From the NCBI GenBank assembly GCA_900313705.1, contig OMSJ01000004.1, positions 1-42,613 on the forward strand: a DNA stretch of 42,613 nt, in the 5' to 3' direction. Source of the DNA: an uncultured Prevotellaceae bacterium. Its GTDB lineage: Bacteria > Bacteroidota > Bacteroidia > Bacteroidales > Bacteroidaceae. The notes beneath the pieces were generated by a model. That model ran no database searches. It was not told the DNA's origin and saw nothing but the letters and a program-made list of their open reading frames with translations. The position numbers and the translations under genes are program-made. Of this stretch, positions 1 through 42,613 are shown in pieces (the first letter of the stretch is position 1; each line of letters opens with the position of its first letter).

Positions 1-47
1 CCGCTTTTTGGAGCGGCTTATCTCATCCGCATAACTATTTGACGGTG

Positions 48-80
48 CAAATATACGAATTTATATTTGAAACCACCAAA
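48..80 (-). promoter_or_regulatory. Bacteroidetes-type promoter reading off the left edge
   Basis: On the minus strand a TTTG (80-77) is followed after 21 nt by TATATTTG (55-48). This matches the Bacteroidetes primary-sigma pattern (-33 TTTG, -7 TAnnTTTG, 19-21 nt spacer). Transcription would start near 41 and leave the window leftwards. A 5-bp hairpin with arms CCGCT/AGCGG lies at 1-16 in the leader and could be an attenuator or the edge of a terminator. The gene served is outside the window; from the overall map it is probably the large terminase operon. Confidence 0.6.
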
Positions 81-105
81 GAAATGAGTAACAATTTAAG
101 ATATT

Positions 106-456
106 TTATGCTTTTCCCTCCCTTTTCAGGTTGTCGAGCAGTTCAAGTGCTCGGTTTATCTTCCTGCGGTTGGTCACGTTTGCATTGTAGAGTCCGCGTT
201 GTGCGTCGGTGATGTTCCGTGTGCCAAACTTGACGGTGTTCTGCGTCACGTTTATCTCCAGACTATCGCGGTGCGGTATGCGTCGCATGTCGAGGTACTT
301 GATGATGTTCTTCGGGTTCACATGGTCGAGCATTTCAAAGAAATCCTCCTCGTCGATGTTGATATACACCCGTCTGCCTTTCCGTTGGTTGTCCGTCGGC
401 TTAGGCTCTTGCATCTCCACGTCGGCGATGCAACAATGGTTTAATGTCAGTCTCAT
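106..456 (-). CDS. Hypothetical phage protein, 116 aa
   Basis: I do not recognise this family. The protein is small, soluble and charged, with no signal peptide or membrane segment. Its middle is acidic (an IDEEDFFEML stretch near residue 35) and the C-terminus is basic and probably helical. It follows the ParB-like fragment and the small-terminase cluster in the same direction, after a 54-nt spacer carrying three tandem AATTCGT units. The leftward promoter at 48-80 comes just after it, so it is probably the last gene of the early transcript before the packaging operon. A role linked to packaging or regulation is only inferred from position. Confidence 0.7.
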   Translation of the reverse strand: MRLTLNHCCIADVEMQEPKPTDNQRKGRRVYINIDEEDFFEMLDHVNPKNIIKYLDMRRIPHRDSLEINVTQNTVKFGTRNITDAQRGLYNANVTNRRKINRALELLDNLKREGKA

Positions 457-466
457 ACGCTTTCCT

Positions 467-493
467 AATTCGTTTAATTCGTGTAATTCGTGT
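467..493. repeat. Three tandem 9-bp AATTCGTKK units
   Basis: Units start at 467, 476 and 485 and differ only in their last two bases. The same three-unit array occurs at 3892-3918 and 39063-39089, each time in or at the edge of a gene spacer. Confidence 0.75.
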
Positions 494-510
494 TCTTTTT
501 GCCCTTAGGC

Positions 511-669
511 TTACGCCGCTTCCCGTTTGTCGGGAACGCTCAAATGCACTTCCACCAGTCGGTTGTCCTTGTCAATCAGCACAGAGCGACCCGCGCCACA
601 TTCGCGGAAGCTGCGCTCCAACAACTGCGCACCCTGCTCGTTACCCTTGTTCACATCTTCCTGTTTCAT
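511..669 (-). CDS. ParB N-terminal-like fragment, 52 aa
   Basis: Reading the minus strand from ATG at 669 gives a 52-residue protein. Its centre (GAQLLERSFRECGAGRSVL then DKDNRLVE) resembles the start of the ParB/sulfiredoxin-like domain found in phage ParB-methylase proteins, where GAGRSxLxDKxG precedes an AGN(K/R) motif. Here the match stops after LVE: the GNK motif is absent and the protein ends 12 residues later. It is either a decayed remnant or a stand-alone mini-domain. I saw no convincing continuation in the other two frames. It lies in the small-terminase cluster, where ParB-like genes are common in phages. Confidence 0.6.
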   Translation of the reverse strand: MKQEDVNKGNEQGAQLLERSFRECGAGRSVLIDKDNRLVEVHLSVPDKREAA

Positions 670-681
670 ATTCGTTTGTTT

Positions 682-933
682 TTACTTCTTTTTCATGATC
701 TTCGCCCGTTCCTGAATATTCTGGATATAGGCTGCTGCTTTTACATCACCTTTCATTGCGGCATTTACCATATTGTGAGCAATGGCTTCCTCTGCAGTCA
801 ACTCATGCCCGTCGTGTGGGTCGCGAAGCGTCTTGCCGGAGTTTAATATCACCGTCTTTTTCAGTTGCTCCAAAATGTAGTCCTCCATCGTTTCGGGGAT
901 GTCGGGCAGCTGTTCTTTGTCCTTCTTTGCCAT
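682..933 (-). CDS. Small terminase-associated protein, 83 aa
   Basis: This is an 83-aa basic protein ending in KIMKKK. The segment GKTLRDPHDGHELTAEEA followed by AAMKGDVKAAAYI resembles the KGDxxAAxxI helix seen in small packaging-associated proteins of the DUF5681 type, but the match is by eye and weak. It starts 6 nt after the small terminase stop and clearly belongs to the same operon. No membrane or signal segment is present. Function is unknown; a packaging accessory role is inferred from position. Confidence 0.7.
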   Translation of the reverse strand: MAKKDKEQLPDIPETMEDYILEQLKKTVILNSGKTLRDPHDGHELTAEEAIAHNMVNAAMKGDVKAAAYIQNIQERAKIMKKK

Positions 934-939
934 AGTCTT

Positions 940-1302
940 TTATTTGAATCCATCAATAAAATCATTTAATGCGTTGGTGGCTGTCTTGTCGCCTGGGTCT
1001 TCGGGTTTTGCCGCTGCTTTCGCGGCAGTCAGTCCGAGGTCTTTAGCATACTTCTGGCAGATGCTTTCCTGCTGGTAGATGAGATTGCACAGCGGGTGCT
1101 GCTTGCGTATCATGTTGCCCATGCTACCTTTCTCCCAGATGACAGAACCATCGCTCATCATCTTCTCCGTGTAGTGGTCTTTCAACGCAAGCGCGTTTGC
1201 ATAGAGCCGGATGGTGAGCTTCAGGAACTCGGGCACCTTGCCACCGTGGTTCGCCTTGACTTGCGCATTGATGTCCTTCAGATATGTTGCTGCTTTTGCC
1301 AT
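940..1302 (-). CDS. terS: P27-family phage terminase small subunit
   Basis: The small terminase recognises the packaging site and hands DNA to the large ATPase/nuclease subunit. The 120-aa protein has the order expected for the P27 family: an N-terminal helical part, a central segment about residues 30-55 (RLYANALALKDHYTEKM then SDGSVIWEKGS), the conserved KQHPLCNLI motif near residue 68, and the AKDLGLTAAKAAA tail near residue 86. Length is at the short end for the family. Neighbours are an HNH nuclease gene upstream and the large terminase at the far right edge, which fits a circular phage map. Confidence 0.75.
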   Translation of the reverse strand: MAKAATYLKDINAQVKANHGGKVPEFLKLTIRLYANALALKDHYTEKMMSDGSVIWEKGSMGNMIRKQHPLCNLIYQQESICQKYAKDLGLTAAKAAAKPEDPGDKTATNALNDFIDGFK

Positions 1303-1304
1303 AA

Positions 1305-1733
1305 CTATTTCCTTTTTCTGAATTTGAATTTAGGCATGTTCTTTATCATTTGCTCTTTTTCGTAGGGTATGCGGTAGGCGTTGAAAACGTCGGTCGGCAT
1401 ACCGAACACGCGACCGGGGAGCATCATCCACGACTGCCATGTGTAGTCGCAAGGTCGGTGCAACAGGTGTCCGCCTTCTTTCACCTTTCGGGCTGACACG
1501 GTGATGCCCTTCGACGACAGACGCGGGAACGACATTTGCTGCTGTCTGTATTCGTCGAACACTGGGTCGCCCTGTTCGTCCGTCTCGGCCTCGTAGATGC
1601 CAAGGCAAAAGTACCGCTCACGTTTGCCTTTGCGCTGCTGGTCTTTGGGGATGATACCCACAAGCGGACAGAGTTCGCAGCGGTCGGGCTGCTCGCGCGG
1701 CAGCTGCCTTGGTGTGTAGATGTCTTTCGGCAT
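1305..1733 (-). CDS. Hypothetical phage protein with CxxC motif, 142 aa
   Basis: I cannot name this family. The N-terminal third has RCELCPLVGIIP around residue 18, then RYFCLGIYE around 41 and a later HRPCDYTWQSWM near 92. The cysteines and histidine could form a metal site, which is inference. The C-terminus is strongly basic (KFKFRKRK), so nucleic-acid contact is possible. It ends 2 nt before the small-terminase start and is probably translationally coupled to it. The 171-nt spacer upstream (1734-1904) shows no ORF or strong hairpin. Confidence 0.7.
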   Translation of the reverse strand: MPKDIYTPRQLPREQPDRCELCPLVGIIPKDQQRKGKRERYFCLGIYEAETDEQGDPVFDEYRQQQMSFPRLSSKGITVSARKVKEGGHLLHRPCDYTWQSWMMLPGRVFGMPTDVFNAYRIPYEKEQMIKNMPKFKFRKRK

Positions 1734-1904
1734 TATTTTCGTATTATGTTGCGATAATGTTGTATTGCGAGAATCGGCAATGTTGAGGTGTTAAGTAAAG
1801 ATGCGGAAAAAACTACCCTCCATGAAAAGTACTGTGTAAAGAAGTAGTTTGGCTAGTGGATTTGGGAATCGGGGCGTATCGGAATAAATGAGGTGCCGCG
1901 GGGT

Positions 1905-2267
1905 TCAGTCAGTCGGCGGTTCGTAGTTTGGGTCGTTCATTTCGAGGAACCGCTGGCTTCTTCGCTCTTTGTTCTCCCTCACCTTCTCCTTTGTGTGTGT
2001 CCGCATGTCCTTGTGTACCTTGATGTGGCACTGTACGCACAACAGACGAACATTGTTGACGTCGTAGCATAGTCGCTCCATCTCTTGTACCGTCCTGCCC
2101 GTCTCGACGGGGATGATGTGGTGGCAGTCGCCATTGCTGGTATCTACAGCACGATGGCATTCCTCGCACAGTCCGCCAGCGCGTCGCCACACTTGCACCT
2201 TCACGCCTCCGTCGCCCCACCACCGCTTATCATTCAGTAGCTTCTGGTATTGCTTGTCTCTGCTCAT
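1905..2267 (-). CDS. HNH endonuclease, 120 aa
   Basis: This is a small HNH nuclease of the type often placed next to phage terminases; in HK97-like phages such proteins assist DNA cleavage during packaging. The HNH core is visible: two zinc cysteines in LCEECHRAV, the DCHHIIPVETGR motif carrying the catalytic histidine, then NNVRLLCVQCHIKVH with the second CxxC and the final histidine. The start at 2267 (MSRDKQYQ) is preferred because the longer upstream frame only shadows the neighbouring gene, and its ATG overlaps the upstream stop by 4 nt. A homing role is possible but less likely in this packaging context. Confidence 0.88.
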   Translation of the reverse strand: MSRDKQYQKLLNDKRWWGDGGVKVQVWRRAGGLCEECHRAVDTSNGDCHHIIPVETGRTVQEMERLCYDVNNVRLLCVQCHIKVHKDMRTHTKEKVRENKERRSQRFLEMNDPNYEPPTD

Positions 2268-2614
2268 GATGTTCTGTATATGCGTGTAACGTCGTATCGC
2301 GCTACACAACCGGGATTCCTGACTTCCCACCCGCAATCGTCGGCGAGCTGTACAAGCACCTTCTTTGTGATTGCTTTCATCACAACTGGCGGGAGGCGTA
2401 GTGTGCGGAAGTGCATGAGCACTCGCTTTGTCTTGTCGCGGGCAAGGAAGAATGTCTGCTTCCTCATCTCCATGCGCTCCCGCCGCACACCCGCCTCCGC
2501 CGCTATCTCTTCCGGCCACATGTCCGGCCAGTGCTTCAGCGTGCAACTCACTTCGTCGTACTTGTCGTAGTCCTCGAAGTTTGCGCAAAGCATTGAATTA
2601 ACAAGGTGGCTCAT
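2264..2614 (-). CDS. Hypothetical phage protein, 116 aa
   Basis: The family is not recognised. The central part (EEIAAEAGVRRERMEMRKQTFFLARDKTKRVLMHFR) is helical and basic and could hold a helix-turn-helix (EEIAAEAGV), but that is weak. It is linked by 4-nt ATGA overlaps both to the HNH gene downstream and to the small zinc-ribbon-like gene upstream, so the three are almost certainly one translationally coupled unit. No membrane segment is present. Confidence 0.72.
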   Translation of the reverse strand: MSHLVNSMLCANFEDYDKYDEVSCTLKHWPDMWPEEIAAEAGVRRERMEMRKQTFFLARDKTKRVLMHFRTLRLPPVVMKAITKKVLVQLADDCGWEVRNPGCVARYDVTRIYRTS

Positions 2615-2805
2615 AACTCGGCGACGTCTAACCGCATGCGGTAGTGGCCACAGACGAACAGCGTCCTCACCTTCGCCTTGTGTAGCTTACAATACCTCAT
2701 GTCTTCCTTCTTTGTTGCGTTTCCACTCGCGGTTGCTATCTTGTAGTGACAGCTCACACAGGCTTTCTTCACGTCGTAGCCTGACTTTGTTTTTAAGTAT
2801 TCCAT
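2611..2805 (-). CDS. Small cysteine-rich protein, 64 aa
   Basis: This 64-aa basic protein contains CVSCHYK near residue 16, a cysteine in MRYCKLHK near 38 and CGHYR near 52. This spacing suggests a small zinc ribbon or zinc-binding fold. It overlaps the next gene by 4 nt (ATGA) and follows another small gene after 12 nt. Such mini zinc proteins are common in the early regions of Bacteroidales phages, but no specific function can be assigned. Confidence 0.65.
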   Translation of the reverse strand: MEYLKTKSGYDVKKACVSCHYKIATASGNATKKEDMRYCKLHKAKVRTLFVCGHYRMRLDVAEL

Positions 2806-2817
2806 ATTCGTGTTTGT

Positions 2818-3021
2818 TTAGTAATAGTTTGTTCTTATCTCTTCCTGTGGGATGATTTTGCGAGGCTTTGTGCTCTGCTTGTCAATCAGCTTGTAGAAGC
2901 TAATGTCTTTCACACCGCCGTCATCCAGCTCGATGCTAACGGTGTGCTGCTTGGCTTCACCATTCTTCACCATCATCGCCAGTGCTCTCTCGACGATTGT
3001 CATTTGATTTCTCTGTTCCAT
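2818..3021 (-). CDS. Hypothetical phage protein, 67 aa
   Basis: Unknown 67-aa soluble protein. The N-terminal half is helical (IVERALAMMVKNGEAK) and is followed by a probable beta-hairpin (HTVSIELDDGGVKDISFYKL). Its start lies inside the 3' end of the upstream 238-aa gene, with a 65-nt overlap in another frame, suggesting coupled translation. Confidence 0.62.
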   Translation of the reverse strand: MEQRNQMTIVERALAMMVKNGEAKQHTVSIELDDGGVKDISFYKLIDKQSTKPRKIIPQEEIRTNYY

Positions 3022-3673
3022 TATTATTTCCGTTGAATTTTATTTTCATTTGTCTGTCGTACTCGCCGTCGGGTGTGCGATGCTTCGTTTGCTTTGTCCG
3101 CTTGCCGTAGGCGTACTCGCGCCCAGAGTCAGTGTAGTTATTGGCTCCGCGCATCTCTTCTTCGTCCTGGCGCATAAGCTCTGCCGCCGTTTCGCTGTCC
3201 ACCAGGCACAGCAGTACCTCCACGATGTCATCCATGCCAAGCAGCTTGCCCAGATGCTTGATGCGTCGGTGTAGTCCGGGGACTGTCACCTTCAGTACCG
3301 TGTCGAGGATTATGCCGACGTTCTCTGACATCTTGGCGGTCATGAAGAAGGGATTCTCGACAAGCACGGCACCCTGGCCCTTGTGATTCTCTTGGTCAAG
3401 TATCATAACCAGCTTTGATACGTTCAGCTTGGCAGGGTCGGCAAGGTTGAATGCATGCTGCCACGAGTAGTCCGTTTCGAGGTAAAGCATGAGCTTGCGC
3501 ACCTCTGGACTGAGTTCGTGCCGCTCGCTTGCCGCCCTTATCATCACATAGATGAACATCTGTAGCATGTGGTAGGTGTCGGTCTGCTTTGCCTGGCAGA
3601 TCTCGTTCCATACAACAGCCGCGGATGGTGTCACCTTTGTACCCATCGGTACGCTTCGCTCTTCGGTTGTCAT
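2957..3673 (-). CDS. Hypothetical phage protein, 238 aa
   Basis: The family is not recognised. The first 170 residues look globular and mainly helical. From about 175 on the protein becomes polar and low-complexity (Asn, Lys, Glu, Asp), with a KFNGNNNGTEKSNDN stretch that is probably disordered. Its last 65 nt overlap the start of the next gene. It lies between the primase and the HNH/terminase cluster in the early operon, so a replication or DNA-handling role is plausible but not shown. Confidence 0.72.
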   Translation of the reverse strand: MTTEERSVPMGTKVTPSAAVVWNEICQAKQTDTYHMLQMFIYVMIRAASERHELSPEVRKLMLYLETDYSWQHAFNLADPAKLNVSKLVMILDQENHKGQGAVLVENPFFMTAKMSENVGIILDTVLKVTVPGLHRRIKHLGKLLGMDDIVEVLLCLVDSETAAELMRQDEEEMRGANNYTDSGREYAYGKRTKQTKHRTPDGEYDRQMKIKFNGNNNGTEKSNDNRRESTGDDGEEW

Positions 3674-3702
3674 GTTTGAGTTATTTGTTATATCTGTTTA
3701 AT

Positions 3703-3891
3703 TCATTGTTTGCTTTTCTTCGTCACAAGTATATATGCTTGAAACAAAAGAAAACTGAATCCTATATAATAAGCTGCTTCGTCGGCAAAGACATCATCTC
3801 TTTTGATATAAAAGGCAGGTGTTAAGACGAATTGCCAATCATTTGTATTACTGCTTTTCATTATGCCGAAACTCTTTTGTACTATCTTCAT
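3703..3891 (-). CDS. Small hydrophobic protein, 62 aa
   Basis: The 62-aa reading frame starts 16 nt after the primase stop in the same direction. It has a hydrophobic C-terminal third (IGFSFLLFQAYILV, residues about 43-56) ending in TKKSKQ, and no signal peptide. Composition and spacing look like a real gene, but it is AT-rich and short. It could be a peripheral or single-pass membrane protein. No function is assignable. Confidence 0.55.
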   Translation of the reverse strand: MKIVQKSFGIMKSSNTNDWQFVLTPAFYIKRDDVFADEAAYYIGFSFLLFQAYILVTKKSKQ

Positions 3892-3918
3892 AATTCGTTC
3901 AATTCGTTTAATTCGTTG
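3892..3918. repeat. Three tandem 9-bp AATTCGTTN units
   Basis: Units begin at 3892, 3901 and 3910 and vary only in the last base. The array overlaps the primase stop codon at 3908 and matches arrays at 467-493 and 39063-39089. Confidence 0.75.
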
Positions 3919-5032
3919 TTTCTTTCAGCATTCTAATCACTATGTCCGCCACGTCTGCTTTCGGTCCGTCCTCTGGCTTCCAGTATGTGTCAATGAATTC
4001 CGTGTTGAAGCCGAGCTTGTCATACTTCAACTCCGTTGCTTTCTCGCGCCACGCCTTTATGCCGTCCTTGTCTGGGAAGAGCTGGATGCGTCGGCCCAAG
4101 TCCATGAGCGGCTTCAGCTTCTCGCGCGATATGTTGCTCAGTCCTCCGCACGCCATCCATATATTCTCGTAGCGGTTGCCGTAGGCGATGTCCATGATGA
4201 GTGCCGTCTTCTCGCTCTCCACGATGTTGATGGTGGCGTTCTGCCATTCATTCAAGAGGTGCTGACCGAAGAGGCATTGACACACGTCCTGCTTATCTGG
4301 GTTGTAGATATTCGGGAATGGGTAGGGCGGTTCGTAGGTCATTTCTTTCTTCTTCTCGTCCCAGTGGCGGGCAAGTATGGCGTGTATCCAGTCTTGCGTC
4401 CAAGGTGCTTCGCCTTTCTTCATGCGGTGTCCGTCGCATCTGTACTTCATCATCTTGCCTGTGCGGACGCGCTGCCTGTCGTCGATCTGCCAGAAGATGG
4501 TGAAGTCGTGCGGCGGCTGTCCGGCTCGCTTTATCGTTGTATGGCCCACAAGGTAGTCGTCGAGCGTCTGCTTGATGCGGTCGCGCTGCACGCCATTCCA
4601 TGGCAGCGAGTACAACCAAAGGGCGAAGGTGTCATGGTCAAGGTTCCTGCGCTTCATTACTATGTCGATGGGCAGTATGAGCATCGGCAACGGTTCAGGC
4701 TCTTTCCTTGGCGGTGGCGTATAATCCACCGGAACGTTGTCCAAAGGCATTCCGTAGTGCTTCCCGAGCCAACGGATGGCACCGATGAAGTCCATCTTGC
4801 AATGCTCCTGAAGGAACTTGATGCTGTCACCCTTCGCTTCGCAGGAGAAGCACTTATAGCAGTTGTCACGCGGAAATACTATGAAGCTGCCTATGTGCTG
4901 GTCTTCGTGGAATGGGCACAGTCCGAGGTATCGCGGTCCCCTTTGTTTAAGCGGAATGAACGAGCCAACCACGTCCACGATGTTAGCCGTTTCGATTATG
5001 CGCCGAATGGCAAGGTCATCTATTTTGCTCAT
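3908..5032 (-). CDS. CHC2 zinc-finger DNA primase, 374 aa
   Basis: Phage primase that makes RNA primers for replication. The CHC2 zinc finger is clear: CPFH at residues 39-42 and YKCFSC with C61 and C64, followed by GDSIKFL, the usual DnaG N-terminal pattern. A Toprim-like part follows, with IVESEKTAL near residue 272 and FPDKDG near 316 as the likely acidic metal site. The protein is shorter than bacterial DnaG and lacks its C-terminal helicase-binding domain. The next gene upstream encodes a RecA-fold ATPase, so the two likely form the replisome core. The 295-nt spacer between them is a good origin candidate. Confidence 0.88.
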   Translation of the reverse strand: MSKIDDLAIRRIIETANIVDVVGSFIPLKQRGPRYLGLCPFHEDQHIGSFIVFPRDNCYKCFSCEAKGDSIKFLQEHCKMDFIGAIRWLGKHYGMPLDNVPVDYTPPPRKEPEPLPMLILPIDIVMKRRNLDHDTFALWLYSLPWNGVQRDRIKQTLDDYLVGHTTIKRAGQPPHDFTIFWQIDDRQRVRTGKMMKYRCDGHRMKKGEAPWTQDWIHAILARHWDEKKKEMTYEPPYPFPNIYNPDKQDVCQCLFGQHLLNEWQNATINIVESEKTALIMDIAYGNRYENIWMACGGLSNISREKLKPLMDLGRRIQLFPDKDGIKAWREKATELKYDKLGFNTEFIDTYWKPEDGPKADVADIVIRMLKETTN

Positions 5033-5327
5033 AAGCCGTTTTTATTGTCTTTTGATAGTTTGCGAATTGTCTTTTGGCAGTTCTGAAGTTGTCAAAAGAC
5101 GATGTTTTTCGAGGCCGCCTCCAGAAGTCAGACAGCTATGATTGAATGTCCAAACGTGCGCATACGCGCGAGACACTGCGACGCTGTAACCACCCCTCTC
5201 TGCCCGCGCCCATACCAGCGCAGGGCAGTGGGGTTGTTGCTGCGTGCATGAGCGGATGCGCATTTGGGGAAGTTACCCTCCATATATCCCTGTAAGGGGA
5301 TATATGGGGAAGTTGGGGAAGTTACGC
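5033..5327. promoter_or_regulatory. Putative replication origin or control region
   Basis: This non-coding block lies between the ATPase and primase genes. It holds an 11-bp perfect hairpin (arms 5280-5290 and 5297-5307, loop TGTAAG) flanked by several GGGGAAGTT repeats around 5266-5322. Near 5048-5095 the word GTCTTTTG occurs twice directly, with an inverted copy (CAAAAGAC). Repeats plus a strong dyad beside replication genes suggest an origin or a replication-control site. No ORF is convincing here. Confidence 0.45.
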
Positions 5328-6509
5328 TCAGAAGTCAAGCACTGTCTGTTCTGCTGTTGGTGGCTCGAAGGGTAGTTCTTCGCGTTTCGGAAACTCCATC
5401 GGGTTGAGTATGTACTTTGGATGTGTCTGCCCCTTCTTCATCGTCTCTGGGTCTTGCACGATTACAAATCGCCTTGCAAGTGCTACCTTCATGTTGTCGT
5501 CTTGCGCTGGCTTGTTCTTCACGCCGCCCCTATTCTTGAAGATGGTCTTTATTTGTTCCTTCGTTGCCGGCCATTCTATATCGTCGCGTCCATCGGAGAG
5601 CCAACGCTTGATGTTCTCGGGCGTGTCATTCTCGCTTGGCACTGCGTTCAGTTGCTCAGGCATTCCCCATCCCGTTATCGGCAGGATTTGGAACTTCCAG
5701 TCGGGAACGTCTCGACCGCGGGCTTTCAGTTGCTTCACGGTGAAGGTCGCCAAACCGGTTGTCTCGTTCTTCTCTTTCGATGTCCTGAAGATGTCCGTCA
5801 CCTTTCTCTCCAAGATGCTTCCGAGGTGCCCTACCAGCTTGTCGCCGCCTGGATTTTGGTGAACGAGGCACCAAAGACTGATGCCGTAGTGTGTGGCTGC
5901 TTGCATACACTTGTAGATGATTTCCGCGCACTCGGTGTTGCTGTTGAAGTCGTTCACCACGTCAAGCAGGCCGTCGATGAAGCAGACGGTCGGCTGATAT
6001 TCGTGCAGTGCTTTCAGCGTAAGCCTCCAGCGTTGCAAGGCTGCGGATGTCTTCTCGTCGTCGCTCTGTGCTTCACGAAGCATTAGGATGATGAAGTCCT
6101 CATAGTTCTGGTCAATTTGCCTGCCGCACATCGTCAGCACGCGGTTCTTCATCGCTATGGTGTTGGCTTCCTCCATCTCCGTGTCAATGTAGAGCACTCG
6201 CGGCTCTGGTATCTCGTCCTCCAGCTCATACTTGAGGTTGCCGAACTCGCCGTTCAGTATGGCCGCGATGAATTGCGCAAGCGTCATCGTCTTGCCGTGT
6301 CCCGCTTGCCCCGTCACGGCATGAATGCCGCCAAGAGGTGCAAACCCGATGCCGTTCCATGATAGCGTGTATTTCGGTGCTTGATAGGCTTTCGAGAAGT
6401 CAAGCCTGTACGGTCCCGTATCTACGCCGTACCATTTATCGCCCGCCAAGAACGTCGGAACCTGCTCGCCTTCACCAATAGCAGGTAGTTTGTTTTCTTC
6501 TTCGTTCAT
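5328..6509 (-). CDS. RecA/KaiC-fold ATPase, probable replicative helicase, 393 aa
   Basis: A RecA-fold ATPase of the RepA/DnaB-like AAA_25 group. The Walker A motif GQAGHGKT is at residues 67-74, a beta-strand with YIDTEME at about 107-113 follows, and Walker B VCFIDG is at about 175-180. The VHQNP segment near 216 fits the H/Q sensor of DnaB-like helicases. The C-terminal 110 residues are a separate, less conserved domain. It precedes the primase in the operon and overlaps the upstream gene's stop by 4 nt. The role is most likely origin opening or helicase action with the primase; a RecA-type recombination role is the alternative. Confidence 0.82.
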   Translation of the reverse strand: MNEEENKLPAIGEGEQVPTFLAGDKWYGVDTGPYRLDFSKAYQAPKYTLSWNGIGFAPLGGIHAVTGQAGHGKTMTLAQFIAAILNGEFGNLKYELEDEIPEPRVLYIDTEMEEANTIAMKNRVLTMCGRQIDQNYEDFIILMLREAQSDDEKTSAALQRWRLTLKALHEYQPTVCFIDGLLDVVNDFNSNTECAEIIYKCMQAATHYGISLWCLVHQNPGGDKLVGHLGSILERKVTDIFRTSKEKNETTGLATFTVKQLKARGRDVPDWKFQILPITGWGMPEQLNAVPSENDTPENIKRWLSDGRDDIEWPATKEQIKTIFKNRGGVKNKPAQDDNMKVALARRFVIVQDPETMKKGQTHPKYILNPMEFPKREELPFEPPTAEQTVLDF

Positions 6510-7378
6510 AGTTCCTTATTCGTCTTTTCTTTCAATCGTTTTAGAATGGCCGCGTCTCTCTCCTTCGCTGCATCCTCTTCAATGGCTTGTCTCAATTCAG
6601 AAATGCCTCTCAGCACCTTCTTCATCTCTCCCTTCGTGCGGAACACCTCTCCGTAGCTCTCAGTCGTCTCGCTCATTATCTCATATATGAGGTCGATGCT
6701 TGTCCATGCCTCCTGAATCTGTTCAAGCGTCAGCTCTACGTTGTGTATTTCTTCATTTGTGAGCGGGATGTCGTCAAGGCTGAGCAACTGCTCGGCGTGC
6801 TTCCATCGCTCTTGCACGGCTCGAAGGCTGAACTTCCCGAACACTTCCCTCACACATCTTGCGGGGATGCCGTGCTCATTGGTAAGAACAAGTGCCGTCA
6901 TGTCGTAGATGACCACAGCAAGGTCAAGGCAGGCTCTCGCGGTCGTTATCCATGCCAGCGCGTCGCTGTTAGCGATACCTCTGCTGTCGAGAATGCGTTT
7001 GCACTTGTGCTGAAGCGCAGAAATCAGCGGAGCCGTGCGGACGTACATCTCGCCGCCTGTACCCGTCCAGAAATCATAGTACTCGCGGTCGGTGATGTTG
7101 CCGTATGTTTTGCGCGTCTTCTCGCTCATATCCTTCAGGCAGAAGAAGCGATTGCGTTGGTCGTGCAGCAGCTCCCGCTCGTATGCCGCCCAAGCGTCCA
7201 GGGCTTGCCTGAATGCCCGCTTCACCTCGTGTCGGTACTGCGGCAACGCCTTCGCCTTGTCATGCGCTTGCAGGCAAACCGTCCAAGCCGCATTGTTGGC
7301 AGGTCCCATCATTATCTTCACCAGCGCACTCGCCCCGCGAATGGCCGAAAGTAGTTCTTCGTATTGTTCCTTTTTCAT
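6506..7378 (-). CDS. Hypothetical phage protein, 290 aa
   Basis: Unknown, largely helical 290-aa protein. I place the start at 7378 (MKKEQYEELL) because the longer frame upstream reads through two tRNA-like elements. The C-terminal third (EGVFRTKGEMKKVL-like region to the end) is highly charged and predicted helical. Its stop overlaps the ATPase start by 4 nt (ATGA), so the two are coupled, which suggests a replication-related role such as a helicase loader or single-strand handling. That role is inference from position only. Confidence 0.72.
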   Translation of the reverse strand: MKKEQYEELLSAIRGASALVKIMMGPANNAAWTVCLQAHDKAKALPQYRHEVKRAFRQALDAWAAYERELLHDQRNRFFCLKDMSEKTRKTYGNITDREYYDFWTGTGGEMYVRTAPLISALQHKCKRILDSRGIANSDALAWITTARACLDLAVVIYDMTALVLTNEHGIPARCVREVFGKFSLRAVQERWKHAEQLLSLDDIPLTNEEIHNVELTLEQIQEAWTSIDLIYEIMSETTESYGEVFRTKGEMKKVLRGISELRQAIEEDAAKERDAAILKRLKEKTNKEL

Positions 7379-7380
7379 GT

Positions 7381-7458
7381 GGGAGGCGGCGGAATCGAAC
7401 CGCCGCTCACGGCCAAGTTTTACTTGCTGATTGCTCCATTTATCAGTCTTTACCTCCC
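7381..7458 (-). tRNA. tRNA-like element 1 (aberrant anticodon arm)
   Basis: On the minus strand, GGGAGGT pairs with GCCTCCC as a 7-bp acceptor. A D-like arm (CTGAT/ATCAG, loop with GGAGCA) follows, and the T arm GGCGG-TTCGATT-CCGCC is canonical. The anticodon region only forms CAAG/CTTG around a 5-nt loop TAAAA instead of 5 bp around 7 nt, so no anticodon can be assigned. Total length of 78 nt is normal. It sits 2 nt upstream of the 290-aa gene start. Confidence 0.55.
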
Positions 7459-7463
7459 TTGTT

Positions 7464-7551
7464 GCCGTGGCGGGGCTCGAACCCGCGCCGGCCTGTATGT
7501 TGCGACTCTGTCGCAACCCACATTCCCGCTCTGCCAACTAAGCTACACGGC
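7464..7551 (-). tRNA. tRNA-like element 2 (hairpin in anticodon region)
   Basis: The minus strand shows GCCGTG/CACGGC acceptor pairing, TA at positions 8-9, a canonical D arm (GCTTAGTTGGCAGAGC) and a canonical T arm (GCGGG-TTCGAGC-CCCGC). Between D and T arms are 41 nt dominated by the hairpin GTTGCGAC-AGA-GTCGCAAC. This is not a normal anticodon arm, and the loop lacks U33 when forced into 5+7+5. The same 19-bp palindrome recurs with one change at 9392-9410. Confidence 0.55.
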
Positions 7552-7859
7552 TTCCATGTATAATCATTATTTATTTATATACACATTCAACATTCATCGC
7601 AACGTCATCGCCGGTTTTGATTTTAATCGCACTGCCCTGGCGCATCCCTACTCCCTACATCGGGGACACGTCCCCACAGAGTCCATAGTATCCAAGCGGT
7701 TCTCGCTGCTGCCCGCCTATGCTCGCGCACTGGCTGCTGGTACGGTCACGCCTTGCGGCGCATTGCCTCTCGTCCGGCTATTTATTGTTTGTGGGGCTCT
7801 TGCCGCCATGCCGTTTCTGAGTCTCCGAGTTTTCGGTTTTGTTGCTTTGTCTGTCTGTT
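7552..7859. other. Non-coding spacer between tRNA-like elements
   Basis: About 310 nt without a credible gene. Short ORFs here are tRNA shadows or lack start context. A perfect dyad GGGGAC-AC-GTCCCC occurs at 7662-7675. It may hold further structured RNA, but no T-arm is visible in this part. Confidence 0.5.
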
Positions 7860-7986
7860 GCGGAGGCGGGATTCGAACCCGCGCTCATCCGAGGCTTTTC
7901 GCGAGCTTGTGCTATGCGCGTCACAAGGGGGTAGTACTCACTTATTCCATTTGCCGGGTTGCTCCACTTATTCCGGCTTTCTCCGC
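7860..7986 (-). tRNA. tRNA-like element 3 (127 nt, expanded middle)
   Basis: Minus strand: GCGGAG pairs with CTCCGC as acceptor. A 5-bp D-like arm GCCGG/CCGGC has a loop carrying GTGGAGCAAC, and the T arm GCGGG-TTCGAAT-CCCGC is canonical. The middle is about 70 nt long and folds into extra hairpins, including CTTGTG/CACAAG and GCTC/GAGC, instead of a standard anticodon arm. The D-loop word GGAGCAA is shared with element 1, suggesting common descent. No anticodon is assignable. Confidence 0.45.
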
Positions 7987-8180
7987 TTCCTGCCGTCTTT
8001 CCGGCTGTCACTTATCTGCTCTTTCGAGCCAGGTACCTCCCACGATCTCTATATCTTGTTCCCCGGCGGTTTCCGATGTATCCGCTTACATTCCCTGTGC
8101 CCGCGCCTTTTCCCTTTGCGCTTATTAAGGAATCGGGGTGCTCCGCTGAGCTTTTCAATGCTTGCTAATGAGCCACCGTT

Positions 8181-8200
8181 CCTTGCGGTTTTCCGCAAGG
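8181..8200. terminator. Perfect 8-bp hairpin after the DUF3127 gene
   Basis: Arms CCTTGCGG and CCGCAAGG enclose a 4-nt loop immediately downstream of the minus-strand DUF3127 stop. No U-run follows, so it may be a processing or pausing hairpin rather than an intrinsic terminator. The rest of 7987-8180 shows no gene. Confidence 0.45.
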
Positions 8201-8202
8201 TT

Positions 8203-8502
8203 CTATCCCTGCGGTTCCTTCGGCTCAACACCTGCGATGTCCCAAGCAGCGATATTGTTAAACCACCTGCCGTTCCGCTCGCTCGCATCAATGCCGAACT
8301 TTACCACCACATTCTTCCCGACAAGCGCATCCCACTTCGCGTATCTCCCCACCTCGCCGTCTGCTATCTCAAACACCATCTTCTTCGGGAACGATGCCAC
8401 CTCTTCCACGAGGTACACCCTTCTTTCCCAGTGTCCATTTGCGCTGTTGCCTTCACGCGTGTCGACCACGCCTTTCAATGTTCCTACAAATTCCATATCC
8501 AT
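8203..8502 (-). CDS. DUF3127 domain protein, 99 aa
   Basis: The protein matches the DUF3127 pattern seen in Bacteroidetes phages: an N-terminal GTLKGVVDTREGNSANG strand-turn, FPKKMVFEIAD in the middle, GKNVVVKFGIDASERNGRWFNN and a final AAWDI motif. DUF3127 proteins are small OB-like beta proteins that lie beside replication and recombination genes and are suspected single-strand DNA binders; their function is not established. It lies in the early operon after two small genes. Start may be residue 1 or the second Met at position 3. Confidence 0.82.
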   Translation of the reverse strand: MDMEFVGTLKGVVDTREGNSANGHWERRVYLVEEVASFPKKMVFEIADGEVGRYAKWDALVGKNVVVKFGIDASERNGRWFNNIAAWDIAGVEPKEPQG

Positions 8503-8508
8503 TCCTCC

Positions 8509-8748
8509 TTATTTGTTTTCCTCGGCACTTGCAATTTCCTCACGTTCACTCTCTGTCAGCTCACCTGCAAGATGTACTGCCAGTGCACCGCACACAATAG
8601 CCGATACCTTGATGGCGCAGAATGTGAGCATCCACTTCTGCCATGTGTCACACTGTGCAGGCTCAGCAAAGAGCAGAACCATGCACGTACAAGTCAGCAC
8701 TACTACTGCTACTCCGCTCACCCATTTCGTTAAAAGTTGCTTTTTCAT
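8509..8748 (-). CDS. Small membrane protein, 79 aa
   Basis: A 79-aa protein with two hydrophobic segments, about residues 9-28 (VSGVAVVVLTCTCMVLLFAE) and 39-61 (MLTFCAIKVSAIVCGALAVHLAG), and a charged C-terminal tail TESEREEIASAEENK. It starts 12 nt after the upstream gene and ends 6 nt before the DUF3127 gene. Early-operon membrane proteins like this may be superinfection or host-takeover factors, but no family is recognised. Confidence 0.68.
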   Translation of the reverse strand: MKKQLLTKWVSGVAVVVLTCTCMVLLFAEPAQCDTWQKWMLTFCAIKVSAIVCGALAVHLAGELTESEREEIASAEENK

Positions 8749-8760
8749 AATTCTTTGTTT

Positions 8761-9201
8761 TTATTTATTGGTTATTTCAATCTTTGCCAAAGCGTCCTGA
8801 ATAAGTTTCAGACCGCTTTCAATTTGTTCCATCTTTTTTTTCTTTTCCTGAAGTCCCTGTTGCATGATGTTTATGGCTTTAAGCAAATCACCCAAGTAGT
8901 TGTGACTGATTTTGTCGGCAAGTTCTTTCTTCTCTTCACGCAACCTTTCAATTTCCGACGCCTGACTAATCACTTTGCCGTGAAGTTGCTCAATAATGGC
9001 GGCGTCGTCACATTCACCACCTTTCCCACTTGTGTGAGACTCGATAAGCTCGCATTTCACCCATTCAGGCGCACCGCTTATGAATGCACGGACGCTTTTC
9101 GTTGTGAAACTCACACCAAGCACCTTTCCCTTAATTCCATCGGCGGTAGTAATCTGGTCATACATACGCCAATGCTGAGTCTGAAAATTTTGTTCTGTCA
9201 T
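8761..9201 (-). CDS. Hypothetical protein with coiled coil, 146 aa
   Basis: The N-terminal 60 residues look like a small beta domain (QITTADGIKGKVLGVSFTT). From about residue 66 to the end the protein is highly charged and heptad-like, with a probable coiled coil (ASEIERLREEKKELADKI and later KKKKMEQIESGLKLIQDAL). Family unknown. It is one of a run of small early genes downstream of the leftward promoter at about 10.1 kb. Confidence 0.7.
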   Translation of the reverse strand: MTEQNFQTQHWRMYDQITTADGIKGKVLGVSFTTKSVRAFISGAPEWVKCELIESHTSGKGGECDDAAIIEQLHGKVISQASEIERLREEKKELADKISHNYLGDLLKAINIMQQGLQEKKKKMEQIESGLKLIQDALAKIEITNK

Positions 9202-9216
9202 AGCCCATTCTTTTAA

Positions 9217-9339
9217 TTATTCTTCGGATTCTTCGAGCAAGTAAAGTTGTCCGTTTTCAAAAAGTTTCATTAACTCTTCTTCCGAGATGGTCGCAGGCAC
9301 TTGCTCATATACCTTTCCATCTACTTCAATGGTTTTCAT
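9217..9339 (-). CDS. Small acidic protein, 40 aa
   Basis: An ORF from ATG at 9339 to TAA at 9217 encodes a 40-aa acidic protein beginning MKTIEVDGKVYEQVPATIS and ending LYLLEESEE. The start (beta-strand, GKVYE turn) and even spacing between neighbours (15 nt to the next gene) support a real small gene. Function unknown. Confidence 0.55.
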   Translation of the reverse strand: MKTIEVDGKVYEQVPATISEEELMKLFENGQLYLLEESEE

Positions 9340-9391
9340 AATTCTTTATTTTTATTTTATGGTTATCTGTTTATCTATCCCTGTCCCGTCT

Positions 9392-9410
9392 GTTACGACT
9401 CTGTCGCAAC
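9392..9410. repeat. 19-bp palindrome shared with tRNA-like element 2
   Basis: The plus-strand word GTTACGACTCTGTCGCAAC differs by one base from 7499-7517. It abuts the stop codon of the 114-aa gene and sits in a 70-nt spacer, so it could act as a transcription or processing hairpin. Confidence 0.6.
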
Positions 9411-9754
9411 TATCCCCCGCATAATGCCCTCTTTCCTCTTCCCCTCGAAGGCTTATACACTACCGCGTCCTTCGGCTTCATGATGAACACAAGCTCATTT
9501 CTGTCTATCATCTCCTGGATGGCCTTCACGTTGTATGCCCAGCCCGTCTGCTCGGTCTCTCCATCCTCGCCAATGAACGTCGCCCTGATTCTCGGCAGCG
9601 TGCATCCCCAAGTCTTCAAGCGCGAAGGCGTGAACATCTGGAACATCTCGCACAGCCTTGCGCCCGTCACGTATCGCTCGCTCTTTGCCTTGGTTGCAGC
9701 TGTGATTGCTGCGCCCACCAGCTCAGTCAGTTCTTTGCGTATTTCCTTGTCCAT
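9410..9754 (-). CDS. Probable helix-turn-helix regulator, 114 aa
   Basis: Residues about 27-75 (RYVTGARLCEMFQMFTPSRL to PRIRATFIG, then WAYNVKAIQEMI) have the layout of a winged or excisionase-like helix-turn-helix seen in many Bacteroidetes phage proteins: helix, turn, recognition helix, beta wing, and a final helix. The C-terminus is basic (KPSRGRGKRALCGG). It is the second gene of the early operon, opposite the repressor, which fits an excisionase, Cro-like or early activator role. The exact role is not determinable. Confidence 0.55.
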   Translation of the reverse strand: MDKEIRKELTELVGAAITAATKAKSERYVTGARLCEMFQMFTPSRLKTWGCTLPRIRATFIGEDGETEQTGWAYNVKAIQEMIDRNELVFIMKPKDAVVYKPSRGRGKRALCGG

Positions 9755-9798
9755 CGTTTTTATCGTTTATCGTTTGCTTTGCCACTGTTTCCGTCGCA

Positions 9799-9954
9799 TC
9801 AGCGTCGGCCTTCACGTTCATCCTTCATGAACGGCTTCATGTCCTCAATCTGCCTGCTCAGCCTCTCATTTGTTTCGCGAAGCTCCTTGTTCTCTATTGC
9901 CAGTTCTCCTACTTTCCGTACAAGACTGACTATCAGCTCTACAACTTCTTCCAT
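9799..9954 (-). CDS. Small coiled-coil protein, 51 aa, first early gene
   Basis: ATG at 9954 to TGA at 9799 encodes 51 residues forming one long heptad-rich helix (VELIVSLVRKVGEL then IENKELRETNERLSRQIEDM) with a basic tail. It is the first gene after the leftward promoter and the structured leader at 9990-10079, facing away from the repressor. In many phages this position holds a Cro or antirepressor; here there is only a coiled coil, matching the C-terminal coiled coil of the repressor, so a direct antirepressor interaction is possible but speculative. Confidence 0.6.
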   Translation of the reverse strand: MEEVVELIVSLVRKVGELAIENKELRETNERLSRQIEDMKPFMKDEREGRR

Positions 9955-9989
9955 CGTTAAACTTTCTTAATAATTATTTAATATGTACG

Positions 9990-10079
9990 CGCATTCGGCA
10001 AAATAGCCGTATATTTGCATTCCACAGACTTTGCAACTGACTCCCCTGAGTCGGACGGCTATTTCTATGCCTGAATGCG
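9990..10079. ncRNA. Structured element in the control region (candidate RNA leader)
   Basis: Imperfect inverted repeats at 9990-10010 and 10055-10079 share CGCATTC, GGCA and a perfect 10-bp AAATAGCCGT/ACGGCTATTT block. Inside are a perfect hairpin GACTC-CCCT-GAGTC (10039-10052) and a TTGCA/TGCAA pair (10015-10036). Together they form a three-way-junction-like fold. It would lie in the 5' leader of the leftward operon (promoter at 10100-10107). It could instead act as DNA, as a large operator. Confidence 0.5.
10010..10017 (+). promoter_or_regulatory. Candidate rightward -7 box
   Basis: TATATTTG fits the Bacteroidetes -7 consensus on the plus strand and points toward the repressor. It overlaps the left arm of the inverted repeat. 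No clear -33 TTTG is seen at the right spacing. Confidence 0.4.
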
Positions 10080-10099
10080 TCTTTTGGGTTTTCTGCTTG

Positions 10100-10107
10100 C
10101 AAAGATA
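10100..10107 (-). promoter_or_regulatory. Leftward early promoter -7 box
   Basis: TATCTTTG on the minus strand is a near-consensus Bacteroidetes -7 box followed by GCA. The region 21 nt upstream is TTTTTAG, a weak -33. The spacer carries an operator-like TTTAAAACCGC word, which would let the repressor block this promoter. It would drive the early operon starting at 9954. Confidence 0.55.
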
Positions 10108-10114
10108 TACAAAA

Positions 10115-10200
10115 CTATTTAAAACCGCCTAAAAACGCTTAAATTATTAACATCTTTTAAGGTTTAAGCCACTTATATCTATTTAAAACCGCTTAAAATG
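10115..10200. promoter_or_regulatory. Repeated repressor-operator candidates
   Basis: Two direct copies of CTATTTAAAACCGCYTAAAA (from 10115 and from 10179) and a related inverted copy CTTTTAAGGTTTAAG (10153-10167) flank the leftward promoter and run into the repressor start codon. Half-sites are TTTAA and TTAAA around a GC core. This is the layout of a phage operator set with autoregulation. Confidence 0.55.
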
Positions 10201-10662
10201 GTACGAAATGAGTGTTTTCGGGTAGCTCTTGACTACCTTTACAAGAATGGACTCGTTGCTGATCAGCGAGAGCTGTCCGAAAGGATAGGGGTTTCAGAGA
10301 CTTCGATTTCGCAAATCATAAACAATCGAGTCAAAAAGCCATCAGAAACTACCATCCGCAAGCTCAATGAAGCATTCGGAAACATCTTCAATCCCGAGTA
10401 CTTCCGTGGGCACTCTATCCATTTGCTCATGGAAGACCTCGAGTACGCCCAAAAGCACCCCGAGGAGGACATATCCAGTCCTCAGTACGTCCCCTTCGAT
10501 GAAAGACAGAAGCAAGCCTCCGAGCCTGCACAAACTTATCATGCCATCCCAGGCTGGGCAGACTCCATCATCCAGCTCCTATCATCTCAGGTGAAAACCA
10601 TTGAAGACCTCCGTCGCGAAGTCGCCTCCCTACGCCAAGAAATAACAAAATTAAAATCTTAA
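10198..10662 (+). CDS. XRE-type helix-turn-helix repressor, 154 aa
   Basis: CI-like lysogeny regulator. Residues about 22-60 form a Cro/CI helix-turn-helix (QRELSERIGVSETSISQIINNRVKKPSETTIRKL). A linker follows (residues 75-120), then a C-terminal coiled coil (SQVKTIEDLRREVASLRQEI) likely for oligomerisation. There is no LexA-type peptidase domain, so induction is probably not by RecA-driven self-cleavage. The ATG at 10198 lies inside the third operator-like repeat, which predicts autoregulation. It is divergent from the early operon and upstream of the integrase, as expected for a temperate phage. Confidence 0.85.
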   Translation: MVRNECFRVALDYLYKNGLVADQRELSERIGVSETSISQIINNRVKKPSETTIRKLNEAFGNIFNPEYFRGHSIHLLMEDLEYAQKHPEEDISSPQYVPFDERQKQASEPAQTYHAIPGWADSIIQLLSSQVKTIEDLRREVASLRQEITKLKS

Positions 10663-11099
10663 AATCGTAACAAGTTTGTATTACTTGCCCTAAAGATACT
10701 TACGGCTAATGACAAAACATATAATGAAGACCAAAACACCTTCTTCACAGACGCTTACATAAATCTAAATTATATAAACAAATAACCCATCCAAAACCCA
10801 GCAAAAATAACCCAACCTAAAAACGAACAATTTTACAAATCCGTTTCCCCATCGCATCCACAACCGCCCAACACCCAGCAAGTTTCCAAACCCCAAGCGG
10901 GTTACTTTTGAGGGTTGAGACAAAGTGCCGAAAATGCTTGAAATGCCGATAAACACTGGGATTTGAGAATTTTCTGCAAAAGTCGAAACAAGTCGAAAGA
11001 GGGCGATTTAAGCGAAAATGTTTACCCATTGTTTCCCCACTCGCAAAAAGGTGGGTAAACAGGGAAAACAAAGCGGGGAAGCAAAAACAGAAAAATGAC
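10663..11099. other. Non-coding region upstream of the integrase with inverted repeats
   Basis: There is no gene in these 437 nt. The last 90 nt carry a 9-bp inverted repeat GTTTACCCA (11020-11028)/TGGGTAAAC (11052-11060), overlapping TGTTTCCCC and GGGAAAACA words and a direct repeat of AAGTCGAAA near 10980-11000. These could be integrase arm sites, an attachment site or a promoter operator. The part around 10780-10880 is unusually rich in A and C on the plus strand. Confidence 0.45.
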
Positions 11100-12263
11100 A
11101 TGATTACATCTGCTATTGTTTTTGACCATCGTGGGCGTGTTCGCCCAAATGGTGAGGGTCCGCTCGAAGTTCGCGTGACTGCTGGCCGCAAACCTTATTA
11201 TATTAGCACGGGCGTGCGCGTGCATGAATATCAGTGGCAATTTAATAAAGTTGTGAACCATCCCCAAGCCAATGCGCTGAATGAACGACTCGGGATCCTC
11301 CTTGATAAAATTATGAGTCTCGTTAACAAGTGCATAGAGGATGGCCAGGATATTAACGTCGCGTCCATCCGACGGCAGGCATGGGAAACTGTCCACAAGC
11401 AAACTGCAATAGAGTGGATGAAAAAGGAAATCACGCAGCTTCCCTTGGCTTACGGCACCATTAAACACTACCACACGCTTATCAAGCGGCTGGAGGAGTT
11501 TGGACTCATCATGGACTGGCATGACGTTACAGCCGAGAACATTTTCAAATTCGATGCGTTCATCCGTAAGAACGTGAAGGGGCGCGGCGTGAACTTATCT
11601 ACCAGTTCTGCATACAATTACCATAAGTGCCTGAAGGCTCTGCTTGCCCGTGCGGAGAAAAGCGAGCTTATCCCATCGAATCCGTACAACAGGCTGCGCA
11701 GGGAATTCTCGCGCGGTGAAAAGCAGAACACGGAATACCTGACAGAAGACGAGATGGCGAAGATTCAGAAGTTCAAGCCTGCACGTGGCTCATTCATGGA
11801 GCGTGCCCGCGACCTCTTCATCTTCCAGATGTTCACGGGTCTTTCATTCTCGGATATGACGGTCTTCGACATTTCCGCCTACAAAAAGGTGAGGGGCAAA
11901 TGGTGCATCATCGCCTCCCGCATCAAGACGGGCGTTCCTTACGTCAACCAGCTCTTGCCGCCAGCAGTCGATGTACTGGAGCGTTACGACATGTCTCTGC
12001 CGAAAATGACGAATCAGGTATATAACCGCGAGCTGAAGCAAGTCGGCATGGCATGCGGCATCACTACTCCGCTGCACTCTCACCTTGCCCGCCACACATT
12101 CGCTACGTTTATGCTCAGGAATGGTGCGAAGATTGAGAATGTATCAAAGATGCTCGGACATACCAACATTAAAATGACGCAACGCTACGCCAAGGTACTC
12201 GCCGAGTCTGTGCATGAAGACTTCGACATGATAGCTGCAAAGATTAAAAAGAAAACGAAATGA
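11100..12263 (+). CDS. int: Tyrosine-recombinase integrase, 387 aa
   Basis: Site-specific recombinase for integration and excision. The N-terminal arm-binding domain spans about residues 1-100, a SAM-like core-binding domain about 105-200, and the catalytic domain 215-380. Catalytic residues seen are K276 in RIKTG, H328 and R331 in HSHLARHTF, H354 in LGHT and the nucleophile Y363 in QRYAKV. The box I arginine is replaced by serine (FTGLSFSD, S249), a trait of the Bacteroidetes IntDOT-like group. Start at 11100 follows a short decoy ATG. It overlaps the next small ORF by 4 nt. Confidence 0.92.
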   Translation: MITSAIVFDHRGRVRPNGEGPLEVRVTAGRKPYYISTGVRVHEYQWQFNKVVNHPQANALNERLGILLDKIMSLVNKCIEDGQDINVASIRRQAWETVHKQTAIEWMKKEITQLPLAYGTIKHYHTLIKRLEEFGLIMDWHDVTAENIFKFDAFIRKNVKGRGVNLSTSSAYNYHKCLKALLARAEKSELIPSNPYNRLRREFSRGEKQNTEYLTEDEMAKIQKFKPARGSFMERARDLFIFQMFTGLSFSDMTVFDISAYKKVRGKWCIIASRIKTGVPYVNQLLPPAVDVLERYDMSLPKMTNQVYNRELKQVGMACGITTPLHSHLARHTFATFMLRNGAKIENVSKMLGHTNIKMTQRYAKVLAESVHEDFDMIAAKIKKKTK

Positions 12264-12403
12264 AATGGACGTACATCATCGCGGCTGTGGTTTTGCTTTG
12301 CGCATGCAAGGAGCCGGAAGAGCCGAAGATTCCCGACACCGGAAACGTGCCGAGCGAACCAGCCGAGCCCGAGAAATGGGACGTGCTTGATATAAGCGAA
12401 TAG
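12260..12403 (+). CDS. Tiny proline-rich lipoprotein, 47 aa
   Basis: The start codon overlaps the integrase stop (ATGA), so it is co-translated with the integrase. The signal peptide is MKWTYIIAAVVLLCAC with lipobox LCAC and lipidated C16. The mature part is only 31 residues, rich in Pro and Glu (KEPEEPKIPDTGNVPSEPAE). Expression with the integrase rather than the lysis genes argues for a lysogen-expressed envelope protein such as a superinfection-exclusion factor. An Rz1-like outer spanin is the alternative because Rz1 proteins are also short proline-rich lipoproteins. Confidence 0.65.
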   Translation: MKWTYIIAAVVLLCACKEPEEPKIPDTGNVPSEPAEPEKWDVLDISE

Positions 12404-12426
12404 AAGCCGCTTTACTGAGCGGCTTC
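12403..12426. terminator. Bidirectional terminator with embedded stop codons
   Basis: A perfect 9-bp stem (GAAGCCGCT/AGCGGCTTC, loop of 6) lies between convergent genes. The last base of the plus-strand lipoprotein stop and the whole minus-strand glycosyltransferase stop fall within it. A CTTCTTT tract follows on the plus strand. Confidence 0.75.
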
Positions 12427-13200
12427 CTTCTTTAGTGTTTCGAGGTATTCTGGAACTTCTGCTGCAATGGCATTATGGATGTCCGTGTACTTATCTTTGT
12501 TGATGTGCCACAGCGCAGAGTCGGGCGGTGCTGAAAGCATGAAAGGAATGTTGCATCCTGACAGTTGCCGGAATGTTTTGCCCGCCATCTTGGCGAATGC
12601 CCACTGCCATGTCTCGTCGCTTGTTGGTGACAGGCGCATGAAGAGTTCGCGGTCGAAGAAGCGTTGGTCTGTGAACGTATGCGCTGGATACAGTGTGCCC
12701 GCTGCGCCATTTGCTGGCTTCATGTTGACAGTCACATTTCCCGTTTGTTCGTAGGCGAAAGGTTCGCGTGTCTCTACTATCCTGTCACCTTGCAATTCTA
12801 CGCGACTGAGCGATTGCCCGTAGATGATGTCGTCTGGGTGCTGGTCACGGTCCTCGACGAAAGTCTTTAGCCAGCCTTTGCACTGAGCATTGTCATCATC
12901 CACGACAAGGATAGGATTGTTCGGGTATTTTTCGAGTGTCGGGATGAGTTTCTTGTGGCTTCGGATGTTTCCCTTGTCGTAGATGATTTCCACGCCGAGT
13001 TTTTCCATCTTGCCTATAAGTTCGCAAGCCTCGCTGCGCGTTTCGGCATAGCACACTTCATCCTCGCTTAACACCATGACAAGATGCACGCGGTCTTGCA
13101 AGTTGTCTGCCTTGGCCTGTTCCACGATGGCCGCCATCGCTTGCTGAGCAACAGTAAAGCGAGGGGGCCATGTAGTCATTGATACGATTATTTTTTCCAC
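12412..13200 (-). CDS. Glycosyltransferase-like protein, 262 aa
   Basis: The N-terminus (KIIVSMTTWPPR) and the acidic metal motif VVDDDN (DDD at residues 101-103) after a run of alternating strands fit a GT-A-fold glycosyltransferase. A conserved-looking SDETWQWAFAKMAG segment near 190 could be the acceptor or catalytic base region. The protein has no signal peptide. It is the last gene of the late transcript, overlapping the upstream chaperone frame by 13 nt, and ends in the bidirectional terminator. Together with a second GT gene at 18 kb it suggests glycosylation of virion proteins or of the host surface. Confidence 0.7.
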   Translation of the reverse strand: MEKIIVSMTTWPPRFTVAQQAMAAIVEQAKADNLQDRVHLVMVLSEDEVCYAETRSEACELIGKMEKLGVEIIYDKGNIRSHKKLIPTLEKYPNNPILVVDDDNAQCKGWLKTFVEDRDQHPDDIIYGQSLSRVELQGDRIVETREPFAYEQTGNVTVNMKPANGAAGTLYPAHTFTDQRFFDRELFMRLSPTSDETWQWAFAKMAGKTFRQLSGCNIPFMLSAPPDSALWHINKDKYTDIHNAIAAEVPEYLETLKKEAAQ

Positions 13201-13478
13201 GGATTCCCAATTTGTTTCATGTCTTCAAGCATCTCGGCAATCTCTTCATCGCTTAACGGCGGATCGTTGACGATTTTGTAGCGGTCAACGTAGAGCGGCA
13301 GCCATTCTTGCGGCTCCTTCTTAGAACCGCTCATGCAATGGAAAGCACCGTATGCCTGCAATCGCTGAAGTTGATACTGGAGGATGTTCCTGCGGCGGTA
13401 GCCTCGCTGAATAAGAAGGATGTCACAATAGGACATCTCGTAGAGGTATTCCCGCCTGTCTCTGCCTATCTCGCCCAC
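13188..13478 (-). CDS. Tail chaperone C-terminal extension (reached by -1 frameshift)
   Basis: This frame continues the upstream tail assembly chaperone. At 13511-13517 the upstream gene ends in a heptamer A-AAA-AAC; slipping back one base opens an uninterrupted frame through RITAHDIFQEVVGEIG into this ORF. Its own start would be a GTG at 13478. Layout and length fit the gpG/gpGT system of lambda-like phages, where the longer product binds the tape measure. The extension is basic and helical (SYCDILLIQRGYRRRN). The fused product would span 13858-13188, about 223 aa. Confidence 0.72.
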   Translation of the reverse strand: MGEIGRDRREYLYEMSYCDILLIQRGYRRRNILQYQLQRLQAYGAFHCMSGSKKEPQEWLPLYVDRYKIVNDPPLSDEEIAEMLEDMKQIGNPWKK

Positions 13479-13504
13479 GACTTCCTGAAAGATGTCATGA
13501 GCGG

Positions 13505-13858
13505 TTATGCGTTTTTTTCTTGCTTGTCGCCTTCCTTTTTCTCCATCTCAGGTTTCACGACGGCAGGCACTTCATACCAGGCTGCACGAAGTTCGAGAAG
13601 GACGGTGAACATTTCGATGAGTTCCTTCGGCTTTGCGTCCGAAAGGATGTCTGCACTCGTGACGGGTGCGTCGGCATTGTCGCGCAAGTAAGCGGCAAGG
13701 ATAGCGGCCAAGGAAAGGCGAATGAGGTCTTCCTGTTTCGTGAAGTCGATGTCGCCGATGCTCTTTCCGGACATCTGCTCGAAGCCTGTCTCAGCTGCTG
13801 CACAATAGCGCATCTTGACTTCTTTGCCGCAAATGGTGATTGTTTTCTCGTTGTTCAT
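13505..13858 (-). CDS. Tail assembly chaperone (gpG-like), 117 aa
   Basis: A small helical protein whose middle (QEDLIRLSLAAILAAYLRDNADAPVTSADILSD) and position after the tail-tube gene match phage tail assembly chaperones, which coat the tape measure before tube assembly. The charged C-terminus (EMEKKEGDKQEKNA) ends at a slippery heptamer. Frame 0 stops at 13505, and -1 shifting fuses it to the 13188-13478 frame. Unusually, the tape measure gene is not next but lies 10 kb upstream in the transcript. Confidence 0.78.
   Translation of the reverse strand: MNNEKTITICGKEVKMRYCAAAETGFEQMSGKSIGDIDFTKQEDLIRLSLAAILAAYLRDNADAPVTSADILSDAKPKELIEMFTVLLELRAAWYEVPAVVKPEMEKKEGDKQEKNA
13511..13517 (-). promoter_or_regulatory. 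-1 programmed frameshift site A AAA AAC
   Basis: The seven-A run plus C (minus strand) reads GAA AAA AAC in frame 0, a perfect X-XXY-YYZ heptamer. The -1 frame is open through to 13188. The frame-0 stop follows 2 codons later, as in many phage chaperone pairs. Confidence 0.75.
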
Positions 13859-13903
13859 AGTTCCCTAAAAAAAGTTGAAAAATTGAAAAGGTAAAAAGTT
13901 AAA

Positions 13904-13947
13904 CCGCCCGTCTGTCCGGCAAAAGTTAAGCGGAGACAGACGAGCGG
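13904..13947 (-). terminator. Terminator-like hairpin after the tail-tube gene
   Basis: Arms CCGCCCGTCTGTC (13904-13916) and GACAGACGAGCGG (13935-13947) pair at 12 of 13 positions. On the minus strand a T-rich tract (TTTAACTTTTT) follows. Partial termination here would keep tail-tube mRNA above chaperone mRNA. Confidence 0.65.
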
Positions 13948-13957
13948 CGTGAATGGT

Positions 13958-14884
13958 TTAGGCTCCTACGGTGTATTCGCCGTAGCCGTTGAGTGTAGTG
14001 TCGTAGGTGGCATTTTGCCTGTTCTGAGCGTTGATGGTCAACTGACTCACGATGACCGAACCGCTGACGATGACTGCGCCTTTCGTGCGATTGTTGGCTC
14101 CGCTAACATTCGCAATCTGGAACTTCACAGGCGTTCCCGCCTCGAAGATTGCCTCAATTTCACCCAGACCTTGCGCTTGAACTTGCGAGGCAATGGTGTC
14201 GCCGCCACGTACAAGAGCATTGCTGGTGATGTCGTAAGACAAGCCGGTGGGCTCTTGGATTTGCCAGTTTCCTTCGGTGTCCTTCGTCGTTGCGTCCTCC
14301 ATCTGCAAAGATACGTGCAGCTGGAGCTGCTTGGCATAGGCAATAACCTTTGCTGGTGTAGCTGTGTTGTCGCTTCCAAGGAAGAGACGAACGAACTGAC
14401 CCTTGGTGTAGCTGCCTAGCTCGAGAATATCGTAGCTCATGGTTGATGGAATAACTTCGAGTGGGCTTGCACCCGTAAACTGCAAATTCTTTGCTGAGTT
14501 TTCGCGGTCGTTGAACGAGAGCGTCAAATCGGAAAGATATGCCTGACCTTTGCGGGCATAGGCAGCGACACCAGAACCTGCCACGGGTGACTGGTTGTTG
14601 GATGTGCTAACTTCGTCCCACATAATATCTACCTTCTGCATGTTCTTGAATGCTGTGAGCATTGCCGCAGCGTTCAAGACATTCAGAGAATCTACTTGGA
14701 CTGACCAAGCCTTACTGACAACTTCGGGTTTCGAAGCAAGTCCTACATCGTCTTTGGTGCTCGCATCGTCCGTGTTGTTTGTGAGCGTAATCGTACAGTT
14801 CGTGGCCATGCCTATGCAAGCCCAACTTGAGCCGTCTAACCCGATTGCCAGTATTCTGAGATTTTGGCCTTTTAATGTTGCCAT
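13958..14884 (-). CDS. Major tail tube protein, two-domain, 308 aa
   Basis: The N-terminal half (LKGQNLRILAIGLDGSSWACIGMATNCTI, then DDVGLASKPEVVSKAWSVQVDSL) matches the TP901-1-like phage major tail protein fold. A second, related beta domain follows from about residue 165 (YAKQLQLHVSLQMEDATTKD to WQIQEPTGLSYDITSNALV). The protein polymerises into the tail tube. It lies after the tail terminator-like gene and before the chaperone pair, the canonical place. A smaller tail-tube-like protein exists at 20757-21176. A terminator-like hairpin follows this gene. Confidence 0.8.
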   Translation of the reverse strand: MATLKGQNLRILAIGLDGSSWACIGMATNCTITLTNNTDDASTKDDVGLASKPEVVSKAWSVQVDSLNVLNAAAMLTAFKNMQKVDIMWDEVSTSNNQSPVAGSGVAAYARKGQAYLSDLTLSFNDRENSAKNLQFTGASPLEVIPSTMSYDILELGSYTKGQFVRLFLGSDNTATPAKVIAYAKQLQLHVSLQMEDATTKDTEGNWQIQEPTGLSYDITSNALVRGGDTIASQVQAQGLGEIEAIFEAGTPVKFQIANVSGANNRTKGAVIVSGSVIVSQLTINAQNRQNATYDTTLNGYGEYTVGA

Positions 14885-14885
14885 A

Positions 14886-15161
14886 CTATACCTCCTTTTT
14901 AAGAGTTATGATGATGGTGTGACCTTTCTTATCGTTGTAGCCAGCGGCTCCGGCATAAGCCTTGCCTTCCGCGGCTGCTATCAGTGCGAGAGCGTCTTCC
15001 TGTAACTGCTCGCGTGTCTCGGCGTAGAGGGTAACTTTCCCCTTTTCGCGCAACACGTCGAGAAGATTCGACGTTGTTTCCTCTGCTGCAACGGCAGCAG
15101 GCGCAGCTTCCACGGCCTGTTGAGTCTGCTCAACTTCCGGTTCTTCCGTCTTCTTACTCAT
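14886..15161 (-). CDS. Small late protein with disordered N-terminus, 91 aa
   Basis: The first 30 residues are acidic and alanine-rich (QQAVEAAPAAVAAEETTS) and probably disordered. Residues 33-91 form a compact domain (LLDVLREKGKVTLYAETREQL to GHTIIITLKKEV). It ends 1 nt before the tail-tube start, so the two are tightly coupled and likely both structural or assembly proteins. Family not recognised. Confidence 0.68.
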   Translation of the reverse strand: MSKKTEEPEVEQTQQAVEAAPAAVAAEETTSNLLDVLREKGKVTLYAETREQLQEDALALIAAAEGKAYAGAAGYNDKKGHTIIITLKKEV

Positions 15162-15189
15162 CTTCTGTATCTGTTTTAGTTATTCCGCT

Positions 15190-15627
15190 TCAGTCGTACA
15201 TTACTTCGCACTGATAGTGGGCAAGGTCGAAGTAGCAAGGCTTAGTCCAGTCCCAGCTTACGCCTTCTGTTTGCGGGAATCCCTCGTTGAGATATGGGAC
15301 GTCTTCGCCCTGCTCAGCGAGTGTCTGCATGTGGTCGGCGATGGCTCGTATCGCCATCATCACAAGCGCATCCACCTCGTTTGGGCTTTCGGCTCCCACT
15401 TCAACACCTGCACCAACTTGCCACATGCTTGGCATCCATTCGTCGTCCTTCGTCGACCGTGCCGGACTCTTTCCTTCATCGCGGATGATGATGTATGGCA
15501 GTGGCGTGTTGTCCTTCTCTTCAGGGCTCACCTCGAAGCATGTCGACTTCACACGTCCTTTTACCGCTTGCATCAGCTCGGCGTTGGCTGTCAGGGCATC
15601 GAAGAATATCTTGTCAAGACGTAGCAT
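15190..15627 (-). CDS. Tail terminator/completion-like protein, 145 aa
   Basis: The pattern FFDALTANAELMQAVKGRV near the N-terminus, TPLPYIIIRDEG in the middle and a final WTKPCYFDLAHYQCEVMYD strand set fits the DUF3168/tail-terminator type of phage protein that caps the tail and joins it to the head. It lies between capsid and tail-tube genes as expected. Weak similarity by eye only; other head-tail connectors are possible. Confidence 0.6.
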   Translation of the reverse strand: MLRLDKIFFDALTANAELMQAVKGRVKSTCFEVSPEEKDNTPLPYIIIRDEGKSPARSTKDDEWMPSMWQVGAGVEVGAESPNEVDALVMMAIRAIADHMQTLAEQGEDVPYLNEGFPQTEGVSWDWTKPCYFDLAHYQCEVMYD

Positions 15628-15671
15628 TTTTACTATCAGATTGAATTGTTACTTGTTTTGTTCGCTTTCCT

Positions 15672-15759
15672 CTTCTGGTTCCGAGGGCGGGCAGGCCGTC
15701 ACTCAGAACATCCCTCGCCGCTACTGCCCGCCCATCTGACTGGAACTATGAACCAGAAG
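15672..15759 (-). promoter_or_regulatory. Nested long-range hairpin after the capsid gene
   Basis: Two perfect 10-bp inverted repeats are nested: CTTCTGGTTC/GAACCAGAAG outside (15672-15681, 15750-15759) and GGGCGGGCAG/CTGCCCGCCC inside (15685-15694, 15724-15733). They fill the spacer between capsid and tail-terminator genes. No U-run follows. It is a candidate mRNA stabiliser, processing site or attenuator setting capsid expression. Confidence 0.65.
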
Positions 15760-15775
15760 AAGACACTGAGAGCGT

Positions 15776-17074
15776 TTAGCCGCCGATTTCGTTAGACGAA
15801 GCAGGCTGCACGAGCTTGATGAGCTTGAAGGCCTGGGGAGTGCCGTTGCCGCCGTTCACCTTGCCAGAGAGCTCAACAAGAGAGTAGTCAAGACTCATGC
15901 CGAGAGCGATGACGTTGCGGTCGAAGTTCTCCTGAGAGGTTCCGTCCACGTTGAACTCAATGCCGTCAGCATACACCTGCTCGTTCAGATAGCCGAAGTG
16001 ACCGATACCGATGTAGCGGTACTGGCCGTCCTTGTTGGCGATACCGTTGGAGGCGATGGCGTAGTCGATATAAGGAGAAATCTTGTAGCGGTAGCCTACG
16101 CACTGGCCATCCTGTACGACGGTGCGGTTAGAGTCGGTGGTGCCAGGGATGAGCTTCGTGAACTTCAGGTCAACCTCAGTGGTCTTGTCCATGATGATTT
16201 CGGGGTCGCCCTCGAAGCCCTTGTCGTACATGTCGGCAACTTCCTTGGCGAGATTCTTACCGATGTTCTCGTCGAGAGTCAGCTCCTTGACAGTCACGGT
16301 AGCGAACGGGCCGATAACGTCGCGGTAGTCACCGTGAGCGTAAACGTGGAGAGCACGGAACATAGCCCAGCCCTTCGTGAACTTGAAGGTCAGGAAGGCG
16401 ATGATGTCGAAAGCGGCCTGAACGACAGCACGACGGCTGACGGGCACGCTTGCTGCAACGCGCTTCGGAGAGGTCTGGATGTTGGCGAAGTTCAGAGCCT
16501 GCTCAGCCACCTTCGTCACCTCACCCTCGACGGTGAACTTCACGTCGTTGATGCTGTAGGGGATAACCTGTGTGCCAGTCACGCCTGTCAACATCTTCAG
16601 GTCGTCGGGCAGTTCGATGCCGGGCACCTTGGTGTCGATGATGGGCTGAATCTCCACGGGGATCAGACCACCAGCCTGAAGGTTGGCCTTCTCGTTCTGG
16701 TCGGGGCCAGAGGTGATGGCGTTGGCCAGGATGGTGGTAGCGTTGGCTGCACGACGGTTGGTGTAGCAATCCTGAATCATCTCACGAATCTTGGCACCGT
16801 AGTCCTCGCGCTCGCGAATCTGCTCCAGCTCCTTGCCGGTTGCCATAGCCTTGGCACGGGCTGACAGGCCTGCACTCTCACGGACAAGAGCGTCGTACTC
16901 CATGTCCTGTGCGCGCTGTTCTGCCATCAGCTTCTCACGCTCTTCCTTCTGCTCCTCAGAAGTGAGGGCACGCATTTTAGCCTCACGTGCGTTGGTCTTC
17001 TCGTCCATCTCGTCCAGCTTGTTCAGGATTTCGGCCTGACGCTTCTGGATTTCTGCTTTTGTCATTTTAGCCAT
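15776..17074 (-). CDS. Major capsid protein, HK97 fold, 432 aa
   Basis: Main building block of the head shell. The first 100 residues are a charged coiled coil (AEIQKRQAEILNKLDEMDEK onward), the delta domain that acts as built-in scaffold and is removed by the prohead protease. The mature HK97-fold part starts around residue 130 (LQAGGLIPVEIQPIIDT) with the typical VPVSRRAVVQAAFDI spine-helix region near 220. The gene follows the protease gene and precedes connector genes. The nested hairpin downstream may boost its mRNA. Confidence 0.88.
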   Translation of the reverse strand: MAKMTKAEIQKRQAEILNKLDEMDEKTNAREAKMRALTSEEQKEEREKLMAEQRAQDMEYDALVRESAGLSARAKAMATGKELEQIREREDYGAKIREMIQDCYTNRRAANATTILANAITSGPDQNEKANLQAGGLIPVEIQPIIDTKVPGIELPDDLKMLTGVTGTQVIPYSINDVKFTVEGEVTKVAEQALNFANIQTSPKRVAASVPVSRRAVVQAAFDIIAFLTFKFTKGWAMFRALHVYAHGDYRDVIGPFATVTVKELTLDENIGKNLAKEVADMYDKGFEGDPEIIMDKTTEVDLKFTKLIPGTTDSNRTVVQDGQCVGYRYKISPYIDYAIASNGIANKDGQYRYIGIGHFGYLNEQVYADGIEFNVDGTSQENFDRNVIALGMSLDYSLVELSGKVNGGNGTPQAFKLIKLVQPASSNEIGG

Positions 17075-17094
17075 GATAAAAACGTTTTTATAGG

Positions 17095-17940
17095 TTAATA
17101 AATAAGTGATTCAATGTCGATTTCGCGGCGACGGTGCTGGGCACGCAGACGCATGGCACGCTGTTCGCGGAAACGCTGCTCCTGCTCTTCCAGTTCGCGG
17201 GCTTCCTGCTCTGCCTTGGCCTTTGCCTCGGCTTCACGCTTGGCGGCTTCCTCGGCTGCTTTGCGCTCCTCTTCGGCCTTGGCTTCTTCCTCTGCCTTCT
17301 TCTTGGCTTCGTCATCGCCACACTCGCGCTTCATCTGTGCCTCGATAGCCTTGTCGATAGCTTCTGACTGCTCGCGGGTTGCCACGTCGGTCTGCTCATA
17401 GGCAGGGTGCGTCACGTTGGCCACGTCGTAAAGTTCCACGATGCGCTTCACGTGGCGAATCCACACTTCCTTGCCGTCAACGGTCTCGTTGGTGCGCTCA
17501 TACGATACGCCGTTCTCGGTGTCCTCCCAGTCGTCGCGGAAGGCGAACGACATGCCGAACACGTTGCCCAGACGAATCTGCTCCAGAGTATCGTTTCCTA
17601 CGGTGGTGTTCGGGTAGTCACAACTTATTTCCACGTTGCGTTCGTTGGGCATGATTTGCAGTGTGCCCTTGCCCTTGTAGCAGCGTCCAATCATGTCTTC
17701 AATCCTCGTGGAGTGATTGTTATTGTAAATCACGTCAGAGCGGTCGAAGACATCCTGAGTGATACATCCCGGCTCCAGTACTTCGAAGACTACGCGGGTG
17801 TCACTCCAAGGTGTGAGATTGACTGACCTCACACCGTACACGATGGGGTGACCTACTACGGTGCGGCTGGGCTGCCCGTTGGCATCCTCGCGTACTTGCA
17901 GGTTGCACTCCTCGATGGGGATGAATCTTGTCTGTTTCAT
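17095..17940 (-). CDS. HK97-family prohead protease with scaffold-like tail, 281 aa
   Basis: Serine protease that trims the capsid delta domain during head maturation (peptidase family U35). The catalytic His is H76 in IYNNNHSTR and the Ser is S131 in NVFGMSFAF. The protease domain ends near residue 190. The remaining 90 residues are an Ala/Glu/Lys-rich coiled coil (EEERKAAEEAAKREAEAKAKAE), most likely an internal scaffold that docks the protease inside the prohead. It lies between portal and capsid genes, separated from the portal by a glycosyltransferase insert. A GTAAACC element lies upstream. Confidence 0.9.
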   Translation of the reverse strand: MKQTRFIPIEECNLQVREDANGQPSRTVVGHPIVYGVRSVNLTPWSDTRVVFEVLEPGCITQDVFDRSDVIYNNNHSTRIEDMIGRCYKGKGTLQIMPNERNVEISCDYPNTTVGNDTLEQIRLGNVFGMSFAFRDDWEDTENGVSYERTNETVDGKEVWIRHVKRIVELYDVANVTHPAYEQTDVATREQSEAIDKAIEAQMKRECGDDEAKKKAEEEAKAEEERKAAEEAAKREAEAKAKAEQEARELEEQEQRFREQRAMRLRAQHRRREIDIESLIY

Positions 17941-17965
17941 ATTCTCGTTAATAAATGTATGTTTA

Positions 17966-18000
17966 TCTACTATGCGGGCGTTTTATGCCTGTGGGTTTAC
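17966..18000 (-). promoter_or_regulatory. GTAAACC element, copy 1
   Basis: GTAAACC is followed by CATAAAACG and then CATAGTA, 54 nt before the protease ATG. It overlaps the 3' end of the glycosyltransferase (codons for VNPQA and the stop). See the finding on the eight-copy element. Confidence 0.65.
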
Positions 18001-18813
18001 CGCTTTCTTTGCCTTCTTTGCCTTTGGCTTCTGCTCCGGCTCTGTCATCCATAGTGCTTCGTTTGCCTTCAGCCATTCGGCTTGCACCTTCATGCTTGCA
18101 TTGGCGTTGTACGATGCCCCGCCCAGGTGTACCACCATCGGACGGATGTCAACATGTAAGCCTTTCAGACGTGGACGGTGTGACAGGACATCTTCCAGGA
18201 GCGACGCGCCCGTGTCGTACCAGTTGCGCTTGTCGTCATCGTCAGGGTGAAGCATCCACGAGCGGTCAGGGTCGAAGTAGCGCACGCCCTCGGCTTTGAA
18301 CTTCGGGACATTCAGGTAGCACAGCATCGGCAGGATGCGCCCGATGCCGAACGGATTGTGCGGTTGCTGACGCTGGACGTAGGCGCAGAAGCTGTACTCC
18401 TCCCGCCACATTGCCTGCGGGTTCTCTCGCAAGAGCACGTCGCTCTCCACGAGAATGAAGCCGTCCGGCAGAAGGTCGAAGAGCTTGTCGACGGACATCA
18501 TGTGGCAGTCGCTCCCCCATCCGTTTATGGCAGCATGCTCCCGTGTCTTGTTCGGGAAGGCTGCAAGTGCGCTCTCAAAGTCGATGACCTGCCCCTTCGT
18601 GTTGTCGATTACCTTCACGCCCTTCATCTTGCGGGTGAAGGGGTGCGCTTCTATTGTGCGCTCAGGCAGGCCCTCGCCAGCCGAGAACGTCACCTCGCGG
18701 CTGTTGTCGAAAACCACCACCGGCCAGTCGCAGCCATGCTTCCTGATGCTCAGGATGCACGCCTCCGTCAGCTCGGGCGTGTTGAAGTGGATAATTGCGA
18801 TTGTCTGTTTCAT
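17983..18813 (-). CDS. GT2-like glycosyltransferase, 276 aa
   Basis: The N-terminus (TIAIIHFNTPELTEACILSIRKH then VVVFDNS) is the nucleotide-sugar-binding start of family 2 glycosyltransferases. The metal site is ESD at residues 123-125 (ILVESDVLLRENPQ). A MLHPDDDDKRNWYDTG segment follows near 207, and the C-terminus is lysine-rich and ends AVNPQA. It sits between portal and protease genes, not a standard phage position, and GTAAACC elements flank it on both sides, so it looks like an inserted cassette. Likely target: virion proteins or host surface sugars. Confidence 0.72.
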   Translation of the reverse strand: MKQTIAIIHFNTPELTEACILSIRKHGCDWPVVVFDNSREVTFSAGEGLPERTIEAHPFTRKMKGVKVIDNTKGQVIDFESALAAFPNKTREHAAINGWGSDCHMMSVDKLFDLLPDGFILVESDVLLRENPQAMWREEYSFCAYVQRQQPHNPFGIGRILPMLCYLNVPKFKAEGVRYFDPDRSWMLHPDDDDKRNWYDTGASLLEDVLSHRPRLKGLHVDIRPMVVHLGGASYNANASMKVQAEWLKANEALWMTEPEQKPKAKKAKKAVNPQA

Positions 18814-18845
18814 ACTAATCGGCCGTTTTATCGCTGTGGGTTTAC
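18814..18845 (-). promoter_or_regulatory. GTAAACC element, copy 2
   Basis: GTAAACC is followed by GATAAAACGGCCG and TTAGTA, ending directly at the glycosyltransferase ATG. It overlaps the end of the 36-aa ORF (VNPQR stop). The spacing to the ATG (26 nt) is too short for a normal leader, which weighs against a simple promoter role for this copy. Confidence 0.65.
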
Positions 18846-18938
18846 CGCGCGCCTTACGCGCTTGGCTTGCTTCTCTCGCTGCTCTTGGAGTTCCTGCTCC
18901 AGAGCGTCGATTTCTTCTTTTGTCGGGTTGGCTGTCAT
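18828..18938 (-). CDS. Small basic coiled-coil protein, 36 aa
   Basis: ATG at 18938 to TAA at 18828 encodes 36 residues: a Thr-rich start (MTANPTKEEIDAL), then a short Glu/Gln/Arg helix (EQELQEQREKQAKRVRR) ending VNPQR. The C-terminal VNPQ matches the end of the adjacent glycosyltransferase because both run into a GTAAACC element. It may be a real small gene or a by-product of the repeated element. Confidence 0.45.
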   Translation of the reverse strand: MTANPTKEEIDALEQELQEQREKQAKRVRRAVNPQR

Positions 18939-18982
18939 AAGCTCCTATTTTGGTCGCTCAAAACTTAATTAGTAATGAAGGT

Positions 18983-19046
18983 TTTTACCTCGTTAAAGGC
19001 ATCACCTTTTACCTCGTTAAAGGCATCACCTTTTACCTCGTTTAAG
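18983..19046. repeat. 24-bp tandem repeat, 2 full copies plus 16 bp
   Basis: Copies at 18983-19006 and 19007-19030 are identical; a third breaks after 11 bp. It starts at the portal stop codon. On the minus strand each unit carries ATG CCT TTA ACG AGG TAA, a 5-codon minicistron. Confidence 0.8.
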
Positions 19047-20379
19047 TTTCCTCGCCCTCCTTTGACGGTTCTCCTACGGTGTAGTTGCCGGGCTTCAGCT
19101 GGGTGCTCGCGTCGCTCTTGGCGATGAGTGCTTTCAGCGTCAAGAGATTTGCCGAAGCCATTGGCACGTCGCCGTCCTCCACGGATGGCATGTCGAAGTC
19201 GCGGCGTGCTTCGTTCACGGTGCAAAGTCCCGACTGCATCTTCAGTTGCGCCACCTTTGCCCGCCTTTCGGGGTCCATGACCATCAGCGGGTCTTCGCAG
19301 ATGTGAATGCGGCGTGTGCCGTAGTCCTTGAAGCCGATGAGCTTGCGGGCAATCTCCTTCTCGTTGGCCGTCTTCTGCGGCAGGATGGTTCGCGTATGGA
19401 ACTCCATCGTTGCGTTCTGATAGTCGTTGTAGTGGCTGTTCGTGTCGAGCATCAACAATGGTCTCGGAACACCCCAGAAGCGTGCCACATCGTCGTAGGT
19501 CAGTCCCAGCTGCTCTGCCATCTGCATGTCCTGGCTTGTCATGCTCGTAGGCGTGAACTTGTCCATACCGCGAAGGCTTACGATGTCCTGCGTATAGACG
19601 CGGTTGTTGATTTCCTTGGCGTAGGCATTGCTTTCCTTCGGGTCGAAGAGACCCTGCGAGATGGGCGAGTAACCGGCTGCGGGGGCTTGCTCGCTGATAA
19701 AGCCTTTCACACGACCGCCTTTTGCTGCCGTGTCGAGTGCCTGAGCCTTCAGCGTCTTGTTCAGCGTCAGCGTCTCGTAGGCGTACCGAAGCGTGGGGAG
19801 TCCCCAGCCGCTCGGGTAGCGGAACGTGTTCGGGAAGTGGAGCACTTCGGAAGCCGGCACGTCCGTCAGCGTCACGTAGCCGTGGTCGGTCAGATAGACG
19901 ATGCTGGCGTAGGTTGCCGTGTTGATATTGTAGCCGCATTCCTTCACGAGCCACAGGTGGAGCGGGAAACCGAATTCGTCGCGCTCGATATAGACGAAGC
20001 CGTTGCCGTACATGATGCGGTTTATCTCGATAAGCTTCCACATGTCGGAGGCGGTCATGATGGGATTGGGCTCTTCCTGCAACAGATAGTTGATGCGCTT
20101 GCCCAGTCCGCGCATGTCCGTCACGAAGTTGCCCTTCTCGAAGTCCTTCCGCTGATACTGCACGGGCATTACGCTCATCACGTCGGCCCTCAGTGTGGTG
20201 GCGCGATAGACAGCCGACACCGAGCATGCCGCTTCGGGCGAACGGGCCGGCACGATGCGTTCCTGGTACGAGCCGCTGTCGTCCTTCTGCTTGTCGGCAG
20301 GCATGGTGCTCGACGGCACGCCTATGGTCGGCACCTCGCGTTTGCGAAATAGGCTAAAGTTACTTCCGAATAGTTCCAT
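19042..20379 (-). CDS. Phage portal protein, HK97 family, 445 aa
   Basis: Forms the dodecameric ring through which DNA enters and leaves the head. Features of the family are visible: SVSAVYRATTLRADVMSVMPVQ near residue 53, LLQEEPNPIMTASDMWKLIEINRIMYGNGFVYIERD at about 98-133, VPRPLLMLD and EFHTRTILPQ in the clip/wing region near 303-335, and the DYGTRRIHI segment. Length is normal. It is preceded by the head-tail adaptor and followed by the 24-bp tandem repeat and the glycosyltransferase. A 420-aa ORF in another frame is a shadow. Confidence 0.9.
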   Translation of the reverse strand: MELFGSNFSLFRKREVPTIGVPSSTMPADKQKDDSGSYQERIVPARSPEAACSVSAVYRATTLRADVMSVMPVQYQRKDFEKGNFVTDMRGLGKRINYLLQEEPNPIMTASDMWKLIEINRIMYGNGFVYIERDEFGFPLHLWLVKECGYNINTATYASIVYLTDHGYVTLTDVPASEVLHFPNTFRYPSGWGLPTLRYAYETLTLNKTLKAQALDTAAKGGRVKGFISEQAPAAGYSPISQGLFDPKESNAYAKEINNRVYTQDIVSLRGMDKFTPTSMTSQDMQMAEQLGLTYDDVARFWGVPRPLLMLDTNSHYNDYQNATMEFHTRTILPQKTANEKEIARKLIGFKDYGTRRIHICEDPLMVMDPERRAKVAQLKMQSGLCTVNEARRDFDMPSVEDGDVPMASANLLTLKALIAKSDASTQLKPGNYTVGEPSKEGEET

Positions 20380-20395
20380 ATCTTGTGTGTGTTCT

Positions 20396-20716
20396 TTATG
20401 ATTGCACGATTTCCGTTGCGGTTATCTGAATGGTGTTGTCGTTGTAGTCGGCATGAAGGCTCTGTATCTGATACGTCACGCCCGAGCATACGAGCTGACT
20501 CTCCCGCGTCACATATTTGTTGTATCGCATTCGGATGAGCACGGTGTCGATAGCGTCCAGTGCTCCCTCGTTCAGAGCCTTCTGTCCCTTCTTCCACGTC
20601 ACGTCCGCCCACACCGTAGCGACTGGCTGGTAGCTTGTAGTCTCGCCGAAGTCCGTTGCCACCACCTTGCTGAGAATCGTCACCCTGTGATTCAGTATCC
20701 CGCTCGAATATGCCAT
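20396..20716 (-). CDS. Head-tail adaptor (head closure) protein, 106 aa
   Basis: The start (SGILNHRVTILSKVVATDFGETTSYQPVATVWADVTWKKG) and the later RMRYNKYVTRESQLVCSGVTYQIQSLHAD are typical of the phage head-tail joining family related to SPP1 gp16. The protein closes the head at the portal. It is 16 nt upstream of the portal start and follows a GTAAACC element, but in most phages it comes after the capsid gene, so its position before the portal is unusual. Confidence 0.78.
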   Translation of the reverse strand: MAYSSGILNHRVTILSKVVATDFGETTSYQPVATVWADVTWKKGQKALNEGALDAIDTVLIRMRYNKYVTRESQLVCSGVTYQIQSLHADYNDNTIQITATEIVQS

Positions 20717-20725
20717 AGTTCAGTC

Positions 20726-20760
20726 TTTTCTTATCGCCCGTTTTATGCTGTCAGGTTTAC
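20726..20760 (-). promoter_or_regulatory. GTAAACC element, copy 3
   Basis: GTAAACC, then GCATAAAACGGGCG and GATAAGA, 38 nt before the head-tail adaptor ATG. It begins inside the stop codon of the upstream tail-tube-like gene (GAG TAA ACC). Confidence 0.65.
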
Positions 20761-21176
20761 TCGCTTTCTGTCGACTCTATTCCCGTCAGCGGACCGTTAC
20801 CCTCGAATTGGAATGTTCCATGCGCAAGGTTCCCGATTGTCCCCGTCACGGTTGCCGTCTTGCATATCGCCGTGCCGGTCAGGATGACCACAACTGAAGA
20901 ACCTGAGCGTTCACAAACCTTGATGTTGTACGTCGTGCCTACGTTCAGAAGGTTTACGAGTTTCGTTCCCGTTGTCTCTGTTGATGCCGCAACAATCCAA
21001 TTCACTGTGAAAGACCAGTCTTTCCTGCCTGCTACTCTCTCCTTCCATTGCCCTGATGTCGGGCTGCTGATTTCTATCGTTTCCACAGACGTGCGAATCT
21101 CGTCTGAGCGCGTACCTGCAATGGGGCTCGTAGTGCCGTCGGCAGATATGAATATGTTTCTACCTAATTGTGCCAT
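20757..21176 (-). CDS. Second tail-tube-like protein, 139 aa
   Basis: A single beta domain beginning QLGRNIFISADGTTSPIAGTRSDEIRT, with ISSPTSGQWKERVAGRKDWSFTVNW and a final TIGNLAHGTFQFEGNGPLT. This is the standard fold pattern of short phage tail-tube proteins (Phage_tail_2 type). The genome already has a 308-aa tail-tube protein, so this one may form a specialised tail-tip segment, a tube variant or a decorative protein. It lies between the tail-tip protein and the head adaptor. A GTAAACC element overlaps its stop. Confidence 0.7.
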   Translation of the reverse strand: MAQLGRNIFISADGTTSPIAGTRSDEIRTSVETIEISSPTSGQWKERVAGRKDWSFTVNWIVAASTETTGTKLVNLLNVGTTYNIKVCERSGSSVVVILTGTAICKTATVTGTIGNLAHGTFQFEGNGPLTGIESTESE

Positions 21177-21198
21177 AATCGTTACCTCAATTTTTATT

Positions 21199-23400
21199 TC
21201 ACGTTACCTCAATGAATTTAATCTCTTGAATGTCGTCGCGCCATTTGCGCGTTGCCTCAATCCCGAAGAACTTGCGGTTGTCATATACGTAGCGCATCTC
21301 CGGCATCTTGTACGTCGCAAAGGGATTGTACGTGTATCTGTTTTGAGCTGTGAATGCACGTCGTACTTGTCCGTAATGCACGACCATTCTTTCAAGCAAA
21401 TTCATCTCTTGCCGCTCGTCAATCGTCACGCCTTGCTCCATGTAGTAACGCGCACCTTCTGCGTATGTCGTGGCATCACGCTTGATAAAGCAAGGAGAAG
21501 GCAGGTTGTTGTTCATTGTTCCGATTGACAAATTCACCTCCTTTGCATCGCTGAATCCCGACAGCAGGATGTCTTTCCTGTAGTTGTTTGATCCACGGCT
21601 CGATGCTGTAATAGAAATCGGGCGAATATGCGTCACTTCCAAATCTGTCAGGATGTGCGTGTAGCAATACCTGTAAGCAGGAGGGTTCCCAGTTGACACG
21701 GGAATGTAGTTCATCACATAAAGCGACACGTCACCAATCAAAGACTCTGTGATGGGGATGAAGAAACCGTCGTCCTCGTCGATGTTCATGTCCTCAGTCT
21801 TGTTGGTGTTGATGGTGTCGTTCTTAACGTTCACAAAAAAGTAATTTTGAAATTGTGGCGATGGAGATCCACCATATACCCAGGCATTTTGCGTCCTGTC
21901 CCACCATTTATTCCCGACGCGCAAAGCAAGATATACTTGACTATTCACGTCTGCACCGATTGCTTGGTTCGCGTCGTCGAAATAGTAAGTGTCGCTGCCA
22001 GTGCCATTGCCAAACCACACAAGATTGTGCAACTTGAAGTCAACGCGAAGCCACCCGTCGAAAGCATCCAGCTCAATCGGTGAAGAGATTGTGTATAAAC
22101 TATTTATTTGTGGACTTAGTCCGTTATTCAAAGATGTCTGATATTGCGTATTGAAGTAAAGGCCATTCTTCAGCACCACGCGCTCAGTCTCTTCTTGATA
22201 GAACCAGCGACAGGGGAAGGCACCCGTGAATAGGTGTGTGTCAGCAGAAGCGTATGGATTGGACGAATAGCCGTTGATGAGCGTCTTCTGAACCATCGTT
22301 GTATAGTCGCTGCCACCAATCATAGTGTCCCTGCTATATTCATAATAAGAAAAATCCTCCACTAAATCACGCGGACCGTGCGGCTGCACATACAACTTCC
22401 CATTATGGCACTCAAACTCAATGGGCGCGTCGGATGTCTCGGAAGTCGGAGGCAGAGAAATACCAAAAGCGAGACCTCCAATTTCAAGCGTTACGGTTGC
22501 GCTTTTCCCGCCTTGCATGAATGATGCCAAGTTCCCATCACCGCAGAAATCAATAGAGCGAAGAACGTCTACCTCAGGCACACCAAGCATTGTGATTGTC
22601 GTTTGGCCCCCGGCTGCTATTGATTGCATGACTTGCCACTGAATTCCTGCACGGCCTATCTTCCCGCGCCCGTTGTCGTACATCACGACGTACAGCCTGC
22701 CTTCAAATTCTCGGAACATCATGCCGTAGAGCGTAGCAATGGACGAAAGAACTTCAGCGTATGACTTCCCGACGTGTTCAAAGTAGGTGTCGCCCTGGTT
22801 GTTCACTTGTTCCTCTGAGAAGAATGTTTGCGGCGACACAAAAATTGAAAGCATATCGTATGCCACATCGTCAAGGTTGCTGACGCATACAACTTCGCTC
22901 GGCTGCACATCAAGAGCAGCGAAAGCGTTAACAATATATCCGGCTATGCGTATTCGTGTGCCGATATTTGATTCTGTCAGCGTCACGTCTTTCATCGCGG
23001 CAAGCACAGACTTGACTGGAAACTCGAGCATCTTCTTGCTGCCGTCCCAAGGCTGTGTGAACACCTCCGCGCAAAGAAATCCTTGCCACACAATATCCTC
23101 GTCCGTGAAGGTATCTGCGTTCCATGTTCCTGTATACACACGGACAAGTTTCTCCGTGTTATTCGATGGCATGATTTGTTCAAGAAGCGTTCCTCCGCTA
23201 TCGTCAATTACGCGAATGTAGCCTGTCTGTTCGCGGATAGGCGTGAAAATATCGTCCGAGTCTTTTTCCTGAGTCTCGAAAGGCTCAGCCGCTCCAGTCA
23301 AAGTCACTAAGCTGCCACTTGTCCGCTCGTATATGTATATCATATACTGAATATCTCCGATTGAGGCAAACGGGACTCTATATCGCTTATACCATGCCAT
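21199..23400 (-). CDS. Tail-tip/baseplate protein, 733 aa
   Basis: A large protein following the tape measure, the usual place for distal-tail or tail-associated proteins. The N-terminal region (MAWYKRYRVPFASIGDIQYMIYIYERTSGS and later EKLVRVYTGTWNADTFTDEDIVWQGFLCAEVFTQPW) resembles the Dit-like start of Bacteroidales phage tail-tip proteins. The central part, with a MMFREFEGRLYVVMYD segment, is Tal-like, and the C-terminal half is beta-rich with many aromatic residues. It likely forms the tail-tip hub and links fibres. Confidence 0.72.
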   Translation of the reverse strand: MAWYKRYRVPFASIGDIQYMIYIYERTSGSLVTLTGAAEPFETQEKDSDDIFTPIREQTGYIRVIDDSGGTLLEQIMPSNNTEKLVRVYTGTWNADTFTDEDIVWQGFLCAEVFTQPWDGSKKMLEFPVKSVLAAMKDVTLTESNIGTRIRIAGYIVNAFAALDVQPSEVVCVSNLDDVAYDMLSIFVSPQTFFSEEQVNNQGDTYFEHVGKSYAEVLSSIATLYGMMFREFEGRLYVVMYDNGRGKIGRAGIQWQVMQSIAAGGQTTITMLGVPEVDVLRSIDFCGDGNLASFMQGGKSATVTLEIGGLAFGISLPPTSETSDAPIEFECHNGKLYVQPHGPRDLVEDFSYYEYSRDTMIGGSDYTTMVQKTLINGYSSNPYASADTHLFTGAFPCRWFYQEETERVVLKNGLYFNTQYQTSLNNGLSPQINSLYTISSPIELDAFDGWLRVDFKLHNLVWFGNGTGSDTYYFDDANQAIGADVNSQVYLALRVGNKWWDRTQNAWVYGGSPSPQFQNYFFVNVKNDTINTNKTEDMNIDEDDGFFIPITESLIGDVSLYVMNYIPVSTGNPPAYRYCYTHILTDLEVTHIRPISITASSRGSNNYRKDILLSGFSDAKEVNLSIGTMNNNLPSPCFIKRDATTYAEGARYYMEQGVTIDERQEMNLLERMVVHYGQVRRAFTAQNRYTYNPFATYKMPEMRYVYDNRKFFGIEATRKWRDDIQEIKFIEVT

Positions 23401-23426
23401 TTTGTTGTGTTTTTATAGTTCGTGTT

Positions 23427-26400
23427 TTATCCTCTTGCGGTCAACATCTCGCCCCTGCCACTTCGCTTCAGGTAATTATTCAAACCGAGATAGATTTGTT
23501 CTCCGCTAACATAGGGAGTCGATTCATTACCGTGCTCGTTATACCTGTTTTGCAATGTTCCGGCGAGTGCTTGCTGCTGGAAAGAATTGAGCACCATTTC
23601 TCCACTGTTAAGTAGGGCGGGAACACGGTCGCCTGAATAAGAGTTGCCCGGAACAAACACTCCATCGTTTGCACGGACTATTCCGCCACTTGCAAATAGC
23701 TTAAATGCACCAATAGATGTGATTGTTTGCAAGGCAGATATCATGGTGGTTATTATTTGCAACACGCCTATTGTTTTTTCAAAGCCTTCCGGTATTTCAA
23801 CTCCAAGTTTCTGCAATCCGCCTGCGATACTCGATACGTTGGATGTTATTTTGTTGATGTTTGAAACATCCATGCCTTCAATGCCCTTTCCGCTTTTTCC
23901 TTTCCCGTTTTGACTTCCTCCAGGTGTATTTCCTGTTGATAGGTCGATTTGGATTGGGTTTTCTCCAATGGCTTCTCTAAGTTTGTTGTACTTGTCGATG
24001 ATTGCTTGCCATTTCTCATCCGGTACATCAATCCCCTTGCCTATCTGTTCTGCTATTGGTTCAAGGTTGAGACTGGTCGTGTCTATCCCCTTCTCCATCG
24101 CGTCCTTCAAGAGCGTCTGCAAGGTGTTCGTATCGACCTTCGTGTTCTGTGTGTCGAGGGCTGTCATCGCCTGGATGCGGTAGTCGTCGAGCGTGGGGAG
24201 TGCCTTCGCCTGCGGCTTCACCTCAAAGCTGACCGTCGTTCCCTCAATGCCGCTGATGAGTTCCTGCACTTTGTTGTAGGCTTCGGCGGTGTCGGCCTTC
24301 ACGGTGATAGTACCGTCCTCGATGGTGAGGTCTTGCAACTCTTTCAGCTTGTCGTATGCATCCGCGTCCACTTTGAATGTCGCCACCTGTCCCTCTTTCC
24401 ACTTCCCCTTCAGGATGTCGATTTTCGTGGACGTCACTTCGATTTGCTTCTGGTACTCCACCCACTCCCTTGTGTCGAGCGACTGACCTTGCGCCTGCTG
24501 CAAGTCCTTGAGCTGTTGCGTAAGTTGCGGCAGCGAGTTAGGCACATCCACCTCCACCTTCACGCCCTTCGCTTCGTCGGCAAACTTCTTCAGCTCCGCG
24601 TTGCGTTCCTGCAAGGTCTTTATCTCGCCCTGTATGGCGGTCATTCGCTCAGTCACCCCCGCCTTCTGTGCATCGTCGGCAGTCTTCGCCGCCGTCGCAA
24701 GGTTCTGGTATTCCCCCGTCAGCTTCGCAATCGCCGCCTCGTTCTGCTGGGTCTCGCTCTTCGGAGTAGAAGACTTGGAAGACGTGGAGCCGCCACGCAT
24801 TGCTTTTATTTCTGCCTGAATTCGCTTGATGTCTGCATTGTATTCCTCTACAAGTTCGTGTTTTCCAGCGTCTGCCGCTTCGTCACGCGCTTGTTTCAGC
24901 TTTTTCAGTTCGTCCTGGAGCTGCTTGATGCTCTTTTTGCTTTCCTCTACATCTTCTGGGTCTATTATTTCTGTTTTTCCGGGAGCCGGATTCGGAGTAA
25001 TAAGAGCATCGGAGGCAGACTGGAATTCCTGCTTGAGCGTCTTCAACGCTTCGACTTCATCCCTTACCCTCTCGAGTAAATCCAAATAATTGCCAGGGTT
25101 TGTGGTGGCTATCTTTTGTAAATCTGCAAGCTCCTTTTCTTTCGCTGCAATGTCTCTGTCATACTTGTCAAGTATCTGTTGTTGTTTAACCTTTGCAGCG
25201 TCGCCCTCGCCTTGCATGGCAGACTTAACTTCTTTCACCTCGTATTCTGTGCGGGTGTCAATTTTCCTGCCCTTGCCGTCTTCGCCACCTCCACGCAAGT
25301 CATCGAGTGCCTTCTTTGCCCGACCTGCCGCAGTGAAGGTGTTGTCCATCCATTGCACGGTTTCTTTTAGCCAATCCACGCAATCCTTCAGGAAGCCGTT
25401 GCTGTCGTTGATGTGAAGGTTAAGTCCTTCCCATGCGCTTGCCAGTGCTTTCAGTGAGCCGTCGAGGTTGGCAGTGTTGGTTCGAGCCTGTTCTTCGGCA
25501 ATGTTGGTGCCGGTGATGGCTTCTTCCATCTCCTTTGCTGCACCTGCTGCTTCAGCAAGCACCTTCGCTTGCGTAGCGAACATCTTACCTGCGATGTTTT
25601 GATAGCCGGTAATGTCAAGCTGTGCTTTTCCAAGATTCTCGAAGGCTTGCGTAAGTCCGACGACGCTTGGCTTGAATTGGCTGTTTGCCTGCTTCTCCAA
25701 ATTCATAATGATGGAGCGCAGAGCCGTGCCTGCCGTGCTTGCGTCGAAGCCTGCCTTTGCAAGCTGTTCGAGGTTGGCAACCAGTTCCTCATAGTCTGTC
25801 CCTACCGCCTTGGCCGCCGTCGCTGCCTTGGTGATAGCCTCTCCGAGCCACGATATATCACCGGCTCCCTTCTGCGATGCCGCTGCAAGCACGTTCACGT
25901 ATCTTGCTGCATTAGCTGAGTCGCCGCCCATTTGGTTGATAGAAGTGGAGAGCGTTTGGGATGCTGTGGCAAGGTCGATACCCGCTGCTTCGCTCAGACG
26001 TATGGCATACTTCGTAACTTCCTTTAGCGCGTCGGCGTTGGACAACAACTGCGGCTGCTGGGAACCAATAAGACGGAAAGCGTCGGCAACTTGCGATGCG
26101 GTTAGCGTCGTAGTGCTTCCGAGTTCTATGGCATTGTTCTTCAGCTTTTCGAGGTCTTTCCCGACCATGCCAGTCAGAGCGGAAAGTCCGGAGATAGAAC
26201 GCTCGAAGTTGAAAGCCGTGCGGATATTGTCGCCTGCAAGTTTAGCAGCCATACCTACGCCAGCAATGGCAGCACCTACACCCGTGAACATCTGAGGAGA
26301 CATCCCAAACTTGCCAGCGACACCGCTGAAGAGCTGATTAAAAGTCCCGCTTGTCTTACCAACTCCGCCAAGTTCAACATTCAGACGTTCCACCTCCTGC

Positions 26401-26738
26401 TTTGCTTTCATTGCTTTCGCCTTCAACGAGTCAAGAGCAGAAGTAATAGTCTGTCCTTCAACGCCTTTCTTCTGTGCATCTGACAGACTGTTAAATGCAG
26501 CAGACAGTTGCTCTATACTGTTGCGATAGTCTCGCAGTTGCCCCTTTGCGGTGTTGGCCGTGCTGTCAATTTTGCCCATCATCTGGACAAATTGGACCAT
26601 CTTCTCATTGTCCTTGCCAAGAGCCTGCTGAAGTCCACCTTGAGATTGTGTAAAACTATTGAGAGCTTGTTGAGCCTTTTTCAAACCGGCATCCCATTGG
26701 CCAGTTCCAACCGCTAATTCAAGTTTCGATGTTGCCAT
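23427..26738 (-). CDS. Tape measure protein, 1103 aa
   Basis: Longest gene in the window; sets tail length and is released into the host with DNA. The N-terminal domain (LELAVGTGQWDAGLKKAQQAL) and the TIGR01760-like core at about residues 150-430 (FNFERSISGLSALTGMVGKDL, LGSTTTLTASQVADAFRLIGSQQ, TSINQMGGDSANAARYVNVLAAASQKGA) are classic tape-measure motifs. The middle, about 430-900, is a coiled-coil with many Lys/Glu heptads. The C-terminal part has a hydrophobic stretch (FEKTIGVLQIITTMISALQTITSIGAF). Placed before the tail-tip gene as usual. Confidence 0.93.
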   Translation of the reverse strand: MATSKLELAVGTGQWDAGLKKAQQALNSFTQSQGGLQQALGKDNEKMVQFVQMMGKIDSTANTAKGQLRDYRNSIEQLSAAFNSLSDAQKKGVEGQTITSALDSLKAKAMKAKQEVERLNVELGGVGKTSGTFNQLFSGVAGKFGMSPQMFTGVGAAIAGVGMAAKLAGDNIRTAFNFERSISGLSALTGMVGKDLEKLKNNAIELGSTTTLTASQVADAFRLIGSQQPQLLSNADALKEVTKYAIRLSEAAGIDLATASQTLSTSINQMGGDSANAARYVNVLAAASQKGAGDISWLGEAITKAATAAKAVGTDYEELVANLEQLAKAGFDASTAGTALRSIIMNLEKQANSQFKPSVVGLTQAFENLGKAQLDITGYQNIAGKMFATQAKVLAEAAGAAKEMEEAITGTNIAEEQARTNTANLDGSLKALASAWEGLNLHINDSNGFLKDCVDWLKETVQWMDNTFTAAGRAKKALDDLRGGGEDGKGRKIDTRTEYEVKEVKSAMQGEGDAAKVKQQQILDKYDRDIAAKEKELADLQKIATTNPGNYLDLLERVRDEVEALKTLKQEFQSASDALITPNPAPGKTEIIDPEDVEESKKSIKQLQDELKKLKQARDEAADAGKHELVEEYNADIKRIQAEIKAMRGGSTSSKSSTPKSETQQNEAAIAKLTGEYQNLATAAKTADDAQKAGVTERMTAIQGEIKTLQERNAELKKFADEAKGVKVEVDVPNSLPQLTQQLKDLQQAQGQSLDTREWVEYQKQIEVTSTKIDILKGKWKEGQVATFKVDADAYDKLKELQDLTIEDGTITVKADTAEAYNKVQELISGIEGTTVSFEVKPQAKALPTLDDYRIQAMTALDTQNTKVDTNTLQTLLKDAMEKGIDTTSLNLEPIAEQIGKGIDVPDEKWQAIIDKYNKLREAIGENPIQIDLSTGNTPGGSQNGKGKSGKGIEGMDVSNINKITSNVSSIAGGLQKLGVEIPEGFEKTIGVLQIITTMISALQTITSIGAFKLFASGGIVRANDGVFVPGNSYSGDRVPALLNSGEMVLNSFQQQALAGTLQNRYNEHGNESTPYVSGEQIYLGLNNYLKRSGRGEMLTARG

Positions 26739-26744
26739 ATTTCC

Positions 26745-27464
26745 TTATCCTTCTGTGAATGCCTTATCAACCCAAGATTCCACACGATTTACCAACGTTT
26801 CTCCAAGTTGCTGTGCTGCCTGTTCCATGTCCGAGCTGATGGTGTGGAAGAATGGACGTGGCCTGATGTTTCCTCTTGCTCCATACGTTGATTTTGAGCC
26901 GAGACCTGTTGCACCCGATGGTTTTGCAGTGCGCACATCTGTGCCAAACTCCAAAAATCTGAGTATGAAATGACGGTCTGGTCCAAAGTACTCGTTGATT
27001 TGCCGTGTACGTTTTTCCACGGTACGATGCCGTCTAATTCCACTCGCTCCTCCTGTTGGTTCCGGGACTATACGTCTTCGGTTCGATATTCTTCCGCGAG
27101 GTGATGTTATACCTACGTAACCGCGATTGCCTTCCTTGGCCTGGTGCCACAATACACCGCTTGCAGCAGAGCCAGCACCTGCCGATGCTGCCTTCTGTTT
27201 TGCCTTGGCGCGGACAATAGCAAGCGTCTTTCCGAGCTCCCTTCTTACCTCGTCTGCAAACCAATAGTCAAACTCGCCCATCCGAAGACTCCCGCTTTTG
27301 ACTTGATTGACGTAGTGTTGCGTCCGCGAACTTGCAGCAAGACGCTGAAGCACCTTGTCAACCACTCTTTCCAGCTTATCCAAGCCGGAGAAGTCTGCCC
27401 TTAATGCGTCAATACGTGCATTCGTTGCATTTAATCCAACAAAACCGCCTACATACTGTGCCAT
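26745..27464 (-). CDS. HK97 gp10-like/minor tail protein, 239 aa
   Basis: The N-terminus (GLNATNARIDALRADFSGLDKLERVVDKVLQRLA) and the C-terminal pattern NIRPRPFFHTISSDMEQAAQQLGETLVNRVESWVDKAF (with RPFF) are typical of HK97 gp10-like proteins that help complete the tail. The middle is basic with GRISNRRRIVPEPTG. It ends 6 nt before the tape measure start and is preceded by a GTAAACC element. Divergent from the plus-strand lipoprotein gene. Confidence 0.68.
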   Translation of the reverse strand: MAQYVGGFVGLNATNARIDALRADFSGLDKLERVVDKVLQRLAASSRTQHYVNQVKSGSLRMGEFDYWFADEVRRELGKTLAIVRAKAKQKAASAGAGSAASGVLWHQAKEGNRGYVGITSPRGRISNRRRIVPEPTGGASGIRRHRTVEKRTRQINEYFGPDRHFILRFLEFGTDVRTAKPSGATGLGSKSTYGARGNIRPRPFFHTISSDMEQAAQQLGETLVNRVESWVDKAFTEG

Positions 27465-27473
27465 AGTTCCTCT

Positions 27474-27508
27474 TTTACATATCTGTCATTTCGTGCTCAG
27501 AGGTTTAC
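27474..27508 (-). promoter_or_regulatory. GTAAACC element, copy 4
   Basis: GTAAACC, then GCACGAAATG and GATATGTAA, 38 nt before the gp10-like ATG. Here there is no upstream minus-strand gene close by, so transcription of gp10, tape measure and tail tip may start at this element. Confidence 0.65.
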
Positions 27509-27600
27509 CATTATTTTCTCGGCTCGGATGCAATAATAAAGGGGGATTTCTCGTTTCTCTTTTAGGCAATAACGCCCAAAACAAAACAAACAAAAACAAG

Positions 27601-28485
27601 ATGAAGAGATTACTAACAATGGCAGCTGTGCTGGTGGCACTGACTGCTTGTCAGAAGGTGGAGCTCGGCGAACCTTCTGGGGAAAATGAACAATCGGAGC
27701 AAGCCTCCGAGAGTGTGAAAACGAAGAAGTTCACATTCACCATGAAGGGTGAGTGGAAGCCGGTCACTCGTGCCTACCTGAGTGCCGACGGCAAGGATTT
27801 GACGGACGTGTGGGTGCTCGATTACGATGCCGACGGGAACCTGCTGCAACAGCTTCACCAGGCGGACAACACCGCCGAGGACTTTGGTAGGCCTGTCATG
27901 CAACTGGCCTATGGCGTGCATCGCATCTACTTCGTGGCGAGCCGTGGCGTGAATCCCGTGCTCAGTACCGACACTCACACGCTCACCTTCGATAATGTGC
28001 GCGACACGTTCTGGAAGCGTTACGACGTGACGGTGGTTGCGACATCCAACGGCAATCGTGCCGTCACGCTCGACCGCATCGTCACGAAGTTGCGCCTCAC
28101 CTTCACGGACGCTGTACCAGCCGATGCCGCGAGCATCATCATCACTCCGCACACATGGTATTATGGATTCGACTACACGACAGGACTGCCTGCAAACGCA
28201 CAGACGGACAAACCCTCCACTATCTCCATCCCGTCAACGAGCATCGGACAGACTGGCGTACAAGCGTCACTGTTCAGCTTCTCCACTGCCGACGAATGGA
28301 CAACGGACGTTGCCATCAGCAGTCAGTCAGCAACCGGCTCCGTGCTTGGTTCTGCCACCATCGTGTCCGCACCATTCAGAGCCAACCGCGTCAGTGACTA
28401 TGCCGGCCCGTTGTTTTCGTCCGGCGGGAGCATGACACTCTCGCTCAATGGCGAATGGGCAGACAGCTACGCAGGTACATGGTAA
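27601..28485 (+). CDS. Fimbrillin-like lipoprotein (FimB/Mfa2-type), 294 aa
   Basis: Plus-strand gene inside the minus-strand late operon. The start at 27601 gives a signal peptide MKRLLTMAAVLVALTAC with a lipobox and lipidated Cys 17. After a linker the domain reads KKFTFTMKGEWKPVTRAYL, TDVWVLDYDADGNLLQQLHQ, YGVHRIYFVASRG, DTFWKRYDVTV and LDRIVTKLRLTF, the pattern of FimB/Mfa2 fimbrial-anchor lipoproteins of Bacteroidetes. It has no role in virion structure and looks like a lysogenic conversion (moron) gene altering the host surface. Followed by a 15-bp hairpin. Confidence 0.78.
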   Translation: MKRLLTMAAVLVALTACQKVELGEPSGENEQSEQASESVKTKKFTFTMKGEWKPVTRAYLSADGKDLTDVWVLDYDADGNLLQQLHQADNTAEDFGRPVMQLAYGVHRIYFVASRGVNPVLSTDTHTLTFDNVRDTFWKRYDVTVVATSNGNRAVTLDRIVTKLRLTFTDAVPADAASIIITPHTWYYGFDYTTGLPANAQTDKPSTISIPSTSIGQTGVQASLFSFSTADEWTTDVAISSQSATGSVLGSATIVSAPFRANRVSDYAGPLFSSGGSMTLSLNGEWADSYAGTW

Positions 28486-28493
28486 ATACATAA

Positions 28494-28547
28494 AACAACG
28501 GATTTAACAGACTGGCGCAATACGTCCAACCCGTTAAATCCGTTGTT
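28494..28547. terminator. 15-bp hairpin downstream of the lipoprotein gene
   Basis: Arms AACAACGGATTTAAC and GTTAAATCCGTTGTT are perfectly complementary around a 24-nt loop, starting 9 nt after the lipoprotein stop. No long T-run follows on either strand. It may insulate the two convergent transcripts. Confidence 0.55.
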
Positions 28548-28563
28548 ACAATAGAATCCGCTT

Positions 28564-28649
28564 AATCTGCGGTTTTAATCCGTTAAATATGCCTTAATCC
28601 AGTGTCGAATTAAAATCCGTTTAATCAGCTCAATCTGCGGTTTTAATCC
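28564..28649. repeat. Repeated 18-bp word in the convergent spacer
   Basis: The word AATCTGCGGTTTTAATCC occurs identically at 28564-28581 and 28632-28649, with further AATCCGTTAAAT-like variants in between. Low-complexity Bacteroidales spacer repeat. Confidence 0.6.
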
Positions 28650-28650
28650 A

Positions 28651-28908
28651 TTACTCCGCGGTTGCCGTTTCCTCTTCGGGTTCGGTAGTGTCCAGCTCTT
28701 CCAGTTCAGCATCAATCTCGTTGATGCGGTCGCGCATGGCCTGCCGCTCTGCGTGGAGCGTGTTTATGTCATACGGCAGTGGCAGCTCTGCGGCCTGAGC
28801 CTCTGCGCATTTGATAACCTTGTAGTCGCTGCTGCTGAGCTGCGACTCCATGTTCATCCTCTCGGTGTAGAGCGTGTTCTTGCGCTCGATGATTTCTGCT
28901 TGTGTCAT
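28651..28908 (-). CDS. Small coiled-coil protein overlapping the RT gene, 85 aa
   Basis: An 85-aa acidic protein (AEIIERKNTLYTERMNMESQL, then RQAMRDRINEIDAELEELDTTEPEEE) with coiled-coil character. Its first 140 nt overlap the 3' end of the reverse transcriptase in another frame. Family unknown; it may be a DGR accessory or belong to the downstream tail genes. It is the last minus gene before the convergent lipoprotein. Confidence 0.6.
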   Translation of the reverse strand: MTQAEIIERKNTLYTERMNMESQLSSSDYKVIKCAEAQAAELPLPYDINTLHAERQAMRDRINEIDAELEELDTTEPEEETATAE

Positions 28909-30133
28909 GATGTTTAAGTTTTAGGTGATACTTATCGTTCAGTCTTGATTTGATTGTATACTGAGGCAGATATGTCAAGCACATGCGCCGCTCATTATAC
29001 GCTGTCCATTGCTTCCAGTCTGGGTGCATCATATCCTTCAGTGCGGAGAGCCTGCCGAAGTCTGTACGGCCTTTGAGCTGTCCGGTGTAAGAATTGAATG
29101 ACGCAAGGAAGTGGTCGAGGTATCTCAACTTGTCTTCTGCTGCATTCATTTCTTCCATGTGTTCCACAGCGCGGTCGTAGGTCTTATTATTTAGATGTAT
29201 ACGGTGCGGCTTGATGTGACTGCCAAGGAACTCGAAGCCGTTCTGATACGGCTGGTCGTAGAACTTCCGTTCATTGAGCCTAATGCCCTTCGCCGCTAAT
29301 CGCTTGCGTAGTTCTGTCATGTAAGAAAGTGCATGGACGTGGCTGTCTTCTGCTACCACTTCGATTCCGTCGTCCATGAAGAGGGTAGTGCGAATGCAAC
29401 ATTCCTCGTTGAGCCACTTTACTTCGTCGTTCAGGTACAGTCCCATGCCTATCTGTGACGGAAGTCTACCGATGGGCGTGCCGATGCCTGGAGGCTTCCC
29501 GAACAGCGACTTCTCGGGCTCGATGTGCTCCATCCAGAAGTGCTTCGGTGTCCTGCGCTCGCAATGCTTGGCTGGATTGCAATAGATGCAGACCATTGCG
29601 AGCCATTTCATAAAGGAAGGGAAGTCTTCATCGAAGCGGTTGGTGATGTCTTCCTGGTTGTCATCTATCACCTTGGCGAAGCTGCGGAATATCTCATCGC
29701 ATAGTGCATTCTGGAAGAAGCCTTTCAGGTCCCACTTGATGACACGGCACGGCTTCGTGTAGCCTTCCGACACTTCGAAGATGTCTTCCATTACATGATT
29801 TATGGCTGCCTGGCCTCCCATGTTCTTGCGGTTGTTGAAAGTACACGGGTGAAGTATCTTTTCTATGTACGGCGCGAGCGTGTCACACAGCAGATGGTCG
29901 GCTATTCGCCCGTCGAATCGTGTGGCGAAGATTTCTCGCCACTTTGGTACGGATGTAAGGAAGGCATAGTTGTGGTCAACGCGGAAGGTCTTCTCTTGCA
30001 ATGTACGCATCATGCGCACCAACAGTGGTGCCCAGTTGCGCTCGAAGTCAGCGCAGTCGCGCCCGTAGCGTTTCTTTCGTCGGGCTTCGACCATCGTGTC
30101 GTACAGCAAAGCGAAGAACCTCTCTTCAGTCAT
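28769..30133 (-). CDS. DGR reverse transcriptase, 454 aa
   Basis: The enzyme copies the template-repeat RNA with errors at adenines. Motifs (numbered from ATG 30133): KWDLKGFF with D135, the DGR-typical LPSQ at 224-227, catalytic FMDD at 252-255 and FEFLGSHIKP at 300-309. The SQ in motif 4 separates DGR enzymes from retron and group II intron RTs. I choose ATG 30133 because the longer frame from a GTG lies inside the template repeat. The last 45 or so residues overlap the next gene and look like run-on, since conserved sequence ends near KSRLNDKYHL. Confidence 0.93.
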   Translation of the reverse strand: MTEERFFALLYDTMVEARRKKRYGRDCADFERNWAPLLVRMMRTLQEKTFRVDHNYAFLTSVPKWREIFATRFDGRIADHLLCDTLAPYIEKILHPCTFNNRKNMGGQAAINHVMEDIFEVSEGYTKPCRVIKWDLKGFFQNALCDEIFRSFAKVIDDNQEDITNRFDEDFPSFMKWLAMVCIYCNPAKHCERRTPKHFWMEHIEPEKSLFGKPPGIGTPIGRLPSQIGMGLYLNDEVKWLNEECCIRTTLFMDDGIEVVAEDSHVHALSYMTELRKRLAAKGIRLNERKFYDQPYQNGFEFLGSHIKPHRIHLNNKTYDRAVEHMEEMNAAEDKLRYLDHFLASFNSYTGQLKGRTDFGRLSALKDMMHPDWKQWTAYNERRMCLTYLPQYTIKSRLNDKYHLKLKHHDTSRNHRAQEHALHREDEHGVAAQQQRLQGYQMRRGSGRRAATAV

Positions 30134-30160
30134 AAGCGTTTGATTCGGTTTCGATAAATT

Positions 30161-30278
30161 CGTGACAGCCACAGCCTGATTCGCGTTGTAGACGTTGTTG
30201 TTGTTGAGCGTGCGGTTCGTGCCGTTGAAATTCCACGCGTTGTTGACGCCGTTCCTCTGTGCGAACCATCGGTTCGAG
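30161..30278 (-). repeat. DGR template repeat (TR)
   Basis: 118 nt matching the VR at 30904-31021. Read on the minus strand in VR phase it encodes S-N-R-W-F-A-Q-R-N-G-V-N-N-A-W and so on, with 13 AAC/AAT codons. About 35 adenines are present; 15 are changed in VR, versus one other base. The boundary may be off by one base. It lies between the Avd-like gene and the RT, the usual TR place. Confidence 0.93.
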
Positions 30279-30284
30279 GCGGTT

Positions 30285-30325
30285 AGGACGCATTAGTTGG
30301 AATACTATGAATGATAGTAGCGTCC
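30285..30325 (-). promoter_or_regulatory. Hairpin just upstream of the TR
   Basis: GGACGC pairs with GCGTCC, and TACTAT with ATAGTA inside, between the Avd-like stop and the TR on the minus strand. It would form part of the TR RNA 5' region, where structured RNA is needed in studied DGRs. Confidence 0.5.
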
Positions 30326-30333
30326 CCTTTTAC

Positions 30334-30774
30334 TTAATCGTTACTGTCGGCAGACTCTTCGGACGCGGTGTCCGCGACCTCCTGCCGGTCCTGACTCCTA
30401 AGTGACCGCGTAGCGTTGCGCCACTTCTTGATGCCTTCCTCTATCCGTTCCAGTTGTATAGCGATACGCAACTTGTCCCTGTCGGTCAGCAGTCCGAACT
30501 GAATGCACAGCTCAAAGGAAGCGAGCATCGTGCCAAAGTCGGCGAACATGCCATGGATGTGGGTGAGCCTCACTTCCTGGCACTCCATCGCCACCGTGAA
30601 GTGGCGAATCATGCTGTAGCATGCCGTCTTGAACTCCTGCGGAGCTCCTTCCATGCGTTCTATCTTCGGCATGCGCTGTATGGCAGGGTGTAACACGAGA
30701 AGCAGATTTTTCACGTCTGCCAGAATACTTCCCTTGTCCTTTCTTGCCTTGTTATTCCTTGTCCTTACCGCCAT
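30334..30774 (-). CDS. avd: DGR accessory protein, Avd-like four-helix bundle, 146 aa
   Basis: Avd proteins are barrel-shaped pentamers that bind the reverse transcriptase and the template RNA. Here the protein is helical and basic, with VKNLLLVLHPAIQRMPKIERM, a long FKTACYSMIRHFTVAMECQEV helix, a LASFELCIQFGLL segment and KLRIAIQLERIEEGIKKWRNATRS, the layout of the four-helix-bundle Avd family. N- and C-termini are charged and likely disordered. It lies between target and TR, the classical order, and overlaps the small upstream ORF by 23 nt. Confidence 0.8.
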   Translation of the reverse strand: MAVRTRNNKARKDKGSILADVKNLLLVLHPAIQRMPKIERMEGAPQEFKTACYSMIRHFTVAMECQEVRLTHIHGMFADFGTMLASFELCIQFGLLTDRDKLRIAIQLERIEEGIKKWRNATRSLRSQDRQEVADTASEESADSND

Positions 30775-30895
30775 ATCTTATTGCATATCGCTCTGCTTGC
30801 CGCTCGTATGCGGTTTGCAGATACTCGTCGTAGTTTGTTACTGTAGGCTCAGTGCGCTCTTGCGAGACGCGCTGAGACCTCTTAGATTTATTCAT
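30752..30895 (-). CDS. Small DGR-locus protein, 47 aa
   Basis: ATG at 30895 overlaps the target's stop (TAATG) and the frame ends inside the Avd-like start. The 47 residues (MNKSKRSQRVSQERTEPT, then TNYDEYLQTAYERQAERYAIRYGG) are basic with a Tyr-rich helix. The double overlap indicates translational coupling of target, this ORF and Avd. Function unknown. It also holds a hairpin lying 28 nt downstream of the VR. Confidence 0.6.
   Translation of the reverse strand: MNKSKRSQRVSQERTEPTVTNYDEYLQTAYERQAERYAIRYGGKDKE
30848..30876. promoter_or_regulatory. Hairpin downstream of the VR
   Basis: CTCAG/CTGAG plus GCG/CGC with one mismatch form an 8-bp stem 28 nt past the VR 3' end. DGRs such as BPP-1 need a DNA hairpin or cruciform just downstream of the VR for target recognition; this is a candidate, although further away than in BPP-1. 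Confidence 0.4.
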
Positions 30896-32208
30896 TATAA
30901 AAGCGTGACAGCCACAGCCTGCGGCGCGTTGTAGACGTAGCTGTAGTTGAGCGTGCGGCTCGTGCCGTAGAAAAGCCACGCGGTGCCGACGCCGTACCTC
31001 TGCGCGAACCATCGGGTCGAGCTATTAGCAAGTGTTACCTTTCCGGCCTTGGACTGTGTGCCGTTGATGATGGCGAGGTTTGCATCCTCAAGCATCGTTA
31101 CACCTTCCATTACATCCCACAGATGACCGCCCTGATTGTATGCCCAGTTCATGGTAGGGAACTTTGCCTTTGTGCTACCCGCCTTCGTCGGTGCCAACCT
31201 GGGGCCGTACTTTGCGGTCAGCACTTCGCCGTCTGGCAAGCCAAACACGCCGACTTTCATCTGCGCGAGGATGCCAAACTCGCCGCGCAGATATGCCTCG
31301 TAGGTCTTGTAGTATGCACGAATCTCGGACGCGTAAGGCGAAGTCTGGAACTCCGTTAGCTTCATGGGGTCGGTGCTGCCTGCTTCGCTATGCACGGCCA
31401 CGTCAGCGGCCAGGGTCCGTCCGTTGGTACCCCAATACGTCACAGCTCCCGCGAAGTTCATGATGCCGCGCGTGCCGGTTGTCTTGCCGTTCACTTTCAG
31501 GTAGCTTGTTGCAAGTGGCATGTCGCCCCACGTGGAGAAGGTGAGCGTACCGCCCGTGCAACCGCAGTTGTACTGCTGGTAGTTGCTCCACACATCGCAC
31601 TGAACGATGATGCGCGTTGCGCCGGTGTCCACCTTCTCGTCGTCGTCGTTGGCGAGGTAGCACCACCATGCGTTCGTGTCGCCCAGCTGCGCTGCCTTTT
31701 CTGCAAGGGCCACATTGATTTCGGACACAGTGGTGGCGTTGAAGGCTGTAGAGGTGAGCGTCACGGGAACGTCGATGTTAGTGCCATACTGCGCGTCGCC
31801 GCTCTTCGATGTGTCGCGGATGCGGAGCTTCAGTGTGAGGCTCGTATCGGTGATGGCTGTCAGCGCATACTGAAGCACGTCGGCGTACTTGTACGAAGGC
31901 AGGCTGGCATAGTTCCCGAGGAACACGCGCCAACGTCCGTCCTTGTAATAGCCGAGGAACACTCCCTTATACGTCCACGATGCGGGTACCAGACTGCGGT
32001 TATAGACATCCTTGCGGATGGCCACCTTGTTGCCGTTCTCGTCAAGATAGACAGCGTCGCCAAAGGTCGGCGTTTCCGTAGTCGGCACGTTAACGCCGTC
32101 GAATTCGCTAATGTTACCAGCCTTGATGTTTGCCACGCGGCTCTCTGCGGTAGGCTTGCCAGCTGCATTGTAGCTGGCAGCGTCATTATATTGCTCAATC
32201 TGTTTCAT
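30895..32208 (-). CDS. DGR target, putative receptor-binding protein, 437 aa
   Basis: The virion protein diversified by the retroelement. The variable region covers residues about 398-429 near the C-terminus. DGR targets carry it on a C-type-lectin fold, which fits LWDVMEGVTMLEDANLAIINGT then TRWFAQRYG and AWLFYGTSR here. Variable residues include T398, Y405, G408, T409, L412, Y414, S417, 421-424, N427 and P429. The N-terminal 390 residues are beta-rich (KGVFLGYYKDGRWRVFLGNY). It lies after two fibre genes, so it probably sits at the fibre tip. Confidence 0.88.
   Translation of the reverse strand: MKQIEQYNDAASYNAAGKPTAESRVANIKAGNISEFDGVNVPTTETPTFGDAVYLDENGNKVAIRKDVYNRSLVPASWTYKGVFLGYYKDGRWRVFLGNYASLPSYKYADVLQYALTAITDTSLTLKLRIRDTSKSGDAQYGTNIDVPVTLTSTAFNATTVSEINVALAEKAAQLGDTNAWWCYLANDDDEKVDTGATRIIVQCDVWSNYQQYNCGCTGGTLTFSTWGDMPLATSYLKVNGKTTGTRGIMNFAGAVTYWGTNGRTLAADVAVHSEAGSTDPMKLTEFQTSPYASEIRAYYKTYEAYLRGEFGILAQMKVGVFGLPDGEVLTAKYGPRLAPTKAGSTKAKFPTMNWAYNQGGHLWDVMEGVTMLEDANLAIINGTQSKAGKVTLANSSTRWFAQRYGVGTAWLFYGTSRTLNYSYVYNAPQAVAVTLL
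30904..31021 (-). repeat. DGR variable repeat (VR)
   Basis: Shares 102 of 118 positions with the TR. Eleven of the 13 TR Asn codons are changed (to Thr, Tyr, Gly, Leu, Ser or Pro), always at A positions, and one silent GCA to GCG change is also at an A. The only non-A difference (T to G on the coding strand) lies next to the invariant 3' part CAGGCTGTGGCTGTCACG, the likely IMH that sets direction. Confidence 0.93.
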
Positions 32209-32249
32209 GTCTATAAATTTTTAGATTGTTATTTGTTTGCCACCCCAGT

Positions 32250-32271
32250 CCCCTCTCTCTCGGGAGAGGGG
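32250..32271. repeat. REP-like GC hairpin
   Basis: CCCCTCTC/GAGAGGGG around a 6-nt loop in the spacer between the fibre and the DGR target. A similar CCTCCCC/GGGGAGG dyad is at 41739-41754. Such dyads are widespread in Bacteroidales spacers. Confidence 0.55.
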
Positions 32272-32286
32272 TTAGGGGAGAGGCTT

Positions 32287-34590
32287 TTAATTAAGTGCCA
32301 CCCAGTCGTTGGTGCTATTCGTAAGCGCAACGGCGACATACACCTTCTTGGCGACCTTGTCGATGTACTGCTGGCCGATGAAGCGCGGACAGCCGTTCCA
32401 CACGCCCATCGTCTTCTCTTCCCAGTTGTCGGGGGTGTTCTCGGCACTCGGCGCACCTTCCACGGAGCTTTCCAGCACGTCTGGAGTTCCAAACTTCGTC
32501 ACGCGCTCGCAGTTCACAGCCTGGGTCTTCACGGCTGGCAGAACGGCAACATCCTTTCCAGTCAGCATCTCGCGCAGAGCCTTGTTCTCATTATAGAGGT
32601 AAAGCATGGCTTCGGCGATAACGGGGATGGTCTTGTTGTCGATATTGCTCAACATCTGCCGCACGCTGTCTGGAATGCCCTGTGCGTAGGCGATGTTGAT
32701 GTAGGCACTGCCGACTGCACCCTGGATGATGATGAGACCCCAGTCCTCAACGGTAAATGAACTGCTGACAGCTGCCGTGCCTGTTGCTTCGTCAGCAAGC
32801 TCGTACTTCACATAGTCGCTCTGTACGGTGGCGTTGCTGTCGGTGAAGCTGACTGTTGTGCCATCTACGCTTAACTCCTGACTAAGCGTCTCGAATGCTG
32901 CTGCACCGCCTGCCTTCATGCCGCTGATGGTGGCGGTATGTATGTAGTCGCCCGTAGGATCACCCTCAGACTCCACGGGGGTATTTGTCCATGTCGGCTG
33001 CACGTGGTCGACAAGGCGGTGCCATGTTATCTGATTGTCGCCCGTGCGCTCGATGCGGTCTGCCACGTTGCCAACAGTCAGCATCTTGTCGTAGGTATGG
33101 AGAGCGTGGATGCCTGCGGCTATATCCACCTCCGAGCCTGCATCGCTGGCATCGTTGGCGGCTACATAGTCGTCATAACGCTTGCTCCATCCGATGTGCG
33201 CACAAGTGACAGCACGGTCAATACCGCTCACGATGAGATAGCCGGCCTGCGAGGTGGTGAAGAAGCGGTAGTTCTTGCCTCCAGTGCTGGCGTCGGTGTA
33301 AGCGCAAGCTGTTCCATCGGTGACGCTCGTAGGCACGCCGTTGGCAAGCGGCTTGAAGTACACCGTCGGGCGGAGGTTCTCGCCCTGGCTGTTAGTGAAG
33401 AGTACGCCGTTAGGCTGTGATGCCGTGTTGATAGTACCGAAGGGAAGTGCAGGAACCATGAAGTACCATCCATTACCTACAGCTGTTGCTCTGCGCAAGA
33501 GATTGAAGCCGGTTGCGATGAGCTTCGATGCAGAGAAGTCGGTCTTCGCGGCAATCGACACCAACGTAGCGGGCACGCTGCTGTCGATGCTCAGGTCACC
33601 GCCCGTTGTCTCCACTACACCCTCCTGAGTGTAGTTGGCGTTCTGTGTACTGCCAGCCCACGATGCGAGGTTATCGGCAAGTGCGGGAATGACCGTGCCG
33701 TTCTCCAGATTTTCCTGAAGGGCGTTTGCTCCGGCTGCTGCTGCGTTGGCGGCCGCGGTAGCGGCTTCGCTGGCGGTGTGGTCGGCCTCGGCGCGGGTAT
33801 GGTCTGAGGTGGCGGTCGTGTGGTCGCTGGCTGCAGCGGTATGGTCAGCTGTGGCTGTTGCGTGGTCGGAAGCGGCAGTCGTATGGTCAGCTGCTGCTTG
33901 TACGTGGTCAGCATCGGCACGCTCCACAAGCTCAGTCATCTGGGCGTTGTCTTGCACGGCGATTTCATGGTCTGCCTCGGCGCGGGTGTGGTCGCTATCG
34001 GCCTGCTGATGGTCAGCAACGGCCACCGCGTGGTCTTCGGCAAAGACAGCCTGGCGGTTGTTCTCGTTCAACTGCCTCTGAGTCTCTGCTGCCACTCGGC
34101 TTGCTTCCTGGTTGACGCGCTGCTGTTCCTTGGTGACACGCTGTTGCTCAGCACCCATGCGAGCCTGTTCCTGATTGATGCGGAGGTTCTCTTGTGTCAC
34201 GCGGTTGCTCTCTGCCTGCACGCGGGCACTCTCGGCGTTGGCACGGGCGTTCTCGGCATTGATGCGGGCGTTCTCGGCATTGATGCGGGCATTTTCGCGA
34301 CTGATGCGTTGTTCTTCGGCACTGACGCGCTCTGCCTCGTTTCCGGTCATCTGCGTGTCAATCTCAATGAGGTGGTCGGCTTCGGACTTGATGCTTGACA
34401 TGTCGATGATGCAGAACCACCATTGCGGGTCTGTCAGAGCATGGCCGACGTTGCCGGACTTCAGCGAGCGATAGACACTCAGACCCGTTGGGTCTTGCAC
34501 TACGGCTGCATTGCCATAGACGGTAGCGGCGTTGTAGGTTCCCTTCCACGCCTCGCCTACCTGATAGCGAATTTCTTGAAATGTGTCCAT
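32287..34590 (-). CDS. Long tail fibre protein with heptad-repeat stalk, 767 aa
   Basis: Residues about 80-190 are a coiled coil of 7-residue units (ENARINA-, ESARVQA-like). Residues about 205-270 are a second stalk of units with Asp-His at fixed spacing (ADHTTAASDHATATADH). Such stalks trimerise phage fibres. The C-terminal 450 residues are beta-rich and end with a NWEEKTMGVWNGCPRFIGQQYIDKVAKKVYVA segment near 730, a pattern common in Bacteroidales phage fibre tips. It directly precedes the DGR target gene, so fibre and variable tip probably work together. Confidence 0.78.
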   Translation of the reverse strand: MDTFQEIRYQVGEAWKGTYNAATVYGNAAVVQDPTGLSVYRSLKSGNVGHALTDPQWWFCIIDMSSIKSEADHLIEIDTQMTGNEAERVSAEEQRISRENARINAENARINAENARANAESARVQAESNRVTQENLRINQEQARMGAEQQRVTKEQQRVNQEASRVAAETQRQLNENNRQAVFAEDHAVAVADHQQADSDHTRAEADHEIAVQDNAQMTELVERADADHVQAAADHTTAASDHATATADHTAAASDHTTATSDHTRAEADHTASEAATAAANAAAAGANALQENLENGTVIPALADNLASWAGSTQNANYTQEGVVETTGGDLSIDSSVPATLVSIAAKTDFSASKLIATGFNLLRRATAVGNGWYFMVPALPFGTINTASQPNGVLFTNSQGENLRPTVYFKPLANGVPTSVTDGTACAYTDASTGGKNYRFFTTSQAGYLIVSGIDRAVTCAHIGWSKRYDDYVAANDASDAGSEVDIAAGIHALHTYDKMLTVGNVADRIERTGDNQITWHRLVDHVQPTWTNTPVESEGDPTGDYIHTATISGMKAGGAAAFETLSQELSVDGTTVSFTDSNATVQSDYVKYELADEATGTAAVSSSFTVEDWGLIIIQGAVGSAYINIAYAQGIPDSVRQMLSNIDNKTIPVIAEAMLYLYNENKALREMLTGKDVAVLPAVKTQAVNCERVTKFGTPDVLESSVEGAPSAENTPDNWEEKTMGVWNGCPRFIGQQYIDKVAKKVYVAVALTNSTNDWVALN

Positions 34591-34641
34591 GATAGTATTA
34601 TTTTTTCGTTATTACATTATGTCGTTATTACGTCGTTTCGG

Positions 34642-35337
34642 CTAATTGTAAAGCCTGATGATGAGCTCTGCTGTTGTCTCGTCGTAGCGGACGCGGTCGA
34701 TTTCCTGCTCCAGTCCACTGATGGTCAACACGCCGTCCTCGGGATTGAAGTTCATCACAGGGAAGAGCATACCGCCGCTCACACCTTGCTCGCCTTGCGG
34801 ACCTTGCGGACCCTGCGGGCCTTGCGCTCCGTCGGCTCCGTGAAGCGACGCGAGCCACTCCTCTTCAGTACCGACATAGCCATGCTCGACGGCTATCTCG
34901 TAGGCACTCTTGCCTGGGTCACCCTTGGCGTAGTACGGCTCCACTGTGCTCTCGGCATGGATGGTTGTCTCGCCTTGCAAGCTCAGCACCAGATTGAACT
35001 TGTTAATCACTCCTCCTTCGCCTTCCTCTTCGACGACAACGGGCGTTGGCGCAATCCGCTCATCGCACACTCCGCTCACGTAGCATGAGTTGTTAAGGTA
35101 GTAGGTGCGCTCCACCATGAGCGTGCCCAAACCCATTCTGTGGTCATCGAAACCGATGCACAGATTACCATCGTCGTCGAGGTGGCAGTTGGTAAAGGTG
35201 TTGCCGTCGAAACTTGCGACAAACGCCCTCGATGGCGATGCCGTGAAGTATTTGAACCTGAACGGCACACCATAACCGGCTTCGCTCTTCTCGGTGATAG
35301 CGAAGTCGGTTTTGTAGAAAATGTTTTTGTAATCCAT
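34642..35337 (-). CDS. Fibre/tail protein with short collagen-like segment, 231 aa
   Basis: Residues about 140-165 (YYAKGDPGKSAYEIAVEHGYVGTEEEWLASLHG) form the fibre linker domain common in phage tail proteins. It is followed by a collagen-like run GADGAQGPQGPQGPQGEQG that would trimerise. The N-terminal 130 residues are beta-rich and probably attach to the tail. It ends 51 nt before the long fibre gene and likely connects to it. Confidence 0.72.
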   Translation of the reverse strand: MDYKNIFYKTDFAITEKSEAGYGVPFRFKYFTASPSRAFVASFDGNTFTNCHLDDDGNLCIGFDDHRMGLGTLMVERTYYLNNSCYVSGVCDERIAPTPVVVEEEGEGGVINKFNLVLSLQGETTIHAESTVEPYYAKGDPGKSAYEIAVEHGYVGTEEEWLASLHGADGAQGPQGPQGPQGEQGVSGGMLFPVMNFNPEDGVLTISGLEQEIDRVRYDETTAELIIRLYN

Positions 35338-35385
35338 ATTGTTATCACTTTGGCAGGCAGGGTTCGGATGCCTGCGGTTATCGTC

Positions 35386-35691
35386 TTATTGAGTCAGCCG
35401 CATATAGGGTTTCACGTTGATGTCGAAGGATGGGAGGTGATAGACGCTGGTCGGGGATGCTGTGCCGCGCTGCTTGTAGAGGTCGTCGGTCAGCAGAAGC
35501 GACGCAACGATGATGCCTGCCGGCACCTCGCCGTATTGCTCGATGAAGTCCTCCATATCGCGGTTGCATACGTTCAGCACAGCGTTCTCTGCTGCCGTGG
35601 CATAACTGCACACAAGCTCGTGCTCAAGCTGAGCCTGCTCATCGTCGAGACGGAGGTGATTCTTCACCATGTCAAAGTTAAGGAATCGCAT
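35386..35691 (-). CDS. gp6-like head-tail connector, 101 aa
   Basis: From ATG 35691 the protein reads MRFLNFDMVKNHLRLDDEQAQLEHELVCSYATAAENAVLNVCNRD, then VPAGIIVASLLLTDDLYKQR, the typical helical pattern of HK97 gp6/SPP1 gp15-like connectors that sit below the portal. Its place next to fibre genes rather than by the capsid gene is unusual. It follows a terminator (35759-35803) and a GTAAACC element, so it may have its own promoter. The longer ORF start upstream runs through that element and is rejected. Confidence 0.72.
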   Translation of the reverse strand: MRFLNFDMVKNHLRLDDEQAQLEHELVCSYATAAENAVLNVCNRDMEDFIEQYGEVPAGIIVASLLLTDDLYKQRGTASPTSVYHLPSFDINVKPYMRLTQ

Positions 35692-35709
35692 ATCTTTTAA
35701 TGTTTCAGT

Positions 35710-35744
35710 TCTATCATTCGCGCGTTTTACGTCCGCAGGTTTAC
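35710..35744 (-). promoter_or_regulatory. GTAAACC element, copy 5
   Basis: GTAAACC, then CGTAAAACGCGCG and GATAGA, 47 nt before the connector ATG and immediately after an intrinsic terminator. This placement, terminator then element then gene, supports a promoter role. Confidence 0.68.
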
Positions 35745-35758
35745 CGACGCGCACAAAC

Positions 35759-35803
35759 AAAAAAAACACCCAGCCGCGGGCAAAAGGCTGCCGCGACTGG
35801 GTG
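35759..35803 (-). terminator. Intrinsic terminator after the lysis genes
   Basis: On the minus strand CACCCAGTCGCGG pairs with CCGCGGCTGGGTG (one G-U) and is followed by eight Ts. It ends the endolysin transcript before the GTAAACC element of the connector gene. Confidence 0.85.
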
Positions 35804-35888
35804 CTTACAATCGCACTCCACTGAGTGCTGAGAAATGAAATAAGTGTAGAAAACCTATAAACTAACTAACTAACTAATGAAGAAAAAC

Positions 35889-35902
35889 AAGCCTCACGGC
35901 TT
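35889..35902 (-). terminator. Weak hairpin with T-run after endolysin
   Basis: AAGCC-GTGA-GGCTT followed by GTTTTTCTT on the minus strand, 32 nt after the endolysin stop. Possibly a first, weak terminator before the strong one at 35759-35803. A plus-strand run of ACTA repeats (35863-35877) lies between them. No gene is convincing in 35804-35933. Confidence 0.4.
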
Positions 35903-35933
35903 TATGTTGTCGCCCGCCATTGCGGTGTGTGCG

Positions 35934-36371
35934 TTAACGCTTCAGCAGGTCGTTGATAACTTGCTTCCTGTTCTTGCCGTCGGCACGATAGCTGACATGC
36001 ACCCAATAGCTCCCTTTGGCGTTGTGTTCCATGATGAGCTGGTCAAAGACGACATGCGCCTTGATCCAATCAAACCACCGCTTGCCCTTCAGCTTGTCGC
36101 CGTCGATGCAGAGGTCGGCTGCTTCGCCGTTCAGGTGCTGCGAGTTGCTGACACCGCCGACGGCTGCGTTGAGTCTTGGGCAACGGTAGCCGCTGCCTAT
36201 CTTTATCTCTTGCCCCATCGCGTCGCGTAGAGGTTGCAAGACATGATGCACCAGAGCGCAAAGGCTCGCCACTTGTTGCGTGCTCGGGATATTGCTGATG
36301 CCCTTCGCCTTGGCCGTATCGCTGGTCGTGAATTCTTCGAGCGTGAAGTTCTTACTGATTCGTGTTGCCAT
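35934..36371 (-). CDS. Endolysin, M15-type peptidase, 145 aa
   Basis: Peptidoglycan-cleaving lysis enzyme of the VanY/M15_3 family. The zinc motif SxHxxGxAxD is at S77-H79-G82-A84-D86 (SQHLNGEAAD), with the third ligand H125 in WVHVS and the catalytic Glu at E115. The N-terminus (NFTLEEFTTSDTAKAKGISN) is standard. There is no signal peptide, so release needs the holin-like protein upstream, whose end it overlaps by 20 nt. A terminator follows, making holin and endolysin a two-gene lysis unit. Confidence 0.9.
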   Translation of the reverse strand: MATRISKNFTLEEFTTSDTAKAKGISNIPSTQQVASLCALVHHVLQPLRDAMGQEIKIGSGYRCPRLNAAVGGVSNSQHLNGEAADLCIDGDKLKGKRWFDWIKAHVVFDQLIMEHNAKGSYWVHVSYRADGKNRKQVINDLLKR

Positions 36372-36852
36372 TCTTCGTTTGTATTTCGCCGTTCTCGCTT
36401 ATTGTTACCATGATTCTGTCCTTACAGTGCTCGCGACCACAGATAAGGGGTCGCAGACAATCGAGTTTTCTTCCGTTGCTCGCTATGTCACGCTTCATGT
36501 TCGTGCGCTCATCCTCTGTCTCGTTGCGGAAGTCGCGGAACTCTTTCTGCAACTTATCGAGCTGGTCGCGGAATTCCATATAGCCTTGCTTATAATGGTC
36601 GCGGTCTTCGCGTAGTTCAGCGATGAGCCGGTGGTTGTCGTCCACTTCCTTCTGCTTGTCTTCGAGCATCTGCTGGTAGGTGTCCTGCACCTTCTGAGCC
36701 ATATCCACCTCGGCAGATTTTGCCTCGGCTTCCTTTTCTTGGGCTTCGGCTTTCGCCATGGCGCGTTGCCATCGCCATGTGAAGAATGCGCCGCCGCCAC
36801 CGCCAAGCAATAAGGTTCCAATGTTAATGAGGGTATCGATTGATATTTCCAT
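36352..36852 (-). CDS. Holin-like protein with one membrane helix and coiled coil, 166 aa
   Basis: From ATG 36852 the N-terminus (SIDTLINIGTLLLGGGGGAFFTWRWQR) is a single glycine-rich membrane helix, followed by a long charged coiled coil (AKAEAQEKEAEAKSAEVDMA onward) and a C-terminal CLRPLICGREHC cysteine pair. Position just before the endolysin and a 20-nt overlap argue for a holin or pinholin regulator. The family is not formally recognised, and a tail-associated role is possible. The longer ORF start lies in the GTAAACC element and is rejected. Confidence 0.62.
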   Translation of the reverse strand: MEISIDTLINIGTLLLGGGGGAFFTWRWQRAMAKAEAQEKEAEAKSAEVDMAQKVQDTYQQMLEDKQKEVDDNHRLIAELREDRDHYKQGYMEFRDQLDKLQKEFRDFRNETEDERTNMKRDIASNGRKLDCLRPLICGREHCKDRIMVTISENGEIQTKNGNTNQ

Positions 36853-36868
36853 TTTGTATGTATGTCTT

Positions 36869-36903
36869 TCTACATAGCATACATTTCGTGGCTTCAGGTT
36901 TAC
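36869..36903 (-). promoter_or_regulatory. GTAAACC element, copy 6
   Basis: GTAAACC, then CCACGAAATG and CTATGTAGA, 45 nt before the holin-like ATG and directly after a terminator with a T-run. Same terminator-element-gene order as copy 5. Confidence 0.68.
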
Positions 36904-36908
36904 CATAC

Positions 36909-36942
36909 AAAAAAGGGGAGCTATCCTCGCGGACGGCTCCCC
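36909..36942 (-). terminator. Intrinsic terminator after the HU-like gene
   Basis: GGGGAGC (36915-36921 on plus) pairs with GCTCCCC (36936-36942). On the minus strand the stem is followed by TTTTTT. It separates the HU-like gene from the lysis unit. Confidence 0.85.
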
Positions 36943-36983
36943 TCGCTTACAAGATTTATTTCAGTACGAAAAATGTGTTGTTT

Positions 36984-37538
36984 TTATCCTTCCAGCTCTG
37001 AGCCTCCTGTGCCTGGCTGGTTGCCGCCATTGTCATTGTCGCCCTGCTGTGTGTTGTCGTCGGGGTCGGCCACTACGTCCGTTGCGGAGTACTTCACCTT
37101 CTGTGCTTGCTTGTTCAGGGCGAACTGCTTGCTGTACTTGGTGCCGACGGTCGAGCCGAGCGTCCAGGTGAGCATGTCGGGCGTGAGCATATCTTCGGTT
37201 GCCACCTGAGCACCGTTGTACTTTTCGGGGTTATCCTGCACGTCCTTGTCGCTGATTGAGCCGGACACACGGGGATAGATGGTGACGAGCTTCGTGCCGT
37301 CTTCGTTTTCAAGACTGATGCGCGAGCCTTCGAGAGTCTCTTCCGCTACGATGTCGGCAATGGCATGAATGGCAGCCTGTGCCTCGTAGGATTTGATACC
37401 TGTGCGGGCTGCAATCTTCTTGGCGAGTTCAACAGACGTGATGTCGGTACTAATAACCGCCTCGGCAAAGAAGCTGTGCGAGCCAATTTGGTTGTCGGAT
37501 GGGATGCGTTCACGGACGCGATACTTTACTTTAGCCAT
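36984..37538 (-). CDS. HU-like DNA-binding protein, 184 aa
   Basis: The N-terminal 120 residues match the Bacteroidetes HU-like (HU-HIG) family: VKYRVRERIPSDNQIGSHSFFAEAV, SVELAKKIAARTGIKSYEAQAAIHAIADIV and a later basic strand region. The C-terminal 60 residues are acidic, glycine-rich and probably disordered (DPDDNTQQGDNDNGGNQ). Such proteins bend or coat DNA; in phages they may help compact DNA or regulate late genes. It has its own leader of about 120 nt with a hairpin, after GTAAACC copy 7. Confidence 0.8.
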   Translation of the reverse strand: MAKVKYRVRERIPSDNQIGSHSFFAEAVISTDITSVELAKKIAARTGIKSYEAQAAIHAIADIVAEETLEGSRISLENEDGTKLVTIYPRVSGSISDKDVQDNPEKYNGAQVATEDMLTPDMLTWTLGSTVGTKYSKQFALNKQAQKVKYSATDVVADPDDNTQQGDNDNGGNQPGTGGSELEG

Positions 37539-37593
37539 AATTCTATACTTTTATGAGGTTAAAAAATACCATATCATTTTCTTCACTCTTCCT

Positions 37594-37617
37594 TATGGTT
37601 TTTGTGTGAAAACCATA
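37594..37617 (-). promoter_or_regulatory. Leader hairpin of the HU-like gene
   Basis: Arms TATGGTTTT/AAAACCATA (9 bp, 6-nt loop) lie between GTAAACC copy 7 and the HU-like ATG. A T-run follows later (ATTTTTT). It may modulate expression of the gene. Confidence 0.5.
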
Positions 37618-37630
37618 TAGTTTTTGCGGC

Positions 37631-37665
37631 TTTACTATACGGGCGAAATGCCGTTATGGGTTTAC
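37631..37665 (-). promoter_or_regulatory. GTAAACC element, copy 7
   Basis: GTAAACC, then GGCATTTCGCCCG and TATAGTAAA, 121 nt upstream of the HU-like ATG. It overlaps the end of the YozE-like gene (codons V-N-P-stop). Confidence 0.65.
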
Positions 37666-37905
37666 CTGTTCAGTCTCATACCCATGTTCATTGCAATAAT
37701 GGCGATAGCTGCTGATGAATCTGTTCAAGGCTTCTATCGCACCTGAGCAAGCCTTCCACCTGATGTGGCTCACAATCTCAGCACCTGTCTTTCCCTGCAG
37801 TTCCTGGTCGCACTTCATGTCGTCAATCAAGTCTTGCACAATACTGTTCGTTCTTCTGCCTTCTATCCGCTTCTGGATATAGGCGTAAAATGTCATTTTT
37901 TCCAT
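37654..37905 (-). CDS. YozE/SAM-like small protein, 83 aa
   Basis: The pattern MTFYAYIQKRI, LIDDMKCDQELQGKTGAEIVSHIRWKACSGAIEALNRFISSY matches the YozE SAM-like fold (sterile alpha motif-like small proteins of Firmicutes and Bacteroidetes). It has no enzymatic motif. Biological role is unknown. Preceded by two terminators (37962-38079) and followed by GTAAACC copy 7, which overlaps its stop. Confidence 0.7.
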   Translation of the reverse strand: MEKMTFYAYIQKRIEGRRTNSIVQDLIDDMKCDQELQGKTGAEIVSHIRWKACSGAIEALNRFISSYRHYCNEHGYETEQVNP

Positions 37906-37961
37906 AATTCTCTAATTCTTGATAATATAAAATATCCGTTAATCTGTTTAATCTGTTGTTC

Positions 37962-37995
37962 AAAAAAGAGCCCCGACCTTCGCAGGCCAGGGCTC
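37962..37995 (-). terminator. Intrinsic terminator
   Basis: GAGCCC/GGGCTC with an inner CCT/AGG stem, followed by TTTTTT on the minus strand. Second of two terminators between the possible spanin gene and the YozE-like gene. Confidence 0.8.
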
Positions 37996-38024
37996 AGTAC
38001 TCAACATGATGTTTTATGAAACAC

Positions 38025-38079
38025 AAAAACCGCCAGTTCCCTACGGTGCCATTGGCTTAACCCCGGTTCGGCTTGGCGG
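38025..38079 (-). terminator. Structured terminator after the 157-aa gene
   Basis: CCGCCA (38030-38035) pairs with TGGCGG (38074-38079), with inner GCC/GGC and AACC/GGTT stems, and is followed by TTTTTG on the minus strand. It could be the 3' end of a structured RNA rather than a simple terminator. The rest of 37906-38108 holds no gene. Confidence 0.65.
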
Positions 38080-38108
38080 GTCCACTCTTCAATGAGTCAA
38101 ACGTAACG

Positions 38109-38582
38109 CTAAAACTTCTTTTTATATATCTTCCATGCCTGGACTCCGAGCCAGATGGCAATCAGGCTGAGCGCGACACCTCCGGCGTGCATCCTGAGAC
38201 GTTGCCATCGGCTCAGCTCGCGCGGCACTTTGACCTCGACGGGGTATGGCACATGCACGCTGTCCGTCTTGCTGACGTAGGTCGTGTCGTGGACGGTGCG
38301 GTCGCGCCACCTGGTGTGCCATCGCTCAATCCACATGGTGTCACCCTTGTCTCGGATGTAGATTGAGTCATGGAGCCACACGCTGTCCCGTATGTTGTGA
38401 CTCAGTCGCAACGTGTCGGCCCTGACAGTCTCCACTACCACCACCCGTTCGTGGCTCTTGCACCCCTCAATCAGCGAGAGCATGAACACGAAGAACATGA
38501 ACGTGAAGATTGCCAAGATAGCTCGGATAAATGCCCGCATCATATCGTCGCGGTCATCGTCGAAATAGTTGTCTTGTGTCAT
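38109..38582 (-). CDS. Possible u-spanin-like membrane protein, 157 aa
   Basis: Hydrophobic residues 17-40 (FIRAILAIFTFMFFVFMLSLIEGC) end at a Cys that could be a lipobox, although E at -2 is atypical. A charged, Asp/Arg-rich middle follows (VWLHDSIYIRDKGDTMW), and a second membrane helix near the C-terminus (GGVALSLIAIWLGVQAW). Lipid anchor at one end and TM helix at the other is the layout of unimolecular spanins, which fuse inner and outer membranes after lysis. It is near the lysis genes. The call is a hypothesis. Confidence 0.5.
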   Translation of the reverse strand: MTQDNYFDDDRDDMMRAFIRAILAIFTFMFFVFMLSLIEGCKSHERVVVVETVRADTLRLSHNIRDSVWLHDSIYIRDKGDTMWIERWHTRWRDRTVHDTTYVSKTDSVHVPYPVEVKVPRELSRWQRLRMHAGGVALSLIAIWLGVQAWKIYKKKF

Positions 38583-38593
38583 GGCTTTTGCTT

Positions 38594-38628
38594 TTCTTAT
38601 ATCCGACGGGAATGCCCTGGAGGTTTAC
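38594..38628 (-). promoter_or_regulatory. GTAAACC element, copy 8
   Basis: GTAAACC, then GGCATTCCCGTCG and GATATAAGA, 40 nt before the spanin-like ATG. It starts in the stop codon of the upstream acidic gene. Confidence 0.65.
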
Positions 38629-39032
38629 TCTTCGTATGGCTCATCGTCGCCTTCGTCCTCTTCGTCGTCTTCTGTGAGCTTGGCAACTGAATCGTCCAAA
38701 TTGGAAAGCGAGTTGCGGATGTCAAGTAGCCGGTCGTTAAGTATATCCATCTTCCCGTCGGGACAAGTGAGTTCTTCTACGGATGCGCACAGGTCATAGA
38801 GCAGCTTCTTCGTTGTTCCTTCTGGCTCATCGTCTTCGTCAAACACACCAGGCCATGCCTCCTCTGCTTCTTCAGTCAGCAAAATTGCATCTTCAAGCAC
38901 CTCTTCCCTGTCCATAATGATGCTGTAGCATTCGTTATCATCGCCTTCGTGTGAAATCTGGCGAACGTTTACGTAGTTAGGATTCCCAGCCATTGAGATA
39001 ATAGTTCTCAAATAAAATTCTTTCTTTGTCAT
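38625..39032 (-). CDS. Acidic hypothetical protein, 135 aa
   Basis: A 135-aa strongly acidic protein (EDAILLTEEAEEAWPGVFDEDDEPEG and a C-terminal run of Asp/Glu). The N-terminal 40 residues look globular (FYLRTIISMAGNPNYVNVRQIS). Family unknown. Its stop codon is inside GTAAACC copy 8. Confidence 0.62.
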   Translation of the reverse strand: MTKKEFYLRTIISMAGNPNYVNVRQISHEGDDNECYSIIMDREEVLEDAILLTEEAEEAWPGVFDEDDEPEGTTKKLLYDLCASVEELTCPDGKMDILNDRLLDIRNSLSNLDDSVAKLTEDDEEDEGDDEPYEE

Positions 39033-39062
39033 AACTTTTAATTTTTAATTGGTTAATAAAAT

Positions 39063-39089
39063 AATTTGTGTAATTCGTGTAATTCGTTG
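39063..39089. repeat. Three tandem 9-bp AATTYGTKK units
   Basis: Units start at 39063, 39072 and 39081, in the spacer between two late genes. Same array type as 467-493 and 3892-3918. Confidence 0.7.
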
Positions 39090-39103
39090 TAGAAAATATC
39101 CTT

Positions 39104-39697
39104 TTAGTCTGTGTTTGCTTTGATTGTCTTCTCGAACTCCTTGTAGGCTTCTGTCTTCTTGGCTTCCTCGAACCATTCCGCATCACGTCGTTTTATCTCC
39201 GGCAGGATGGTGTCGATGCGCTCTTGCACTTCGCCCTTCACATCGAAGAGCGTCCTCTCGCCTCCATACCTGTCTATGAGTGCTTCGGCAGCCTTCATCT
39301 CGTCGCGGTATGCGGCAAGTTCGTCGTAGATGGTAGACTCCGGCTTCTCGCGCGGACATCCCATGAGCCAGTGCTCGAGGTTGATGCGCGGGTGTCCGTC
39401 GGTGAGGTTCTGTTCTTCGAGGCTCCACTCCAGCCACTCGCACACCTCTTCTGCCACCGCCTGGCGCGAGCCGTAGCGTTTCTCCCATTCCGGCAGGCGG
39501 TCAATTATCGTCTGCATCTGGTCGAGCGTCAGGAACGTCGTGTCGCCGAAGTCGCAGATGGTGAACGTCCCGCGCCCCTCGTCGTCTGTCCCTACCCAAT
39601 GGCAGTCGTGGCAGTCGCATTCCAGCAGCTCAGCCACCTGCCGCGTATATTCGTTCACGGCTTGCCAAAGCTGTTCTTTCAATGTTGGTTTCTTCAT
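39104..39697 (-). CDS. Hypothetical phage protein with CxCxxC motif, 197 aa
   Basis: Residues about 27-34 (CDCHDCHWV) could bind metal. The protein is otherwise mixed alpha/beta and acidic, with helical KPESTIYDELAAYRDEMKAAEALI in the last third. The C-terminus is charged and helical. Family unknown. It starts right next to a TTTTGAA tandem array. A DNA or regulatory role is possible only by context. Confidence 0.68.
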   Translation of the reverse strand: MKKPTLKEQLWQAVNEYTRQVAELLECDCHDCHWVGTDDEGRGTFTICDFGDTTFLTLDQMQTIIDRLPEWEKRYGSRQAVAEEVCEWLEWSLEEQNLTDGHPRINLEHWLMGCPREKPESTIYDELAAYRDEMKAAEALIDRYGGERTLFDVKGEVQERIDTILPEIKRRDAEWFEEAKKTEAYKEFEKTIKANTD

Positions 39698-39731
39698 TTT
39701 GAATTTTGAATTTTGAATTTTGAATTTTGAA
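39697..39731. repeat. 7-bp tandem repeat TTTTGAA x5
   Basis: Five exact head-to-tail units at 39697-39731 fill the spacer between two minus genes and abut the start of the 197-aa gene. On the minus strand this puts an A/T-rich tract just upstream of that start. Possible slippage site. Confidence 0.8.
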
Positions 39732-39746
39732 TTTATAAATTTTGAA

Positions 39747-40448
39747 TTATTCTCTTTTTAGTATCGGTTGGTTTGTCCGCAATGTCCTGCGGTTGTTGAA
39801 CCGCACACAGAATTCGTCGGCTGCATCCACGCCTCGCTCGAAGGCTTCGCGGTGCTTGGAGAATTCTTCGAGCTGTCGGCCACACATCATGTCGTAGGTG
39901 ATGAAAGTGCTGACCACGAAGATGTCACCCATCTGCTTGCCAAGGAATGCACCTTCACGCACACAGAAACTCTTAAGCATTTCGCCCTTGTAGCGCACAC
40001 TTCGCGACGCGAGCGTCTGGTCATTGAGTGATACACAGTCAATCGAGTGTACGAGCAAGTGCTGTACGAGGTTGTCGCCCGTCTTGTTGAGCTTCATCCT
40101 TTCCGCATAGCGTTTGATGGCGTGCGGGATGAACACTGTCTTCGGTAGGTCGCTGCCTTCGTATGACCTGCACAGATACAGCTCCCTCCCGTTGCGTGTT
40201 TGGCGAAGCGTGTAGGTGAAGTTTCTGAACGTTTCGTTCCTCTTGTATAGGATAGCGATAAAGCGGTAATGGATTTTGCGCGGCGAGTTATATTCATTAT
40301 ACATGATGCGTGGGAAATTCCTTCTGTCTATCTTCAGCGAATATCGGCGCAGTATCTTCGCCTGCCTGTCTATCCATCGTTCCAGGTTCGGGAGGTCCCG
40401 TGCCAGTTCGTCATACACCTCCGCATGGGTCATGGTTTCTACTAACAT
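39747..40448 (-). CDS. Hypothetical phage protein, 233 aa
   Basis: Unknown 233-aa protein, basic and rich in aromatic residues, with no membrane segment. Segments such as NSPRKIHYRFIAILYKRNETFRNF and PHAIKRYAERMKLNKTGDNLVQHLLVHSI suggest an alpha/beta fold with nucleic-acid contact potential. It follows the terminator at 40501-40534 in the transcript. No function can be assigned. Confidence 0.68.
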   Translation of the reverse strand: MLVETMTHAEVYDELARDLPNLERWIDRQAKILRRYSLKIDRRNFPRIMYNEYNSPRKIHYRFIAILYKRNETFRNFTYTLRQTRNGRELYLCRSYEGSDLPKTVFIPHAIKRYAERMKLNKTGDNLVQHLLVHSIDCVSLNDQTLASRSVRYKGEMLKSFCVREGAFLGKQMGDIFVVSTFITYDMMCGRQLEEFSKHREAFERGVDAADEFCVRFNNRRTLRTNQPILKRE

Positions 40449-40500
40449 AAGATAAAAAATGAAAAAATGAAGAAATGAAAAAATGAAAAGGTAAAAAGGG

Positions 40501-40534
40501 AATCGGCGACAAAAGCTGCGATTTGTCGCCGATT
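40501..40534 (-). terminator. Strong intrinsic terminator
   Basis: A perfect 13-bp stem (AATCGGCGACAAA/TTTGTCGCCGATT, 8-nt loop) is followed on the minus strand by a long T-rich tract. It terminates the transcript of the 175-aa membrane-protein gene. Confidence 0.9.
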
Positions 40535-40557
40535 TCGATTCTTAGTCCTTCTTATTC

Positions 40558-41085
40558 TTACTCCTTCTTGTCGGCAGTGTCACACTCCAACTGGATGCGC
40601 TGCTTCAGCGTTGACTCGTAGTCGTCCATAGCCTTGCACTGCTTATCCAACAGGTAACGGCTGTTCTCGGGCAACTGCTCGTAGGTGTCGGTGTCGCGGA
40701 ATTCCTGAAGCCGCTGCAAGCGTCCTGCCAGCTGGTCGTATTCCTCTGCCATGCGCTTGATGCGCTTCTCGTCTTCGGTCAGTTCCTCTTCGGGAATCTC
40801 GTCGCCCTCGTCTTCATCCTCGTCTTTTCTGGCGATGGCCAGCTTGACAGACACTCCCTTCTCCAGTGCATTGATCAAGTCGAAATGACTCTTGCCAACC
40901 GCTTTCAGAGCCTTCGCGTAGAACTCCTGACGCATCAGCACCCAGGCGATGATGACATCCGAGCAAGCCATGAGCACGTCGGACACGCCTTTCAGCACGT
41001 CGCCTTGTATGAAGTTAATGACTGCGGTCGTGTACATTGCCACGGCCATGATGACTAACACTGTAGAAATAATCTTTTCTTTCAT
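40558..41085 (-). CDS. Membrane protein with cytosolic coiled coil, 175 aa
   Basis: Two hydrophobic segments at residues about 6-26 (ISTVLVIMAVAMYTTAVINFI) and 33-52 are followed by a long acidic and coiled-coil tail (DEDEDEGDEIPEEELTEDEKR, AEEYDQLAGRLQRLQEFRD). This topology fits a holin-like or membrane-anchoring phage protein of Bacteroidales, but the family is not formally identified. It lies well upstream of the endolysin and ends at a strong terminator, so a lysis role is uncertain. Confidence 0.6.
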   Translation of the reverse strand: MKEKIISTVLVIMAVAMYTTAVINFIQGDVLKGVSDVLMACSDVIIAWVLMRQEFYAKALKAVGKSHFDLINALEKGVSVKLAIARKDEDEDEGDEIPEEELTEDEKRIKRMAEEYDQLAGRLQRLQEFRDTDTYEQLPENSRYLLDKQCKAMDDYESTLKQRIQLECDTADKKE

Positions 41086-41127
41086 AATTACTTTAATTTT
41101 TAATTGTTAATAAAATTATCCAGTTCT

Positions 41128-41481
41128 CTAATTAAAATGAAATCCGTATCTTTCTTGAAACATTGCGTCGATATGGTCAGGCACTCTGTCCTCTCGTTGC
41201 TGATTGAGTGTCAGCAAGTCGGTGTAGTAATTCAGTGCCGTAAGAAATTTACGGTCGTTTGGTACGCTGCCGCCCTCAATGCCGAACCGCTTCTGAGCGT
41301 ATTGCAATTCACATACAAGCCTATGGTTGTGCGTGAACTCTTCCGTATTGCCCAACACCAGCAGCATGGCGCAGATGATGGCGCACGTTTCAGTCGAGAC
41401 GATGGGGATGCCTGCGTCAAGTGCTGACTGATACATCGCCCATCGCTCTTTGTATTCGGGAGTGTCAAATATACTTTCCAT
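41128..41481 (-). CDS. Hypothetical phage protein, 117 aa
   Basis: Helical, soluble 117-aa protein with a mid segment TCAIICAMLLVLGNTEEFTHN that is too short and polar for a membrane helix. Unknown family. It begins 3 nt after the stop of the 72-aa gene, in the same direction, so both follow the terminase gene in one transcript. Confidence 0.66.
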   Translation of the reverse strand: MESIFDTPEYKERWAMYQSALDAGIPIVSTETCAIICAMLLVLGNTEEFTHNHRLVCELQYAQKRFGIEGGSVPNDRKFLTALNYYTDLLTLNQQREDRVPDHIDAMFQERYGFHFN

Positions 41482-41484
41482 ACG

Positions 41485-41703
41485 TTAAAACACTTCTATT
41501 TCGCCCGCGTCAATCTTCACCATCGTCTTGAAGATGTCGGACACCTGCGAGCATTTGTCTTTCACACAATTACTATACGTCCCGTCCAGATTGTCACAGC
41601 ATGAAGCAAATCCGTTGCGTGTGTACATGGGACAGTTCCATACGAGAGCATCCACAAGCAGCTGTCGGCTAATCTTCGTGCGTTTCGGTTTCGCTGTTGC
41701 CAT
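41485..41703 (-). CDS. Small cysteine-rich protein, 72 aa
   Basis: Cysteines at CPMYTRNGFASCCDN and CVKDKCSQV suggest a small zinc or disulphide fold. The N-terminus is basic (ATAKPKRTKISRQ). It comes 66 nt after the large terminase stop, across a REP-like dyad. Function unknown. Confidence 0.62.
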   Translation of the reverse strand: MATAKPKRTKISRQLLVDALVWNCPMYTRNGFASCCDNLDGTYSNCVKDKCSQVSDIFKTMVKIDAGEIEVF

Positions 41704-41738
41704 AGTTCCTTAATTCTTGCAATTCGTGTTCTCTTTCT

Positions 41739-41754
41739 CCTCCCCTCGGGGAGG
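41739..41754. repeat. REP-like GC hairpin
   Basis: CCTCCCC and GGGGAGG form a 7-bp stem with a 2-nt loop (realistically 6 bp plus a 4-nt loop) in the spacer after the large terminase. Similar to 32250-32271. Confidence 0.55.
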
Positions 41755-41769
41755 TCGGGAGGGGGTCGC

Positions 41770-42613
41770 TTAGTGTTGCGTCCCTTCATACCTCTCATAC
41801 AAGTCCATTGCCATGATGATGGCCTGCACGGGGTCAATCTTACAGCTTGCCGTCTGGTTGGCCTTGACGGGGCGTTTATTCTCTCTGTTGTCAATTTCGA
41901 GGGCGCAGTTGCCAAAGCAGAATGGCCACAATGGACTGTTTGAGAAGTTGATGAACGGCACCTGCGCGAACATCGCCGCATAGAGGTTGTCCGTCGGTGC
42001 GTTAAATTCTGAATTCAACTGCGAAACGACCTGAATGTACGGCTCTGGGTTCGGAACTTTCATCACCGACTGAAGGAAAGCCTTTAGCGAGTTGATTGGG
42101 TCTTTCGATTGGTATTTGTCATAACCCCAGTACTGAAACTGACAGCCAGACGCAAACAGCTCGGAGAGTCGGTTAATGTAAAGCGACGGCTCGAAAACCT
42201 TTCCAGGAGAACGGTGAAGCCAGCCGTCTTTCTCCCATTGCTCATACAGCGAGCGGATGGGCGACTCGATGAGCGACGACTCCTTCACCCACACGTCGCA
42301 ATCCGCGAAGAACTGCGTGCCTCGTCCGCTGGGATGCTTCCGCGCTGCAAGATAGGCAGCAGTGTGGAGGTCGTCGCCCTGACTGAAGTCCAAGCCGGTG
42401 AAGATGACCCAACCGTCCTTCGCTGTGCATTGGTCGATGCGCATATCCACTTGCAACGGCCTCACCTGCTCAGCCGTTATCCACTTGGTGATGCGGTTCG
42501 ACACCCACATATTAAAGTCCTTCGTCAGCACCTCCTGCTTGGTGTCCTCGGTGCCGGTGGCGGCTTCGTGCAGTCGCTCGCGGTAGTAGGTGGGCTGGAC
42601 GGTGGTGCCGATG
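41770..42613 (-). CDS. terL: Large terminase subunit, C-terminal part (cut by window edge)
   Basis: The open frame runs past the right edge (IGTTVQPTYYRERLHEAATG just inside it), so only the last 281 residues are visible: the RNase-H-like nuclease domain that cuts concatemers. Motifs are WVIFTGLDFSQGDDLHTAAYL (first Asp), WGYDKYQSKD in the middle and KIDPVQAIIMAMDLYERY at the C-terminus (last Asp). The ATPase half with Walker motifs lies outside. A GTG inside the frame is an ORF artefact, not the start. The small terminase is at the other end of the window. Confidence 0.88.
   Translation of the reverse strand, partial: IGTTVQPTYYRERLHEAATGTEDTKQEVLTKDFNMWVSNRITKWITAEQVRPLQVDMRIDQCTAKDGWVIFTGLDFSQGDDLHTAAYLAARKHPSGRGTQFFADCDVWVKESSLIESPIRSLYEQWEKDGWLHRSPGKVFEPSLYINRLSELFASGCQFQYWGYDKYQSKDPINSLKAFLQSVMKVPNPEPYIQVVSQLNSEFNAPTDNLYAAMFAQVPFINFSNSPLWPFCFGNCALEIDNRENKRPVKANQTASCKIDPVQAIIMAMDLYERYEGTQH

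Follow-up and report, generated by a model that had tools for sequence, protein, structure and literature searches.

The DGR (diversity-generating retroelement) of BPP-1 (NC_005357) consists of the target gene mtd with its VR, avd, the TR and the reverse transcriptase (RT) gene brt, in that order and on one strand. It mutates adenines, and a hairpin that follows the VR is described as needed for efficient homing in PMC3240598. Closer in host are the Bacuni phages F1, F2 and F4 of Bacteroides uniformis (MT635598, MT806186 and MT806185), Bacteroidales phages with Avd and a TR beside the RT, for which PMC8143477 reports two VRs. Structured RNAs beside DGR RTs are catalogued in Rfam as RT-15 (RF03018), RT-7 (RF03028), Phage_DGR (RF03022) and RT-14 (RF02921).

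Here we analyse a window of 42,613 nucleotides, the whole stretch of contig OMSJ01000004.1 (GCA_900313705.1) that was studied, from an uncultured Prevotellaceae bacterium. It very probably carries a phage DGR in which a template from the avd–TR–RT region would be copied, with misreading of adenines, into the VR of a target gene. The original prediction of a complete DGR is borne out, and the relatives add that each VR tracks its own TR. A Bacteroidales phage, also predicted, agrees with the portal relatives: all seven in named genomes belong to Prevotella or Prevotellaceae MAGs.

Organisation of the cassette

The cassette lies on the minus strand, as do all features described below, in the predicted order: target gene with VR, a 47-aa ORF, an Avd-like gene, TR and RT gene. 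The target ORF (30895–32208; 437 aa) has the VR (30904–31021) at its 3′ end, and its stop overlaps the start of the small ORF (30752–30895) in TAATG. The small ORF has tblastn matches in L005 and L006 only, over 38 positions (53–55%). The Avd-like gene (30334–30774; 146 aa) matches the PHROG Avd family (phrog_3206, E 4.6e-8) and scores under the cut-offs of NCBIfam NF033474 (21.8 bits versus 80) and Pfam bAvd (17.9 versus 40), and its profile has no PDB match up to E 1; it is conserved in five relatives, and its position fits Avd. Behind it lie the TR (30161–30278), recognised by its adenine-biased pairing with the VR, and the RT gene (28769–30133; 454 aa), most likely starting at the conserved ATG at 30133. 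The RT has the predicted SQ-type motif 4 (GRLPSQ) and catalytic FMDD, and matches RVT_1 (2.5e-9) and the PHROG RT family phrog_1423 (5e-34). Its only PDB match is the 328-aa RT of 8ub7 and eight sister entries, which we take to be that of BPP-1.

Upstream of the target is a 767-aa virion or fibre-like gene (32287–34590), with matches to phrog_17134 (unknown, 1.4e-12) and phrog_23208 (virion structural, 4.5e-5). An 85-aa gene (28651–28908) overlaps the RT 3′ end; it is shared by L004, L005, L006, L010 and L011, and in the cassette-less locus L012 it stands close behind the target. TR and VR are the sole copies found in the genome bin, which is 80.5% complete. A target 62–80% identical occurs in six other viral contigs; a deeper target scan found no further viral loci, and an RT scan of genome contigs found no relative.

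The target matches no family in Pfam, NCBIfam or PHROG. A lectin-like C-terminus had been proposed, and no lectin fold was found with AlphaFold, Pfam or profile comparisons. The AlphaFold models, with a pLDDT of 34.9 for the whole target and 31.8 for residues 227–437, are unusable. Aligned by hhalign to Lcl_C-type DGR targets, the target reaches 9% probability (pairwise E 0.0035) with the VR in register; against Mtd, the VR region has no match. A PDB profile search returned four marginal matches (best E 0.031), all outside the VR, of which three are to mannose-binding protein at target residues 160–239 with E about 1. Its place among tail-region genes, together with DGR precedent, makes a receptor-binding protein or tip plausible, and its variation could then serve host-range switching, as originally suggested.

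The RNA element ahead of the TR

A 42-nt element (30285–30326) begins 7 nt past the avd stop and ends 6 nt ahead of the TR. It folds into a 7-bp outer stem, an inner 6-bp hairpin with UCAUUYA and an 11-nt 3′ bulge. The stems show compensatory changes, and within the host's family the element recurs ahead of TRs in DGRs with RT identities of only 25–30%. The pair count is based on four distinct rows; those of L010, L011, L072 and L074 were excluded because MAFFT placed their outer arms out of register. For L010, L072 and L074 the pairs were compiled manually, and the stems of L011 equal those of L010. Model R1, run over 399 genomes, placed only its two seed loci below 1e-3 (its 16 other matches have E above 0.007 and lie in approximately 3-kb loci without an RT match), and over the collected loci it missed L010, L011, L072 and L074; it is too narrow. 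A closing helix GCGGT/ACYGC beside the TR was considered as a general feature and rejected, since it could not be recognised when more distant loci were folded.

At gathering thresholds, Rfam finds only a tRNA in the window, and the 271 nt round the TR give one unrelated 13.5-bit match at E up to 5. None of RT-15, RT-7, Phage_DGR and RT-14 matches the window; RT-7 matches one distant locus, L040, under its gathering score. RT-7, RT-14 and RT-15 reportedly stem from a 2017 paper. Judged against these families, the small structured element appears to be new.

Synonymous conservation is raised in the neighbouring 3′ third of avd (30337–30486). In three comparisons with relatives, identical codons number 30/38, 31/38 and 32/39 in codons 97–146, against 39/74, 42/73 and 36/72 in codons 1–96 (Fisher 0.005, 0.009 and 0.0007, respectively). 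This constrained part probably belongs to the template RNA.

The element may end the cDNA or dock RT–Avd. We tentatively suggest, with more doubt than conviction, that DGRs of a Prevotella/Bacteroides-host branch carry a templating scaffold 5′ of the TR (a stem, a stacked hairpin and an 11–15-nt bulge, with the avd 3′ end beside it) that would end the cDNA and/or dock RT–Avd, replacing the work of the long 3′ spacer of BPP-1, and would form an uncatalogued RNA family marking TRs. A frozen descriptor, tested across other families of the order, gave a weak result, and for that reason we hold this view slightly less firmly than before. A terminator or regulator of avd, unrelated to templating, would suit both the start of the element so close to the avd stop in this window and the failure to find this plan clearly in other families of the order, but it is unlikely: no T-run follows the element, and in a position-loose first scan its 3′ arm ended 2–7 nt before the TR in well-scoring loci. 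At L040, moreover, TR and RT gene lie about 900 nt apart, and a fold with this plan (judged by eye) still adjoins the TR; at L083 a non-seed match of the genome-wide model lies directly ahead of an AAC-rich, TR-like stretch. As a putative templating scaffold, the element offers a testable handle on where cDNA starts or stops in compact DGRs that cannot accommodate a spacer like that of BPP-1, and may help locate TRs whose VR lies beyond the contig, as at L083.

Copying from TR to VR

Over the 118 nt of their alignment, TR and VR differ at 16 positions: 15 are TR adenines (of 35 present) and one is a T (hypergeometric p 1.2e-8). These counts reproduce the original prediction, as do the 13 AAC/AAT codons in the VR frame, 11 of them changed, and the variable residues T398 to P429. 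The changes create no stop codon, and all five complete VRs are free of stops. Repeat finding alone gives a 125-nt repeat; relatives, however, keep the target-final CTTTTRTAA whatever the TR has there, so the homology ends at nt 118 and mutagenesis of the seven extra bases (nt 119–125) is ruled out.

The IMH had been placed in the last 19 or so residues, which did not hold: the invariant 3′ part comprises 18 nt (6 codons). This G+C-rich VR end (30904–30921, identical to TR 30161–30178) is the candidate IMH; within each of six elements TR and VR agree over it, although its sequence differs among elements. A hairpin (30848–30876) lies 27 nt past the VR and consists of a 9-position stem with one C–A mismatch, a T bulge, 3 bp and a GCAA loop. 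It is present in all seven window-type loci (five distinct sequences), including L012, and six of the nine outer-stem pairs vary among loci, five of the six always as standard pairs.

Five related phage loci have TR/VR pairs of their own, with 17/17, 19/19, 18/19, 18/18 and 17/18 differences at A (89/91 pooled); adenine bias is thus present in six of six pairs. At 17 A-free columns with differing TRs, each VR equals its own TR in 258 of 258 comparisons across the six elements, which are comparative and not independent of one another. The VR has therefore been copied from the adjacent TR. A relative contig of 88,861 bp (G143) has both ends inside its VR, 2 nt apart, an indirect hint of RT-dependent VR diversity in the population.

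We propose that the avd–TR–RT transcript would fold 5′ of the TR, that RT with Avd would copy the TR to cDNA while misreading adenines, and that this cDNA would replace the VR at the target gene 3′ end, where the 18-nt IMH and the hairpin behind it would fix the cDNA 3′ end. We infer these enzymatic steps, and a cassette that is probably active at present, from what is legible in the sequences: its parts, adenine specificity, TR-to-own-VR copying, the hairpin and the conserved fold before the TR. A once-active DGR now silent, its VR a fixed product and its RT no longer working, is decidedly unlikely: the ORFs are intact, the RT is 74% identical over its length to those of L004, L005 and L006 with catalytic motifs retained, and among the non-A positions the VR departs from the TR at a single one, which argues for little decay since the last copying. 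Silence would nonetheless fit an RT that runs beyond the stop where its relatives end, with a changed C-terminus, and the single VR state in the genome bin, as any assembly would show; L012, with a diversified VR and the hairpin but no Avd, TR or RT, shows that such a VR may persist when the cassette is absent. An ordinary duplication diversified by selection on the target can be dismissed as already contradicted: the confinement of all 16 changes to 11 AAY codons plus one synonymous site might largely be produced by selection acting on surface residues; against it stand a bias common to every pair, a change at A402 that falls on an A although synonymous, and own-TR matches at A-free columns that would not be kept without copying.

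Comparison with known DGRs

With BPP-1 the cassette, very probably an adenine-mutating DGR, shares gene order on one strand, the post-VR hairpin and RT similarity (328 aa in 8ub7, like brt). It differs in the TR–RT gap, 27 nt here versus 144 nt in BPP-1, which leaves no room outside the RT gene for a BPP-1-type 3′ spacer RNA. The VR domain of Mtd is not matched by the target profile, and RF03022 matches BPP-1 and not the window. The GCAA loop deviates at its second base from the published GRNA consensus (PMC3240598), and the stem carries one mismatch. The element resembles RT-15, which ends at the TR 5′ boundary and whose closing stem has an unpaired 3′ strand, but RT-15 has 192 nt and several hairpins.

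The Bacuni RTs are 28–31% identical to the RT here. About 45 nt ahead of their detected TR start, a 15-nt hairpin is identical in sequence to the inner hairpin of the L006 element, with a model match of only E 0.5, and F1 fails the element descriptor. Their target is of Lcl_C/DUF1566 type, whereas the target here is without family match, and one VR is present here rather than the two reported. The locus brings in a group of Prevotella-type phages whose DGRs reveal VR copying from TR by sequence alone, with L012 as a cassette-less target allele for comparison. The DGR is a known kind of system, and this phage is a further case of it.

Phage, cassette layout and copying of the template

The window, contig 62 of a 2.83-Mb genome bin, encodes a tailed phage with an HK97-type capsid and portal, an S78 protease, a tail tube, a tape measure, a tyrosine integrase and an endolysin; a terminase large subunit fragment (profile positions 445–668 of 812) lies near its right end. 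Relatives of the portal in named genomes are all from Prevotella or Prevotellaceae MAGs (7 of 7), and four of these have rumen or reticulum in their titles. A tRNA-His gene lies within the phage (7461–7552); the record of Bordetella phage BPP-1, which carries a diversity-generating retroelement (DGR), mentions an attachment site in a tRNA-His. All parts of the cassette are read from the minus strand: the target gene (32208–30895), a small ORF (30895–30752), an Avd-like gene (30774–30334), the template repeat (TR, 30278–30161) and the reverse transcriptase (RT, 30133–28769). Read in different frames, the 3′ end of the RT gene and the next gene (28651–28908) overlap; the shared stretch is 140 nt long in the window and about 74 nt in the related phage loci L004, L006 and L010, where the RT stop is earlier.

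The original prediction of 16 differences between TR and variable repeat (VR) over 118 nt, 15 of them at some 35 TR adenines, was reproduced with the same counts (35 adenines; p = 1.2 × 10−8). In the five related phage DGRs, VR differences fall at TR adenines in 17 of 17 (L006), 19 of 19 (L004), 18 of 18 (L010), 17 of 18 (L011) and 18 of 19 cases (L005, 116 nt compared). The strongest test uses A-free columns and is thus independent of the adenine bias: at 17 such columns where the TRs of different elements differ, all 258 ordered comparisons have the VR agreeing with its own TR and none with the other TR, the comparisons being non-independent and the TRs of common ancestry. They are nevertheless unanimous: after the divergence of these elements, each VR was rewritten from the TR beside it. 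The TR/VR homology ends at nt 118, since the target's closing codons (CTTTTRTAA) are constant whatever comes after the TR. In a search of the bin (80.5% complete), the TR and VR are the only TR-like copies, and there is therefore one known target.

Motif 4 of the RT reads SQ in 34, TQ in 8, WQ in 5 and AQ in 1 of 48 aligned RTs, the Q being kept in all 48. Five related DGR RTs (L010, L011, L072, L073 and L074) have IWQ instead of the usual SQ, yet all five have A-specific VRs: the counts for L010 and L011 are given above, and in the last three, whose TR/VR pairs were chosen by a 70% A-bias filter, 16 of 16, 16 of 17 and 18 of 18 differences are at A.

Two observations are signs of activity. 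None of the five complete pairs has a stop codon in the VR, and contig G143 (88,861 bp; loci L005 and L013) begins and ends inside one and the same VR, its ends being two bases apart (columns 54 and 57). The latter is most simply read as a circular genome whose assembly was not closed through a hypervariable stretch; by our own arithmetic, a chance break would fall inside 118 bp of 88.9 kb about once in 750, for a single case noted post hoc. The window cassette is a complete phage DGR, a known kind of system, and very probably works.

The target gene and its probable homing site

A hairpin made up of a nine-position stem, a T bulge, 3 bp and a GCAA loop lies 27 nt after the VR. All 7 window-type loci have such a hairpin (in 5 distinct versions; 2–3 inner pairs; GNAA loop). 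Six of the nine outer positions vary among loci, five of them always as standard pairs; the window hairpin has one C–A mismatch. In fifteen further DGR loci this region was folded only, without scoring. Guo et al. 2011 (PMC3240598) showed that BPP-1 needs a hairpin of this kind to home efficiently; the consensus loop is GRNA, from which GCAA and GTAA deviate at the second base, whereas GAAA (L006) conforms.

The relative L012 (2987–4700) has a target 62% identical to that of the window, a VR and the post-VR hairpin, and no Avd, TR or RT was found between its target and the next gene. Its VR differs from the L010 TR at 32 positions, 23 of them at A (p = 1 × 10−7), with C or T as the last base at each of the 16 AAY positions. 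Across its 63-kb record, which is perhaps incomplete, the RT-frame search matched only a stretch overlapping the next gene and the TR search only the VR. L012 looks like a diversified target after cassette loss, or one served in trans.

Target and RT do not have a single common history, because their identities to the window are opposed (tblastn): L010 has 78% for the target and 52% for the RT (Avd, 35%), whereas L005/L013 have 74% for the RT and 64% for the target. By eye, target residues 1–104 and 227–395 are conserved, and residues 105–226 (31531–31896) fall into clearly different types among otherwise similar phages, which suggests domain swapping in this middle part. From its tail-region position and DGR precedent, we favour a receptor-binding tip as the target's role; structure predictions and profile comparisons of the target did not confirm a lectin fold. 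According to Roux et al. 2021 (PMC8144416), three phage-dominated lineages among more than 30,000 DGRs are seemingly directed at host attachment.

A predicted RNA element 5′ of the TR

A small structured RNA, the TR-5′ element, is predicted at 30285–30326, 6 nt before the TR. Its fold is well supported within the host's family and in a small number of gut phage records. In the window class, 9 of 9 sequences keep the loop UCAUUYA unaltered while the stems change: over 4 distinct rows, 98% of cells are paired (slid controls 22–56%), and both partners changed in 5 of 13 pairs. A second class (7 rows, bulge TACGAWGNTGCA) has 97.8% paired (slid controls 20–38%), with 5 pairs in which both partners changed. 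Because the structures come from these very sequences, the comparison with slid controls is tilted in their favour. A model of the second class gave three matches below 1 × 10−13 in 399 family genomes (next best 0.003); two are seeds and the third, non-seed L083 on G378, is directly followed by a TR-like stretch rich in AAC and a DGR RT.

When the 75 nt before the TR of distant DGRs were folded, one plan emerged: an outer stem, a hairpin stacked on its 5′ arm, an unpaired 3′ bulge and the TR. A first descriptor, built after viewing ten loci and loose in distance to the TR (up to 30 nt), was scanned over 34 loci; 4 of 24 non-design loci reached p ≤ 0.05 against shuffles (L072, L073, L074 and L092, 2–7 nt from the TR), and L080 and L087 gave p 0.07. 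Folds were then inspected and the descriptor tightened (bulge 9–15, distance up to 8), which leaves the later count unblinded. Among 44 loci (those 28 of 32 RT loci that have an A-biased TR/VR pair, 6 close loci and 10 of 12 phage loci), a score of 22 was reached by 10 of 10 design loci and 12 of 34 others, with 1.3 expected from dinucleotide shuffles. L081 and L096, both in this group of 12, nearly duplicate each other, and the passes of L090 and BPP-1, exactly at 22, may be chance. By eye, the plan can also be recognised in L040, L071, L084, L094 and L097, where the hairpin is larger or offset; it is not seen in the other 17, several of which have a different, AGATG-type motif. Run frozen on new genomes of the order (29 new RT loci, a TR/VR pair in 13), the descriptor reached 22 in 3 of 13 against 0.55 expected; two are near-identical A+T-rich stems (p 0.07–0.08), and the detected TR start looks truncated in some loci. 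This order-level result is weak and does not extend the element past the host's family and those few phage records.

A different motif, AGATG..TG.C-like, precedes the TR in L046, L078, L085, L088, L089 and L090 and may be a second class of TR-5′ RNA; the TRs detected there are long, at 184–204 nt in five loci and 143 nt in L088. In L153, L162, L167 and L177, from other families of the order, the TR is preceded by related-looking A+T-rich sequence containing ATATGAACGCC, which is perhaps yet another class.

Possible role and comparison with known elements

In BPP-1, according to PMC12875486, a spacer 3′ of the TR recruits RT–Avd and primes cDNA, and a motif at the avd 3′ end stops it. The gap from TR to brt is 144 nt in BPP-1, in contrast to 27–30 nt from TR to RT in the window and its five relatives. 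Conserved RNA signal lies upstream of the TR, in the TR-5′ element and the last 50 avd codons, where identical codons number 30/38 against 39/74 elsewhere in avd for L004 (Fisher 0.005), 31/38 against 42/73 for L006 (0.009) and 32/39 against 36/72 for L005 (0.0007), the relatives being non-independent. A spacer overlapping the RT gene is possible: its first 25 codons are somewhat conserved (14/19, 17/20 and 15/20 against about half; p 0.04, 0.001 and 0.04), although other RT stretches are nearly as conserved (50/69 in codons 51–75). For the TR-5′ element we favour a role in which it would act as a stop or docking site; this is why the element may matter (MECHANISTICALLY).

At gathering thresholds, no Rfam family matched the element in the window or 14 other loci, nor did any around the window TR with E values as high as 5; in five loci searched to E 1, the sole related match was RT-7 on L040, below its cut-off. 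In controls, Phage_DGR matched the BPP-1 spacer, RT-14 the BalMu-1 spacer and RT-15 three proteobacterial phage DGRs. A search of openly available main texts (including PMC8040213, PMC10743442 and PMC8867640; subscription papers and supplements lay outside it) returned no description of the element. The noteworthy remainder is this uncatalogued template-RNA element and a natural comparison set. RT-15, which ends at the TR of its proteobacterial phage DGRs, shows that catalogues already include structured RNA on the 5′ side of a DGR TR; the element in the window is a shorter, unmatched kind.
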